Positions 1 to 53,442 of a stretch of DNA of 53,442 nt are shown in pieces. The first letter of the stretch is position 1; the number at the start of each line of letters is the position of its first letter. Location of the stretch: positions 1 through 53,442 of the forward strand of contig JAUIGU010000027.1 in NCBI GenBank assembly GCA_030432595.1, read 5' to 3'. Position numbers and translations under genes: made by a program. The DNA is from Phycisphaerae bacterium (GTDB taxonomy: Bacteria; Planctomycetota; Phycisphaerae; Phycisphaerales; Phycisphaeraceae). The notes beneath the pieces were generated by a model, which was given only the letters and a program-made list of their open reading frames with translations, was not told the DNA's origin and ran no database searches.

Positions 1-53
1 TTTTCCCGAGACACGGCCTCACCGACCTGGAACCCCACAACGACCTGCGGGCA
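1..53. repeat. 53-bp dispersed repeat, copy 1 (cut by window edge)
   Basis: The first 53 bases recur without mismatch at 43068-43120 in the same orientation. Similarity continues in degraded form for about 60 bases further right in both copies, ending near a shared tgcgca. The left boundary cannot be seen because the window starts inside the repeat, which would fit an assembly contig that breaks at a repeat. Read on the minus strand, one frame is open through the copy (reading ...VVVGFQVGEAVSRE), so it may be the end of a duplicated gene. Confidence 0.8.
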
Positions 54-323
54 CCCCCGGAAGTGTTTGACTCCCGGGTTACTTCGGGGCGCGGGCACAC
101 ATTGTTGCGCAGCAGATTGAACCGCGGAGGCGCGGTGGACGCGGAGGTCGTGCAGTGCAAAGCTTTTATGTTTTCAGCCGCAGTCCCACGGACTGCGGGC
201 CAAGCGATCAGAACCTGCGCAATTCGCGCTGCCCGTGGGGCGGCGGCTGTCGATACTCACCGTGTGGGGGCGGCGTGGGGGTTGGGGAGTGATGGCGGCC
301 CCGTTGCCGATCGTTCCGGGCGG

Positions 324-340
324 GCCAATCGCGGATTGGC
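324..340. promoter_or_regulatory. Palindromic operator-like site over the acpP -35
   Basis: GCCAATC-GCG-GATTGGC is a perfect inverted repeat with 7-bp arms and a 3-bp centre. It overlaps the proposed -35 hexamer TTGGCG at 336-341. Position and symmetry suit a dimeric repressor of the acpP-fabF unit. No regulator is identified, and such a palindrome could occur by chance in GC-rich DNA. Confidence 0.45.
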
Positions 341-365
341 GGCGTTCAGGGCGGGTCGCTATGAT
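336..365 (+). promoter_or_regulatory. Putative sigma-70 promoter for acpP-fabF
   Basis: TTGGCG (336-341), an 18-bp spacer and TATGAT (360-365) make a good -35/-10 pair in otherwise GC-rich sequence. It predicts a transcript starting near 372 with a leader of about 235 nt before the acpP ATG. The same 18-bp spacing is seen at the proposed tRNA-Val and ilv leader promoters. Confidence 0.55.
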
Positions 366-608
366 CCGGCCTTGTGGAAAAACCGCCGGTTCACCCGGGT
401 TGGACGGCCCGGCGGCGGGCCGTTAACGTCCCGGGAACGCGGGTGGTGGGCCTGATCCCCTCCCTCGGCCCGGCCCGCCGAACCGCCCGCAAGCCAGGGC
501 GTGCGTACCGGACGACGCCCGCATCCGCGACCCGACCCGTACCCGCCCGGGCCCCGTTGAACCCGTTTCGCCCCGGGACGCATTCGCCAGACTCAGGAGC
601 ACGTGAAC

Positions 609-857
609 ATGGATGAGCAAGCCATCAGGGACAAGGTCTACGAGATCGTCGCCGAGCAGATGGGCGTCGATAAGGCCGAGATCAAGGACGAGACGCACTT
701 CGTCAACGACCTCAACGCCGACTCGCTGGACACCGTCGAATTGGTGATGGAGTTCGAAGACGAGTTCGAGACCTCGATCCCCGACGAAGAGGCCGAGAAG
801 ATCCAGACCGTCGGCCAGGCGATCTCCTTCATCAAGGAACACCAGGACAACGACTGA
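609..857 (+). CDS. acpP: Acyl carrier protein
   Basis: Small acidic carrier protein (82 aa) that holds growing acyl chains of type II fatty acid synthesis on a phosphopantetheine arm. The attachment serine is S39 in the DSLD motif (residues 38-41), and the acidic helix II ([11 protein letters not shown]) follows as in typical ACPs. I chose ATG 609 because an AGGAG at 595-599 sits 9 nt upstream; GTG 603, in the same frame, would be too close to it. fabF follows 127 bp downstream, a common pairing, so the two probably share the promoter near 336-365. The identification is secure. Confidence 0.97.
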
Positions 858-862
858 CCCGG

Positions 863-972
863 TTGTCGATGGTGGATTGCCGATTTCCGATTGAAGGCAC
901 GCCGTGGGGCCGCCAGAGGCGGCTTCGGCTCGACGTGGCGTTCACTCGGCAATCGGCATTTCTCATTCGGCC
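863..972. repeat. Word palindrome (weak) between acpP and fabF
   Basis: The left arm (863-892) is built of ggattg/cgattt/cgattg words. The right arm (943-972) carries complementary words such as cggcaatcggcat. The best direct pairing is gattgccga with tcggcaatc. Between them lies a perfect hairpin, gccgcc-aga-ggcggc (909-923). The left arm is G-rich and the right C-rich, as at the other loci. The right arm reaches into the ribosome-binding region of fabF. Confidence 0.5.
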
Positions 973-984
973 ATGGAGTATTTC

Positions 985-2232
985 ATGAGCAAGCGTCGCG
1001 TGGTCGTGACGGGGCTGGGTTTGGTGACTTCGTTGGGTCACGGCGTGGACGACGTGTTCACGAAGCTGTGCAACGGGGTGTCGGGCATCAAGCCGATCAC
1101 GCGCTTCGACACGACGGACTTCCCCGTGAAGTTCGGCGGGCAGGTCGACGACTGGGACGGGCCGCCGCAGTTCACCGGCCCCGAGCGCACGAAGATGGCC
1201 AAGAAGATGGACCGCTTCGCGCAGTTCGCGCTGAGCGCTTCGCTGGACGCGGTCGCCGATTCGGGCATCGATTTTGACAAAGAAGACCCCTGGCGGTGCG
1301 GCTCGATCATCGGGTCGGGCGTGGGCGGCATCGAGGAGTTCGCCGAGGGCCACGCGAAGATGCTCGCGAAGGGCCCGACGCGGGTGAGCCCGTTCATGGT
1401 GCCCAAGCTGATGTGCAACGCGGCGCCGGGGAACGTCAGCATCCACTTCGGCATCAAGGGCCCGAACAGCTCGGTCGCCACGGCGTGTGCGTCCGGCGCG
1501 CACTCGATCGGCGAGGCGGCGGAATGCATCCGGCACGGCGTGGCCGACGTCATGATCGCCGGCGGCGCCGAGGCGGCGCTGACCCCGCTGGGCACCGCGT
1601 GCTTCATCGCGCTCAAAGCGCTGTCGAAGCGCAACGACGAGCCGACCCGGGCCTCGCGCCCGTGGGACGCGGACCGCGACGGCTTCGTGCTCGCCGAGGC
1701 GGCGGGCATCGTCGTGCTCGAAGAGTTGGAGCACGCCAAGCAGCGCGGCGCGAACATCTACGGCGAGTTCCTCGGCTTCGGGCAGAGTGCGGACGGCTCG
1801 CACATCACCGCGCCGCTCGAGGGCGGCGAGGGCGCGAGCTTCGCGATGAACGCCGCGCTCGAAGACGCCGGCATCAACGCCGACGACATCGACTACATCA
1901 ACGCCCACGGCACGAGCACGGGCCTGGGCGACCTCGCCGAGACCCGCGCCGTCAAGCTCACCTTCGGCGAGAACACCAAGACCCCGGTGAGCTCGACCAA
2001 GTCCATGACCGGCCACCCCCTGGGCGCGGCCGGCGGTGTCGAGGCGGTGATCATCGCCAAGGTCCTCCAGACCGGCCAGATCCCCCCCACCATCAACCTC
2101 GAACACCCCAGCGAAGGCTGCGACCTGGACTACGTCCCCAACGAGGGCCGGCAGGCCGACGTGAAGTACGCGATCAGCAACAGCTTCGGCTTCGGCGGGC
2201 ACAACGTGGCGCTGGTGATGGGGAAGGTTTGA
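985..2232 (+). CDS. fabF: Beta-ketoacyl-ACP synthase II
   Basis: Condensing enzyme of fatty acid elongation that joins malonyl-ACP to an acyl-enzyme intermediate. The protein is 415 aa, the usual FabF length. The nucleophile is C168 in VATACASGAHS, with H308 (NAHGTSTGLGD) and H344 (MTGHPLGAAGG) completing the Cys-His-His triad and K339 just before the second histidine. ATG 985 is chosen because the homologous start is MSKRRVVVTG and GGAG at 975-978 gives a 6-nt spacing; in-frame starts at 904 and 973 would add unrelated residues. It forms a two-gene unit with acpP. Confidence 0.96.
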   Translation: MSKRRVVVTGLGLVTSLGHGVDDVFTKLCNGVSGIKPITRFDTTDFPVKFGGQVDDWDGPPQFTGPERTKMAKKMDRFAQFALSASLDAVADSGIDFDKEDPWRCGSIIGSGVGGIEEFAEGHAKMLAKGPTRVSPFMVPKLMCNAAPGNVSIHFGIKGPNSSVATACASGAHSIGEAAECIRHGVADVMIAGGAEAALTPLGTACFIALKALSKRNDEPTRASRPWDADRDGFVLAEAAGIVVLEELEHAKQRGANIYGEFLGFGQSADGSHITAPLEGGEGASFAMNAALEDAGINADDIDYINAHGTSTGLGDLAETRAVKLTFGENTKTPVSSTKSMTGHPLGAAGGVEAVIIAKVLQTGQIPPTINLEHPSEGCDLDYVPNEGRQADVKYAISNSFGFGGHNVALVMGKV

Positions 2233-2262
2233 GGGGCCGGGTTGCCCAGTCGAGGGCGGCGT

Positions 2263-2413
2263 GGGGTCTGGGACTGAGGGGTTGGGGTTTGGGGTTGGGC
2301 AAGCAGGGGTGGACTGGATGATTGCGGGTTCTGAAGTTTCGGGCGGTGTTGCAATGCGGGTTTGTGCCGGGCGTTGCGCTCTCCAGACCCCGATACCCCA
2401 AGCCCCAGACCCG
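2263..2413. repeat. Word palindrome between fabF and tatA
   Basis: Left arm 2263-2299 is a degenerate run of ggggtt/ggggttt/gggtctggg words. Right arm 2381-2413 is the complementary run (ccagacccc, ataccccaagcccc, agaccc). Reverse-complementing the right arm gives gggtctggggcttgggg, which closely matches the left. The loop of about 80 nt shows no ORF or motif. The G-rich arm comes first. It lies downstream of fabF and could end transcription, but has no T-tract. Confidence 0.7.
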
Positions 2414-2457
2414 CGCTGGGCGTCCCCTAACTCCTGCCACCTTCACCGCAGCCCGGG

Positions 2458-2463
2458 TACAAT
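2458..2463 (+). promoter_or_regulatory. -10 box of a probable leaderless tatA promoter
   Basis: TACAAT lies exactly 6 nt before the tatA ATG. Transcription starting about 7 nt after the box would begin at the A of the start codon, so the mRNA would be leaderless. No clear -35 and no ribosome-binding site are visible. The same geometry recurs at several other genes in this window. Confidence 0.5.
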
Positions 2464-2469
2464 GTCGCC

Positions 2470-2766
2470 ATGACCTCCCTGTTCCTCACGCTCGCGTTTA
2501 TCAGTCAGATCGGTCCGTTGCAATGGATCATCATTGCGGCGGTGGGCCTGATCATCTTCGGCAAGCGGCTGCCCGAGGTCGGCCGGTCGCTGGGTAAGGG
2601 CATCGTCGAGTTCAAGAAAGGGCTGCAGGGCATCGGCGAGGAGATCGAAAAAGGGGGTGCCGACGCGAACAAACGCCTCGAAGACCAGCCGCGCGAGACC
2701 AAGGAGCCAGGCCCGGCCGTGACCGAACGCCGCGAGTCCGAACCGACCGAGTCCCGGCAGTCGTGA
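2470..2766 (+). CDS. tatA: Twin-arginine translocase subunit TatA/E
   Basis: Pore-forming component of the Tat system, which exports folded proteins. The 98-aa protein has the expected order: a short N-terminal membrane helix (about residues 17-34, ending LIIFGKRLPE), the FG hinge, an amphipathic helix (VGRSLGKGIVEFKKGL) and a charged, low-complexity tail. No tatB or tatC lies nearby, so it is an orphan locus. ATG 2470 is the only start that keeps the helix intact. There is no ribosome-binding site but there is a TACAAT box 6 nt upstream. TatA and TatE cannot be told apart here. Confidence 0.93.
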   Translation: MTSLFLTLAFISQIGPLQWIIIAAVGLIIFGKRLPEVGRSLGKGIVEFKKGLQGIGEEIEKGGADANKRLEDQPRETKEPGPAVTERRESEPTESRQS

Positions 2767-2777
2767 AGTTTTGGCGA

Positions 2778-2807
2778 TTGGTCGGTCTTTGGGTTTGCTG
2801 GTATGTT
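2778..2807 (+). promoter_or_regulatory. Putative promoter of tRNA-Val
   Basis: TTGGTC (2778-2783), an 18-bp spacer and TATGTT (2802-2807) predict a start near 2814, about 33 nt before the tRNA 5' end. This is the only plausible -35/-10 pair in the 80-bp gap after tatA. Confidence 0.45.
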
Positions 2808-2846
2808 TTCCGGTCCGCCCCGGCGTTTGTGCGTCGCGGACCGTTC

Positions 2847-2920
2847 GGGCGATTAGCTCAGTTGGCTAGAGCGCACCCTTCACACGGGTGAGGTCACAGG
2901 TTCGAGCCCTGTATCGCCCA
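2847..2920 (+). tRNA. tRNA-Val (anticodon CAC)
   Basis: A full cloverleaf can be drawn over 74 nt. The acceptor GGGCGAT pairs with ATCGCCC, the D-stem is GCTC/GAGC, the anticodon stem CACCC/GGGTG closes loop TTCACAC, and the T-arm ACAGG-TTCGAGC-CCTGT follows. Positions 34-36 read CAC, decoding GTG valine codons. The discriminator is A and no CCA is encoded. Confidence 0.96.
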
Positions 2921-3118
2921 CTTTTCAGTATTCAAGTGGAAAGCACGCGTTAGAGCGGACGGCGCGATTGAGTTCCGTCGGTGAGGGTGTGGCTTTCGGG
3001 CAAAGTGGACTTGACGGTGGCGGGCCCGATGGGCTTGCGTGGGCGCACGTGGCCGCGCGCGACCGCTTCGACGGGAACGGGCGCATCGGCGTCGATCGGT
3101 CGTGGACCCCGGGGCGAA

Positions 3119-5011
3119 TCACTGGGGTGCGAGTTCGAGGCGGAGGTAGTCATAGATGACGCCGGCGTTGGGGTCGCCGGCGGGGACGGTGAGGGTGAGG
3201 GTATTTGCACCCTTCTTGAGGAACGACGCGTCGAAAGTTGCGGCGCGTTCTCGCCAATCGCCGCGGGTCTGGTGACGGGTGAGGGCGCCGTCGCTGCGGC
3301 CGAAGTCGATGGGGGCCTGGTCCTGGCCGTTGACCTTGAGGTGCAGGACGGGGTTGCCGCCGGTGCCGGTGAGGGCGATGCGCAGGGTGGCTTGGCCCGT
3401 CGGTGATTGATCCAAGTTGAAGTTGATGGTGCGTGACGAGGGCTTGTTGTCGCCGGCGATGCCGCGGAAGGGGCGGACGCGGGCTTCGGGGTCGTCGATA
3501 AAAGGTGTGTGGGCGTAGAACCAGTCGGTGGCCGGGTTGGATTCGCCGATGGTGAAGGTGGTGTCGGCGGGGAAGGATTCGGCGTAGCGCAGCGCCGCGC
3601 CGGGGTGCCAGAAGCGGTCGGCGCCGGCGAACTCCGACGCGTCGCGGTCGGGCTTGCCGATCTCCCAGTGGGTTTGGCCGTGGCGGACGGGGGTCCACTC
3701 GAGTTCGCCGAGGTCGACCTCGCTGCCTTGGGGGACTTCAACGGAAGCGTGGAACAGTTCGCCGAGCACGCCGTCGGCGAAGGCGTGGAGGTTGTAGGTG
3801 CCGGCCGGGACGTGGGGGATGGCGAACGTGCCGTCGCGTTGGTCGCTGCGGACCCAGTGCTGATAGAACTTGGCGTCGTGCTGCCAGTCGATCTCGCGCG
3901 TGCCGTCGGTGGTGGCGACGGTGTAGGGCGTGCGGGTGAGGCCGATGGTGAGGCGGCCGGGGAGCTCGCCGTTGAGGTCAAGCTGCGTGTCGCGGAGCAC
4001 GACGCGGCCGCGGACGGTGGAGCGTTGTGTGGCGTGGGCGTAGTCGCCGCCCTGGACCCAGTCGTAGGGCCAGGCGGTTTCTTCCTGTTTCAGACGGGCT
4101 TTGGCGTCGTCCCACATGGCGGCGGAGGAGTCGCCTTCGTTGGCGTACATGACGATGGGGCCGACGACTTTTTTCCACGGTTCGCCGTCTTCGAGGATGA
4201 TCTGGGCGTGGCCGTAGTGGCTGCTGCGCCAGTAGCAGAAGACGACGAGGTTGCCGTGCACGAGGAACTCGGGCTGGGTCGGGCCGGCGCTGAGGAACTC
4301 GGGGGAGGGGATGAGCATCCACCAGCCCAGGCCGTCGTCGGGGTTGGTCGCGCCGTAGGCGCGGTGGTCGAACTGGGTGGTGGTGTAGATGTATTTGTCC
4401 GCGCCGTCAGGCGTGTCGGGCCACTCGGGCAGCAGCGGGTACTGTCCGTCGCGGAGTTCGTCGATGTGCAGGTGCGTGAAGCCGGGGTCGAGCTTGGCGG
4501 CGAGGCGGGCTTCGGTGAAGTCGCCCGCGGGGTAGTCGGGTTTGTGCTCGAAGATGGTATAGGCGTAGACGGCCGCGTCGTCACGCGCGAGGCTGTAGCG
4601 GATGTCGATGTCAACCGCGATGTCGCCCTCTTCGGGCGCGCCGGGGCCGAAGCCCATGAACTTGCCGCCGGAGACGCCTTTAACGGAGACCTCGGCGCGG
4701 TCGCCTGCGTTGTCGGCCGGGTCGATGGTGACTTTGGTTTCGATCGCTTCGCCACCCTTGACGTCGTGCGACCAATAAACGAACGGGTGCCCGGAGCGGT
4801 CGGTCAGCGTTTCTCTGCCTTTGTATTGCATCGAGACCAGGTCGCCGCTTTCCTTGGAGACCTTGACGCTGAGCGTGCCGTTGCTCATGGTGAACGTGGT
4901 GTCGTCCTGGCTGAGCGTGACCGCGCCGGTTTCCTGAGCCGAAACCTCGAACACCCAACCGACCATACAAACGACACAGATCGCAACGCGGCACATCGCC
5001 GGGGTTTTCAT
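3119..5011 (-). CDS. Rhamnogalacturonan lyase, PL4 family (exported)
   Basis: Predicted secreted polysaccharide lyase of 630 aa that would cleave the rhamnogalacturonan-I backbone of pectin by beta-elimination. Residues 1-25 form a signal peptide ending VSAQ. The N-terminal half resembles the PL4 catalytic super-sandwich (YIYTTTQFDHRAYG, GWWMLIPSPEF, GGPTQP-like segment). A fibronectin-type linker follows (RGRVVLRDTQLDLNGELPGR, PAGTYNLHAFADGVLGE) and then a C-terminal carbohydrate-binding-like beta domain (FWHPGAALRYAE to YDYLRLEL), the three-domain order of PL4 enzymes. The start at 5011 has AAAGGT 7 nt upstream; the longer open frame is not supported. It lies downstream of a CE15 esterase on the same strand, 136 bp apart. 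Family recall is good; substrate is inferred. Confidence 0.82.
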   Translation of the reverse strand: MKTPAMCRVAICVVCMVGWVFEVSAQETGAVTLSQDDTTFTMSNGTLSVKVSKESGDLVSMQYKGRETLTDRSGHPFVYWSHDVKGGEAIETKVTIDPADNAGDRAEVSVKGVSGGKFMGFGPGAPEEGDIAVDIDIRYSLARDDAAVYAYTIFEHKPDYPAGDFTEARLAAKLDPGFTHLHIDELRDGQYPLLPEWPDTPDGADKYIYTTTQFDHRAYGATNPDDGLGWWMLIPSPEFLSAGPTQPEFLVHGNLVVFCYWRSSHYGHAQIILEDGEPWKKVVGPIVMYANEGDSSAAMWDDAKARLKQEETAWPYDWVQGGDYAHATQRSTVRGRVVLRDTQLDLNGELPGRLTIGLTRTPYTVATTDGTREIDWQHDAKFYQHWVRSDQRDGTFAIPHVPAGTYNLHAFADGVLGELFHASVEVPQGSEVDLGELEWTPVRHGQTHWEIGKPDRDASEFAGADRFWHPGAALRYAESFPADTTFTIGESNPATDWFYAHTPFIDDPEARVRPFRGIAGDNKPSSRTINFNLDQSPTGQATLRIALTGTGGNPVLHLKVNGQDQAPIDFGRSDGALTRHQTRGDWRERAATFDASFLKKGANTLTLTVPAGDPNAGVIYDYLRLELAPQ

Positions 5012-5147
5012 GGTTAGACCTTTCGGAGATTCGGGCACGGAGAGGAAGACGGACGGGTCACAACCTATCGTAGCCAGGCTCGCCCGCGATCCCGGATTGG
5101 GCGGCTGATCAAGCGGGTTTGAACCGCCGTCCTTGCAAGTGCTCAGC

Positions 5148-6494
5148 TCATTCAGCGTCGGGCGGGGCCATGCCCTTGAGGTGGATGTCGAGGAAGTCGT
5201 AGAACGTCGGCCAGACCGTGGGCGGGACGCCGTGGCCGCCTTCGTGCATGAAGAAGCCCAGCGTGGTCGGCAGCAGTTGGCCGGTCGGGGGGAACTCGAA
5301 CTGCGGGATGCCCTGCGCGCCGAGCAGTTCGTAGACCGGGGACGCCGCGCGGGCGGCGATGAACTCGCCGTAGGGGTCGGAGAAGCGGTCGGAATCACCG
5401 ACGTGCAGCAGGAGCGGGCGCGGGGCCAGGAGCGCGAGGATCATGTGCGAATCCCACGGGGCTTCGTGCATGCGGCCGACCCAGTCCTGGAGGTTGCGGG
5501 CGAACCAATACGGGTAACGCGTGGGCGCGACGAGGTGGGCGATGCGTTCGCCGTAGGCGCGTCGGCTGAGCGAAGCGCCGCCCTCGCCGGACACGCTGGC
5601 GACCACGCAGGCGATGCGTTGGTCGCGGGCCCCCGCCCAGAGCACGGTCTTGCCCAGGCGCGACGCGCCGGTGATCGCGATCTTCTTGGCATCGACCTGC
5701 GCGTCCGTCTCGAAATAGTCCAGCGCGCGGCTGACGCCCCACCCCCACGCCGCGATCGCGCCCCACTCGTCGGGTGCGGGCTCGGCCTGACCGTCGGCGA
5801 GGTACAGCGCGCGCACGCCGTGAGCAAGCGAATCGAGCGAATCGGGATCGACGTCGGAGTAGTTAAACGTGGCGATGCCGTAGCCGCGTTCGACGGCCAG
5901 CGGGACGTTGAGCCGGAAGAATCCGCGGCGCTGCGGATCGGGCGCGACGCGCGTCTTGGTGTCCCGGTCCCACTGCCGGCCGGGCTTGACGCCTGCGTCG
6001 TCGACCGCGTTGCCGTTGGGGCCCCAGCCGATCGCGAGCATGAGCGGTACCGGGCCCTCCGCGTCGGCGGGCAGGTAGATCAGCAGGTCCATGTAGTGGT
6101 CGTCGCGGTCGTCGGTGAAGTAGATGGTGACTTGTTTGCGGATGGCGGTTCCGTCATAAGCGGGCGTGCCCTCGTCGAAGACCTCGAAGCTCAGGGTCTC
6201 GGGCCGGCCCGGGGCGCGGCCGTACTGGTTGTCTTCGACCAGATTGAACACCTCGGGCCGGCGCTGCTGCCACCACTGTTCTGGCGTCGTGACCGCCCCG
6301 CCGTTGTTCAGCCTGAGTATCTCGGGAAGCTCGTGCGTGCCGGCCATCGCTTCGGTGTAGAGGACCGGGATGTCGGCGACGCCCGGGTACTCGTTGGGCG
6401 CATCGCGGATCTGTCCCGCCACGGGGGTCGTCCACATTGCACCACCCGACATCACGGCGGCGGCACACAGGAATCGCCAGGGAGACTGGATCAT
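5148..6494 (-). CDS. Glucuronoyl esterase, CE15 family (exported)
   Basis: Alpha/beta hydrolase of 448 aa related to 4-O-methyl-glucuronoyl methylesterases, which cut ester links between glucuronic acid side chains and lignin or alcohols. The nucleophile motif GASRLGK (GxSRxGK) lies at roughly residue 255, followed by SGEGGASLSRR, a CE15 landmark. The catalytic histidine is probably in FMHEGGHGVPP near the C-terminus. An N-terminal signal peptide is present (MIQSPWRFLCAAAVMSGG...VAG). I chose ATG 6494, 10 nt after AAAAGG, over an upstream in-frame ATG. With the PL4 lyase it forms a small plant or algal cell-wall degradation unit. Confidence 0.85.
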   Translation of the reverse strand: MIQSPWRFLCAAAVMSGGAMWTTPVAGQIRDAPNEYPGVADIPVLYTEAMAGTHELPEILRLNNGGAVTTPEQWWQQRRPEVFNLVEDNQYGRAPGRPETLSFEVFDEGTPAYDGTAIRKQVTIYFTDDRDDHYMDLLIYLPADAEGPVPLMLAIGWGPNGNAVDDAGVKPGRQWDRDTKTRVAPDPQRRGFFRLNVPLAVERGYGIATFNYSDVDPDSLDSLAHGVRALYLADGQAEPAPDEWGAIAAWGWGVSRALDYFETDAQVDAKKIAITGASRLGKTVLWAGARDQRIACVVASVSGEGGASLSRRAYGERIAHLVAPTRYPYWFARNLQDWVGRMHEAPWDSHMILALLAPRPLLLHVGDSDRFSDPYGEFIAARAASPVYELLGAQGIPQFEFPPTGQLLPTTLGFFMHEGGHGVPPTVWPTFYDFLDIHLKGMAPPDAE

Positions 6495-6643
6495 GTTGTT
6501 GAATCCTTTTCGCGTCGGGGAAGACCGGCAACAGAGATGCAAACAGTCGAGACACCCAACGATAGCCCAACTGGCCGTTGTCGCCGCGTCGACGAAGTGG
6601 AGTCAATCCTGTCCGTCGTGCGATCGCGAGAAATGAAGTGAAA

Positions 6644-7558
6644 TCACGGGGCTTCGTCGAGCGCGGCCGGAGCGCCGGACAAGCCGTCCCGGATGACGCC
6701 CGGGCGGTCGGTGGTGACGCTGTCGACGCCCAGGGCGACGGCGGCGCGGGCGGCGGCGACGTCGTTAATGGTCCAGAGGTGGAAGCCGAAGCCGTGTTGC
6801 CGGAGCGTGGCGACGAAGTGGCCATCGACATGCTCGAACACGGCCTTGCAGCCGAGCCCGTCGGCGTGGACCGCGCGGAGTTGTCGAACGATCTGATCGA
6901 TGGTGGGCGCCCACGCGCCGCGGTTGTCGCGTTCGAAGCTGGTCAGCCAGTTGACCGTCCACCCGGGGCGCGCCGCTTTGACCGCGGCGACCACGTCGGC
7001 GTCGAAACTGATCACGGTGACCTGGTCGTCGGTCAGCCCGGATTGTTCAACAGACTCGAGCAGCGCCGGCAGGATCTCCGGGCCCGCCTTGACCTCGATA
7101 AAGACCCGTCCGTCGTTCGGCACGGTCGCGAGCGCGGCGTCCAGGCTCGGCGGCGACTGCCCGGCAAAGTCCGGCGACTTCCACCGGCCAACGTCGACGG
7201 CCTGGAGTTCTTGCAAGGTGTGTTCGGAGGCGACGAGGCCCGAGCCTTTGGGGCCGCCGCCGTTACCGGTGCGCCCGGTGTCGGCGTCGTGGAGGCAGAC
7301 CACGCGGCCGTCCGCGGTCAGCCGGACGTCGCACTCGAACGCGTCGGCGCCGTGTTGCCAGGCGAATTCGAAGGCGGCGAGCGTGTTCTCGGGCGCGTCG
7401 TGCGACGCGCCACGGTGCGCGACGATCAGCGGCAGGTTGCTGCGCGGGCCCTTGCCTTCAGGCTCATCGACGGGACCCGGACCGGAGTTGGCACAGGAAA
7501 CAAGCATCGGCACAAGGATGGCGAGAGGCGTCAAACAGATCGGCACGAATCGGTTCAT
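6644..7558 (-). CDS. Glycerophosphodiester phosphodiesterase, lipoprotein
   Basis: GDPD-family enzyme (304 aa) that hydrolyses glycerophosphodiesters to glycerol-3-phosphate and an alcohol. H48 (HRGAS), E57 (PENT), E75/D77 (FECDVRL) and H90 (CLHDAD) are the expected metal-binding and catalytic residues, and the end VDSVTTDRPG is typical. Residues 1-22 are a lipoprotein signal with lipobox LVSC (C22), so it should sit in a membrane facing the periplasm. It is transcribed alone, 149 bp upstream of the CE15 gene. A palindrome (GCCGATC-AC-GATCGGC) lies 91 bp upstream of its start. Confidence 0.9.
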   Translation of the reverse strand: MNRFVPICLTPLAILVPMLVSCANSGPGPVDEPEGKGPRSNLPLIVAHRGASHDAPENTLAAFEFAWQHGADAFECDVRLTADGRVVCLHDADTGRTGNGGGPKGSGLVASEHTLQELQAVDVGRWKSPDFAGQSPPSLDAALATVPNDGRVFIEVKAGPEILPALLESVEQSGLTDDQVTVISFDADVVAAVKAARPGWTVNWLTSFERDNRGAWAPTIDQIVRQLRAVHADGLGCKAVFEHVDGHFVATLRQHGFGFHLWTINDVAAARAAVALGVDSVTTDRPGVIRDGLSGAPAALDEAP

Positions 7559-8154
7559 CGACGGCGTCCAACCAGCAGACTCTACCGGGCGGCATGACCA
7601 CCCGACGTGCGAGCGTCACGCGGTAAGAGAGGATGCGGTGGGGTGACCGCCGATCACGATCGGCAACCGCGGTGAACGTTGCGCAAGCAACACGCGAAGA
7701 GGCAATTAAAAGAGCACGGGCCACCGCAGGGGATACGGCGACCCGCACTCGATCAGGGGCAGAAGGGATTGACGCTCAGACCCCCGGCGGGCCGGGGTGG
7801 TTTCTTTCCTAATGTTCAGGCGGCGGAGTCGGCCGACCCGCCCCTCCGCGGGCCGAACCGACATCGAAGCCGCCTGTTCGTCGCTGCTCTTTTCCCATTC
7901 CGGCCTGGGCCGGGGTATCCGGGCGACGCTGGGGAAAAGATGCCACGGCCCGAGCACCGGGCGACCGAAATGACGTCGATTTTTCATTGTTCCCGTTTTT
8001 GCAATGCTTTAGCGAAACAATCGTGGTGTTTCGCCGGTCGGCCGGTTGTGCCGACTGTTGCCCTGGAACCACAGCCCGGTGGGGTGGTTCGGCCGCGTTT
8101 CCCGGCGTTTTCGGGGCGTAAGATGGTGCAACCCTCGAAATGAAAGGCCGGACC
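7559..8154. other. Intergenic region between divergent gdpD-like and lpoB-like genes
   Basis: About 600 bases with no credible ORF. It holds a perfect 16-bp palindrome GCCGATCACGATCGGC at 7649-7664, near the GDPD gene. A GC hairpin at about 7782-7798 (ccccggcgggccgggg) is followed by tggtttcttt and could stop plus-strand transcription. TAAGAT at 8119-8124 is a possible -10 for the lipoprotein operon. I looked for RNase P, tmRNA, 6S and SRP RNA signatures and saw none. Confidence 0.5.
7649..7664. promoter_or_regulatory. 16-bp palindrome upstream of the GDPD gene
   Basis: GCCGATCACGATCGGC is a perfect inverted repeat with 7-bp arms and 2-bp centre. It is 91 bp upstream of the GDPD start and about 490 bp from the divergent lipoprotein operon. 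Its symmetry suits a repressor-type operator; no regulator is linked and function is inferred. Confidence 0.35.
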
Positions 8155-8781
8155 ATGCCCCAGTTCCCCCAGACCCGCTTGCTTCACGCGTTCCGCCCCA
8201 CCGCCGCCCCGGCCCTGATCGCTCTGCTGCTGGTCGTTTCAGCAGGCTGCGATTCGACGCAGCGTGGGCGGATCGATGTCTACGAAACCACCGAGGCAGA
8301 GACGTACTCCGACCGGGTGTTGCCGGTGGCGCTGACGGAGTTCTCCGACCAGGTGCCGCAGGCCCTCATGGCGGACCTGGCGATGCTGCCCGAGTTCAGC
8401 GGCGGCACGCCCAAGACCATCCTGCTGGGCGACCTGGACAACCAGACGCAGATCGTGCCTACGACCGACTTCGAAATGATGGCCCAGCGGATCCGCAACC
8501 AGCTCATCAACTCGCGCGTCGCGCGGGACCGGATGCGCTTCGTCGAGCGGCGGAAGCGCATCGAGCGCCTGGCCGACCGCGAACGCGTGGTCACCGACAC
8601 CGAGACCGGCACGTTCGACACCGGCGACTACGACGCGCAGGATTCGTACTGGCTGCTGGGCGACTTCTACCGGGTCAACCGCAAGAACGTGAACCAGTAC
8701 TACATGCAGTTCCAGCTCGTCCACGCGGCGACCAACGAGATCGTCTTCAGCGACCGCTACGACGTGAAGCAGGTGAACTGA
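8155..8781 (+). CDS. LpoB-like outer membrane lipoprotein (copy 1)
   Basis: Lipoprotein of 208 aa with signal peptide and lipobox VSAGC (C32). The body resembles the LpoB family, whose E. coli member activates the peptidoglycan synthase PBP1b from the outer membrane: KTILLGDLDNQTQ, then MAQRIRNQLINS, then a C-terminal strand pair (YYMQFQLVHAATNEIVFSDRYDVK). ATG 8155 is preferred over 8140 because AAAGG at 8143-8147 gives a 7-nt spacing. It heads a four-gene operon with a second LpoB-like gene, a COG3014-like gene and a YcfL-like gene, the same families that cluster with lpoB in gammaproteobacteria. Function in a planctomycete is inferred. Confidence 0.78.
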   Translation: MPQFPQTRLLHAFRPTAAPALIALLLVVSAGCDSTQRGRIDVYETTEAETYSDRVLPVALTEFSDQVPQALMADLAMLPEFSGGTPKTILLGDLDNQTQIVPTTDFEMMAQRIRNQLINSRVARDRMRFVERRKRIERLADRERVVTDTETGTFDTGDYDAQDSYWLLGDFYRVNRKNVNQYYMQFQLVHAATNEIVFSDRYDVKQVN

Positions 8782-8783
8782 GC

Positions 8784-9404
8784 GTGGGGGTTGTTCAAAG
8801 AGTTTTGGGTTTGGGGACGGGTCGCTTAAGCAACCAGTCCAGCGGGGGTGCGTTGGTACTGCTACTGCTGTTGTGTTTGGTCGTGGGGTGCGCGTCGACA
8901 CCGCGGACGACGCGGATGGACGTGTCGGACTTCGACGCGATGGCGGCGGCGATGGCGCAGTCGCTGGCGGGCAGCGAGGCGCTGGCGGAGCGTGACCCGG
9001 ACAGCGTGCCGTGGGTCATCACGGTGGACAAGGTGACGAACCTGACCAGCGACGTGATGACGCAGGCGGAGCAGTGGGCGGTGATGCAGCGGATCGCGGG
9101 GGCGTTGCCGGTGCGGGCGTTGCGCGACACGAAGAACGTGAGTCTGGTGCTGCCGCGCGGCCGTTCCGATTCGGTGATCGCGGACGGCGACCACGAGCTT
9201 CCGGGGGCGATGCGGTGGACGCCGACGCACGTGCTGCACGCGACGTTCATGTCGCTGACCCGGGCGGAAGAGGGCGAAGACGCGAAGCGCCGCGTCGAGG
9301 CGTATTACTGCGAGTTCGAGCTGCTTCACGTGGCCGGCGGCGAGCCGATGTGGACCGACCGGTTCGAATACAAACGCGAAGCCCGCGGAGCGATCTGGGA
9401 TTGA
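8784..9404 (+). CDS. LpoB-like lipoprotein (copy 2)
   Basis: Paralogue of the preceding gene (206 aa from GTG 8784). It has a leucine-rich signal peptide ending in lipobox VVGC (C36) and a body with the same plan: VPWVITVDKVTNLTSD, AVMQRIAGAL, and a C-terminal CEFELLHVAGGEPMWTDRFEYK. It starts 2 nt after the upstream stop. The GTG is the first plausible start and has only a weak AGG 11 nt upstream, so the exact start is uncertain. The first codons include a gttttgggtttgggg stretch resembling the word arrays elsewhere. The next gene begins directly after its stop codon. Confidence 0.72.
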   Translation: MGVVQRVLGLGTGRLSNQSSGGALVLLLLLCLVVGCASTPRTTRMDVSDFDAMAAAMAQSLAGSEALAERDPDSVPWVITVDKVTNLTSDVMTQAEQWAVMQRIAGALPVRALRDTKNVSLVLPRGRSDSVIADGDHELPGAMRWTPTHVLHATFMSLTRAEEGEDAKRRVEAYYCEFELLHVAGGEPMWTDRFEYKREARGAIWD

Positions 9405-11216
9405 ATGATGAGAACAGTAGAACAGAAAATCAGTAGAGCAGTAGATCGGGCGGGTTTGCGCCTGCTCCATCTACTGCTCTACTGTTCTGCTTCTTTACTG
9501 TTCTGCTCGACCACCCCCGGCTGCAAGAGCGACGGAAAATACAACGCGTACTTCCCCGTCCACGCGCTCTACAGCGCCCAGTACGGCGAGGCCCGGGCGC
9601 ACGTCGCGGCGAACCTGTCCGACGACCGCCGCGACCGGCGCTATGTGCTCGACCGCGCTCGGCTGGGCATGCTCACGCTCGCGGACGGGTACGGGCCCTC
9701 GGCGGTGAACGTGTTCACGGACGTGTATGAGTTGATCCGCACGCAGGGCCTGAACGAAGGCAGGCAGGTCGTCGCCGTCGCGATCAACGAAGACCTCAAG
9801 ATCTGGAAGGGCGAACCGTTCGAGCAGGCGCTCACGCTCGCGTACACGGGCATGGCGCACGCACAGACCGGCTCGTGGGACAACGCCCGGGCCGCCGCCA
9901 ACAACGCGCTGTTCTACCTGCGCGACTTCGGCTACGACGAGAAAACCCGGAACCGGCTCAATCAGCTCGAACTCACCCGTGCCGCGGCGGCGCACGACCG
10001 CAACCCCGACGCAGGCATCGACCTGGACCACGGGTACGTCGTCACGGAATCAAACTTTGCGCTGGGCTACCTCTTGCACGCGTTGGCGTCACAGCAGCTC
10101 GACCGGCCGGACGAAGCGGGCGACTACTTCCGCCGCGCCAAAGAGCTCTCGCCGTGGGCGACGGAGACGATCGAGCGTTTCCAAAGTGGCGACTACAACA
10201 CGGTGCTGATCGTGTCGTACGGGCTGGGCCCGCAGAAGGTCGGGGTGGGCCCGGCCGAGTCGGTGGCGATGTTCTCGCCACGGACGCGCAGCGACGACGC
10301 GGCGCTGGCGGTGCGGGTCGGCGGCGACGGCGACGGCGGATCGTGGCAGCGCACGCACTGGGTCACGGACGTCAACGACATGGCCGACGACCACATGTGG
10401 AACAACCTGGAGGACGTGCGTAAAGCCAAGGCGAACGTCGGCGAGACGCTGATGCTCGCGGGTGCCGGCGCGGGTCTGTACGGCCTGAGCCGGGGCGACG
10501 AGGGCAGCACACGCGACGCGAGCCTGGCCATCGCCGGCGGTCTGCTGCTGGCCGGGGCGGTGCTGCGCGAAGGCGCCCACGCGGACCTGCGGTTCAACGA
10601 CGCGGTGCCGCAGCGGTACTACGCGGTGCCGCTGACCCTCGAAACGTTCAACGAACCGATCACGCTGCAGATCGACGGCCAGCCGAGCAGCCGGGTGGTG
10701 CTGCGCGGGCTGGGCCCGCCCGAATCCGCCGGCGGACGCGCGTCGCTGCGCTACGTGCGCCTGCCCGCCCGGCCTGGCAACATCCCGCTGAACTGGGCGA
10801 CGTCGGAACGTGTGACCGTCGGCAACCCGGTGACCGGGCGCGCGAGTGAGCGCCCGGTGCCGATCCTGTTCGAGGACGGCAACGACGCGCGGCCGCCGAC
10901 GGACGACGCGCTCGACGACTATGTGCACGACCCGCGTCTGGCCGACCTGACCCTGGCCGAGCTGCGCGACCTGTACCGTCAGCGCGGAATCACCTGGACC
11001 ATCGAGGACACGGGCGGCGTCGCCGGGCGACACGTGCTCGAGGGCGGCAGGTCGCTGGTGGCGCCGATGGGCGGCACGGTCGGCTTTTCCCGGTTGTTCT
11101 GCGACCCGTTCCGCGGCGACGGCGTGCAAGTGCCGCGCGTGCCGCTGGTGTCCGAAGATCAGGCGGCTTACCCCGCTACGCTTGAACCATCCCCCGTTGG
11201 AGGTTTGCTCCCATGA
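9405..11216 (+). CDS. COG3014-like TPR lipoprotein
   Basis: Exported protein of 603 aa resembling the COG3014 family found beside lpoB and ycfL in other bacteria; function unknown. A lipobox-like TTPGC puts the lipidated cysteine at C40. TPR-like helical pairs fill about residues 60-260 (VAINEDLKIWKGEPFEQAL, ALAYTGMAHAQTG, ANNALFYLRDFG, GYLLHALASQQ), with a glycine/alanine-rich membrane-like segment near 345-385 and beta-rich C-terminal part. The stop of the upstream gene and this ATG are adjacent; the 3' end overlaps the next gene by 4 nt (ATGA). The odd point is that the signal peptide is encoded by a word palindrome (9410-9507). Confidence 0.75.
   Translation: MMRTVEQKISRAVDRAGLRLLHLLLYCSASLLFCSTTPGCKSDGKYNAYFPVHALYSAQYGEARAHVAANLSDDRRDRRYVLDRARLGMLTLADGYGPSAVNVFTDVYELIRTQGLNEGRQVVAVAINEDLKIWKGEPFEQALTLAYTGMAHAQTGSWDNARAAANNALFYLRDFGYDEKTRNRLNQLELTRAAAAHDRNPDAGIDLDHGYVVTESNFALGYLLHALASQQLDRPDEAGDYFRRAKELSPWATETIERFQSGDYNTVLIVSYGLGPQKVGVGPAESVAMFSPRTRSDDAALAVRVGGDGDGGSWQRTHWVTDVNDMADDHMWNNLEDVRKAKANVGETLMLAGAGAGLYGLSRGDEGSTRDASLAIAGGLLLAGAVLREGAHADLRFNDAVPQRYYAVPLTLETFNEPITLQIDGQPSSRVVLRGLGPPESAGGRASLRYVRLPARPGNIPLNWATSERVTVGNPVTGRASERPVPILFEDGNDARPPTDDALDDYVHDPRLADLTLAELRDLYRQRGITWTIEDTGGVAGRHVLEGGRSLVAPMGGTVGFSRLFCDPFRGDGVQVPRVPLVSEDQAAYPATLEPSPVGGLLP
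9410..9507. repeat. Word palindrome inside a coding sequence
   Basis: Left arm 9410-9446 consists of agaacagtag, aacag, cagtagagcagtag words. Right arm 9469-9507 is the complementary series (ctactgctctactgttctg, ctttactgttctgct). The reverse complement of the right arm matches the left almost throughout, including a shared agtagagcagtagat end. The loop is about 22 nt. The palindrome covers codons 2-35 of the COG3014-like gene and so supplies its signal peptide. Confidence 0.85.
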
Positions 11217-11635
11217 AACGCTCGACGTTCCCGATGTTGATGTTGACGCTTGTGATGGCTTCCGGTCTGGCCGCGTGCAAGTATGCGCCCGGCGAAGCGA
11301 AGCCCGACCCGGTGTCCGAGTTGGAGTACCCGCAGGTCGCAGCGCTGGGCGACTTGAAGGGGAAGCTGAAGCTGAGCGAGCCACCGGTCGTGAGCCGGTC
11401 GGACGCGGGCCCGATCACGGTGACGGTCGCGGTGCGCGTCGCGTCCAACCAAGAGTTTCCTGCGCAGTACCGGTTCCTGTTTTTCGACGAGGTCGGTCAA
11501 CCGCTCGAGCCGCGGCCGGGCTGGGCGCAGACCATCCTGCCGGCGCGGACGAAGGTGTACCTGACGGGCACGTCGCTGGAGGCCGAGGCAGTCGATTGGT
11601 CCTTAGAGGTTCGTCCCGAGCGCCGGCCGGAGTGA
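11213..11635 (+). CDS. YcfL-like (DUF1425) lipoprotein
   Basis: Small lipoprotein of 140 aa with signal peptide and lipobox LAAC (C22). The mature part is a single beta-rich domain (ITVTVAVRVASNQEFPAQYRF, then LFFDEVGQPLEPRPGW, then a C-terminal AVDWSLEVRPE) like YcfL/DUF1425, which forms one operon with lpoB in enterobacteria. The ATG overlaps the upstream stop by 4 nt and has GGAGG about 8 nt upstream, so translation is coupled. It is the last gene of the four-lipoprotein operon. Function is unknown. Confidence 0.72.
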   Translation: MKRSTFPMLMLTLVMASGLAACKYAPGEAKPDPVSELEYPQVAALGDLKGKLKLSEPPVVSRSDAGPITVTVAVRVASNQEFPAQYRFLFFDEVGQPLEPRPGWAQTILPARTKVYLTGTSLEAEAVDWSLEVRPERRPE

Positions 11636-11743
11636 CGGTCGTGACCGGCCGCTGGCGCTCCAGACTCCGTCAGACCCGCATCATCAAAAAAGCCGGCGAC
11701 TTCAGCGACCGAGGCCGGCGAGCGCCCGATCTGTCTCGCGCCC

Positions 11744-11749
11744 TAATAT
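11744..11749 (+). promoter_or_regulatory. -10 box of a probable leaderless sco promoter
   Basis: TAATAT lies exactly 6 nt before the sco ATG, placing the expected transcription start at or next to the A of the start codon. No ribosome-binding site is present. A convincing -35 is not visible. Confidence 0.5.
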
Positions 11750-11755
11750 GGACGC

Positions 11756-12670
11756 ATGAGGTTCTGCACGTTTTTGTTCTGGGTCGTGATCTCTGCTTGG
11801 GCTCTCGGGTCGCCCGTGTTGGCCCAGAACCAGATGCGGCCGGGCCTGACCGACGGGGACTTCGACCCCACCGCCCCGCCGCCGGCGATCAAGGGGTTGA
11901 CCGTCGAGCAGTCGCTGGGGGCCACGGTCCCGCTGGACGGCGCGTTATCGGACGAGCACGGCCAACGGATCACGCTCCGCGAGCTGCTGGCGGACGGCAA
12001 GCCGGTCATCCTCGAACTGGGCTACTACGAGTGCCCGCTGCTGTGCCCGACCGTCCGGCAGGGCATCGCGCTGGCGGTGGGTCAGGCGTCGCGCGAAATC
12101 GGCGAGGACTACACCATCGTCTCGCTGAGCATCGACCCGGAAGAGACCCCCACCGTCGCCCGGGCGGAGCAGCGCAAATACCTGGCAAGACCGGAGTTTA
12201 AAGACCTCGACGACCCGGAGTCGGCCTGGCGGTTCCTGACCGGCTCCGAGCCGTCGGTCAAGGCCATCGCCGACGCCGTGGGCTACGGGTACCGCTACCT
12301 GCCCGGGCAGGACGAGTACGGGCACGCCGCGGTGATCGTGTTCCTCTCGCCCGAGGGCACGGTCAGCAGCTACCTGTTCGGCACGCGGTTTCCCGGCCGG
12401 CAGATGGATCTGGCCATCGGAGACGCGTCGGCCGGGGAGCAGGGCTCGATCCTCCAGGTCGCCCTGCAGTGGTGCTACCAGTTCGACGCGTCTCAGGGGG
12501 AGTACGTGCTGATCGCGAAGAACGTGATGAAACTCGGCGGGGCGCTGGTGCTGCTGGTGGTGGTCACGTGCATCGCGGGGCTGTTCTGGTGGGAGCGCCG
12601 GAAAAAAGCGGGCAAACTCGGGGCCGCCGCGGTCGTGCGTCGGCCGGGCTCGGCGGCGGCGGGGCTGTGA
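11756..12670 (+). CDS. sco: SCO1/SenC-type copper chaperone
   Basis: Membrane-anchored thioredoxin-fold protein (304 aa) that delivers copper to the CuA centre of cytochrome c oxidase subunit II. The copper ligands are C93 and C97 in YYECPLLCP and H190 in DEYGHAAV. Residues 1-23 form a signal peptide, and an extra C-terminal membrane helix (LGGALVLLVVVTCIAGLFWW) followed by a basic tail anchors it, as in other planctomycete and proteobacterial Sco proteins. It lies 214 bp before coxB in the same direction, matching its role in oxidase assembly. Confidence 0.92.
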   Translation: MRFCTFLFWVVISAWALGSPVLAQNQMRPGLTDGDFDPTAPPPAIKGLTVEQSLGATVPLDGALSDEHGQRITLRELLADGKPVILELGYYECPLLCPTVRQGIALAVGQASREIGEDYTIVSLSIDPEETPTVARAEQRKYLARPEFKDLDDPESAWRFLTGSEPSVKAIADAVGYGYRYLPGQDEYGHAAVIVFLSPEGTVSSYLFGTRFPGRQMDLAIGDASAGEQGSILQVALQWCYQFDASQGEYVLIAKNVMKLGGALVLLVVVTCIAGLFWWERRKKAGKLGAAAVVRRPGSAAAGL

Positions 12671-12884
12671 GCGGCACGCCGACAGGTGACGGCAAGAAAG
12701 TCGCACGCGGTCTGGTCAACCTGCCGTCACGACCGGCCCGTGGCCGCTAAACTCCGCATCGACGGGGTGACCCCGCCGATACAGGGGTTAACTGGAAGCA
12801 TTGGCCGACGGTGGGCCGCACGCCCGCCCGCAGGCCCGAACCCGGCGACGCGAACGAGCCGGCTCAACCCAGGGCTGAAGAACC

Positions 12885-14102
12885 TTGAACCAAACCGCGA
12901 AAATAGGCCTGTTGATCACCTGGGTCGGCGTGCTGATCCTCGGCATCGTCTCGGTCATCGTCGACTGGATGCCCGTCGATGGCGGCGGCTTCAGCGAGGA
13001 TGTCGACTGGCTCTACTACTTTATCTACGCCGTGAACGTGTTCTTCTTCCTGCTCATCGGCGGGCTGATGTTCACGTTCGCGATCTGCGGGAAGCAGCGC
13101 CCCGAAGACCGCGACGAGGTCGTCCACGGCGCGACGCACAACACGCTGGTCGAGGTCGCTTGGACCTTCCCGCCGCTGGTGATCGTGCTGGCGATCTTCG
13201 TCTGGGGCTTCCGCGGCTACCTGGACATGGCGACGATGCCGCCTGCCAGCGCAGACGCGTATCTGGTGGATGTCGAGGCAAGGCAGTGGGGCTGGACTTT
13301 TACGCACGAAAACGGCGCTTCTGTTTCAGGTCAAAACTACAATCCAGAAACAGGCGGTGGTGCGGTACTGGACATCCCCGCCGACCGCCCCGTCGAATTC
13401 AGGTTGAGTGCCACGGACGTCCTTCACTCGCTCTATTTTCCGGCCCAACGGGCGAAAAAGGATTGCGTGCCGGGGCGTTACAACCGCATGTGGGTTGAAG
13501 TCACCTCCGCGCACATCGATGCCCGCATCGCGGAGATGCGCGAAGACGGCCTTGCGGTGGACGAGCAGGAGCGGTACGCGGATTACCCGCTGCACTGCAC
13601 CGAGTATTGCGGGCAGGATCACTCGCAGATGAACGGTATCCTACGGGTTTGGAAGCCCGAGTACTGGGACGCGCAACTCGATGTTTTGAATATTTGGAAC
13701 AAGGAAAACCTCTCCCCAATTAAGTGGGGGGAGGCGGTGTACACCAACAATTGTGCGTCTTGCCACAGCGTTGACGGCACACCCCGCACGACGGGGCCAA
13801 CCTGGAAGGACCTGTGGAAACAGGAACGAGACGGCGGCCCGGTGGATGAGCAGTACATCCTCGAATCGATCTATATTCCCGGCGCATTCAAGGTGACCGG
13901 GTTCGAGAGCCAGAACATGTCCACCTTCGCCGGCCAACTCAACTACGGCGACGTGATGGGCGTGATCGCATATATCAAATCGATCAGCGGGGTGGACGAA
14001 AGCGAAATACGGGCTGAATACCCCGCGGACCGCGAGGTATACGACGGGTCCGACTGGCTGGACGAGAACAACCAGGTGATGGAGCCGCCCGCCCTTGACT
14101 AA
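12885..14102 (+). CDS. coxB: Cytochrome c oxidase subunit II with fused cytochrome c
   Basis: Electron-entry subunit (405 aa) of a caa3-type terminal oxidase. It has two N-terminal membrane helices (about residues 8-28 and 44-68, then a third hydrophobic stretch 92-110), a cupredoxin domain with CuA ligands H181, C238, E240, C242, H246 and M249, and a C-terminal cytochrome c domain with heme motif CASCH (C290, C293, H294) and a later methionine (NMSTFAGQL). The start is TTG 12885; no ATG exists before the first helix. The fused cytochrome lets it accept electrons directly. coxA follows 76 bp later. Confidence 0.95.
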   Translation: MNQTAKIGLLITWVGVLILGIVSVIVDWMPVDGGGFSEDVDWLYYFIYAVNVFFFLLIGGLMFTFAICGKQRPEDRDEVVHGATHNTLVEVAWTFPPLVIVLAIFVWGFRGYLDMATMPPASADAYLVDVEARQWGWTFTHENGASVSGQNYNPETGGGAVLDIPADRPVEFRLSATDVLHSLYFPAQRAKKDCVPGRYNRMWVEVTSAHIDARIAEMREDGLAVDEQERYADYPLHCTEYCGQDHSQMNGILRVWKPEYWDAQLDVLNIWNKENLSPIKWGEAVYTNNCASCHSVDGTPRTTGPTWKDLWKQERDGGPVDEQYILESIYIPGAFKVTGFESQNMSTFAGQLNYGDVMGVIAYIKSISGVDESEIRAEYPADREVYDGSDWLDENNQVMEPPALD

Positions 14103-14178
14103 CTGATTACCAAGTGACCCCGGGCTGCCGCCCGCGGCCAGACGCTTCGCGATTGAGTTCTAGATTCTGGCGACCGAC

Positions 14179-15912
<1,734 letters not shown>

Positions 15913-15917
15913 ATCAG

Positions 15918-16024
15918 TGCGAAGGACGAAGTACGAAGTGCGAAGTCAGGCACCCGTACTCGGCATTTCTGGTCAACGCGCGAATCTGCTGACTTCGGAC
16001 TTTGAACTTCGAACTTTGGACTTG
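15918..16024. repeat. Word palindrome between coxA and coxC
   Basis: Left arm 15918-15948 is a run of gaagg/cgaagt/gcgaagt words (gaagtacgaagtgcgaagt). Right arm 15990-16024 is the complement in degenerate form (gacttcggactttgaacttc, gaactttggactt). The inner ends pair exactly (cgaagtca with tgacttcg) around a 41-nt loop. The G-rich arm comes first. It fills almost the whole 120-bp gap inside the oxidase operon and would be transcribed as a long imperfect hairpin. Confidence 0.85.
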
Positions 16025-16032
16025 ACCCGCTC

Positions 16033-17412
16033 ATGACCACGATCTCCGCCGACCACGCCCACGGACACGACGACGACGGCCACGGGCATGACCACCACGG
16101 CCACCACCCCGCCCAGGCTCACCACTTCGAGTCGATGGAGCAGCAGTTCGAGTCGGGCAAGCTGGGGATGTGGGTGTTCCTCGCCACCGAAATCCTGATG
16201 TTCGGAGGGCTCTTCTGCGCGTACTCGATCTACCGCGGGCTCAACCCCGACGTGTTCCTCTTTGCCCACAAGGCGCTCGACACCAAGATGGGCGCGATCA
16301 ACACAGCGGTTCTGCTCGCGTCGTCGTTCACGATGGCCTGGGGCGTGCTCGCCATCTCGCGCGGCAAGCCCAAGCTCTGCCTGCTTATGCTCGTGCTGAC
16401 GTTCATCGGTGGCTGCGGGTTCATGGGGATCAAAACCAAGGAGTACTACGACAAATACACGCACGCGTTTGTGCCCGGCAAAGCCAACGCGTTCTACAAC
16501 GTCGGGGGCGCCTACACGAACCCCGAGAAGCTCCAAGAGGGCGTCGGTTACATCCAGTACAAACAGGGGCACGGCGACGACCACCACGGCGACGACCACG
16601 GAGCGCACGGCGGTGACCACAGCGAAGACGACGCGGAACACGGCGACGCCGAACACGAAAACGACGGCCACGCCGCGGAGGCCGCCGAGGGCGGGCACCA
16701 CGGCGACGACGCGCACGACGCGGGCAAGGCGAGCCCCGCGGGCGTCGAGGCGGCTGAGGACACGGCCCACGCCGCCGCCGTGCCGGCCGCCCCGCCGCCG
16801 TCCGTCTGGCCGCCGAAACCGGTCGATCACGCGAACATCAAGACGCCGGCCAACGCCGCCCCGGCCACGCACCCCAACTTCACCCGGCAGGCCGAGGAGG
16901 TCGCCGACGTGTCCGCGGTCGAGTCGCTCTACAAGGGCGCCGCGAAGGCCCAGGCCCAGGCCGGCCACGCGCACTACCCCGGCAGCCCCGCGGAGCTCGA
17001 CCCGCTCAGCGGCGAACGCACGCACATCTTCTTCCAGATCTACTTCATCATGACCGGGCTGCACGGCCTGCACGTGCTCATCGGCATGGGCGTGCTGCTG
17101 TGGGTCGCGTGGCTGGTCGCTCCGCACGCCTGGCGGATGTTCGTCCTCGCCTCGGCGCCCGCCACCGTGGGGTTGTACTTCCTGATCGCCGGTTACCTGA
17201 TGGGCCCGGTGGTCTGGATGCTCGTCTTCGGCGGGCTGTGCCTCGCGGCGGCCGTGGCCATGGTCGTGATGGGCCTGGGCAAACTCGACGACGACCGGCC
17301 CGGCGCGTTCAGCCCCGAGTACTACACCCCCGTCGAGATCGGCGGCCTCTACTGGCACCTCGTCGACCTCATCTGGATCTTCCTGTTCCCGCTGCTGTAC
17401 CTGATCCACTGA
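16033..17412 (+). CDS. coxC: Cytochrome c oxidase subunit III, enlarged
   Basis: Subunit III of the oxidase, but 459 aa instead of the usual 200-300. Typical segments are present: KLGMWVFLATEILMFGGLFCAY (43-64), NTAVLLASSFTMAWG (90-104), HIFFQIYFIMTGLHGLHV (331-348) and the C-terminal YWHLVDLIWIFLF (440-452). Two additions stand out. A His/Asp/Ala-rich soluble insert runs from about residue 150 to 327, with clusters such as HGDDHHGDDHGAHGGDH, and an extra hydrophobic pair lies at about 368-415. The N-terminus (9-31) is also His-rich. The insert continues the local codon usage with no frameshift. It lies between coxA and coxD. Confidence 0.9.
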   Translation: MTTISADHAHGHDDDGHGHDHHGHHPAQAHHFESMEQQFESGKLGMWVFLATEILMFGGLFCAYSIYRGLNPDVFLFAHKALDTKMGAINTAVLLASSFTMAWGVLAISRGKPKLCLLMLVLTFIGGCGFMGIKTKEYYDKYTHAFVPGKANAFYNVGGAYTNPEKLQEGVGYIQYKQGHGDDHHGDDHGAHGGDHSEDDAEHGDAEHENDGHAAEAAEGGHHGDDAHDAGKASPAGVEAAEDTAHAAAVPAAPPPSVWPPKPVDHANIKTPANAAPATHPNFTRQAEEVADVSAVESLYKGAAKAQAQAGHAHYPGSPAELDPLSGERTHIFFQIYFIMTGLHGLHVLIGMGVLLWVAWLVAPHAWRMFVLASAPATVGLYFLIAGYLMGPVVWMLVFGGLCLAAAVAMVVMGLGKLDDDRPGAFSPEYYTPVEIGGLYWHLVDLIWIFLFPLLYLIH

Positions 17413-17416
17413 ACCA

Positions 17417-17440
17417 TAAGTGAACAGTGAAAAGTGACCA
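17417..17440. repeat. Single-armed word array between coxC and coxD
   Basis: aagtgaacagtgaaaagtga is a short run of the word agtgaa(c/a). No complementary arm is found in the 58-bp gap. It may be a remnant or precursor of a word palindrome like those elsewhere in the window. Confidence 0.35.
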
Positions 17441-17470
17441 GCCAACAGCATTTCCCCGGAAACCACTTCG

Positions 17471-17857
17471 ATGACTGACGCCGCCGCACACACCGACGAC
17501 CACGGCCACGACGACCACGGTGCCCACGAGCACCACGGGCCGTCGCTGCTGTTCCTCGCCGTCATCTTCGTCGTGCTGATGTTCCTCACGCTGGTCACGG
17601 TCGGCGTGACCGTATTCGACTTCGGCTACCAGTTGAACCTCGTCGTGGCGCTGGTCATCGCGTTCGTCAAAGCGACGCTCGTTGGCCTGTACTTTATGCA
17701 CCTGCGTTGGGACCCGCCGATCTTCGGGTTCACGCTCGCGGCGTCGCTGGGTTTCGTGACGCTGTTCATCGTGTTCTCCCTGATCGACACGTCCGAAGTG
17801 CTGCCCGACGTCGAGGCCCGGGCCGTCCAGACCGCCAGCGAAGCAACCGGGCAGTAA
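17471..17857 (+). CDS. coxD: Cytochrome c oxidase subunit IV, prokaryotic
   Basis: Small membrane protein (128 aa) of the bacterial COX4 family, an accessory oxidase subunit. It has a His-rich N-terminus (DDHGHDDHGAHEHHG, about residues 9-23) and three membrane helices: LLFLAVIFVVLMFLTLVTVG, LNLVVALVIAFVKATLVGLYF, and GFTLAASLGFVTLFIVFSL. The FVKATLVGLYFMHLRW segment is the family hallmark. It follows coxC by 58 bp and completes coxBACD. The His-rich start resembles that of CoxC and may bind metal. Confidence 0.88.
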   Translation: MTDAAAHTDDHGHDDHGAHEHHGPSLLFLAVIFVVLMFLTLVTVGVTVFDFGYQLNLVVALVIAFVKATLVGLYFMHLRWDPPIFGFTLAASLGFVTLFIVFSLIDTSEVLPDVEARAVQTASEATGQ

Positions 17858-17883
17858 CGCCACCCACGTTGAGGCTGCATCGG

Positions 17884-17976
17884 GGGTGCCACGGTCGCTT
17901 GCGACCGTGCCCTGTGAGTTTCTCGAGGCTTTGCGCCCGCTCGGAACAACACGGTTGCAAGTAACCGTGTCACCCC
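17884..17976. repeat. REPIN-like pair, family B
   Basis: 17884-17912 carries gggtgccacggtcgcttgcgaccgtg, itself a hairpin (cacggtcgc/gcgaccgtg). An inverted, diverged copy is at 17949-17976 (acacggttgcaagtaaccgtgtcacccc). Single copies of the same unit occur at 34764-34789 and, inverted, at 51141-51167. The two inverted units give the architecture of a REP doublet. It sits between coxD and the second subunit III gene. Confidence 0.75.
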
Positions 17977-18006
17977 AACCCGAAAACCTTCTTCACGCGG
18001 GCGCGC

Positions 18007-18012
18007 TAGACT
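18007..18012 (+). promoter_or_regulatory. -10 box of a probable leaderless promoter (second subunit III)
   Basis: TAGACT lies exactly 6 nt before the ATG at 18019, as at tatA and sco. There is no ribosome-binding site. With the REP doublet upstream, this implies that the gene is transcribed separately from coxBACD. Confidence 0.45.
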
Positions 18013-18018
18013 TGGACC

Positions 18019-18687
18019 ATGTCCGACACGCTCGACACCGCACCACCGGCCCCCTCTCCGCCGGCCCAGCGACACCACGTCACGCCACCGGGCACGGCCG
18101 ACATCGGCATGTGGCTGATGCTCGCGTCGCTGGCGCTGGTGTTCATCGCGTCGCTGCTGGCGTACACCGTGTTCCGCCTGATGGCCACGCAGGACCGCAC
18201 CAACCGCCCGACCGTCACCGGCGCGGCGGAGAACCTCGGCGAGCCCCTGCCGCTGGGCTCCATCGACCTGCCCTGGCCGCTGTGGGTCTCGACGGGCGTC
18301 ATCATCCTCACCGGTTACCTGATGCAGCGGGCGCTGGATCAGGTCCGTCGCGAAAAGATCACCGCCTTCCGCAACACGCTCGTCGCGACTTTGGGCATGT
18401 CGCTGCTTTTCGTCGTGATCCAGATGCCCGCCCTGATCTGGCTGATGATGGACCGCGAGGCCCGGTCGGTCAACGGCGCGTTCAACGGGTTCCTCTTCTT
18501 CTTGATCGTGCTGCACGCGTTGCACGTGGTCGGCGGGCTGATCCCACTGTTCAAGATCACGCTCAACGCCCACGAAGGCCGGTACGACCACGAACACTAC
18601 GGCCCGGTCAAACGCGTGACGCTCTACTGGCACTTTCTCGACGTCGTGTGGATCGTGATGTTCGGCGTGTTCCTCGCGCTGCGGTGA
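18019..18687 (+). CDS. Heme-copper oxidase subunit III family protein (second copy)
   Basis: Membrane protein of 222 aa with a subunit III fold: GMWLMLASLALVFIASLLAYTVF (30-52), PLWVSTGVIILTGYLMQRAL, LGMSLLFVVIQMPALIWLMM, GFLFFLIVLHALHVVGGLIPLF and YWHFLDVVWIVMFGVFLAL. It is of ordinary length, unlike the enlarged coxC upstream. The HALHVVGG and YWHFLDVVW motifs are typical of the family. It may be an assembly or regulatory paralogue, or the true subunit III of a second oxidase. Upstream is a REP doublet, then a -10 box 6 nt before the ATG. Confidence 0.88.
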   Translation: MSDTLDTAPPAPSPPAQRHHVTPPGTADIGMWLMLASLALVFIASLLAYTVFRLMATQDRTNRPTVTGAAENLGEPLPLGSIDLPWPLWVSTGVIILTGYLMQRALDQVRREKITAFRNTLVATLGMSLLFVVIQMPALIWLMMDREARSVNGAFNGFLFFLIVLHALHVVGGLIPLFKITLNAHEGRYDHEHYGPVKRVTLYWHFLDVVWIVMFGVFLALR

Positions 18688-18719
18688 ACAAGCGCGACGC
18701 CGCGTCACTCCGACCAGAT

Positions 18720-19592
18720 TCAATAGGTGAACACCCACTCGCCGTCGCCGTCACGCTCGGCCCGGGTGGGCAGCTTCGGGCCGCGGTAGCCGGGCACGCG
18801 CAGGTAGAACGACTGGATCGTCCGCGCCAGCGGGTTGATCCCCGAGAGCGGCTCGAGCAGGTCGTCCAGCCCGGCGAACCCCGATTGCCCCCGGAAGGCG
18901 ACGTCACGGACCGCCAGGGCCGGCGTGGCCAGGCGGCGCGGGCGATCGATGCCGGACGCGAGCGTCCCGCTGGGGTAAAGCGGCAGCACGTCGTCGCCCG
19001 TGCGGTCGTACCACTGCTCGTTGGGAAGGTCCAGCACGTCGTTGACGTAGCGCCAGTCGCCGTCGGGGCGGGTGTGGTGGTGCTCGAAGACGCGCGACAT
19101 GGACTCTTCGAACTTCGACCGTGCGGCGTGCTCGGCATGGAGCGTCACCCGGCGGCTGATCGGCAGGCCGCTGCGGGGTGACCGCAGGATCGCCGCGGCG
19201 TACTGCTCGTTCGCCCCCGCATTGGCGATCGCGCCCATCAGCGCCTCGGCCGCCTCGTTGGCCGCGCTGTCGTCGGGGATCGAGACCTGCGCGACCAGGT
19301 CCCGCGGCGCGTCCCGGCCGTAGAACGCCGACCGGACCTCGTCGGTGTTGTAACGCTCGTTCGCGCCGCCGTCGGTGTTGACCGCGGGGATGTGCGGCCC
19401 CGGCGCGTACGCCTGCGCCCGCCACGCCTCGTACCGGTCCACGCTCGCGATGCGCTGCAGCCGGATCATCCCGAAACCGAAAAAGATCACCAGCGCCAAC
19501 ACGATCAGCAGGAACGGCAACGCCATGACCGTCTCGATCATGGCCAGGCCGCGGCGGGCGCGGACGCGGCGGCTGAGCGGCACCTTGTTCAT
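18720..19592 (-). CDS. TadE-like pseudopilin
   Basis: Membrane-anchored protein of 290 aa. A basic N-terminus and RRGLAMIETVMALPFLLIVLALVIFFGFGM form the TadE-type prepilin-like helix (about residues 14-43) with the conserved glutamate E20; the rest is a soluble domain of unknown fold. TadE and TadG proteins are minor pseudopilins of tight-adherence (Flp/Tad) pili. The start overlaps the stop of the upstream gene by 4 nt (ATGA). It is the last gene of a minus-strand set with a TadG-like and another TadE-like gene; no ATPase or secretin is in the window. Confidence 0.75.
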   Translation of the reverse strand: MNKVPLSRRVRARRGLAMIETVMALPFLLIVLALVIFFGFGMIRLQRIASVDRYEAWRAQAYAPGPHIPAVNTDGGANERYNTDEVRSAFYGRDAPRDLVAQVSIPDDSAANEAAEALMGAIANAGANEQYAAAILRSPRSGLPISRRVTLHAEHAARSKFEESMSRVFEHHHTRPDGDWRYVNDVLDLPNEQWYDRTGDDVLPLYPSGTLASGIDRPRRLATPALAVRDVAFRGQSGFAGLDDLLEPLSGINPLARTIQSFYLRVPGYRGPKLPTRAERDGDGEWVFTY

Positions 19593-21529
19593 CCGTCGCT
19601 CCCCCCCGACGGCGTATCTCCGGGCTCACGGACCGTGTCCAGCAACGGGGCGACGGCCTGGAGGTAGTAGAAGGTGCGCCCGACTTCATCGGTGTTCAGG
19701 TCGGGGCTGTCGAGCGTGTCGATGCCGGTCTGGCGCATGCGCGCGATCATGTTGTCCAGGTCGCCGACGGGCGCGAGCTGGGCGTGCCACATCTGCGTCC
19801 ACAGGTCCCACGAGTGCGTGTTGAAGACGGTCGCGGCGGCGGTGGCGGTGACCAGCCGGCGCGGGCGGGCGCCGTTGCCCTGACCGTCGAACAGGTCTGT
19901 CCAGAGCGACGCCGTCGCGGGCTGCTCGGCCGCGGCGTAGAACCGCAGGTACTGAGCCCGGGCCGACGCGTCGTCGTGGGTCAACGCGTCGGCGGTGAAT
20001 TGGATCGGGGCGGGCAGGTCGTCGCCGTCCACGTCGGCCGGGAAGTTGTTGGGGTTGCGGAAGCTGGCCGTGCCGCCCTGGTTGTTCGCGGCGCACCAGA
20101 CGAAGTAGAGGTACTGCTCGTATTCCTCCCGCTGCCCCGTCGCCTCGTTCGTGCGGTACAGCCGGCGCACGCTCCGCCAGACGTGGTCCGCGACTTTTTC
20201 GCCCAAGGTGTCGTCCAGGTCCGACCCGGGCGAACGCCGGAACGCCGCGGCGCCGGACGGCTCGCCGGGCGCAAAGCCCCAGTCCACCAGCTCCGCCTGC
20301 TGCCGCGCGACGCCCGTGCGCACCGGGGAGAACTCGAGGTAGAGGAACAGCACCGGCGGCTGCCCGCCCGCGTTGGTGTTGGATACGTACTGCGACCACT
20401 GGCCGTCCCACTGCGCATCAGGCAGCAGGCCGCCGCCCACCCCGCCGCCGAACAACAGGTTGGCCTTGGCGGTGGCGTGGCTCTCGGCCCGCTCCGCGAA
20501 CCAGGAACGCGCCGAGCCGCGCGTCGGGCTGCGACCGAACGCGACCTCTTCCGCGTCGTCGAGCTGACGCCGGTAGAACCGCATCGGGCCGTACGGGATG
20601 TACCCCGAGACCTCGCCTTCCTCGGCCTGCTCTACGTCGCGGTCGAACCCCGGGATGCCGTAGTCCGACTCGAGCTCGTAGTCGTAATCGATCGTCCCGA
20701 CGTCCTCGGGGTTGATGGTCAACTCCGGCACCCACCAGCCGAAGATCGTGTCGTACGGCCCGCGCGAAAACTCGTCGTCGTCGATGTCGTCCGGCAGCCG
20801 ACCGCTCAGGAACGGCGCCTGAAAGTCCGTGAACACGCCCCGCTCCCACGGCAGCTCCGGCAAAAACGGCACGAGGAACCCGGTCGCGCGGCCGTCGCGC
20901 TGGTTCTGCTCGGCGGCGCGGACCGCCACCCGCTGCGCCAAGGGCCCGAGGTTCTCCATCGCAGCGGCGCTCATCGCGTCCAGCGCGAACATCGCCTCCC
21001 ACAGCTGTCCGTGCCGCCCGCCCACGTCGTAGAACGTCAGCTCCGCGATGTCGTAGCCCGAGCCGTTGAGCGCGCTGTCGAGCTCTTCGAGCATGACAAC
21101 GTGCCCGAGCAGGTCGGACCGCACCCGCGCCAGGCCGGACAGGAACCAGGGCTGCGTGGGCGCCAGCGTGCGTTCGCCGATGTGGTCTTCGACGGCGGCG
21201 AGCGCAGCCACGTGGTCTTCGAGCGAGTTGCCCACCGCCGACGGCATCGCATCCAGCACCTGCACCTGGGCCAGCAGCTTGGTGATCTCGACGTTGTTCA
21301 TCGCGGCCAGGTTCATCGTCCGCGCGACCCAGCCCGCGCCCGACGCCGCGGCGGCGTCGGCGGCGTGCTGCGTCTCGGTGCGGCGTTGGAGGTGGTTGCC
21401 GACGTTGAAGATGTAGAACACCGCTGCCGCCAACAGCAATAGCGACAGCAGCGCGATGACCAGCACGACGCCGCCCTGCCGACGTCGATCGAGCAACAAG
21501 TCCGGGTTGTGACGGGGGTCGCGATTCAT
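19589..21529 (-). CDS. TadG-like protein
   Basis: Large exported protein of 646 aa. A single N-terminal membrane helix (QGGVVLVIALLSLLLLAAAVFYIFN, about 18-42) is followed by the TadG-like signature QHAADAAAASGAGWVARTMNLAAMNNVE, seen in the Flp pilus assembly TadE/G-like family. The remainder is acidic and soluble, with no recognised domain. It overlaps the downstream TadE-like gene by 4 nt and lies 24 bp after the other TadE-like gene, so the three are co-transcribed. Probable role: periplasmic minor component of a Tad-type pilus; this is inferred from the N-terminus only. Confidence 0.72.
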   Translation of the reverse strand: MNRDPRHNPDLLLDRRRQGGVVLVIALLSLLLLAAAVFYIFNVGNHLQRRTETQHAADAAAASGAGWVARTMNLAAMNNVEITKLLAQVQVLDAMPSAVGNSLEDHVAALAAVEDHIGERTLAPTQPWFLSGLARVRSDLLGHVVMLEELDSALNGSGYDIAELTFYDVGGRHGQLWEAMFALDAMSAAAMENLGPLAQRVAVRAAEQNQRDGRATGFLVPFLPELPWERGVFTDFQAPFLSGRLPDDIDDDEFSRGPYDTIFGWWVPELTINPEDVGTIDYDYELESDYGIPGFDRDVEQAEEGEVSGYIPYGPMRFYRRQLDDAEEVAFGRSPTRGSARSWFAERAESHATAKANLLFGGGVGGGLLPDAQWDGQWSQYVSNTNAGGQPPVLFLYLEFSPVRTGVARQQAELVDWGFAPGEPSGAAAFRRSPGSDLDDTLGEKVADHVWRSVRRLYRTNEATGQREEYEQYLYFVWCAANNQGGTASFRNPNNFPADVDGDDLPAPIQFTADALTHDDASARAQYLRFYAAAEQPATASLWTDLFDGQGNGARPRRLVTATAAATVFNTHSWDLWTQMWHAQLAPVGDLDNMIARMRQTGIDTLDSPDLNTDEVGRTFYYLQAVAPLLDTVREPGDTPSGGSDG

Positions 21530-21553
21530 CGCGTCTAATCACTTCACATCACG

Positions 21554-22423
21554 CTACTTCCGCGGGATCGGCGGCTTCTCGGGCAGCTCGTCCACCACGC
21601 CCTCGTTGGTCAGGATGAACCGGGCGCGGATCGACGCGTAGCGCTCGCTGCGCCCCGCAACGCTGTGCGTGCCGTCGCTGAAGATTCGCGACACGAACGG
21701 CACGGACAGGTGCAGCCGGTGCCGTACCTCGACCGCCACCGCGTCGCGCGGGCCCAGCGGTTCGCCGCCGGTGCCCACCCCGGGCGACATCGCGACGAAC
21801 CGGGTCTCGCCGTTCTCCACGCCCGCGCGGTGGATCGTGACCTCGGTGTGGTCCTCGGCGTAACCGAAACGCCGGTCCAGCAGCGTGTTCGCCCAACGCG
21901 GCGTGTCCCGGCCCTCCAAGGCGTACAACTCCTCGACAGCCGGCGTCAGCGACGCGCGATCCGACCGGCCCGGGCCCGACACCGGCAGCATCGCCATCAC
22001 CGCCGCACGACGCACCACCTCGAGCTTGTCGCTCTGCTGCCCCGCGATCTGGTTTTCATCCTCAGCCCCAGCGTCGCGCGGCAACTCCACGATCGCCGAA
22101 CGCGTCGCCGAGAACGCTGCGTAATGCACGAACAGGTTGCCCGTGAACACCAGCGTCGTCTGGATCAGCGTCAGCACCAGCACCAGCAACACCGGGAACA
22201 CCAAGGCAAACTCGACCGTCGCCGTCCCCGTCTCGCGCCGCCGCGCCGCGCCCGCGCTCGACCGGGCGTGCCACCCCAGCCGGACCAACCGCACCCACAA
22301 CCACGCAACGATCGGCGTGACCACCAACAGGATCAGCGCGCACCGCCACGCCAACGGCGTGTCCAACGCGAAGGCCCACCACGCGGTCCCGGTGAGGTTG
22401 AATAAAGTGTCCGCCGAACTCAT
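21554..22423 (-). CDS. TadE-like protein with extra N-terminal helix
   Basis: 289-aa membrane protein. After an extra N-terminal hydrophobic segment (WRCALILLVVTPIVAWLWVRLV), the TadE-type helix appears as RRRETGTATVEFALVFPVLLVLVLTLIQTTLVF with the conserved VEFAL glutamate. A soluble domain follows, ending in LPEKPPIPRK. The start is set at 22423 because a TACAAT box lies 10 nt upstream; the longer frame to 22522 would run through the REPIN-like repeat. It is the first gene of the three-gene Tad-like unit. Confidence 0.72.
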   Translation of the reverse strand: MSSADTLFNLTGTAWWAFALDTPLAWRCALILLVVTPIVAWLWVRLVRLGWHARSSAGAARRRETGTATVEFALVFPVLLVLVLTLIQTTLVFTGNLFVHYAAFSATRSAIVELPRDAGAEDENQIAGQQSDKLEVVRRAAVMAMLPVSGPGRSDRASLTPAVEELYALEGRDTPRWANTLLDRRFGYAEDHTEVTIHRAGVENGETRFVAMSPGVGTGGEPLGPRDAVAVEVRHRLHLSVPFVSRIFSDGTHSVAGRSERYASIRARFILTNEGVVDELPEKPPIPRK

Positions 22424-22483
22424 GGACCGCCCCATTGTACCGGCGGGCGGCGACAACCCAACCTCCCGGGCCACCGGAACCAG

Positions 22484-22550
22484 ACCGGTCGCAGACGCTC
22501 CCGGCCCCGCCGAAACGGTCATTCAGAGCCGGGAGCGGGAGCGACCGGTT
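22484..22550. repeat. REPIN-like pair, family A (copy 1)
   Basis: accggtcgcagacgctcccg (start of arm 22484-22505) and its inverted partner gccgggagcgggagcgaccg (start of arm 22528-22550) flank a short spacer containing attcaga. A second pair with the same arms and the same ttcaga just before the right arm is at 36251-36328. Paired inverted units of about 23 bp recurring between genes are the hallmark of REP doublets. Confidence 0.8.
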
Positions 22551-22575
22551 CAAGCGTGAAACGCGCGGCCTGCCC

Positions 22576-24585
22576 TCAGTGCCCCGGGGCCGTCTCGATC
22601 TCCACCGCCGGGACGCTTCCGGGGGCGCCCTCGGGCTCGCGGATGGACTCGACCATCGCCTGGACCTTCGGGCTGGGCGGCTTGGTCAGCGCGGTCAGCC
22701 CGAGCGTCACCACGAAGTTGATCGCCATGCCGACCGTGCCGATGCCTTGGGCGTCGATGCCGAAGCACCACGGCCGCCGCAGGCCTTGCCCCGCCGGCCC
22801 GAGGATGGCCTCGGCGACGTCGGCGTTGAGCAGGATCACGTCCGCCTTCTGGCACACGATGTAGAACGCCGTGAACCCGATGCCCACGAGCATGCCCGTC
22901 ACGGCCGGAACCGTGCCGACGCGCTTGGAGAAAATGCCCAGGACAATCGCCGGGAAGAACGACGCCGCCGCCAACCCGAACGCGAACGCGACCACCTCGC
23001 CGACAAAGCCCGGCGGGTTGATGCCGAAGTAGCCAGCGACACAAACCGCGATCGCAATCGCGATCCGGCCGACCAGCAGGCGTTGCTTCTCCGATGCCTG
23101 CGGGTTCATGACTTTGTAGTACAGGTCGTGGGCGACCGAAGACGAAATCACCAGCAGCAGCCCCGACGCCGTGGATAGCGCGGCCGCGAGGCCACCAGCC
23201 ATGACGAACGCGATGATCCAGTCTGCCAACTCCGCCATCTGCGGAGTCGCCAGGACAATGATGTCTTTGTCCGGGTGGTGCGCCGCCCCCGCTGTCAACA
23301 ACTCGGTCTTCGCATCAACGCCGAAGTTTGCCGTACCTCCGTGTTTCTCCACCCAAGCCCCCGAGTCGGATAGCAAGTCATCGCGGATCGGCTTATCCAA
23401 GCCGCGAAGGTTCATCAACTCATTGGGCAGGATGGTCTGACCGTCTACACCGGTGACGGGCGCCTCGGTCAGATTGTTGGTGAATGCGACCTTCCCGTCG
23501 CCGTTGAAATCGACCCAGCCGATGTAGCCCGGCTTGTTCCAGTTGTGGTACCAATCGGGCAACTGCTCGACGGTTCGGCCGTTGAGCCCGTTGATATCGT
23601 CCACCATGTAATACCGAGCAAACACCGCCACCGACGGGGCCGTCAAGTACAGAATCGCGATGAGCCCCAGCGCCCAGAACGCCGACCACCTCGCGGCTTT
23701 GACGCTCTTAACGGTATAAAACCGGATGATGACGTGCGGGAGTCCGGCCGTCCCGGCCATCAGCGCCAGGGCCACACAAAAGACGTTCAAACGTGTCCAA
23801 CGCTTTTCGGATTCTGCGTAAGCCTCGGTATAGTTGTTAAAACCAAACTCACGCTGCAAGTCGTTGAGTTTATCGAGCAGGTATGGGCGGGCCGGATCGA
23901 TGGCCTCGGTGACATGCGACGCCAATCCCAATGAAGGGATCGCCTGCCCCGTGAGTTTCAACGAGATCGCGACGGCCGGAATCAGGAACGCCGTGATCAG
24001 CACCCAGAACTGCGCGACCTGCGTCCAGGTGATGCCCTTCATCCCACCGAACACCGCGTAGACGAACACGATCGCCATCCCGATGAACACGCCCACCGCG
24101 GGGGGGACGCCGAGGAACCCCGAGAACACCACGCCCACGCCCTTCATCTGACCGACGACATAGGTGAAGCTCACGAAGATCGCGCACAGCAGCGCAATCA
24201 GCCGCGCGGTCGATGAGTCGTAACGATCCCCAATAAAGTCCGGCACCGTGAAGTGCCCGAACTTCCGCAGATACGGCGCGAGCAGCAGCGCCAGCAACAC
24301 GTACCCGCCGGTCCAGCCCATGAGGTACACGCCGCCGGCGAATCCCATGCCCGAGATCAGGCCCGCCATGGAGATGAACGACGCGGCGCTCATCCAGTCC
24401 GCCGCGGTCGCCATGCCGTTGGCGGGCGCGGGCACGCCGCCGCCGGCGATGAAGAAGCCCTTCGTGTCCTTCACCCGGCTCAGCCACGCGATCCCCAGGT
24501 ACAGCGAGAACGTCGCGATGACGAACACCATCGTCCAGATCTGGAGGTTCGTCATCGCCAAGGTCGGAGAGTGCCATGCGCTCAA
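22576..24585 (-). CDS. Sodium:solute symporter, large subunit (acetate symporter-like)
   Basis: SSS-family transporter (669 aa, about 13 helices) of the type that works with a DUF4212 small subunit; relatives take up acetate or other carboxylates with Na+. Signatures include FFIAGGGVPAPANGMATAADWMSAASF (44-70) and GYVLLALLLAPYLRKFG. A long periplasmic loop at about 325-440 carries DFNGDGKVAF (359-368), an EF-hand-like calcium loop often seen in this subgroup. I use TTG 24585, which follows AAGGGGG by 6 nt and overlaps the stop of the DUF4212 gene; ATG 24555 is the alternative. Substrate is unproven. Confidence 0.88.
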   Translation of the reverse strand: MSAWHSPTLAMTNLQIWTMVFVIATFSLYLGIAWLSRVKDTKGFFIAGGGVPAPANGMATAADWMSAASFISMAGLISGMGFAGGVYLMGWTGGYVLLALLLAPYLRKFGHFTVPDFIGDRYDSSTARLIALLCAIFVSFTYVVGQMKGVGVVFSGFLGVPPAVGVFIGMAIVFVYAVFGGMKGITWTQVAQFWVLITAFLIPAVAISLKLTGQAIPSLGLASHVTEAIDPARPYLLDKLNDLQREFGFNNYTEAYAESEKRWTRLNVFCVALALMAGTAGLPHVIIRFYTVKSVKAARWSAFWALGLIAILYLTAPSVAVFARYYMVDDINGLNGRTVEQLPDWYHNWNKPGYIGWVDFNGDGKVAFTNNLTEAPVTGVDGQTILPNELMNLRGLDKPIRDDLLSDSGAWVEKHGGTANFGVDAKTELLTAGAAHHPDKDIIVLATPQMAELADWIIAFVMAGGLAAALSTASGLLLVISSSVAHDLYYKVMNPQASEKQRLLVGRIAIAIAVCVAGYFGINPPGFVGEVVAFAFGLAAASFFPAIVLGIFSKRVGTVPAVTGMLVGIGFTAFYIVCQKADVILLNADVAEAILGPAGQGLRRPWCFGIDAQGIGTVGMAINFVVTLGLTALTKPPSPKVQAMVESIREPEGAPGSVPAVEIETAPGH

Positions 24586-24938
24586 GCCGCACCCCCTTGG
24601 CTTTGAGATTGCGAACTTTTGGACTGCGACGCCGCGACGTCACGGTGGTGCTTCGCGTCCAGCCCGTTCATCAGCAGTGCGTAGATCAGGATCAGGAAGA
24701 CGAACGTGATGATCGAGCCCTGCTGCGCGAACCAGAACCCCAGCGGCACGCCGCCGAGCTGCCACTGGTTCAGCCAGTCCGCCCACAGCACGCCGCAGCC
24801 CAGGCCGACAAACGCCCAGATCGCCAGCAGCACAATCATGATCGACAGGTTCGCCCGCCAGTAGCGGCGCGTGGCGTCGCTCGACACTTGCGGGGACGGC
24901 GGCGAGCCCGGCGTGGGCCCGGTGGTGGGCGTGTTCAT
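24582..24938 (-). CDS. Sodium/substrate symporter small subunit (DUF4212)
   Basis: 118-aa membrane protein with two helices (NLSIMIVLLAIWAFVGLGCGVLWA and WFAQQGSIITFVFLILIYALLMNGL) and the conserved QLGGVPLGFWFAQQGS motif of DUF4212. This small subunit is encoded directly before SSS acetate-type symporters, as here, where its TGA overlaps the TTG start of the large subunit. The N-terminal 25 residues are Pro/Ser-rich and the C-terminal tail is Ser/Gln-rich. ATG 24938 begins just before the low-complexity segment; a longer in-frame reading is not supported. Confidence 0.88.
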   Translation of the reverse strand: MNTPTTGPTPGSPPSPQVSSDATRRYWRANLSIMIVLLAIWAFVGLGCGVLWADWLNQWQLGGVPLGFWFAQQGSIITFVFLILIYALLMNGLDAKHHRDVAASQSKSSQSQSQGGAA

Positions 24939-25106
24939 GGTGGCGGCCTTGACCAGAAAGAAGGGTGACGGGAACCAGCAGACGCCCGCTCGGCCACGCG
25001 GAAGCGTTTCACCGAAACGGAAACGTCGGATGCTACCGGCAGGCCCGGACCGCCGCAATGAAATGCCCCTGCTACCCCGTGCGGACACGACCCGTCGCGC
25101 GCCGCG

Positions 25107-25556
25107 TCACGCCGGCGGGCCGCCAGGCTTCTCGAAGGTCGCCGTGATCTCACCCGACGACGTGTCGGCCTCAAACACGTAGCGCACGCCCGGCTCCAGC
25201 CGTCGGCCGCGCATCCGCATCCCCTCCGCCGGCCGCAAGCCCAGCCCCTGCGCCTGGCCGTAGCTCAGCGACGACACCTTCACCGGGTCCACGCCCTCGA
25301 CCTCGCGCGGCACGAGGTGCCAAACGACCTCGCCCTCGGCATTTTCGCCGGCCCCGTCCGAGCCGTCGGCGTCGCCGGGCAACGCCGTCACCTTGACCTC
25401 GTACAGCGCGACCGTGCCGTTGAACATGAACGTCGCGCCGCCGGGCGTCGCCAGCACGTCCACCTCGATCGGCGGGCCCGGCCGCAGCCACACCCAGCCG
25501 TACACCCCCAACACCAGCGCCGCGAGCACGCATAGAACGATAAGTTTTTTATCCAT
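25107..25556 (-). CDS. Small membrane-anchored protein of unknown function
   Basis: 149-aa protein with one N-terminal helix (LIVLCVLAALVLGVYGWVWL, residues 5-24) and a soluble beta-rich domain (FMFNGTVALYEVKVTALPGD; VSSLSYGQAQGLGLRPAEG; RYVFEADTSSGEITATFEKPG). Start ATG 25556 has GGAG about 9 nt upstream and gives a clean signal-anchor. I do not recognise the family. The divergent neighbour is a prepilin-like gene, 176 bp away. Confidence 0.65.
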   Translation of the reverse strand: MDKKLIVLCVLAALVLGVYGWVWLRPGPPIEVDVLATPGGATFMFNGTVALYEVKVTALPGDADGSDGAGENAEGEVVWHLVPREVEGVDPVKVSSLSYGQAQGLGLRPAEGMRMRGRRLEPGVRYVFEADTSSGEITATFEKPGGPPA

Positions 25557-25732
25557 GAGTGGGGCTCCGTCCGAGCCTATATTCATACCCGGACGCCTGC
25601 TCCACGGCCACGACACCCCCGGCCCGCTGTCGCGGATGTGGGAAAAACCCCGCCGGCAGGCATCAAAAACCGTGTCACACCCGTTGTGCCCCCCACGACG
25701 TGACCCGCGTGACCGCAGAGAGGAGTACCCCA

Positions 25733-26623
25733 ATGCATGGCTGTTGTCCCGAATCGAGTCGATTTGAATCCGCGCGACCCCAACCCGCGCGACGCCCCGG
25801 CCCGTCGCGCGGCCGGCAACGCGCGTTCACGCTCATCGAACTGCTCGTGGTCATCAGCATCATCGCGCTGCTGATCGGCATCCTGCTGCCCGCGCTGGGC
25901 GCCGCCCGCCAGACCGCGCGGGCGCTTTTGTGCAGCAACAACGAACGCCAGATCACGCTCGCGGCCGACATGTACGCCAACGACTTCGACGAGGCCTACC
26001 CCACGCGCGGCGGCGACCCGGGCACCGGTAAGCTCTCCAACTTCCCCGAGCCCCCGACGCCCGACACCGGCCAGCGCCGCTGGAGCGCGCTGTTCGCCAG
26101 CGTCCTCAGCAACGTCGCGACCGAAACCAACGAGAACGGCGACGAGGTCCCCGCCGTCGCCACCTACCTCTGCCCCAACGACGACGACCCCGCCGCACAG
26201 ACCAACGCCGACTCGTGGTACGACCGCATGCGCCGCAGCTACATGTTCAACGGCTTCGACGACCTGGAGATCAGCCTGCTCGAGCAGTCCGGCGGCGCGT
26301 GGACCGAGGCCGAGGACACCAGCATGAAACGCACCTACATCCGCGACGCCAGCAACACCGCGCTGTTCGGCGAGAAGCGCTCGGGCCAACCCTTCGCCGG
26401 GTACTACGTCGACATCTACGCCAACGGCACGCCCGACAACCTCGACGACCTCGAACAGAACCGCCACGGCGGCCGTCAGGGCGTCAACGGCTATTCCAAC
26501 TACGCCTTCGCCGACGGCAGCGCCCGCGGCATGAGCGGCCTGGACTCCATCAACCCCACCAACATCTGGGGCCTCAGTGACGCGACCCGCGGCTACTACC
26601 GAGACAACGTGGGCGGGCCGTAA
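25733..26623 (+). CDS. Type II secretion/prepilin-like protein (H-X-DG type)
   Basis: Planctomycete-type prepilin-like protein of 296 aa. The N-terminal signal [26 protein letters not shown] (about 31-56) has the prepilin peptidase site before F and the conserved Glu. The C-terminus has the family pattern of a histidine followed by [11 protein letters not shown] ([18 protein letters not shown]). These proteins are very numerous in planctomycetes; their role is not established. ATG 25733 has GAGAGGAG 7-8 nt upstream. The 30-residue segment before the prepilin motif is unusually long for a type IV signal, so the true start could be later. Confidence 0.82.
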
Positions 26624-26711
26624 GCGTCCACAACGATCAAGTCGAGATCATTGCTTTTCTCCCATCACAAATGGAAGCCAGTGTATTGGCGTAAACGGTT
26701 GGAGGAATGAT

Positions 26712-27194
26712 GTGGACACACTTGATATCGCCGGCATTCAAGAATGGAAGCGTGAACACTGGCAGCAACGGCAATGGAAAAAGACGCTGTCGTTGCAGGC
26801 ACCCGTCAAAGAGTTGGAATGGTTCAGCACACAACTCTGGGACACGATGCCCCTCGTCGAATCGGCTTTGATAGAAGCCGTTCAAATCTTTACGCCCTCC
26901 CGGACGACGAATGAACTGTTTAAAGAATTCGGGATTACAGCTCTTGTCGGCGGCACGAGCGGTTATGTCAGCGACAACGAGAATCAAATCCGACGACTGC
27001 TCGTTGCATTGATCTACGACGGGCACGACGTCACTTTGCTGCCGCAACCCGCGAAGTGGTACCTGGTTGCCGACCATCACGCCGACCTGACAATCTTCTC
27101 TTCCAAACCGGGGTGGATTGCTGAACTGAAACAAGAGATGCTGAAACGTAAGATCAACGAGACCAACTACTACACGCACGATCCACCGAGATAG
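26712..27194 (+). CDS. Orphan hypothetical protein, low GC
   Basis: 160-aa soluble protein from GTG 26712, with GGAGG 6 nt upstream fixing the start. It is Trp/Gln/Glu-rich at the N-terminus (EWKREHWQQRQWKK) and has no membrane segment or known motif. By eye its GC content is near 50 percent, well below its neighbours, and third codon positions are mixed, suggesting recent transfer. It lies between the prepilin-like gene and the convergent nusG, sharing the intergenic terminator hairpin at 27233-27261. Confidence 0.6.
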   Translation: MDTLDIAGIQEWKREHWQQRQWKKTLSLQAPVKELEWFSTQLWDTMPLVESALIEAVQIFTPSRTTNELFKEFGITALVGGTSGYVSDNENQIRRLLVALIYDGHDVTLLPQPAKWYLVADHHADLTIFSSKPGWIAELKQEMLKRKINETNYYTHDPPR

Positions 27195-27232
27195 AACCGA
27201 TCTGCACCACCTCCTGAACCCACACCTCCTTG

Positions 27233-27261
27233 AAAAAAGCCCCGCATTCACATGCGGGGCT
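27233..27261 (-). terminator. Intrinsic terminator of the nusG operon
   Basis: AGCCCCGCA and TGCGGGGCT form a perfect 9-bp stem with a 6-nt loop. On the minus strand it is followed by a run of six T residues, so it is oriented to stop transcription 38 nt after the nusG stop codon. It may also terminate the convergent hypothetical gene. Confidence 0.9.
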
Positions 27262-27298
27262 CTGGGTCAGTAACTAGGTTTGTCTGGCGTGAGCAGCC

Positions 27299-28009
27299 CT
27301 ACTCCTCGAACCGTTCGATCTGCCAGTACTCGATCTCGAGCGGCGTGGCGCGGCCGAAGATGGTGACGATGACGCGGACCTTGCCCTGGTCGGGGAGCAG
27401 CTCATCGACAGTGCCTTCCATGTTCTCGAACGCGCCGTCGGTGACGCGGATATGGTCGCCCTTCTGGTACTCCATCCGGACCTGCGGCTGCTCTTCGGCG
27501 GGCTTGGCCGCGTTGAGCATCTTTTCGATCTCGGGGATCGACATCGGGCTGGGTCGGCCCGCGGTGCCGATGAAGTCGCCCACGCCCGTGGTTTCCTTGA
27601 TGAGGAAGAACACGTCCTGGGGGATGCGGCCATCGGGCTCGAGCTTCATCTCGACGAACACGTAGCCGGGGTACAGCTTGGTCTCGACGACCTTCTGCTT
27701 GCCGGCCTTCATGGTCTTGGTCTTCTCGGTGGGCACGAGGATGCGGTTGACCAGGTGCTTGTCGGCGTCGACGCCGTCGAAGCCCTCGATCTTGACCTTG
27801 CGCAGCAGCGTCCGGCGGACCGAATCCTCTTTGTTGGAAGCCACGCGGAGGACGAACCAGTTCATCCCCGGGTAGACCATCGGCTCCTCTTCGGGCGCGG
27901 CCCCGGTGTCGGGGTCGACCTCGACGGGGGCCGTGGGCGCGGCGGGGGCCGCGTCGAGGGCGTCGGGGGTTTCGAGGGTCGTGTCGGTGGTGGTGTCTTC
28001 GTCGGTCAT
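27299..28009 (-). CDS. nusG: Transcription termination/antitermination factor NusG
   Basis: General elongation factor that binds RNA polymerase and couples transcription to translation. The protein is 236 aa. An acidic, Thr/Pro-rich N-terminal extension of about 48 residues precedes the NGN domain (MNWFVLRVASNKEDSVRRTLL), which carries LYPGYVFVEMKL and a C-terminal KOW domain (KGDHIRVTDGAFENMEGTV). NusG normally begins near the MNWFVL segment, so the extension is notable. It follows secE in the standard order, but rplK does not follow; a strong terminator does. Confidence 0.95.
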   Translation of the reverse strand: MTDEDTTTDTTLETPDALDAAPAAPTAPVEVDPDTGAAPEEEPMVYPGMNWFVLRVASNKEDSVRRTLLRKVKIEGFDGVDADKHLVNRILVPTEKTKTMKAGKQKVVETKLYPGYVFVEMKLEPDGRIPQDVFFLIKETTGVGDFIGTAGRPSPMSIPEIEKMLNAAKPAEEQPQVRMEYQKGDHIRVTDGAFENMEGTVDELLPDQGKVRVIVTIFGRATPLEIEYWQIERFEE

Positions 28010-28079
28010 GACGATGCTCGGAAAAACGGAAGGGTGAGACCCGGGGCTTGTCGTAGCGAGGCCCCGGCTAGCGATCCGG

Positions 28080-28496
28080 TCAAAGGCCCGCCTGGGGGTC
28101 ACTGGTGCGGAGGATGCCGATCGCCTCGAAGAACGTGACGAATCCGATGTCGAAGAGGAAGAGCACGGCCGCGAACAGCAGCGTCCCGCCGATCACGACG
28201 ACCGTCGAGCCGATCACTTCCTTGCGGCTGGGCCAGTTGACCTTCTTCATCTCCTGCTCGGTGGCGATCATGAAGTCGGCGATCTTGGGCTTGTTGATGA
28301 TCCAGTAAAGCAGCGGCGTGGCGATCAGCGCGATCAGGACGACGGCGCCGCCCTGCCAGTAGATCGCGTTCTGTTTGATCGTCGAGAGTTGGTTCCAGAG
28401 GAACGCGCCCAGCGACAGCGCGAGCGTGAGGAACCAGAAGAACGACAACACGCGGGTGTAGTAGCCTTGCTCGGGTTTGTAACGGAGGAGGGCCAT
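28080..28496 (-). CDS. secE: Preprotein translocase subunit SecE
   Basis: Membrane component of the SecYEG channel. The protein is 138 aa, longer than the minimal SecE. Two N-terminal helices (VLSFFWFLTLALSLGAFLW; WQGGAVVLIALIATPLLYWII) precede the conserved amphipathic stretch EQEMKKVNWPSRKEV (about 80-94) and the final helix VVIGGTLLFAAVLFLFDIGF. Position directly upstream of nusG is universal. Its start lies next to a word palindrome that separates it from tRNA-Trp. Confidence 0.94.
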   Translation of the reverse strand: MALLRYKPEQGYYTRVLSFFWFLTLALSLGAFLWNQLSTIKQNAIYWQGGAVVLIALIATPLLYWIINKPKIADFMIATEQEMKKVNWPSRKEVIGSTVVVIGGTLLFAAVLFLFDIGFVTFFEAIGILRTSDPQAGL

Positions 28497-28499
28497 GTT

Positions 28500-28590
28500 C
28501 TGAATGCCTGAGTGATGATTGATGAGTGATGATTGAAGAACGGCCGTGATGCTGAATTCATCAATCAGCGATCATCAGTCATCATTCAGT
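28500..28590. repeat. Word palindrome between secE and tRNA-Trp
   Basis: Left arm 28500-28539 is built of gagtgatgatt/gatgatt words (tgatgattgatgagtgatga). Right arm 28556-28590 is the degenerate complement (tcatcaatcagcgatcatca, gtcatcattcag). The outer ends pair (ctgaatg with cattcag) and the inner ends pair (ttgaagaa side with ttcatcaa), leaving a loop of about 16 nt. The G-rich arm is first. It occupies the whole space between the secE start and tRNA-Trp, so a shared transcript would carry it as a hairpin. Confidence 0.85.
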
Positions 28591-28596
28591 CTGAAG

Positions 28597-28670
28597 CACG
28601 GGCGGAGGGACTCGAACCCACGACCTGCGGATTTGGAATCCGCTGCTCTAGCCAACTGAGCTACGCCCGT
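28597..28670 (-). tRNA. tRNA-Trp (anticodon CCA)
   Basis: A 74-nt cloverleaf reads on the minus strand. ACGGGCG pairs with CGCCCGT in the acceptor, GCTC/GAGC form the D-stem, GCGGA-TTCCAAA-TCCGC is the anticodon arm with CCA at 34-36, and GTGGG-TTCGAGT-CCCTC is the T-arm region. The discriminator is G. tRNA-Trp between rpmG and secE is a widely conserved arrangement. Confidence 0.96.
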
Positions 28671-28676
28671 AGATCA

Positions 28677-28752
28677 TTTGGCGATTTTGCGATCTCGTGA
28701 TTTGGCGATTTCTGATTCAATCGCCAGATCGCCAGTTCGCGAGATCGCCAGA
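28677..28752. repeat. Word palindrome between tRNA-Trp and rpmG
   Basis: Left arm 28677-28711 uses tggcgatt/ttgcgat/cgtgat words (ttggcgattttgcgatctcg). Right arm 28718-28752 is the degenerate complement (aatcgccagatcgccagttc, gcgagatcgccag). The loop is only about 6 nt. The G-rich arm comes first. The right arm ends at the rpmG stop codon. Confidence 0.85.
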
Positions 28753-28753
28753 T

Positions 28754-28936
28754 TCATTTCCGCTTGATCTTGTGCAGCTTGTGCGCGCGGTCGGTCGGGC
28801 AGTACTTCTTCATGCCGGCCTTGAGCTTCTCGGGCATGCCGCCCTTGACGTTGACCGGGGTGCGGTAGTTGAGGTGGTCGCACTCGGTGCACTGCAGCCA
28901 GACGTACTCGACGGCTTCTTTGGACTTCTTGGCCAT
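28754..28936 (-). CDS. rpmG: 50S ribosomal protein L33
   Basis: Ribosomal large-subunit protein of 60 aa. It has the cysteine-bearing form: CTEC at residues 16-19 and YCPTDRAHKLHK near the C-terminus, with a basic tail. MAKKSKEAVEYVWLQ is a slightly extended N-terminus. It lies between tuf and tRNA-Trp on the minus strand, the conserved order upstream of secE-nusG. Confidence 0.95.
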   Translation of the reverse strand: MAKKSKEAVEYVWLQCTECDHLNYRTPVNVKGGMPEKLKAGMKKYCPTDRAHKLHKIKRK

Positions 28937-28983
28937 GGTTCGGGCCCGCCTTTCTTACGAAGAATCGCGCCGCGGCGGCGCGG

Positions 28984-29015
28984 AAAACGCCGGTCGGCCG
29001 TCAGACCGACCGGCG
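28984..29015 (-). terminator. Terminator or attenuating hairpin after tuf
   Basis: CGCCGGTCGG and CCGACCGGCG form a perfect 10-bp stem with an 8-nt loop, followed on the minus strand by TTTT. It lies 14 nt after the tuf stop and before rpmG, so it probably lowers transcription from tuf into rpmG-secE-nusG or protects the tuf mRNA end. Confidence 0.8.
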
Positions 29016-29028
29016 ATCAAATGTTGCG

Positions 29029-30234
29029 TTACTTCACGATCTTGGTCACGACGCCCGCGCCGACGGTGCGGCCGCCCTCACGGACGGCGAAGCGGACGCC
29101 CTCTTCCATGGCGACCGACTTCTCGCCCAGGTCGACGGTCATCTTGATGTTGTCGCCGGGCATGCACATCTCGGCCCCGCCGTCCAGCGTGCAGGCGCCG
29201 GTCACGTCGGTGGTGCGGAAGTAGAACTGCGGCTTGTACCCGTTAAAGAACGGGGTGTGCCGGCCGCCCTCTTCCTTGGTCAGGACGTAGACCTCGGCCT
29301 CGAACTGGGTGTGCGGGTTGATCGACTTGGGTGCCGCGATGACCTGGCCGCGCTGCACGTCCTTCTTCTCGATGCCACGCAGCAGCGCGCCGCAGTTGTA
29401 GCCGGCCAACGCTTCGTCGAGCGTCTTGTTGAACATCTCGACGCCGGTGACGGTCGTGGTCTGCGTGTCGCGCAGGCCGACGATCTCGACGGCGTCGCCG
29501 ACCTTGACCTTGCCTCGTTCGACACGGCCGGTGGCGACGGTGCCGCGGCCCTTGATGGAGAAGACGTCCTCGACGGACATCAGGAACGGCTTGTCGATCT
29601 CGCGCTCGGGCTCGGGAATCCAGGTGTCGATCGCGTCCATCAGGTCGCTGATGCACTTGGACTTCTCGGGGTCGTCGGGGGCCTGCAGGGCCGGGAACGC
29701 GGCGCCGCGGACGATCGGGGTGTCTTCCTCGAACTCGTACTTGGTGAGCAGTTCCTGGACTTCGAGCTCGACGAGGTCGAGCAACTCGTCGTCGTCGACG
29801 AGGTCGACCTTGTTCAGGAACACCACGATCTTGGGCACGTTGACCTGGCGGGCCAGGAGGACGTGCTCCTTGGTCTGGGGCATCGGGCCGTCGTCGGCGG
29901 CGACGACGAGGATCGCGCCGTCCATCTGGGCGGCACCGGTGATCATGTTCTTGACGAAGTCGGCGTGGCCCGGGCAGTCGACGTGGGCGTAGTGCCGGTT
30001 CTCGGTTTCGTATTCGACGTGGCTGGTCGCGATGGTGACGATCTTGGTCGCGTCGCGGCGGCCGTCGCTGGCCGAGGCCTTGGCGACGTCGTCGTAGGAC
30101 GTGAACTCCGCGAGGCCCTTGGCGCCCTGGACGGCGGTGATGGCGGCGGTGGTGGTCGTCTTGCCGTGGTCGATGTGACCGATGGTGCCGACGTTCACGT
30201 GGGGTTTGGTGGATTCGTAAGTGCCCTTAGCCAT
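29029..30234 (-). CDS. tuf: Elongation factor Tu
   Basis: GTPase that brings aminoacyl-tRNA to the ribosome; 401 aa. Motifs are all present: P-loop GHIDHGKTT (19-27), switch-region [12 protein letters not shown] for guanine binding, then beta-barrel domains 2 and 3 with RGQVIAAP and the C-terminal [18 protein letters not shown] about 10 nt upstream supports ATG 30234. It follows tRNA-Thr in the usual cluster; a word palindrome lies between them. Confidence 0.98.
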
Positions 30235-30260
30235 GGTTCAAGATCTCCGTTGCGTGAGTT

Positions 30261-30381
30261 GCGTGATTTTGGATTGTGGATCTTCGATTTTCGATTCGGG
30301 GCGACACACGCGGTCGCCGGCGGGGTCAAGGGAGGGGGAGGCTTCATCCAAGATCGAAAATCCCGAATCCAATATCCGGGG
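30261..30381. repeat. Word palindrome between tuf and tRNA-Thr
   Basis: Left arm 30261-30302 uses ggattgtggatcttcgattt and ttcgattcgggg words. Right arm 30346-30381 is the degenerate complement (atccaagatcgaaaatcccg, aatccaatatccgggg). Reverse-complementing the right arm gives ggattcgggattttcgatct. The loop of about 43 nt is GC-rich. The G-rich arm is first. The right arm touches the 3' end of tRNA-Thr. Confidence 0.8.
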
Positions 30382-30382
30382 A

Positions 30383-30455
30383 AGCCACCCATGGGACTCG
30401 AACCCACGACCTCACCCTTACCAAGGGTGTGCTCTACCAACTGAGCTAGGGTGGC
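30383..30455 (-). tRNA. tRNA-Thr (anticodon GGT)
   Basis: A 73-nt cloverleaf is clear on the minus strand. GCCACCC pairs with GGGTGGC, GCTC/GAGC is the D-stem, CACCC-TTGGTAA-GGGTG is the anticodon arm giving GGT at 34-36, and GTGGG-TTCGAGT-CCCAT is the T-arm. The discriminator is U. It is the first gene of the tRNA-tuf-rpmG-tRNA-secE-nusG cluster. Confidence 0.96.
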
Positions 30456-30868
30456 GGACAGTTCCGTCGTACCGGTCTGCCGCCGGGTCCAGGATGTTAC
30501 GCGACGCCGGGCGGGGTGCTGCCATCGGCCGTTCCGGCGGCGGAGGTTGATCTCCACCGTGGACACCCGATCTGCTTGCCTCACCGATTGACAAGGGGCG
30601 ACGAGTCGGCGGTTGACACCAACACGCGCCCCTTACATCAACCAGAAGCCACGTACCGATCCAGCCAAACCTTCAGCCGACCGTATCGGACTGGAAAAGA
30701 TACGACCCGGCCCCACCCAAGTCAAACCGCCAGGAACCGACTCTGTTCCGTCCCGACCCACCCGGACCCGCCCCCTCACGTCGCCGGCGGTCCGCCAACC
30801 AAAACGGCCCGCCGACCCGTTCGCATCGGCTATCATGCCGTATTCCGCGTTTACCCACCCCCGTGCCT
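30456..30868. other. Intergenic region between tRNA-Thr and a NifU-domain gene
   Basis: About 410 bases between divergent units with no credible ORF. Two TTGACA hexamers occur on the plus strand (near 30588 and 30612), but neither has a good -10 at the right distance. TATCAT at 30831-30836 could be a -10 for the NifU-domain gene. I could not find a convincing minus-strand promoter for the tRNA-Thr/tuf operon; TAACAT at 30499-30494 lacks a -35. Confidence 0.4.
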
Positions 30869-31135
30869 ATGCCCCCCGCCCCCAGCAAGCCAGTCCCCGC
30901 CGCCGACCTGCACGACCGCGTCGCCGCCGTCATCGACGCCCTCCGACCGGTCATCCAGGCCGACGGCGGCGATGTCGAGTTCGTCGGCGTCACCGACGAC
31001 AACGTCGCCCAGGTCCGCCTCAAGGGTGCCTGCATCGGCTGCCCCTCCGCCGCCATGACCCTCCGGCACGGCATCGAACGCAGCGTCCGAGAAAACGCCC
31101 CCGAAATCACCGGGATCGAGGCTCTGGAACCCTGA
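30869..31135 (+). CDS. NifU C-terminal domain protein (Fe-S scaffold)
   Basis: Stand-alone NifU C-terminal domain (88 aa), a small iron-sulfur cluster scaffold or carrier. The conserved core is IDALRPVIQADGGDVEFVGV followed by the cysteine pair CIGCPSAAMTL and GIERSVRENAPEI. ATG 30869 is chosen; GTG 30863 in frame would add two residues. It is a single gene 140 bp before csrA on the same strand. Without NifU's N-terminal domain it is better called NfuA-like or NifU-like. Confidence 0.9.
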   Translation: MPPAPSKPVPAADLHDRVAAVIDALRPVIQADGGDVEFVGVTDDNVAQVRLKGACIGCPSAAMTLRHGIERSVRENAPEITGIEALEP

Positions 31136-31275
31136 GCCCCCGCGTCAATGCCACGCCCGGATCGGGCCGATCCTAACCAACGACATTGGCCCGGCTTACG
31201 GGCCGGACAGGACGTTCACCGCACCCCGGACACACCCTTGGGGGGTTTCACCCGGGATCACCGCGGGAGGTACGG

Positions 31276-31506
31276 ATGCTCGCACTGACCCGACGCAAAG
31301 GCGAAGAGGTCGTCATCGGCGACCCCAGCAACCCCCTGGGCATGATCCGGGTCGTCGATATCCACGGCGACAAGGTCAAGCTCGCCTTCGACTTCCCCCG
31401 CGAAATCGACGTCAACCGCAAAGAACTCGCGGACGAAAAAGCCAAGGGCAAAAAACCCGACGACCCCACGCCCGACAACGGCCGCCCCGACAACAACGGC
31501 GGCTGA
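31276..31506 (+). CDS. csrA: Carbon storage regulator CsrA
   Basis: RNA-binding post-transcriptional regulator that binds GGA motifs in mRNA leaders; 76 aa. The N-terminus MLALTRRKGEEVVIGD is the family signature, and IRVVDIHGDKVKLAFDFPREIDVNRKEL carries the RNA-contacting VKLAF...P..I..NRKE segments. The C-terminal tail (KAKGKKPDDPTPDNGRPDN) is a disordered extension. GGGAGG 5 nt upstream fixes ATG 31276. In many bacteria CsrA acts with FliW; that partner is not in the window. Confidence 0.94.
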   Translation: MLALTRRKGEEVVIGDPSNPLGMIRVVDIHGDKVKLAFDFPREIDVNRKELADEKAKGKKPDDPTPDNGRPDNNGG

Positions 31507-31513
31507 ACGCGTA

Positions 31514-32545
31514 TCACATTTCTGCGGGAACCTCCGCGGACCGGGCCCGCGCTTCTTCGCCCGCCGCGAACGCCCGCACCACCTCGTCCGGCACCGGGTG
31601 CCCGCACTCCGGACACCGCGCCGCCCCGCCGGCCAACGAACCCCGCAGGTCGTACTCGCACGCCACGCACTCGGGCGCGTCCCGCTGCTGCGCCGCGCGA
31701 TCGACCTCGTACTGCCGCAGCCGGAACAACAACCACGTCCGCACGCCCAACGCCCAGACCAGGCAGGTCAGCGCGGAGGCGATCACGGTGTGGTCGGGGT
31801 CGAGCATCCAGTCCCACCACCAGTAGTTCCGTCCAGAGCCCAGCAAAGGCCAAGCCAGCCACTTCCACAACAAAACCAAAATCGCAACAACAATCACCCA
31901 CTTCGTGAGAGTTTCCAATTTCCAGTAACGGTCTCGCGCCCGCGCGAACCACCACAAGCACCCCGCGGCAAAGAGCCACCCCGCCGACAGCAACCAAGCC
32001 GCGTGAGGCACCCACGTTGTTACCGGCGTAGTGCTATAGGTGTGCGAACCGGTGCTGAATTGGAATCTATCTTGGCGATGATACCTCAAGTAGAAGCTGT
32101 TCCACGAGTCATACCAACCCACACGGTCGATCACCTCCAGCGTCAACGCCGCGATCAACAAGCCCAAAAACAGCGTCGCAAAGCCGCGCGCCACGAGGGT
32201 CATCCGTCGCTTGGCGGGCAGCGCTGCGCGTTGACGCCGGCCCACGCCCACCGTCAGCGAGATCCCCATCGTCATCACCAATAATGGGATCGACACGCCG
32301 ACCGACTCGAACGCAATTTGCACCTCACGCGGCCACCGATGCCACCAATCCGGGATGTCGTAGCCCCAGACATAGAACATGCCGTTTGCCCGCGGCAAGG
32401 CCTCCATGTCGTCCGTCCAGAAATACGCCACCACCTGCATCACCCACTCAAACACGTTGAACCCGTCGAACATCCACGCGTACAGCCCGCACCACACCCA
32501 CACCACCGCCAACCACAGCGCGAGGTACAGCCAGCGGGCCTTCAT
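31514..32545 (-). CDS. Multi-helix membrane protein with C-terminal zinc ribbon
   Basis: 343-aa protein with about six membrane helices in the first 270 residues and a C-terminal zinc ribbon, CVACEYDLRGSL...ARCPECGHPVP (about 291-317). Membrane proteins ending or starting in such CxxC...CPECG ribbons are common in planctomycetes, and their roles are unknown. It is Trp-rich (for example NYWWWDWMLD). ATG 32545 gives a clean first helix (WLYLALWLAVVWVWCGLYAW). Its stop is 7 nt from the csrA stop (convergent). MTA phosphorylase lies 47 bp upstream on the same strand. Confidence 0.7.
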   Translation of the reverse strand: MKARWLYLALWLAVVWVWCGLYAWMFDGFNVFEWVMQVVAYFWTDDMEALPRANGMFYVWGYDIPDWWHRWPREVQIAFESVGVSIPLLVMTMGISLTVGVGRRQRAALPAKRRMTLVARGFATLFLGLLIAALTLEVIDRVGWYDSWNSFYLRYHRQDRFQFSTGSHTYSTTPVTTWVPHAAWLLSAGWLFAAGCLWWFARARDRYWKLETLTKWVIVVAILVLLWKWLAWPLLGSGRNYWWWDWMLDPDHTVIASALTCLVWALGVRTWLLFRLRQYEVDRAAQQRDAPECVACEYDLRGSLAGGAARCPECGHPVPDEVVRAFAAGEEARARSAEVPAEM

Positions 32546-32592
32546 TCCCAGGCGTGCGTAGCGGATCGAGCCGGCCAAACAAGCCCCCGTGG

Positions 32593-33504
32593 TCAATCGA
32601 AGTGTCGCCCCCACAGTATGCCCAGCCGCCGCACCTCGTTCGGATCGATCTTCGTTTTGTCGCTCCACACCCCCAGCGCCAGCGCGTCGTGGGCCGGGCT
32701 TTTTTCGCCGCGCAGCGACGACACGTCCGACAGCGCTTCCTTCATCAGCGCCAGGTTCGCCGTGGTCGCGTGTTTCAGGTTGCCGATGATCTCTTCGAGC
32801 AGCGACGTTTTCGACGCTTCGGCGTCGTGCGGCTTCCAGCAGTCGTAGTCCGTGGGCATCGCGATCAGGGCGTACGCCAGCTCCGCCTCACGCGCGAGTT
32901 TGGCCTCGGGGCAGGCGGTCATGCCGATCACGTCGCCGCCGAGCTGCCGGTGCATCTCGCTCTCGGCCTTCGTCGAAAACGCCGGGCCCTCCATGCAGAC
33001 GTACGTCCCGCGGTCGTGCACCACCGTGTCGCCCTTCGCACGCTGTGCCGCGTCGAGCAGCCACCGCCGCATCACCGGGCAGAACGGCTCGGCGAACTCC
33101 ACGTGCACCGCCGCGTGTTCGTAGAACGTGTTCGCGCGCTTGCGCGTCCGGTCGATCAATTGATCGCACACCACGAGCTGCCCTGGGTGAAGGTGCTCAC
33201 GCAGCGACCCGACTGCGCCCGACGCCAGCACGTGCGTCACGCCCAGCGACTTGAGCGCGTAAATGTTCGCCCGGTATGGCACCGCGGTGGGGTTGAAGAC
33301 GTGCCCGGGGCCGTGGCGTTGGAGCAGGTACACGTCCGTGCCGTGCCACGCGGTCTTCACGATCGGCGACGAAGGCGGCCCGAACGGCGTCTCCACCGCC
33401 ACGCTTTCTGCGGTTTCGCCAGCCGCCGCTCCCTCCGCCGCCAAGGCCTCGCCCAGCCCCGATCCGCCGATCACCCCCAGCACGATTTCGCGATTCCCGC
33501 TCAT
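32593..33504 (-). CDS. mtnP: S-methyl-5'-thioadenosine phosphorylase
   Basis: Purine nucleoside phosphorylase family 2 enzyme (303 aa) that converts methylthioadenosine to adenine and methylthioribose-1-phosphate in methionine salvage. The N-terminal VLGVIGGSGLGE, the RHGPGHVFNPTAVPYRANI phosphate/substrate segment, the EGPAFSTKAESEM motif and GMTACPEAKLAREAELAYA are all typical. The start at 33504 is supported by a TATTCT box exactly 6 nt upstream; a longer GTG start at 33522 would overlap that box. Gene order to its neighbours suggests independent transcription. MtnP-type substrate preference is inferred. Confidence 0.9.
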   Translation of the reverse strand: MSGNREIVLGVIGGSGLGEALAAEGAAAGETAESVAVETPFGPPSSPIVKTAWHGTDVYLLQRHGPGHVFNPTAVPYRANIYALKSLGVTHVLASGAVGSLREHLHPGQLVVCDQLIDRTRKRANTFYEHAAVHVEFAEPFCPVMRRWLLDAAQRAKGDTVVHDRGTYVCMEGPAFSTKAESEMHRQLGGDVIGMTACPEAKLAREAELAYALIAMPTDYDCWKPHDAEASKTSLLEEIIGNLKHATTANLALMKEALSDVSSLRGEKSPAHDALALGVWSDKTKIDPNEVRRLGILWGRHFD

Positions 33505-33510
33505 GGCGGG

Positions 33511-33516
33511 AGAATA
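33511..33516 (-). promoter_or_regulatory. -10 box of a probable leaderless mtnP promoter
   Basis: TATTCT on the minus strand is separated by exactly 6 nt from the ATG at 33504, the same geometry as at tatA, sco and others. No ribosome-binding site precedes the ATG. Confidence 0.45.
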
Positions 33517-33599
33517 TCTCACCGCGGCGTAACACCTGCGACCCCGCCGGCGTAGTCACCGTGTCGGACCGACCGATTTCACTCAAAGAGGAACCCGCC

Positions 33600-34739
33600 A
33601 TGCCCCGCTGCCCGCACCGTCACCAACCCGCCTTCCGGCTGACGCTCGGCCTGACCGCCGTGCTCTCGGGCCTGCTGCTGATCCAGGCCGCCAGCGCCCA
33701 GGACCACACCGCGCCGCTGCCCCCGCCGCCGCCGGACGCGCAACCCCACCGGGCGCCGGAAAACCCCTTCGCCAACGTGCCCTTCGAGCTCCGCGTCGAT
33801 CTCCGCAAGGCCTACGCCAGCCCGCTCGCGCAGACCTTCATTCGCCAGGCCCGGCAGCACGGCGCGTTCGGCGACCTGATGGACGGCCCGCTCGGACCCG
33901 CCGGCGCCGCCGCGGACCAGAACCCCGACAAGCTCGACCAGCTCATGCAGGGCGTCATCGACACCATCGGCCTGGACCCGCGCACCGACGTCGGCGAGGT
34001 CGTCCTCCGCGGCAAAGGTGTCAACCAGACCGACCTCCAACTCGTCGCCGACCTGGGCGCGTCCACCGGCAAACTCGAGGGCTGGATGCTCGCCATGCCC
34101 GGCTACGCGTCCGACGACCTCAACGACCAGACCCTGCTGCACACCTTCTTCGTCGGCGACGACCCGGACATGCTCCGCGACGGCGACGACTTCCAGGACG
34201 GCCACCACAACGACAACATCCACCGCGTCTTCGCCGCGCTGCCCCAGGGCAACGATGGCCACTACACCCTCGTCGCCACCCTCAACCGCAACGACACCGT
34301 CGCCATGGCCGAGCAGGTCATGGCCGGCAACGCCGTCCTCGAAGCCGGCCTCGACGGCGACCAGATCGTCAGCCTCACCGTCAACAACCTCGGTGAGGTC
34401 GGCCTGCCCCGCGGCGCGTACGGCTCGGCCATCCTCGACTCCGTCCAGAACCTCTCCTTCTCCCTGGCCAGCGGGCAGAACGTCACCGCCACCGCCAGCA
34501 TGACCACCTCCACCCCCGCCCGCGCCCGGCAGGTCTCGCAACTGCTCCAAGGCCTCATCGCCCTCACCCAACTCGGCGCGCTCGAAGAACCCGAGATGCA
34601 GCCGCTCGCCGACTTCCTGTCCAGCGTCCGCGTGACCCAACAAGACACCGGCGACAACCCCGGCGTCACCGCCCAGTTCTCCGGCTCCCAGGCCACCGTC
34701 GAGAAGTGGATCAACTTCATCATGGACAACGCCCACTGA
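33600..34739 (+). CDS. Exported protein of unknown function
   Basis: 379-aa secreted protein with signal peptide ending AASAQ (about residue 32) and a Pro-rich linker (PLPPPPPDAQP). The mature part has alternating hydrophobic strands and helices, an acidic HHNDNIHRVFAALPQGNDG loop and an Ala/Gln-rich C-terminus; I do not recognise a domain, and no lipobox or anchor is present. ATG 33600 has AAAGAGGAA about 7 nt upstream. Codon use matches its neighbours. A family B REP unit follows its stop codon. Confidence 0.7.
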   Translation: MPRCPHRHQPAFRLTLGLTAVLSGLLLIQAASAQDHTAPLPPPPPDAQPHRAPENPFANVPFELRVDLRKAYASPLAQTFIRQARQHGAFGDLMDGPLGPAGAAADQNPDKLDQLMQGVIDTIGLDPRTDVGEVVLRGKGVNQTDLQLVADLGASTGKLEGWMLAMPGYASDDLNDQTLLHTFFVGDDPDMLRDGDDFQDGHHNDNIHRVFAALPQGNDGHYTLVATLNRNDTVAMAEQVMAGNAVLEAGLDGDQIVSLTVNNLGEVGLPRGAYGSAILDSVQNLSFSLASGQNVTATASMTTSTPARARQVSQLLQGLIALTQLGALEEPEMQPLADFLSSVRVTQQDTGDNPGVTAQFSGSQATVEKWINFIMDNAH

Positions 34740-34763
34740 CCCCGTAGTAAAAACACGCACCGC

Positions 34764-34789
34764 GGGTGCCACGGTCGCTCGCGACCGTG
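34764..34789. repeat. REP-like unit, family B (single)
   Basis: gggtgccacggtcgctcgcg and the following accgtg match the unit at 17884-17912 with one or two changes. It forms a 9-bp stem (cacggtcgc/gcgaccgtg) around 2 nt. It lies between the exported protein gene and the first ECF sigma gene. Confidence 0.75.
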
Positions 34790-34820
34790 ACGAGAGACAA
34801 CGATCCCACCCGTTTGCTTC

Positions 34821-35513
34821 ATGCCACCCCAGACGAGCAACCCGCACCCCGCCGGGCCCGGCGCGTCGGACGACCCCGACGCCCTGGCCCGGCGGGCGTG
34901 CGCGGGGGACCGTGACGCCTTCGACGTGCTCGCGGCGCAACTCCGCCCGCGCCTCGTCGCGCTGCTGCGGCAGAAGCTCCGCCGCCACGCCGACGCCGAG
35001 GACACCGCCCAGGCGGCGCTGCTGCGCTGGTGGCAGAAGCGCGACGCGTACGACCCGAAGCGCCCGTTCCTGCCCTGGCTTATGACCCTGGCGCTGCGCC
35101 TCGCGACGGACACGCAGCGCGCCGGCGCCCGCCGACTGAATCACGAAACCGCCGCCGGCGATGAGGCCGCCCGGGACCGACACCACGCGCCGCGCCCCGA
35201 ACACCAGCTCGAACACGCCGAACGCCACCGCACCGTCTGGACCACCGTCCGCGACGTGCTCGGCCCCGACGCCGCCACCGCGCTGTGGCTGTTCTACGGC
35301 GAAGGCTTCACCGCGAAAGAAATCGCGAAAGCCATGGACAAAAAAAGCGGCGCCGTCCGCGTCATGCTCCACCGCGGCCGCGCCGCGCTGCGCCCGCACC
35401 TGGCCGACCTGGCGCCGCAACCCCAAGCGAATCCGGTGCCGAACGACGACGACAAACACCACGAACCCCCCGGGCCGCTCCGCGTCGCCCGGCCGGTCGG
35501 AGCCGAATCATGA
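34821..35513 (+). CDS. ECF-type RNA polymerase sigma factor (pair 1)
   Basis: Sigma-70 family factor of 230 aa. Region 2 spans about 20-90 (ARRACAGDRDAFDVLAAQLRPRLVALL, then HADAEDTAQAALLRWWQ) and region 4 about 125-185 (GPDAATALWLFYGEGFTAKEIAKAM, then KKSGAVRVMLHRGRAAL, the helix-turn-helix). A 40-residue Pro/Asp/Gln-rich tail follows. Its stop overlaps the next ATG (ATGA), the usual coupling of a sigma factor with its anti-sigma partner. The regulon is unknown. Confidence 0.85.
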   Translation: MPPQTSNPHPAGPGASDDPDALARRACAGDRDAFDVLAAQLRPRLVALLRQKLRRHADAEDTAQAALLRWWQKRDAYDPKRPFLPWLMTLALRLATDTQRAGARRLNHETAAGDEAARDRHHAPRPEHQLEHAERHRTVWTTVRDVLGPDAATALWLFYGEGFTAKEIAKAMDKKSGAVRVMLHRGRAALRPHLADLAPQPQANPVPNDDDKHHEPPGPLRVARPVGAES

Positions 35514-36214
35514 TCGAGTCCCTCGCCGCCGCCCTGACCCAACGCGCCCTGGACCACCGGCAACCCACGCCGCGCGTCGTCCGCTTCATCACCGCGTGGC
35601 ACGCGCCGTCGCGCTGCGCGGTCGATGACCTGCTGCGCGTCGATCGTGCCCTGACCGCCGGCGTCGCCGACGAGTACGCGGCCGCCGACCCTTCGCCGGT
35701 GCTCGCGTCACGCCCCAACCCCGCGTGGTGGGCGCAGCGCTCGATCTGGGGCACCGGTGCCGCGGCCGCCGCGGCGTTGCTCGCGCTTGCGTGGTGGTTC
35801 GGCGCGTTCTCAACCGGCGTCATCAACCCGACCGGCCAACGTTTCGCACAACAAAACGACACTTCCATCGTTGCGCCCTCGCCGACCCCGACAAAAGAGC
35901 CCGTGACCCTCGTCGTGGCGTGGCCGGACAATTTTCAGCGCTGGCAAACCGCCTGGACCCAGTGGCAACCCCCGCGCCCCGCCGGGCTGAACGAAGCGCT
36001 GGACGACGCCCTCGACCCCGCCGCCGTCTCCCAGGGCGTCCGGCAACTCGGCGTCCAGCTCGAAGCGCCGCTCCGCGACGAATGGGCCCGGCTTGTGGCA
36101 GACGTGTCCAGCGTCCTGCAGACCCTCGACCCCGACCCCAGCCGGGCCACGCCGCCCGACGCATCCCCCGACCGGCAGAGCCAAACGCCCGGCCGACCCG
36201 CCGCGACCGCGTGA
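35510..36214 (+). CDS. Probable membrane anti-sigma factor (pair 1)
   Basis: 234-aa protein. The N-terminal 75 residues are cytoplasmic, one helix (about 88-104, GTGAAAAAALLALAWWFGAF) crosses the membrane, and the C-terminal 130 residues are outside and Pro/Gln-rich. Topology, size and the 4-nt overlap with the ECF sigma gene argue for an anti-sigma factor, although I see no classic zinc-binding motif. The identification rests on context. Confidence 0.6.
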   Translation: MIESLAAALTQRALDHRQPTPRVVRFITAWHAPSRCAVDDLLRVDRALTAGVADEYAAADPSPVLASRPNPAWWAQRSIWGTGAAAAAALLALAWWFGAFSTGVINPTGQRFAQQNDTSIVAPSPTPTKEPVTLVVAWPDNFQRWQTAWTQWQPPRPAGLNEALDDALDPAAVSQGVRQLGVQLEAPLRDEWARLVADVSSVLQTLDPDPSRATPPDASPDRQSQTPGRPAATA

Positions 36215-36250
36215 CCACACCGCCCTTTTCGGGGCATCGCGACACCAAGA

Positions 36251-36328
36251 ACCGGTCGCTCACGCTCCCGGCTCCGAGGAGAGTCCCGCACGCACATTTC
36301 TTCAGAGCCGGGAGCGTCAGCGACCGGT
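36251..36328. repeat. REPIN-like pair, family A (copy 2)
   Basis: accggtcgctcacgctcccg (start of arm 36251-36274) and its inverted partner gagccgggagcgtcagcgac (start of arm 36305-36328) flank a 30-nt spacer ending ttca. The arms match the pair at 22484-22550 at most positions. It lies between the two sigma/anti-sigma pairs. Confidence 0.82.
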
Positions 36329-36454
36329 CGGCACCGCCTCGACAATCCGGACCGGTTTAAACTCCCACGCCTCCGGAATACTCTCCGCCGTGGCCCGGTT
36401 GTCCGGTTGCCGACGCCGGGGTGGCCGTGGGATGCACTCGAAGGGAACCCGGTC

Positions 36455-37000
36455 TTGGACAGCGACGACTTCCGCGAACTCGCCCTGCTCGAGCTCGACG
36501 CCGTGTACCGCATGGCGATGACGCTCGCGCGCGACCCCAACGAGGCGTCCGACCTCGTGCAGGACACGTTCCTCAAGGCGTTTAAGGCCGAGGAACGCTT
36601 CGAGCTCCGCGACGCCGGCGTGCGGCCGTGGCTGTTCAAGATCCTCCACAACAACTTCTACAGCCGGTACCACAAGAAAAAGCGCGAGGCCACCGTCGGC
36701 GACGAAGTCGTCCACGACCGCCTCGAACCCGTCGCCGACGACCCGCCGCCGGCGTGGGACCTCCAGAGCCTCGACTGGGAGCAGGTCGACGACCGCCTCA
36801 AGCACGCCATCGCCGAGCTGCCCGAGCATTACCGCGAGGTGCTGCTGCTCTGGGCGGTCGAGGGCCTGAAATACCGCGAGATCGCCGACGTGCTCGGGGT
36901 CGCGCTGGGCACGGTGATGAGCCGGCTCTACCGGGCCCGGCAAACCCTCAGCGGACAACTCGCCGAGCTCGCCGCCGAGCACGGCATGAGCATGGATTGA
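36455..37000 (+). CDS. ECF-type RNA polymerase sigma factor (pair 2)
   Basis: 181-aa ECF sigma factor of the SigR/RpoE-like type. Region 2 is ELDAVYRMAMTLARDPNEASDLVQDTFLKAF (about 13-43) with PWLFKILHNNFYSRYHKKKRE; region 4 is LPEHYREVLLLWAVEGLKYREIADVLGVALGTVMSRLYRARQTL. TTG 36455 is preferred because AAGGGA lies 8 nt upstream and the product begins MDSDDFREL; an earlier TTG at 36407 is possible. A second gene 106 bp downstream is its likely anti-sigma factor. This pair is distinct from the preceding one. Confidence 0.88.
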   Translation: MDSDDFRELALLELDAVYRMAMTLARDPNEASDLVQDTFLKAFKAEERFELRDAGVRPWLFKILHNNFYSRYHKKKREATVGDEVVHDRLEPVADDPPPAWDLQSLDWEQVDDRLKHAIAELPEHYREVLLLWAVEGLKYREIADVLGVALGTVMSRLYRARQTLSGQLAELAAEHGMSMD

Positions 37001-37106
37001 ACGGAATTACGCTAAATCCCGGCGTGGAATGAAACGACGCGTTCGACGATTATGAAAGAGCCTGGAAGACCCGGAAGACTTGGGAACGTCCGAGAAACAC
37101 CGCCGC

Positions 37107-38054
37107 ATGTCTGAATCAAGCCCCGACACCCCGCACCCGGACAGCTGGGACACCCCGGAACTCTGGGAAAAGATCGCCGCCTTTGCCGACGGCGAGCTGA
37201 GTGCCGAGGAGTGCTGCGCGCTGCTCCGCGAGGCCATGGCCGACCCCGACCGCGCCCGCTGCGTCGAGCACCAGCAAAAACTCCGCGAACTGCTCTCCGG
37301 CTGCATGGACTGCCGGAAGACCATGCGCTGCCCGGACGAACTCAAGCGCTGCATCGAAGGCCTCGCCGACGAGCACTGCACCGGCAGCAAAACAAACAAG
37401 CCGCCGAATGCTGAGAAGCAACGCGACGAAGCGTCGGATCGCTTCAAGCATCCCTCGACGCTTGCCCGCCTGAGCGCCTGGCTCCCCCTGGCCGCCGCCG
37501 CGGTGCTGTTCCTCGCGGCCCTGGCCGTGTTCTTCAACGCCCCGCGCGGTGGCACGGCACCGGCTCCGACCGCCTCGCTGATCTCCGCCGCCCGGATCAA
37601 CCACTTCGAACAGCGCCACGTCCGCTGCACTTCGGGCGTGATCATGCCCGTTGCCGCCGACACCTTCCCCGACGACGTCACGCTGCTGGGCGATGCGCTG
37701 GCCGATCGCCTCGACACGCCGCTGGGCGACATGCCGCTGGACCTGGGCAGCATCGGCTACGACTACCGCCTCGCGGGCTTGTGCACCGTGCCCGGGCGCG
37801 GCGCGGTCCACATCATCTACGCCTCCCACGCGACCGACGAACACGGCCGGCAACGCACGCTCTCGCTGTGGATCAAGCCCTACGACCCGCAGACCGACCC
37901 CGGCCTTGAGCCAGGCGTCCCCGCCGTCGCGGCCGACGAATCGCACCCCCACCCCATCGTCGTCTGGCGCGACGACCGCCTCATCTACTACCTCGTCGGC
38001 GACGCCATGGCCGAGGTCGAAAAAGCCCGGCAATACCTCGCCCAATCGAGCTGA
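37107..38054 (+). CDS. Probable anti-sigma factor, zinc-binding type (pair 2)
   Basis: 315-aa protein. The N-terminal part (AAFADGELSAEECCALL...CVEHQQKLRELLSGCMDC) resembles cytoplasmic zinc-binding anti-sigma domains, with CMDC and several other Cys/His. One helix follows (about 122-141, LSAWLPLAAAAVLFLAALAVFF), then a 170-residue outer domain (CTSGVIMPVAADTFPDD..., SLWIKPYDPQTD). ATG 37107 is used; an in-frame TTG at 37080 is possible. A ggaagac word run lies just upstream at 37064-37080. Pairing with the ECF gene is by position. Confidence 0.68.
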   Translation: MSESSPDTPHPDSWDTPELWEKIAAFADGELSAEECCALLREAMADPDRARCVEHQQKLRELLSGCMDCRKTMRCPDELKRCIEGLADEHCTGSKTNKPPNAEKQRDEASDRFKHPSTLARLSAWLPLAAAAVLFLAALAVFFNAPRGGTAPAPTASLISAARINHFEQRHVRCTSGVIMPVAADTFPDDVTLLGDALADRLDTPLGDMPLDLGSIGYDYRLAGLCTVPGRGAVHIIYASHATDEHGRQRTLSLWIKPYDPQTDPGLEPGVPAVAADESHPHPIVVWRDDRLIYYLVGDAMAEVEKARQYLAQSS

Positions 38055-38081
38055 ATCCCCGCGCTTCCGCCACGCGTTGCG

Positions 38082-39398
38082 TTACGCCTCCAGCAACGGC
38101 CGCATGTCCGCGACGAAGACCCGTCGTGTGCCGTCGACGTAACCGTTGAACGCGACGTGCGTCCACGTCCGGTCCCACGCCGGGTGCGGATCGACGCGCA
38201 GCACGCCGTGCTCGGGCGACTTGGCGCACACGCGGACGACCTGCTTCTCTGTGCCGTCCTTCATGTTGATCCAGCGCAGCGGCACGGTGCCGTCCTCAAA
38301 CGCCGGCGGCTCATGCACGTAGCTGTCGGTCAGGAAGTGGTTCGCGGTCGGGTGGATCGTCGGGTGCCCCGACCCCAGCACGCCCGGCAACACCTCGCGC
38401 AGGCCCAAGCCGTCCAGGTCGCAGCGAACGAAGCGCATCTCGCCGCGGTCCAGCCGCAGGTTCGAGGACAACACCTCGCCGTCGGGGAACCAGTTGACGT
38501 GGTGGCCGTGCTTTTCCCACTGCGTGTCGGGGATCGTGGGTCGCAGGTTGCGGACCGTCGGGAAGCCGTCCGCGTCGGACGACGCCGTGTCGAGGTCCAT
38601 CGTGAAGACGGTGTAACGCAGGTCTTTCCGCCCGCCGTGCAGGCCCCACGCCGGTTCGGGCTCGTGCCGGCACCAGCGCGTCGTGAACAGCAGACGCCGA
38701 CCGCACGGGCTGAACTTGCTGTGAAATCCATAAACCTCGAACGCGTCGGGGTCGTCGAGGTTGGGTGAGTCGGCGACACGCATCAGTTCCGCAAGCGACA
38801 CGATCACTTTCGCCTTGCCCGTCCGCGTGTCCGTCAGCCACACCCCGTCGTCTTCGACCGGCCCGACGTGACGCGGCACACATGCGTCCGGCACCACCAC
38901 GCCGTACCCGCCCTGTGTGCGCCGCATCGTCTTCATATTCGCCGACGCCAGCCACCGCCCGTCGGGCGACGCGTGGTAGACCGTTCCCTGCATCCGCTCC
39001 GACTTCCCCGTCATCGGGTCGAGCTTCACCGCGAACGCGTCCCACGTCTGTTCGTCCACGTCGTTGAAAAAAAGCGCGTGGTCGTCGCCGCCCCAGTTGA
39101 GGTTCGCCCCCATCTGCGGCTCCCACCCGCGCGTCTCGGCCACGAACGCGTGCGTGCCTTCTTGCAAATCCACCAGCAGCACCCGCCCCGCCTCGCCCGG
39201 CTCTGGCAACCGACGCTCGTCCGGAAAGACAAACGCCGCGAGGTAACGACCCGACGGGCTGATCGGCGACGTGTCGAAAAACCGGTGCAGACACCCCGGC
39301 ACCGCCGCCGTCACGCAACGCACCGGCACCGCCGGCTCGAACCGCTCGTAACGCGGAAAGCCTTCGTGAATCTTGGGCGTTTGCGCGGCCGTGCTCAC
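38082..39398 (-). CDS. Oligogalacturonate lyase-like beta-propeller protein (PL22-like)
   Basis: 438-aa protein with repeated propeller blades: SPISPSGRYLAAFVFPDERR, WEPQMGANLNWGGDDHALFF, YHASPDGRWLASANMKT, SKFSPCGRRLLFTTRW, HHVNWFPDGEVLSSNL. This resembles the seven-bladed PL22 family that splits pectin oligomers, and histidines (GSGHPTIHPTANHFLTDS) could bind a metal. A signal peptide is not evident, so it may act inside the cell. The GTG start at 39398 overlaps the upstream stop (GTGA), so it is coupled to the PEP-CTERM gene. An alternative is a general TolB-like propeller. Confidence 0.6.
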   Translation of the reverse strand: MSTAAQTPKIHEGFPRYERFEPAVPVRCVTAAVPGCLHRFFDTSPISPSGRYLAAFVFPDERRLPEPGEAGRVLLVDLQEGTHAFVAETRGWEPQMGANLNWGGDDHALFFNDVDEQTWDAFAVKLDPMTGKSERMQGTVYHASPDGRWLASANMKTMRRTQGGYGVVVPDACVPRHVGPVEDDGVWLTDTRTGKAKVIVSLAELMRVADSPNLDDPDAFEVYGFHSKFSPCGRRLLFTTRWCRHEPEPAWGLHGGRKDLRYTVFTMDLDTASSDADGFPTVRNLRPTIPDTQWEKHGHHVNWFPDGEVLSSNLRLDRGEMRFVRCDLDGLGLREVLPGVLGSGHPTIHPTANHFLTDSYVHEPPAFEDGTVPLRWINMKDGTEKQVVRVCAKSPEHGVLRVDPHPAWDRTWTHVAFNGYVDGTRRVFVADMRPLLEA

Positions 39399-40393
39399 CG
39401 CCCGCCCCGCGTTCCAATCCGCCGACGCAACCCCAAGAAAGCAAACACGCCGGCCCACGCCACCCCCGGCTCGGGCAGCGTCATCGGCCCAGACGTGTTC
39501 AGCGTGTCCCACACCACCGCCTGCACGTCCGCACGCACCTGCGGCGTCAACGCCCGGTCGCTGGGCCACTGCGGACCCGTCTCGTACCCCAGCGTGTACA
39601 CACCCACCGGCGAATCGTCGAACAGCACCGAGTAAAACGTCAGCGACGCGAGGTACCGCCCGACGTTGTTGAGGTGCCGGACGTCGCGGTACAGGTCCGC
39701 CGCCGAGTCGAAGCCGTCGATCTGTCCCGCCCGGGCGCGGACGTCGAAGTTGTAGAGCACCTCGCCCACCGGGATCACCTCGATCGGGCCCTGCACCTGC
39801 GCCGCGATCCAGTCGAAGTAGTCGCGGTTCCACTGCAGCGTCTCGTCGCCGGTCGGCGTGGCGGGCGCGTCCCAGTGGGTCGCGTAGTTCATCGCCGCGA
39901 CCTGGTCCGGGAACGCCTGATACATGATCACCCGAACGTCCGGCGAGGTCGCCCGCGCCGTGTTCGCGATCACGTTGAACCCGGCCACCTCTTCGTTCCC
40001 CGTCGACTCGAAGCCGGGCATCGTGAACGGCTCCATGATCAGCGCGTCGAATGTCCGGCCGGTCAACGCCTCGTCCCACGGGCCCTCCCACAACGCAAAG
40101 CTGAACGTGTCCGGGTCTGCGGCGATGTGCTTGAGCGCGTGCCCGCCCCAGATGTGTTCGTGCGCGTCGAGCACGTGCCCGGACTTGGTCGCCATGTCCA
40201 CCACGCCCGTGCGGATCCGCGCGTCGAACGACAGCGAGTTGCCGATCAGGTACGCCGAGAGCGTCTCCGCCCGGCCGGCCCCCGTCAGCCCGAAACACAC
40301 CCCGACCCACCCCAACAACCACGCCCACAACACGGCCCCGGCCACGCCGACGCCCCGCCCGCCCCGACTCGTTGCCGACTTGCCCAACTTCAA
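39395..40393 (-). CDS. PEP-CTERM-sorted exported protein
   Basis: 332-aa secreted protein. An N-terminal hydrophobic signal (VGVAGAVLWAWLLGWVGVCFGL) is followed by a domain starting LSAYLIGNSLSFDARI and containing WGGHALKHI and VRHLNNVGRYLASLTFY; the spacing of GNSLS and a late His suggests an SGNH-hydrolase-like fold, which I cannot confirm. The C-terminus LPEPGVAWAGVFAFLGLRRRIGTRGGR is a PEP-CTERM sorting signal. TTG 40393 is used because ggtggag lies about 8 nt upstream; no ATG fits. It overlaps the next gene by 4 nt. Confidence 0.7.
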   Translation of the reverse strand: MKLGKSATSRGGRGVGVAGAVLWAWLLGWVGVCFGLTGAGRAETLSAYLIGNSLSFDARIRTGVVDMATKSGHVLDAHEHIWGGHALKHIAADPDTFSFALWEGPWDEALTGRTFDALIMEPFTMPGFESTGNEEVAGFNVIANTARATSPDVRVIMYQAFPDQVAAMNYATHWDAPATPTGDETLQWNRDYFDWIAAQVQGPIEVIPVGEVLYNFDVRARAGQIDGFDSAADLYRDVRHLNNVGRYLASLTFYSVLFDDSPVGVYTLGYETGPQWPSDRALTPQVRADVQAVVWDTLNTSGPMTLPEPGVAWAGVFAFLGLRRRIGTRGGR

Positions 40394-40513
40394 CCTCGGG
40401 TCTCCACCGTGAAACCGGGTTCCACCGTAAAAAAACACCGACGCCAGACTGCGGACGCCGCCCGGCGACGCCCAAGTGTAATGCCCCCGCGTCACAACCT
40501 GTACGAAAACCTG

Positions 40514-40543
40514 TTGACCCGCCGACGGGGTTGCCCGTACCCT
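40514..40543 (+). promoter_or_regulatory. Putative promoter of the ilv leader and ilvB
   Basis: TTGACC (40514-40519), an 18-bp spacer and TACCCT (40538-40543). Transcription would begin close to 40550, at or just before the leader peptide ATG 40553, making that peptide leaderless or nearly so. Confidence 0.45.
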
Positions 40544-40552
40544 ATGGGGCTC

Positions 40553-40651
40553 ATGTGCGACGCCCCCCGTCCCACCGCCGCCCCCAGCCTCGCCGGCCCG
40601 ACCCTTTCGACCGTCCAAGTCGTCGGCGCGGTCGTGGTCGTCGTTATCTGA
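40553..40651 (+). CDS. Putative ilvB attenuation leader peptide
   Basis: A 32-codon ORF 162 bp upstream of ilvB that ends VVGAVVVVVI-stop. The last ten codons are GTC GTC GGC GCG GTC GTG GTC GTC GTT ATC, that is seven valines and one isoleucine. Leader peptides of branched-chain amino acid operons characteristically hold such runs of Val/Ile/Leu codons, so ribosome stalling when charged tRNA-Val or tRNA-Ile is scarce would control ilvB. An alternative start is ATG 40544. A proposed promoter lies immediately upstream. I cannot draw a definite terminator/antiterminator pair by eye; GTCGGC near 40622 and GCCGAC at 40654-40659 can pair. Confidence 0.7.
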   Translation: MCDAPRPTAAPSLAGPTLSTVQVVGAVVVVVI

Positions 40652-40813
40652 GCGGCCGACCCGCATCCGCCCGATCCACATCCTTATCCCGCTGAACGCC
40701 GGCCGATCCCACCATCGCCCGACGCTTGTCCGCCCCTGATATGACCTGATCTTTCTCCGTTGCGCCTTACGCCCCGCGACGCCCACCCGCTCAACTTCAA
40801 CCCCACCCCGACC

Positions 40814-42634
40814 ATGACCACCACCCACTCCCGCAGCCACCTCGACGCCCGCGGCATCCGCCCCGCCACCCACGGCGAGCCGACCACCCAGTACGCCGGC
40901 AAGACCGGCGCCCAGATCTTCCACGAGATGATGCGCGAGCACGCCGTGGACACCATCTTCGGCTACCCCGGCGGCGCGATCCTCCCGGTCTTCGACGCCA
41001 TCCACGAGTCCGAGCACTTCAAGTTCATCCTCTCCCGCCACGAGCAGGGCGCCGGCCACATGGCCGAGGGCTACGCCCGCGTCACCGGCAAGCCCGGCAT
41101 CGTGCTCGTGACCTCCGGCCCGGGCGCGACCAACACCGTCACCCCCATGCAGGACGCCCTCATGGACGGCACGCCCATGATCGTCTTCGCCGGCCAAGTC
41201 GCCACCGGCGCGATCGGCACCGACGCGTTCCAGGAAGCCGACATGACCGGCATCTCCCGCCCCTGCACCAAGTGGAACGTGCTGGTCAAGAACGTCGCCG
41301 ACATCCCCCGCGCGATCAACACCGCGTTCCACGTCGCCACGTCCGGCCGGCCCGGGCCCGTTTTTGTGGACCTACCCAAGGACGTCACCGCCGCCGTGCT
41401 CCAGGGCGAGTGCTACGACCAGCCGCACCTGCCCGGTTACCACATCCGTGAGGCCGGCACGTCTTCCGAAATCGAACGCGCCGCCGCAATGATCAACGGT
41501 GCCAAGAAGCCGCTGCTCTACGTCGGCCAAGGCGCGATCCTTTCCGGCGCGGAAAAGGTCCTCGCCGAGTGCGCCCGCAAGGCCAACATCCCGGTGACCA
41601 CCACGCTCCAAGGCCTGGGCGCCTTCCCCGAAACCGACGACCTCTCGCTCGACATGCTCGGCATGCACGGCGCGGCCTACGCCAACTGGGCCATGCGCGA
41701 CGCCGACTGCGTCATCTCCGTCGGCGCCCGCTTCGACGACCGCGTGACCGGCAACGTCGCCAAGTTTGCGCCCGCCGCGCGTGAAGCCGAACGTGAAGGC
41801 CGTGGCGGCATCATCCACTTCGACATCGCGCCCGAACAGATCAACAAGGCCGTGCCCGTGACCATCGGCGTCGAGGGCGACGCCCGCAAGAACCTCGAAC
41901 TGTTGCTGCCGCACCTCGAAACCGTCGACCGCAAGCCCTGGATCGATCAGGTGAAGCAGTGGAAGAACGACCACCCGTTCGCGTACGGCCACGACGAACG
42001 CGAGTTCCACCTCAAGCCCCAGGCCGTCATCCACGAGCTCTACAACCAGCTCGGCGAGGACGGCATCATCACCACCGGCGTCGGCCAGCACCAGATGTGG
42101 GCCGCGCATTTCTACAAGTTCACCACGCCCCGCCAATGGTTCACCTCCGGCGGCCTGGGCACCATGGGCTTCGGCGTGCCCGCGTCCGTCGGCGGACAGA
42201 TGGGCGAAATGATGCTCGCCAAGAAAGAAGGCCGTAAACCGAAACAGGTCGTCAACATCGACGGCGACGGCAGCTTCTGCATGACCGCGATGGAGATGAC
42301 CACCGCCGCGCAGTACGGCATCCCCGCCAAAACCATCATCCTCAACAACGACTTCCAGGGCATGGTCAAGCAGTGGCAGGACCTGTTCTACGAAGAACGC
42401 TACAGCCACACCGAGATGCACAACCCCGACTTCGTCAAGCTCATCGAGGCGATGCACTGCGGCGCGTTCCGCGTGACCAAGCTCGAAGATTTGCCCAAGG
42501 TCATGAAAGCGTTCCTGGCGTACGACGGACCGGCCATCCTCGAAGCGCTCGTCGAGAAACACGAGCACGTCTACCCCATGGTCCCCGCCGGCAAAACCGT
42601 CGACGACATGGTGCTCGGCCCCGCCGCGGGCTGA
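40814..42634 (+). CDS. ilvB: Acetolactate synthase large subunit
   Basis: Thiamine diphosphate enzyme (606 aa) making acetolactate or acetohydroxybutyrate, the first common step of Val/Leu/Ile synthesis. FGYPGGAILPVFDAI and RHEQGAGHMAEGYARVTGK hold the catalytic glutamate; GPGATNTVTPMQDALMDG is typical; DGDGSFCMTAMEM with the downstream NNDF is the ThDP/Mg site. About 35 residues precede the usual start of the fold (TGAQIFHEMM). ATG 40814 is used. No small subunit (ilvN) or ilvC follows; a strong terminator does, so it is a single-gene unit behind a leader peptide. Confidence 0.95.
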   Translation: MTTTHSRSHLDARGIRPATHGEPTTQYAGKTGAQIFHEMMREHAVDTIFGYPGGAILPVFDAIHESEHFKFILSRHEQGAGHMAEGYARVTGKPGIVLVTSGPGATNTVTPMQDALMDGTPMIVFAGQVATGAIGTDAFQEADMTGISRPCTKWNVLVKNVADIPRAINTAFHVATSGRPGPVFVDLPKDVTAAVLQGECYDQPHLPGYHIREAGTSSEIERAAAMINGAKKPLLYVGQGAILSGAEKVLAECARKANIPVTTTLQGLGAFPETDDLSLDMLGMHGAAYANWAMRDADCVISVGARFDDRVTGNVAKFAPAAREAEREGRGGIIHFDIAPEQINKAVPVTIGVEGDARKNLELLLPHLETVDRKPWIDQVKQWKNDHPFAYGHDEREFHLKPQAVIHELYNQLGEDGIITTGVGQHQMWAAHFYKFTTPRQWFTSGGLGTMGFGVPASVGGQMGEMMLAKKEGRKPKQVVNIDGDGSFCMTAMEMTTAAQYGIPAKTIILNNDFQGMVKQWQDLFYEERYSHTEMHNPDFVKLIEAMHCGAFRVTKLEDLPKVMKAFLAYDGPAILEALVEKHEHVYPMVPAGKTVDDMVLGPAAG

Positions 42635-42674
42635 ACCCACATAGGCAAGACCGCCAAAATGTACGTCTTCCCCC

Positions 42675-42710
42675 GAAGCCCACGCCGTCACGGCGTGGGC
42701 TTCTTCTCTT
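42675..42710 (+). terminator. Strong intrinsic terminator after ilvB
   Basis: GAAGCCCACGCCG and CGGCGTGGGCTTC form a perfect 13-bp stem around a 3-nt loop (42675-42703), followed by ttcttctctt. It starts 41 nt after the ilvB stop. The stem is near-palindromic, so it may work on both strands. Confidence 0.9.
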
Positions 42711-42770
42711 CTCTCGTGCTTTCGTGGAGCTCCTTACGCCCCTGCTTCACTTGTCAAAGAGCCGGCAGCC

Positions 42771-42856
42771 ATATAAAGCGGCGGCCGGCGGCCGCCGTCG
42801 AGCGCTCGCAAACACACGCGCGCCGAACGGCCGACACCGTCGACCGCTTTATATCG
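42771..42856. repeat. Inverted atataaagcgg arms
   Basis: atataaagcgg at 42771 and its exact complement ccgctttatat about 65 nt later flank a GC-rich core (cggccggcggccgccg). Similarity extends a few bases beyond on both sides with mismatches. This AT-rich arm is conspicuous in this genome. It could be a small mobile remnant or a hairpin; no target-site duplication is obvious. Confidence 0.5.
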
Positions 42857-43067
42857 CCACCTTCACCAGGGCCGGATCATCATCCCACGCGGCGGCGGCT
42901 CCCACTTCACGCAGCACCACGCGTCCGATTCCAAGCGCCACAGGTTGGGCGCCTGCCTCACTTGAAACGGAAGCCCCGGCGAGCCGTGCGTTCGGATCGG
43001 ACTCCCTTGGCGTGTGTCCCGTCGACGTTCGTGACCGGCCCGTCGGCCGATGAGAGGAACGCTGCGT

Positions 43068-43120
43068 TTTCCCGAGACACGGCCTCACCGACCTGGAACC
43101 CCACAACGACCTGCGGGCAT
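43068..43120. repeat. 53-bp dispersed repeat, copy 2
   Basis: Identical to bases 1-53 of the window. Flanking sequence to the right (gccccgtaag...tgcgca) is alignable but diverged from the region right of copy 1, so homology is longer than the exact match. To the left, the minus-strand frame VVVGFQVGEAVSRE continues open for about 35 more codons. Confidence 0.85.
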
Positions 43121-43339
43121 GCCCCGTAAGCTCACGCCCCGGGGGATATCTCGGGCGAGAGTTGTGAAACGCTGCGCAAAACTGTGGTTACCACGTCGTG
43201 ACTGGTGGAGTAAGCTGGGAGAAATGGCCTGTAAACGGTTTTGACTGGATTTTTGCTACATCTCATGACCCGGCTCGCTTGATGCGCACAACGGCGATAT
43301 GCCTGGTCAAACCATGGGGCACGACCTACAAAAGGCTAC

Positions 43340-44080
43340 ATGGATTTGCCCCACCCGGGACCACCAATCATGGATCAGACGGAATTGCCGGTAATCACCG
43401 AACCCACCGACGCTGTCTCGACCGCGAAGCTGATCGGCGAACTGCTCTGGACTTTGACCGGCCGATCCATCGTCCGCCTGATCATCGTATTCCTGAGTGT
43501 CTTCGTCGCGTCGTCAGTGGTGACGTTTCTCCTCATTGGCTGGCTTTACGCCGAGAGCACCGGGTGGTCGCGGACCGGGGTGTCGGTGTTCGTGTTGTTG
43601 CTGCTGGTTCCGGCGAGCGCGTTGGCGTCGTTTAACTTCGCGACCTACAGCGTGCTCCGGGACATCGTGGAGAAGCTTGCCGTCGGCCAGAAGATTGGAG
43701 AAGCATTCGTGACAAAACTCTCGGCAAGCGGCGTCACCACGCTGCCGATCCCACAGTTCCGGGATGCGTTGGCCGCGTTCACCAAACAGACCCACGCGGA
43801 GGCATCGACCGAGTTGCGCGGCGTGCGCGGCTGGTTCGCTCGTCAGGCCGACCGCGTGCTGATGTTTGCCGTCCGGCTGGTGATCAACCGCCTTGCGGCC
43901 GGTTGCGTGACCGATGGCGGCGTCGACCTGGCGCAGCTGGGCCCGAAGGTCGGCGAGCGCGTCGACAGCATGGTGATCAACTACCTCCGCAAGGTGCTGT
44001 GGGACCTGACGCGGCTGGTCCTGTCCGTGGGCATGTTGGTTCTGTGGCTTCTGCTGTATGTGCTGAGCTTCGTACTCTGA
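43340..44080 (+). CDS. Membrane protein of unknown function
   Basis: 246-aa protein with three or four membrane helices: IVRLIIVFLSVFVASSVVTFLLIGWLYA, VSVFVLLLLVPASALASFNFA, and a C-terminal LVLSVGMLVLWLLLYVLSFVL. A cytoplasmic middle region of about 110 residues is helical and charged. I recognise no family. ATG 43340 has AAAGG close upstream (4-nt spacing); ATG 43370 is an alternative. It is isolated between the repeat region and a convergent DUF4349 gene, 7 bp away. Confidence 0.7.
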   Translation: MDLPHPGPPIMDQTELPVITEPTDAVSTAKLIGELLWTLTGRSIVRLIIVFLSVFVASSVVTFLLIGWLYAESTGWSRTGVSVFVLLLLVPASALASFNFATYSVLRDIVEKLAVGQKIGEAFVTKLSASGVTTLPIPQFRDALAAFTKQTHAEASTELRGVRGWFARQADRVLMFAVRLVINRLAAGCVTDGGVDLAQLGPKVGERVDSMVINYLRKVLWDLTRLVLSVGMLVLWLLLYVLSFVL

Positions 44081-44087
44081 GTGTTCT

Positions 44088-45104
44088 TTAAACGGAACCG
44101 CCGGGCGCGGTCGGGATGTCATCGGTGGCCGCGTGAGCTTGGCGCGTCTGCGGCCAACGCCGGCGTACCAGCCACGCGATGGCCGCAATGGGGACGGCGA
44201 AGAGCGCGACCACGGGCAGCAGCGCGACGCCGATGAAGATCGCGCCGTTGAGCAGTTGGCGCAGCGTGGACTGGAGGGTATCGACGGCGTAGTGCCAGGT
44301 CTGCGCGGGGCCCATCCCGGGCTCGGCGACCTTGGGCTGGGCGGCGTCGGGGCCGTGGACGCGGACGGCGACGGAGGCGTACTGCACGCGTTGCAGCGTG
44401 TTGCGGCGTTGGGCTTCGAGGCGTTCGATTTGTTCGCGCAGGTCGGTGAGTTCGCGGAAGATTTCGATGACCGCCGACGCCGCGCCTTCCTGCGCCTTGA
44501 TCTCGTTGAGGATCGCGCGCATGCGTTCTTCGGCGGTGCGGAGGTTGGTCAGGCGGGCTTCGAGGTCGAACACGGAGTCGGTGACGTCCTGGGCCTTGAT
44601 GGCGTCGGACTCGATCTCCGCGGCCATGCCGCGCAGCGCTTCGAGGGTTTCGGTGAGCGCGTCGGCGGGGACGGCGAGGCGGAGCGTGCCGGTGTCGCGT
44701 CGGCCGTCGCCGGGGGTGTGCGACGCCTCGGCGACGAAGCCACCGCGCTGCTCGACAAGCGCGGACGCGTCGGCGATGAAGGCGCCCACGTCGTCGACGC
44801 GCACGGTCAGGTCGGCGGAACGGGTGATCATGCGGGGCGGGGTGTCGGCGGCCTGGGCGACCGACGCGAACGTGAGCGGCGCGCCGGCGGACGGGCTGCT
44901 GAAGCGGGCGACCTGTCTTGAAGAATCCTGAAAAACTTGATCGGCCGGTGCCGACTCGTCGGCCATCCGAGAGTTCGGCACGGCCGTGGCGCGGCGATCG
45001 GTCCGCCGTGCCGAGCCGAGGTTGGGCAGCAGCAGGCCAACCAACAAACAAATCAGCGTCAGCACGATCGCGGCTTCGAGAAACCGTTGCTTGGTCAGCG
45101 GCAT
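44088..45104 (-). CDS. DUF4349 membrane protein
   Basis: 338-aa protein. An N-terminal helix (AAIVLTLICLLVGLLLPNLG) leads to an outer domain with ADLTVRVDDVGAFIADASALVEQRGGFVAEAS, the DUF4349 signature, then a coiled coil (VFDLEARLTNLRTAEERMRAILNEI ... LTDLREQIERLEAQRRNTL) and a C-terminal helix plus basic tail (LLPVVALFAVPIAAIAWLVRRRWP). Relatives are often putative lipoproteins or stress-related; the function is unknown. Start ATG 45104 has GGAG 7 nt upstream. Confidence 0.85.
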   Translation of the reverse strand: MPLTKQRFLEAAIVLTLICLLVGLLLPNLGSARRTDRRATAVPNSRMADESAPADQVFQDSSRQVARFSSPSAGAPLTFASVAQAADTPPRMITRSADLTVRVDDVGAFIADASALVEQRGGFVAEASHTPGDGRRDTGTLRLAVPADALTETLEALRGMAAEIESDAIKAQDVTDSVFDLEARLTNLRTAEERMRAILNEIKAQEGAASAVIEIFRELTDLREQIERLEAQRRNTLQRVQYASVAVRVHGPDAAQPKVAEPGMGPAQTWHYAVDTLQSTLRQLLNGAIFIGVALLPVVALFAVPIAAIAWLVRRRWPQTRQAHAATDDIPTAPGGSV

Positions 45105-45223
45105 GGCGATGCTCCGGAGCGGAAAGAAACCCACAAACGGCGACGTGAACCGTCTTCCTCCTAGGTAAGACGTTGCCCGCCGCTGTGGGTTCCCGGGAAA
45201 GCGCGTGGGCGGCGCGGCTCTGG

Positions 45224-45229
45224 TATTAC
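45224..45229 (+). promoter_or_regulatory. Possible -10 box, 6 nt before the UPF0316 gene
   Basis: TATTAC is positioned exactly 6 nt before ATG 45236, like the other leaderless candidates, but lacks the conserved final T, so it is the weakest of the set. No ribosome-binding site is seen. Confidence 0.3.
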
Positions 45230-45235
45230 ACGCGC

Positions 45236-45814
45236 ATGCTTGCCGACCTGCTGACGTGGCTGGACGCCCACCCGTACCTTTGGCCGTTGTTCATTGTGCC
45301 GGCGCGGGTGCTGGACGTGTCGATCGGGACGGTGCGGACGATCGCGGTGGTGCGCGGCCGGCGGGGGCTGGCGACGGTGCTGGGGTTTTTCGAGGTGCTG
45401 GTGTGGGTGAGCGTGGTGTCGGGGGTGCTGGTGGAGGTCACGGCGATCAAGCTGGTCAGCTACGCGGCGGGGTTTGCGCTGGGGAACCTGGTGGGGATCA
45501 AGATCGAGGAGCGGATCGCGCTGGGGCACCAGTTGGTGACGGTGATCTCGGATGCGCGGCAGCAGTCGGTGGCGTTCGCGCTGCGGCTGAGCAACCTGGT
45601 GGTGACCGAGGTGCCGGCCAAGGGGCGGGAGGGCGAGGTGGCGCTGTGCTTCACGGTGGTGCCGCGCCGGCGGACGGCGGAGGTGATCGCCAAGGCCAAG
45701 GCGGTGGACAACACGGCGCACGTGGTGGTGGAGGACTTGCGTTCGACCGACCTGGGGCAGACGCCGGCGCACGTAAACCCGTCGGGCTGGCGGGGCGTGT
45801 TCAAGCGGAAGTGA
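45236..45814 (+). CDS. UPF0316/DUF2179 membrane protein
   Basis: 192-aa protein with three N-terminal helices (LWPLFIVPARVLDVSIGTVRTI; GLATVLGFFEVLVWVSVVSGVL; AIKLVSYAAGFALGNLVGIKIEERIALG) and a C-terminal soluble DUF2179-type domain (QLVTVISDARQQSVAFALRL, EVALCFTVVPRRRTAEV). The ARVLDVSIGTVRTI and GFALGNLVGIKIEERI motifs are characteristic of UPF0316. Role unknown. It is followed closely by a membrane protein gene and lemA, perhaps in one transcript. Confidence 0.88.
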   Translation: MLADLLTWLDAHPYLWPLFIVPARVLDVSIGTVRTIAVVRGRRGLATVLGFFEVLVWVSVVSGVLVEVTAIKLVSYAAGFALGNLVGIKIEERIALGHQLVTVISDARQQSVAFALRLSNLVVTEVPAKGREGEVALCFTVVPRRRTAEVIAKAKAVDNTAHVVVEDLRSTDLGQTPAHVNPSGWRGVFKRK

Positions 45815-45829
45815 CGATCGGCGGGGTCG

Positions 45830-46615
45830 TTGTCCCGAGTCCGCGACGCGGCGGCGTTGTATCTTCCGGGGGTGCCGGCGTTCTTACCGCTGATCATCGT
45901 GGCCTTTGTCGTGTTCTTTATCGTCGGCGGCGTCCTGAGCCACCGACAACAGAAACAGCGGCGCGAGGCGCTCGGGCAGTGGGCGGCGTCGCTGGGGCTG
46001 GACTTCCATGAGAGCCAGGACCCGACGTACGACGGGCGGTTCACCTTCAAAGCGCTGCGGCAGGGAAGAAACCGGTACGCGTACAACCGGGCGGAGGGCG
46101 TGTTCGAGGGGCGACAGGTGTGGGCGTTCGATTACCACTACGAGACAACCTCGACACGGACGGTGACCGACAGCAAGGGGCGCACGAGCACGAAGACCGA
46201 GACGCACCACCACCACTTCTCGGCGGTGATCGTCGCGGCCAACGTACCGCTGCGGCAACTGCTGATCCGGCCCGAGGGGTGGGGCGACAAGCTGGCGGCG
46301 TTTTTCGGGAAGGACGACTTGGACTTCGAGTCGGCGGAGTTCAGCCGGCGGTACCACGTCAGCGCCGCGGACCGGAAGTGGGCGTACGACGTGCTGCACC
46401 CGCGGGCGATCGAGGCGCTGCTGGCGGCGCCGCGGTGCACGATCGAGCTCGACGACGACCGGCACGTCTTGATCCTGCGCGGGATCGGGAGGCTGCCGCC
46501 CGAGGGGTTCCATGAGTCGCTGCGGACGGTCGATACACTGCTGGACATGATGCCGGAATACCTGCGACAAGCGCAACGCGACACGGACGCGTTCGAAGAC
46601 GCGGAGGCGCGTTGA
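45830..46615 (+). CDS. Membrane-anchored protein of unknown function
   Basis: 261-aa protein with one N-terminal helix (FLPLIIVAFVVFFIVGGVL) and a soluble domain (LGLDFHESQDPTYDGRFTFKALRQGRNRYAYN; VWAFDYHYETTSTRTVTDSKGRTSTKTETHHHHFSAV; VLILRGIGRLPPEGFHESL). The layout resembles bacterial DUF3137-like proteins, but the match is uncertain. TTG 45830 is used; GTG 45872 would also retain the helix. Its stop overlaps the lemA start (TGATG), so the two are coupled. Confidence 0.65.
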   Translation: MSRVRDAAALYLPGVPAFLPLIIVAFVVFFIVGGVLSHRQQKQRREALGQWAASLGLDFHESQDPTYDGRFTFKALRQGRNRYAYNRAEGVFEGRQVWAFDYHYETTSTRTVTDSKGRTSTKTETHHHHFSAVIVAANVPLRQLLIRPEGWGDKLAAFFGKDDLDFESAEFSRRYHVSAADRKWAYDVLHPRAIEALLAAPRCTIELDDDRHVLILRGIGRLPPEGFHESLRTVDTLLDMMPEYLRQAQRDTDAFEDAEAR

Positions 46616-47193
46616 TGGAGCCCGCGTTGGTGGTCTTGATCCCGCTGGGCGTAGTGCTGCTGGTGGTGCTGGCGTGGCTGATCGGCACGTACAACGGGCT
46701 GGTGCGGTTGAAGCAGCACGTGACCGAGTCGTGGAGCAACGTGGACACGGAGCTGCAGCGGCGGTACGAGCTGGTGCCGAACCTGGTGGCGGTGTGCAAG
46801 GGGTACGCGAGCCACGAGCGCGAGACGTTCGAGGCGGTGACGCAGGCGCGGGCGGCGGCGATCGCCGAACAAGGCGGGGTGGCGTCGCAGGCGCAGCGCG
46901 AGAACGAGTTGACGGGCACGCTGCAACGGCTGCTGGCGGTGTCGGAGGCGTACCCGGAGCTGAAGGCGTCGGACCACTTCCTCGAGCTGCAGCGCGAGCT
47001 GGCCAACACCGAGGACCGCATCCAGGCGGCGCGGCGGTTCTTCAACGCGAACGTGCGCGACCTGAACACGCGGGTGCAGAGCTTCCCGAGCAACGTCGTC
47101 GCCAACACGTTTGGCTTTAAGAACGCGGACTATTTCGAGGTGACGACGGCGGCGGCGCGGTCGGCGGTGGACGTGTCGCTGGGTGAGCGTTGA
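46615..47193 (+). CDS. lemA: LemA family protein
   Basis: 192-aa protein with one N-terminal helix (LVVLIPLGVVLLVVLAWLIGTYN) and a long helical domain. The family motifs YNGLVRLKQHVTESWSNVDTELQRRYELVPNLV and QRELANTEDRIQAARRFFNANVRDLNTRVQSFPSNVVAN are clear. LemA proteins are widespread with no settled biochemical role. ATG 46615 has GGAGG 7 nt upstream and overlaps the stop of the preceding gene by 1 nt. Confidence 0.94.
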   Translation: MEPALVVLIPLGVVLLVVLAWLIGTYNGLVRLKQHVTESWSNVDTELQRRYELVPNLVAVCKGYASHERETFEAVTQARAAAIAEQGGVASQAQRENELTGTLQRLLAVSEAYPELKASDHFLELQRELANTEDRIQAARRFFNANVRDLNTRVQSFPSNVVANTFGFKNADYFEVTTAAARSAVDVSLGER

Positions 47194-47225
47194 GGCCGCG
47201 GCGGGCTTCGGGGTGGCCGGGGTTT

Positions 47226-49208
47226 TCAGGCGGCCTCTTCGGAGACCAGGTGGGGTTTGGCCCCGGTGGGCCGGCCGCGCGATCCGGGTTTGGGCGGGTT
47301 GCGGAGGTAGTTCCAGGCGTCGTCGGCGGGCGTGGGTTTGCCGAAGTAGTAGCCCTGACCGAAGTCGCAGCCCAGGCCCTGGAGCTGGGAGAGTTCGGCG
47401 GGGGTCTCGATGCATTCGGCGATGACGTCGATGCCGACGTCGTGGGCCAGCGAGATGAACGCCTGCAGGACGGCGACGGCGTGCTGGCCGCCGGCGACGC
47501 GGGCGATGATGCTGCCGTCGAGTTTGACGGTGTCGAGGGGGAGGGTGCTGAGGCAGTGGATGGCGGACAGCCCGGTGCCGAAGTCGTCGAGCGCCATGCG
47601 CAGGCCCGCGGCGCGGAGGTGGTTCATGTGCTTGGAGATGGCGGTGGTCTCGGTAGCAACGCTGCTGGCGGTTAGCTCGAGCTGGACCTTGCTGCGGTCC
47701 AGGCCGGTCTCGTCGACGATGGCCAGGACGCGTTGGGCGAAGTCGGGGTCGCGGAACTGGACCCGGCTGACGTTGACGCTGACGAACCCCGGGCTGTCGT
47801 GGCCCAGCGTCTCGACCCAGCGGTGCATCTGCGCGCACGCCTGCTTCAGGACCCAGTCGCCGAGCTGGCGGATCAGCCCGCAGTCCTCGGCGACGGGGAT
47901 GAACTCGACGGCGGAGACGTCGCCCAGCGACGCGTGCCGCCAGCGGAGCATGGCCTCCATGCCGACGAGCCCACCCGACTCGAGATCGACGATGGGCTGG
48001 TAGGCCAGCCAGAACTCGTTGCGTTCGACCGCGCCGATCAACGACTCGCGGATGACTGCGCGGTGCTCGGCGAGGTGGAGCATGGCGGGCTCGAACAGCC
48101 GGCAATGGTCGCGGCCGTTGGCCTTGGCGGTGTACATGGCCAGGTCGGCGTCGCGGAGCACCTCGCCGCCGTTGCCGCGGCTGAGACGGGACGTGGTGAT
48201 GCCCACGCTCGCGCTGATATGGATCGAGCGTTCCGAGACCACGAAGGGCTCGTGGAAGCGGCGCATGATGCGCTGGCCGATGCGCAGCGCTGTCGCCGGG
48301 TCGTCCACGCCGCCCAGGAGCAGCACGAACTCGTCGCCGCCCATGCGGGCGACCATCATCCCGCCGCGGTCGGACTTGGGGTCCAGCGGGTCGCCGTTGC
48401 GCAACCGCGAGCTGAGGCGGTCGGCGATCTGTTTGAGCAGGTCGTCGCCGGCGTCGTGCCCGAGCGTGTCGTTGACCTCCTTGAACCGGTCGAAATCTAG
48501 GTACATCACCGAGTATCCGTAGCCCGCGTGGCTTTGCGTGAGCTTGACGGCTTCGCTGATCGCCTCGGTCATCCGCGCCCGGTTGACCAGGCCGGTCAGC
48601 GAGTCCGTGTGCGCCAGCCGGCGGAAACGGTTCGCAGAGAAGCTGACCTTGAACGAGTCGAGGTTCAGCGCAAACCGCCAGGACCAGATGTTCAGCGCGA
48701 CCAGGCACAGGGCGACCAGCCGGTAGCCCGGCCAGACGAAGATCACCACAGTCGAAAGGTACCCGCACACCGCGCACCACAGGAAGATCTGCGAGAGGTC
48801 GAAGAGCTTGGCGTTGCGGTCGCGCGGCTCTTCACGGAAGTACGAGCCCCGCCAGAAGAAGTAGATCCGCGTGTACGCCGCGACCACGCCGACGTTGAGC
48901 AAGACCAGCGCGATGATCCACGGCCAGTCGGGGTTGCCCTCGGCAGTGACCACGCAGTGGGAGCGCGGCATGTACGCGCCGCCGTTGGTGAACAAGTCGG
49001 AGAACCACCCGCCGCTGGACGAGGCCAGCGTGGCCGCCTGCGCCGCGGGCACGGGCCCGTGGAGGCCGGGGTCCAGGCCGCACACCACCTCGGGGCCGTG
49101 GGCGTGGTGCGTCAGCGTCGGGACGGCCTGGCCGCGCGAAAGAAGCAACGGGAATACAACGCCCGCACACGCCAGCATCCCGATCACCCACACCCGCCAG
49201 TCGCCCAT
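47226..49208 (-). CDS. GGDEF-EAL cyclic di-GMP protein with membrane sensor
   Basis: 660-aa protein. The N-terminal 200 residues have about five helices around a periplasmic segment (HGPEVVCGLDPGLHGPVPAA...YMPRSHCVV). The GGDEF domain keeps YLDFDRFKEVNDTLGHDAGDDLL and MGGDEF, but the product-inhibition site RxxD reads RGGM, so it seems lost. The EAL domain keeps E of GMEAMLRWRH (ExLxR with M), NVS, DDFGTG, VKLDGS, AECIET and QGYYFGKP, so phosphodiesterase activity is plausible. The start at 49208 has AGGA 8 nt upstream; 49301 is an alternative. Isolated gene. Confidence 0.9.
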   Translation of the reverse strand: MGDWRVWVIGMLACAGVVFPLLLSRGQAVPTLTHHAHGPEVVCGLDPGLHGPVPAAQAATLASSSGGWFSDLFTNGGAYMPRSHCVVTAEGNPDWPWIIALVLLNVGVVAAYTRIYFFWRGSYFREEPRDRNAKLFDLSQIFLWCAVCGYLSTVVIFVWPGYRLVALCLVALNIWSWRFALNLDSFKVSFSANRFRRLAHTDSLTGLVNRARMTEAISEAVKLTQSHAGYGYSVMYLDFDRFKEVNDTLGHDAGDDLLKQIADRLSSRLRNGDPLDPKSDRGGMMVARMGGDEFVLLLGGVDDPATALRIGQRIMRRFHEPFVVSERSIHISASVGITTSRLSRGNGGEVLRDADLAMYTAKANGRDHCRLFEPAMLHLAEHRAVIRESLIGAVERNEFWLAYQPIVDLESGGLVGMEAMLRWRHASLGDVSAVEFIPVAEDCGLIRQLGDWVLKQACAQMHRWVETLGHDSPGFVSVNVSRVQFRDPDFAQRVLAIVDETGLDRSKVQLELTASSVATETTAISKHMNHLRAAGLRMALDDFGTGLSAIHCLSTLPLDTVKLDGSIIARVAGGQHAVAVLQAFISLAHDVGIDVIAECIETPAELSQLQGLGCDFGQGYYFGKPTPADDAWNYLRNPPKPGSRGRPTGAKPHLVSEEAA

Positions 49209-49570
49209 CCCTTGCGTCCTGGGGCGGCCACCTTTCCCGGGTCGATGTTGCGTCGAGCCGTCGGTCGGGAAATGCGGTGTCGGTCCTAGCCTTCGGTGCA
49301 TGACTGCGCTCTCTGGCGCCCCACCCGTAACCAAACCATCGGGTAATCCCCCCCGCCGCGTGAACCGGACAAGATAAAAACTGCCCTATCGGGTCGATTT
49401 CGCCGTCATCCGACTTCTACCTCGGATTAGACAGCTGGCGGCGTAAAACCAAGTCCATCAAGGCCTTACCCGAATGATCCAAAACGTCCTGCGAAAAAAA
49501 CGATGCGGGTAAGCCCTGTCTCAAAAATGCCGAGACGCAGCGATCTGTAACCCCTTTCAAACGGTCGGAA
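49209..49570. other. Intergenic region between the GGDEF/EAL gene and the aldo/keto reductase
   Basis: About 360 bases, lower in GC than the flanks, lying upstream of the GGDEF/EAL gene and downstream of the reductase (both minus). A GTCTC/GAGAC hairpin is near 49518-49536, and a TTTTTTT run on the minus strand (49494-49500) could aid reductase termination. No c-di-GMP riboswitch core motif was seen. A longer reading of the GGDEF/EAL gene would extend to 49301. Confidence 0.4.
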
Positions 49571-50620
49571 TCAGAATCGGTGCGCCGCCGCCTGCCACTG
49601 CGCGGTGTAGAACGGCACGACGAACTCGCCCGGCGGGACCAGCTCATCGATCTTCGCGCGGTCGTCGTCGGTCAGGGTCACCTCCATCGCCGCGAGGTTG
49701 TCCTCGAGCTGTTCCATGGTGCGTGGCCCGATGATCGGCGAGGTGACGCCGGGTTGATCGCGGCACCACGCCAGCGCGAACTGCGAAGTGGTGCAGCCCT
49801 TGCTCTGTGCGAGCTTCTCGACACCCTCGACGACGTCGTACGCGTGGTCGATCTTGAGCATGGTCGCGCGGGGGTGGTGTCCGCCGCCGAAGCGCGAGTC
49901 CTGCGGAGCATCGCCGCGCTTGTACTTGCCGGTGAGGAACCCCCCCGCCAGCGGCGACCACGGGATCACGCCCAGGCCGTACGTCTGGCACACCGGCAGC
50001 AGCTCGCGCTCGATCCGCCGGTCGAGGATGTGGTACGGCGGCTGCTCGGTAACGAAGCGGTTGAGGTGGTGCTTCTCCGCCGCCCACAGCGACTCGACCA
50101 CCTGGTACGCGGCGAAGGTCGAACACCCGATGTAGCGCACTTTGCCGCTGCGGATCAGGTCGTCAAAGGCGCGGAGCGTCTCGTCGATCGCGCATTCCGG
50201 GTGCGGGCGGTGGATCTGGTAGAGATCGATCCAGTCGGTCTGCAAACGCTCGAGCGAGGCCTCGCACTGCTCGACGATCTGCCGACGCGAGTTGCCCCAC
50301 TGGTTGGGGTTGAGTTTCGCGTGAAGCTCCGAGACCGCGTGTCCTTCCGGGGCGTCGGTGCGGTGCATGTTGCCGTGGCACTTGGTCGCGAGCACGACGT
50401 AGTCGCGGTGCCCGTTGCGCTTGAGGGCCTCGCCCGTCACCACTTCGCTGCGCCCGGTGGAATAGACGTTGGCGGTATCGAGCAGGTTGATGCCGGCGTC
50501 GATGGCCTTGTCGATGATGGCGTAGCTGTCGTCGGGCTCGGTGCGACCGCCGAACATCATGCAGCCGAGGGTGAGCGGAGAGACGCGGATGCCAGTACGG
50601 CCGAGGGGGCGGTAGTCCAT
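49571..50620 (-). CDS. Aldo/keto reductase
   Basis: NADPH-dependent TIM-barrel oxidoreductase (349 aa). The catalytic set is visible: D in NLLDTANVYSTGRSE with its Y, K in LATKCHG, and H in DLYQIHRPHPE. YHILDRRIERELLPVCQTYGLGVIPWSPLAGGFLTGKY and the C-terminal SPIIGPRTMEQLEDNL are typical of the YajO/Tas-like subgroup. Substrate unknown. The start is supported by TATGAT exactly 6 nt upstream. It is divergent from the zinc-ribbon gene, 54 bp away. Confidence 0.93.
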   Translation of the reverse strand: MDYRPLGRTGIRVSPLTLGCMMFGGRTEPDDSYAIIDKAIDAGINLLDTANVYSTGRSEVVTGEALKRNGHRDYVVLATKCHGNMHRTDAPEGHAVSELHAKLNPNQWGNSRRQIVEQCEASLERLQTDWIDLYQIHRPHPECAIDETLRAFDDLIRSGKVRYIGCSTFAAYQVVESLWAAEKHHLNRFVTEQPPYHILDRRIERELLPVCQTYGLGVIPWSPLAGGFLTGKYKRGDAPQDSRFGGGHHPRATMLKIDHAYDVVEGVEKLAQSKGCTTSQFALAWCRDQPGVTSPIIGPRTMEQLEDNLAAMEVTLTDDDRAKIDELVPPGEFVVPFYTAQWQAAAHRF

Positions 50621-50626
50621 GGGCGG

Positions 50627-50632
50627 ATCATA
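50627..50632 (-). promoter_or_regulatory. -10 box of a probable leaderless aldo/keto reductase promoter
   Basis: TATGAT on the minus strand is exactly 6 nt before the ATG at 50620. It is back-to-back with the TAGAAT box of the divergent gene, so both starts share a 54-bp intergenic region with no ribosome-binding site on either side. Confidence 0.55.
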
Positions 50633-50662
50633 GCCCGGAGCAATGGATGCTTAGGCTCAGCG

Positions 50663-50668
50663 TAGAAT
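50663..50668 (+). promoter_or_regulatory. -10 box of a probable leaderless zinc-ribbon gene promoter
   Basis: TAGAAT lies exactly 6 nt before ATG 50675, giving the same leaderless geometry as tatA and sco. No ribosome-binding site is present. Confidence 0.5.
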
Positions 50669-50674
50669 CTTGCA

Positions 50675-51136
50675 ATGAGCAACTCTGCCGGCTGGGATTG
50701 CCCGTCGTGCGGCGAATCCATCGAGCGGCACTTCACCTACTGTTGGAATTGCGGCAGCGATCGCGCGGGTCGACGTGACCCTGACTACGCTCCGGCCGTC
50801 ACACCGCTTGGCGAACGGCTCGCCTGCGATAACTGCGGCTACTTGCTGCAGGGACTGCGAGACCATGTTTGTCCCGAGTGTGGCGAAGAGTTTGATCCCG
50901 ACGTGCGTGACACCGCAATCGAGCCCGCCAACTTGGATGCGAATAAGCGTCTCTCGGCATTCCTCTTCAGGCTCGTCACGATCCTCGCGTTGCTCGCTTT
51001 TGGATTGTCGGCGTCGGTTTCGATGGAAGACGTGGTGCCATTTGTCCTGGCGGGAGTTTTTGCTCTGATTGTGCTGTGCGACGGGGTCACCCGATCGGTA
51101 CTGCGAAACAAAGCGGATAGCGAACGCGTAGATTGA
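50675..51136 (+). CDS. Double zinc-ribbon membrane protein
   Basis: 153-aa protein with two N-terminal zinc ribbons: CPSCGESIERHFTYCWNCG (about 9-27) and CDNCGYLLQGLRDHVCPECG (about 51-70), then two short helices (FRLVTILALLAFGLSASV; VVPFVLAGVFALIVLC). Small proteins of this layout are common in planctomycetes; function unknown, perhaps RNA or protein binding at the membrane. Codon use looks slightly lower in GC than neighbours. It ends just before a family B REP unit. Confidence 0.75.
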   Translation: MSNSAGWDCPSCGESIERHFTYCWNCGSDRAGRRDPDYAPAVTPLGERLACDNCGYLLQGLRDHVCPECGEEFDPDVRDTAIEPANLDANKRLSAFLFRLVTILALLAFGLSASVSMEDVVPFVLAGVFALIVLCDGVTRSVLRNKADSERVD

Positions 51137-51140
51137 AGTC

Positions 51141-51167
51141 GCACGGTCGCAAGCGACCGTGGCACCC
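51141..51167. repeat. REP-like unit, family B (inverted, single)
   Basis: cacggtcgcaagcgaccgtg plus gcacccc is the inverted form of the units at 17884 and 34764, here as a perfect 9-bp stem with 2-nt loop. It lies between the convergent stops of the zinc-ribbon and ABC transporter genes and could act as a bidirectional terminator. Confidence 0.8.
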
Positions 51168-51180
51168 CGGCTTCCGTCAT

Positions 51181-53034
51181 TCACACCGCCACCGGTTCGC
51201 CCAACTGGTGGCGCACCAGCGTCTGATACAGCTCGCAGCGTTCGAGCAGTTCGTGGTGTTTGCCGGTATCGACGATGCGGCCGTCGGCGAGGACGACGAT
51301 GCGGTCGGCATCGACGACTGTGCTGAGGCGGTGGGCGATGATGAAGGTGGTCCGGCCCTGCGTGATGGTCTTCATCGCGGCGTGGATCTTCGCTTCGCTC
51401 TGCGTGTCGATCTGGCTGGTCGCTTCGTCGAGGATGAGGATGCGCGGGTCGCGGAGGATCGCGCGGGCGATGCAGAGGCGCTGCTTCTGGCCGCCGGACA
51501 GGCCGGTGCCCGACTCGCCGAGCTTGGTGTCGTAGCCGTGGGGGAGCTGCTCGATGAACTCGTGGGCGTGGGCCTGCCTGGCGGCCTCAACGATTTGTTC
51601 GCGCGGGGCGTGCCGCCGGCCGTAGGCGATGTTGTCGGCAACGGTGCCCTCGAACACGACCGTGTGCTGCGTGACGATCGCGAGCTGCCGACGCAGCGAA
51701 CGCAGTGACACGCCGGCGAGGTCGTGCCCGTCGATCAAGACCCGGCCTTGGCTGGGCTGGATCAGTCGCGGCAGCAGCGAGAGCGTCGTGGACTTGCCCG
51801 AGCCGTTGGGGCCGACGATCGCGACGGTCTGGCCGTGCGGCACGTCGAGGTCGAAGCCGCGCAGCGCCGGCTCGTCGGTGCCGGGGTACGTGTAGGTGAC
51901 GTTTTCGAAGCTTACGGATTGCCGGTGCGGCGGCAGCGCGGGCAGGACCCGGTCGGCGCGGCCGTGCGTCTCGGCGGGGCTGTCGAGTGTTTCCTTGAGG
52001 CGGACCGCGCCGGCGGCCGACTCCTGCAGGTCGTTGTTGAGGTTGGCCAGCGGCTTGATCGATGCGCCCGCCAGCCCCAGCGACATGAGCACGCCGAGCA
52101 TCTGCCCGGGTGCCGCGTCGCCGTGGAAGACGTAGTACGCCGCGACCAGCGTGACCACGATCACGCCGACCATCGCGATCAGTTCGATGACCGGCGAAGA
52201 CAGCGCCTTGGCGGTGCGGGCCTTCATCTCCTGGTCGTAGAGCTCGCGGTTGATGCGATAGAAGCGGCGGCGTTCGTAGCCCTCGGCGTTGTGGGTGCGG
52301 ACGACGGGCGCGGCCTGCATGGACTCCTGCATCGCGCCGATCATCAGGCCGTACCGGCGTAGCGCGTACTTGCTGGCGCGGCGGATGCGTTTGCCGAACT
52401 GCTTGATGCACACGGCGATGGGGATCACGCCGACCAGGAAGATCAGGCACAGCTTCCAGTCGATGATGAACGCCCACGCGACGTAGGCGACGCCCATGAG
52501 CACCTCGCGGACGGCCTTGCCCATGAGCGTGGTGAAGCCGCGCGCCAGCCGGGAGGAGTCGTTGACGATGCGCGACATGGTGTCGCTGGTGCCGGCCTGC
52601 CAGACCCACTCCATCGGCGCGTGCAGCACGCGGTGGAAGACGCGCTGACGGATCCGCATCACGACGCGCTGGCTGACGGTGAGCGTGATGAACTGGTGCA
52701 GGAACCGGAACGACGAGCCCACCGCCGCGAGCAACAGGATAAGCACGAGGATCATCGCCAGGGCGCGGAACGGCTCGGCGGGGACCCACTGGGCCAGGTG
52801 CGTCAGGTCGCCCACGGCGTCGCGCACGGGCTCGCGGTCGAGCAGGTCGTGGACGAGCTGGCGCGGGTCGGTGGCCGCGCCGCCGTCGGCCTTGAAGACC
52901 TGCTGGATCACGCCCAGCAGCATCCCGAACCCCGCGAACGCGGCGAGCGCATCCAGCAGCGCCGCCACGGCCGCCAGGGCGATCAGCCCCTTGTACCGCA
53001 GCATCCCGCGGGCGAAATGCCAGAACGCGTCCAT
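51181..53034 (-). CDS. ABC transporter, fused permease/ATPase (MsbA-like)
   Basis: Half-transporter of 617 aa with a six-helix membrane domain and a C-terminal ATPase. Walker A is GPNGSGKST, the signature LSGGQKQR, Walker B ILILDEATS, and the H-loop IIAHRLSTV. Permease features include GTSDTMSRIVNDSSRLARGFTTL near residue 150. Such exporters move lipids, lipopolysaccharide precursors or drugs; MsbA-like function is only inferred. CATAAT lies 6 nt before the start. leuD is divergent, with a word palindrome between them. Confidence 0.93.
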   Translation of the reverse strand: MDAFWHFARGMLRYKGLIALAAVAALLDALAAFAGFGMLLGVIQQVFKADGGAATDPRQLVHDLLDREPVRDAVGDLTHLAQWVPAEPFRALAMILVLILLLAAVGSSFRFLHQFITLTVSQRVVMRIRQRVFHRVLHAPMEWVWQAGTSDTMSRIVNDSSRLARGFTTLMGKAVREVLMGVAYVAWAFIIDWKLCLIFLVGVIPIAVCIKQFGKRIRRASKYALRRYGLMIGAMQESMQAAPVVRTHNAEGYERRRFYRINRELYDQEMKARTAKALSSPVIELIAMVGVIVVTLVAAYYVFHGDAAPGQMLGVLMSLGLAGASIKPLANLNNDLQESAAGAVRLKETLDSPAETHGRADRVLPALPPHRQSVSFENVTYTYPGTDEPALRGFDLDVPHGQTVAIVGPNGSGKSTTLSLLPRLIQPSQGRVLIDGHDLAGVSLRSLRRQLAIVTQHTVVFEGTVADNIAYGRRHAPREQIVEAARQAHAHEFIEQLPHGYDTKLGESGTGLSGGQKQRLCIARAILRDPRILILDEATSQIDTQSEAKIHAAMKTITQGRTTFIIAHRLSTVVDADRIVVLADGRIVDTGKHHELLERCELYQTLVRHQLGEPVAV

Positions 53035-53040
53035 GGGCGC

Positions 53041-53046
53041 ATTATG
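53041..53046 (-). promoter_or_regulatory. Possible -10 box of a leaderless ABC transporter promoter
   Basis: CATAAT on the minus strand lies exactly 6 nt before the ATG at 53034. The first base departs from TAnnnT, so this is a weaker member of the leaderless set. It overlaps the edge of the word palindrome. Confidence 0.35.
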
Positions 53047-53195
53047 GCGGATTGCGGATGGGCGATGGCGGATGGACGAAACCGCGCATGTCCCGGCGGG
53101 GGCTTGGCGTGCCCGCGGCAGCGTCTACACTGGCGGTCGCCGCAAGCGTCGTGCTCGGCCATCCGCCATCCGCCATCCGCCATCCGCCATCCGCC
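53045..53195. repeat. Word palindrome between the ABC transporter and leuD
   Basis: Left arm 53045-53075 is made of ggcggatt/gcggatgg/gcgatgg words (ggattgcggatgggcgatgg). Right arm 53159-53195 is a nearly perfect tandem array of the 7-mer ccatccg/ccgccat (ccatccgccatccgccatcc), its complement. The loop of about 83 nt has no ORF. The G-rich arm is first. The last ccatccgcc runs straight into the leuD ATG. Confidence 0.85.
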
Positions 53196-53442
53196 ATGTC
53201 CACCACCATCACCGGCCCCGCGTTCGTCCTCGGCGACGACATCGACACCGACCAGATCATCCCGGCCGAGTACCTGGCCTACAACCCGTCCGACCCCGAG
53301 GAGCGCAAGTTCTTTGGCATGTACTGCTGCGTCGGCGTGCCCCCCGCCCAGTCCGGCCTGCCCGAAGGCAACCTCAAGTACGTCGAAGAGGGCAAGTTCG
53401 AGAGCAAGTACCCCATCGTGATCGGCGGGAAGAACTTCGGTT
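53196..53442 (+). CDS. leuD: 3-isopropylmalate dehydratase small subunit (5' part)
   Basis: First 82 codons of a LeuD-type subunit, which with LeuC interconverts isopropylmalate isomers in leucine synthesis. The opening GPAFVLGDDIDTDQIIPAEYL is the family signature, and IVIGGKNFG leads toward the conserved G(K/R)NFGCGSSRE cluster, which is cut off by the window end. An extra segment, MYCCVGVPPAQSGLPEGNL, is unusual. No ribosome-binding site exists; the ATG directly follows a word-repeat array. A homoaconitase-type small subunit is an alternative. Confidence 0.85.
   Translation, partial: MSTTITGPAFVLGDDIDTDQIIPAEYLAYNPSDPEERKFFGMYCCVGVPPAQSGLPEGNLKYVEEGKFESKYPIVIGGKNFG

Follow-up and report, generated by a model that had tools for sequence, protein, structure and literature searches.

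The start of a putative lipoprotein gene in a Phycisphaerae genome coincides with a strong DNA palindrome made of short repeated words, and the question that this locus raises is whether a repeat has become the export signal of a protein. The gene lies on contig JAUIGU010000027.1 of a 4.39-Mb genome (G000), and the whole stretch of DNA that was analysed, 53,442 nt long, is referred to below as the window.

The window palindrome and the start of the lipoprotein gene

The inverted repeat consists of a left, purine-rich arm (positions 9411-9454, forward strand) and a right, pyrimidine-rich arm (9461-9504), each 44 nt long and 80% complementary to the other, which are separated by a 6-nt spacer (9455-9460). 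Its inverted-repeat score of 21.5 was not reached by any of 1000 dinucleotide shuffles (mean 6.4, maximum 11.5), and the predicted RNA fold of -69.7 kcal/mol (z -8.9) was equalled by none of 200. The arms are built of 8-nt CAGNARAN words that run head to tail on the left (CAGTAGAA CAGAAAAT CAGTAGAG CAGTAGAT at 9415-9446) and as reverse complements on the right (9469-9508). The initial annotation had described the palindrome in terms of the heptamer ACAGTAG; the inverted repeat was confirmed, but the heptamer as its unit was abandoned in favor of the octamer, since ACAGTAG is not clearly enriched (3 occurrences in the window against 1.04 expected, a number reached in 7 of 100 shuffles). According to the word-run finder, this is the sole element of its kind in the window. 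Other 150-nt tiles of the window give inverted-repeat scores of up to 18, and an Rfam search of positions 9000-10000 returned sub-threshold matches only (seven microRNA-like and one riboswitch), which we took as chance.

The palindrome falls within the first codons of an ORF of 603 aa (9405-11216), which starts with ATG 9405 (or ATG 9408) straight after the TGA of the gene upstream. That gene is LpoB-like below the cut-off (8850-9404, where 8850 is the start of the searched translation and 9402-9404 the stop) and follows an LpoB-family gene identified by its PF13036 profile match (8140-8781); downstream, a DUF1425 gene (PF07233, 11213-11635) overlaps the ORF by 4 nt. All of these genes are on the forward strand, and the neighbours are consistent with a lipoprotein operon. 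The ORF itself has no Pfam or NCBIfam match, and its earlier label, COG3014-like, was thus not confirmed.

Only three in-frame ATG, GTG or TTG codons precede the conserved body of the protein, namely ATG 9405, ATG 9408 and TTG 9456 (9456-9458), the last of which lies in the spacer, at the loop of the hairpin. When the sequence was read from 9459 onwards, no further codon of these three types was found in frame before codon 81 (CTG and rarer starts are outside this count), where a GTG falls within the region common to the homologues. Since all three starts precede the right arm, this arm encodes the hydrophobic core LLHLLLYCSASLLFC whichever of them is used. The reading frame, the peptide MMRTVEQKISRAVDRAGLRLLHLLLYCSASLLFCSTTPGC, its place ahead of the Cys codon and the coding of the core by the right arm are as initially described. 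A start downstream of the palindrome had been named as an observation that would count against this reading; from the right arm up to the conserved part of the protein, no in-frame ATG, GTG or TTG codon was seen.

The role of the left arm depends on the start. Only with ATG 9405 or ATG 9408 as the start would it encode the basic n-region, and the position of ATG 9405 directly after the upstream TGA would suit reinitiation. Alternatively, the left arm may be leader RNA, with translation starting at TTG 9456 in the hairpin loop, which is the start preferred by a crude codon-usage gene caller. With each of the three starts, Arg 19 is followed by the core LLHLLLYCSASLLFC, giving the basic-then-hydrophobic order of a signal peptide as judged by eye and by hydropathy.

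The core leads into Thr-Pro-Gly-Cys (9513-9524), with its Cys codon at 9522-9524. A canonical lipobox reads [LVI][ASTVI][GAS]C, and TPGC fails both this strict form and a PS00013-like pattern; the lipobox reported earlier is thus present, but weak. The PS00013-like rule is passed by 57 of 73 homologue tails, the strict one by 20 of 73, and 16 of 73 fail the PS00013-like rule. These tails were copied by hand from 79, excluding those with no clear Cys and one identical duplicate.

Homologous junctions and the CAGNARAN family

We fetched 80 homologue loci, mostly titled Phycisphaerae, Phycisphaerales or Planctomycetota MAGs, and none of them contained a three-word run of CAGNARAN words anywhere or a two-word run near the junction with the upstream gene. 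A hydrophobic stretch (mean hydropathy >1) precedes a lipobox-like Cys in 70 of the 79 N-termini tabulated (L207 was excluded) by a home-made rule, and several of the remaining nine show one by eye. The signal peptides of the homologues are not conserved and are unrelated in sequence, so that the signal shared at the protein level by orthologues, which had been proposed as evidence against exaptation, was looked for and not seen.

The same-genus orthologue (G001; locus L155, the same as L010, JANQPR010000246.1 of Phycisphaera sp. isolate IP29b_bin.17) is 66-67% identical and has kept both the end of the upstream gene, FEYKREARGHIWD followed by the stop, and the lipoprotein body. It has no words at the junction, and its signal DNA is unrelated. 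The upstream stop and the Cys codon lie 117 nt apart in the window and 113 nt apart in this orthologue; the median across homologues is 113 nt (range 53-179, n=23, from 40 loci tried, 16 of which had no recognisable upstream end and one no Cys tag). An insertion of about 100 nt would lengthen an average junction, and hence the element either replaced earlier codons or formed in place. The initial annotation had offered exaptation of the repeat or its insertion into a pre-existing signal. These lengths disfavor insertion and make replacement of the old signal appear more likely; the argument is one of lengths because no close relatives that differ in the presence of the element at this site were found, the sister being 66-67% identical and the assemblies mostly metagenomic.

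We also considered the junction as a hotspot for strong palindromes and found at most a weak one, with a score of at least 14 in 3 of 77 homologue junctions (L166, L193 and L207 excluded) compared to 19 of 4115 control windows; L156 and L158, which account for two of these three junctions, are related. No hairpin is common to the homologues at the junction. Individual orthologues do carry other repeats there. A perfect 24-bp inverted repeat of the AAAAAGGGGACTGTCCCC type encodes the stretch preceding the hydrophobic core in another MAG (L195, 3914-3963), in L205 the first part of the signal core is encoded by another palindrome (AAACGGTGTCTGACACCGTTT, near 499-530), and a GTTTAGCGG...CCGCTAAAC palindrome stands before the core in L156, L157 and L158 (upstream of the match). 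FSGRSKIAAW, a peptide of this last palindrome in L156, is seen again where a G015 gene unrelated to these orthologues has its signal (L276). Two further orthologues have word repeats within or next to their N-terminal codons, AAATCCG at 1408-1435 of L011 and ATGGCAG just before 4001 in L160.

The window copy is one of many. The pattern CAGNARANCAGNARANCAG, allowing at most one mismatch, gave 81 matches in G000 (45 forward and 36 reverse) and none for the reversed control, and these form 17 dispersed loci, the window copy included; the word-run finder returned no run in 572,790 reversed bases. Both arms surround a non-word core at 14 of the 17 loci, and one arm is present at three (L090, L099 and L101). 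Exact matches were found in 17 of 51 family genomes searched. Two genomes are rich, G024 (82 matches) and G057 (32), where the words are mostly spelled CAGGAAAN, and the same-genus G001 has 2. We examined the elements of three genomes, taking all 17 from G000 and all those marked by an exact match in G024 (39) and G057 (15), 71 in all.

The positions of these elements relative to genes follow a pattern. Among those with two called flanks, 53 of 62 sit between co-directional genes, as called by the crude codon-usage gene caller, and the distance to the nearer flanking gene is usually about 20 nt or less. Overlap with the 3' end of a gene by more than 6 nt, or a position in its last codons, was seen for 17 of the 71 elements, and two (the window copy and L261) encode a predicted signal peptide; L243 is ambiguous and L236 lies mid-gene. 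The elements are inverted repeats, occur in many dispersed copies and are too short for a transposase gene, as MITEs are, and may themselves have been mobile. Word arms often provide the final codons of the abutting gene, for example at L093, L099, L150 and L269. At the purM and murD junctions, the upstream genes differ between G000 and G001.

The other signal-encoding element, L261, belongs to another genus (G057, contig C47). Its right arm, made of TTTCCTGN words, begins 30 nt after the ATG and encodes most of MSARAVLLLFISCFPVFLLFCFSAEA, which is followed by QLLQADW, and the mature start aligns with that of homologues. From that ATG to the mature region, no further ATG, GTG or TTG was read; the left arm is present, broken by one extra base. 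The protein matches no Pfam or NCBIfam family. Words near the start were found in none of 13 homologues (L271-L283, the best 13 of 24 other matches). A signal peptide is clear by eye in 12 of these, with an A-Q site in nine, G-Q in two and another in L278; the N-terminus of L282 is hydrophobic but lacks a site of this kind. L261 thus seems, from its DNA, to be an independent second case of a predicted signal encoded by the repeat.

The length of the word offers a reason for this coding capacity. Since 8 is not a multiple of 3, a run of words returns to the same phase only after 24 nt, having passed through all of them, and every frame spells the same octapeptide, which is QESRKAGK, basic and hydrophilic, for the purine arm and FPAFLLSC or STALLLYC, hydrophobic, for the pyrimidine arm. 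We read 90 arms of 53 loci in 270 frames, with control windows taken from the same loci. The pyrimidine arm was open with a mean hydropathy >1 in 222 of 270 frames, compared to 1127 of 20000 control windows (5.6%), and its reading had a mean hydropathy of 1.87; the purine reading had a mean hydropathy of -2.32 and a net charge of +1.83. Purine frames were open in 99 of 105 cases in G024, in 71 of 72 in G057 and in 22 of 93 in G000, few in the last because CAGTAGA contains TAG, and the open purine arm of the window may be luck or irrelevant. A palindrome of 8-nt words, purine then pyrimidine, would suffice in any frame because signal peptides need little beyond charge followed by hydrophobicity.

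Word arms around PF05635 genes

Unlike the window copy, the family member on contig C63 of G000 carries an ORF: the core between its CAGNARAN arms holds a gene for a PF05635/TIGR02436 four-helix-bundle protein (23S rRNA intervening-sequence protein). A PF05635 gene also lies between such arms in G024 (contig C149), and among 61 genomes from this order, 41 contained PF05635 matches, 115 in total. Inverted arms (score at least 14, within 180 nt on both sides) flank 38 of 45 PF05635 loci, compared to 38 of 1980 swapped pairs. High scorers are over-represented in this sample, which takes the best locus of most genomes together with every locus of G000 (ten) and of G057 (six) (tested loci L103 and L105-L150; the duplicates L110, L116 and L120, equal to L149, L143 and L135, were dropped before counting, and L151-L154, second fetches of counted loci, were excluded). 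The 38 arm pairs consist of tandem words with a best period of 7 in 27 and of 8 in 8; the words are mostly spelled differently at each locus, and purines make up more than half of the left arm in 34 of 38. At the other seven loci (L093, L114, L129, L130, L131, L134 and L147), no strong inverted arms were found within 180 nt; in two of them, L093 and L147, a word palindrome stands immediately upstream, and in L130 there are words on the downstream side.

Two of the PF05635 elements could be compared with relatives. The gap between the gene for a sigma-54-type regulator and ispF measures about 443 nt in G000, with the element, versus 15 nt in G001. That between fliW and csrA measures 498 nt in G000 (L315, contig C35), with the element inside, versus 135 nt in G001, and 56-301 nt across 18 other loci (all relatives, L316-L334, compared by gap length). 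Judged by these gaps, both elements are insertions relative to the relatives; their words are not CAGNARAN. At the ispF junction (contig C70; L140, 944-1855, compared with L313 of G001), the PF05635 element is in frame with ispF, and a single 303-aa ORF matches TIGR02436 and then ispF.

The window element has the inverted arms of tandem words that mark this class, but a 6-nt spacer in place of the ORF. Because it shares CAGNARAN words with the C63 copy, we infer that it may be an ORF-less relative of the PF05635 elements. A comparable arrangement is known from the 23S rRNA IVS of Coxiella, in which, in the portion of the source available, terminal inverted repeats form a stem around an S23 (PF05635-type) ORF and mobility was proposed (PMC4990558). 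The elements described here likewise hold such an ORF within terminal inverted repeats, but they lie outside rRNA, with arms of tandem 7-8-nt words that vary by locus, and the window core is ORF-less. Excerpts of two further papers describe a resemblance of PF05635 to Avd of diversity-generating retroelements (PMC10053308) and its presence in cas loci (PMC3936711). A literature search on word arms around PF05635 genes gave no such paper among the matches listed. We propose, tentatively and with more doubt than conviction, that PF05635 genes and their tandem 7-8-nt word arms might form a widespread, undescribed class of mobile elements in this order, whose ORF-less derivatives, with a frame-independent signal code, would repeatedly have replaced export signals.

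Origin of the signal and comparison with known repeats

We consider it likely that the repeat took over the signal codons of the lipoprotein gene, and that its pyrimidine arm now encodes the core of the predicted export signal. A dispersed CAGNARAN palindrome would have come to sit at the tight junction of two operon genes, displacing the signal-peptide codons of the downstream lipoprotein. The pyrimidine arm would now be the hydrophobic core, ahead of a degenerate and probably ancestral Cys motif, and the polarity of the element, 5' purine and 3' pyrimidine, would be translated as 'basic then hydrophobic', which is the grammar of signal peptides. The claim that the repeat serves as an export signal gains from the core encoded by the right arm, from the unrelated signals of homologues and from the second case; the weak lipobox counts against it, as do the small share of signal-encoding copies (2 of 71), the scarcity of open purine frames in G000, the false extensions that word arms near starts can produce and the at most weak enrichment of palindromes at homologous junctions.

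Another reading is that the hairpin was kept for RNA reasons, such as RNase III-like processing or translational coupling with a start at TTG 9456, and that signal-like coding is a tolerated by-product. The very stable fold (z -8.9) with TTG at its loop, the location of 53 of 62 elements between co-directional genes in three genomes and the gene caller's choice of 9456 as the best start would all fit, but homologues manage without a common hairpin at the junction and the arm must still be translated to give the gene its N-terminus, a reading of the right arm that is compatible with the takeover of the signal. We regard the RNA explanation as doubtful. That the words formed in place, through templated mutation at the site or amplification of words within existing signal codons, appears unlikely: the junction shows no net length gain over homologues, and both the words and the cores differ from copy to copy, as expected from such a process, yet such words are present at 16 further G000 loci (13 with both arms) and in other genera, and two PF05635 elements with word arms of other spellings have filled and unfilled sites.

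It is improbable that the signal is an annotation mirage, with the true start elsewhere and a protein that is not exported. Word arms near starts can yield spurious hydrophobic extensions, as they probably do at murD in L094, and at T2SSF in L243 an ATG comes after the arm; at the window, however, no ATG, GTG or TTG follows the arm before codon 81, which is inside the conserved region, and homologues have signals at the same place. An assembly artefact or a chance palindrome is hardly tenable. The source is probably a metagenome assembly of 73 contigs, but none of the 1000 shuffles reached the score of the palindrome, and the recurrence of the element in many copies across three genomes already refutes an artefact. 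Takeover of the signal codons by the repeat is the reading that we retain.

A signal peptide made from a repeat is already known in kind. In Yersinia, as described in the sections available of two papers, an RU-2/YPAL repeat in YPO1552 supplies aa 1-30 of the predicted signal peptide of a putative exported protein (PMC2759123 of 2007, PMC2229807). There, too, a small palindromic repeat, mobile in Yersinia, forms part of a predicted signal peptide, and export is a prediction in that case as it is read from sequence alone in ours. The Yersinia fusion was proposed to create a new exported protein, whereas here the gene is conserved and its homologues have repeat-free or other signals; the window repeat is also of the tandem-word type, with an apparent frame-independent reason for its coding. 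Palindromic elements of Rickettsia, in the same part of PMC2229807, measure 105-146 bp and are fused in-frame within conserved genes and translated. The window copy and L261 resemble them, at the sequence level, as in-frame repeats inside conserved genes; the present elements differ in having word arms, in being mostly intergenic and in touching the 3' ends of genes far oftener than the 5' ends.

Two other systems are more distant. The TAACTGA heptamers of Beggiatoaceae are short tandem words near start codons, some of them inside ORFs, and a regulatory role was proposed for them (PMC4679880); they are direct repeats, one of them inverted, and the terms 'four helix' and 'intervening' are absent from the text of that paper as far as it was available. 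In Schistosoma japonicum, repeats mediate the duplication of a dispersed gene family with a signal sequence (PMC3434034), which likewise ties repeats to the spread of a signal sequence. This organism is a eukaryote, and the available part of the report does not say that its repeats encode the signal.

The element class behind the window case may be the larger discovery, and it hints that the S23/IVP proteins, which are poorly understood, may generally be embedded in an architecture of this kind. The window case itself suggests concretely how selfish repeats may turn into working protein parts, and with it the question of how new export signals arise becomes testable. It also advises annotators to be cautious about spurious hydrophobic N-termini. 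L094 (1495-3057, reverse strand) shows such a trap: when murD is read from an ATG that lies within the core of a word element, its product gains a hydrophobic N-terminal extension that looks spurious.
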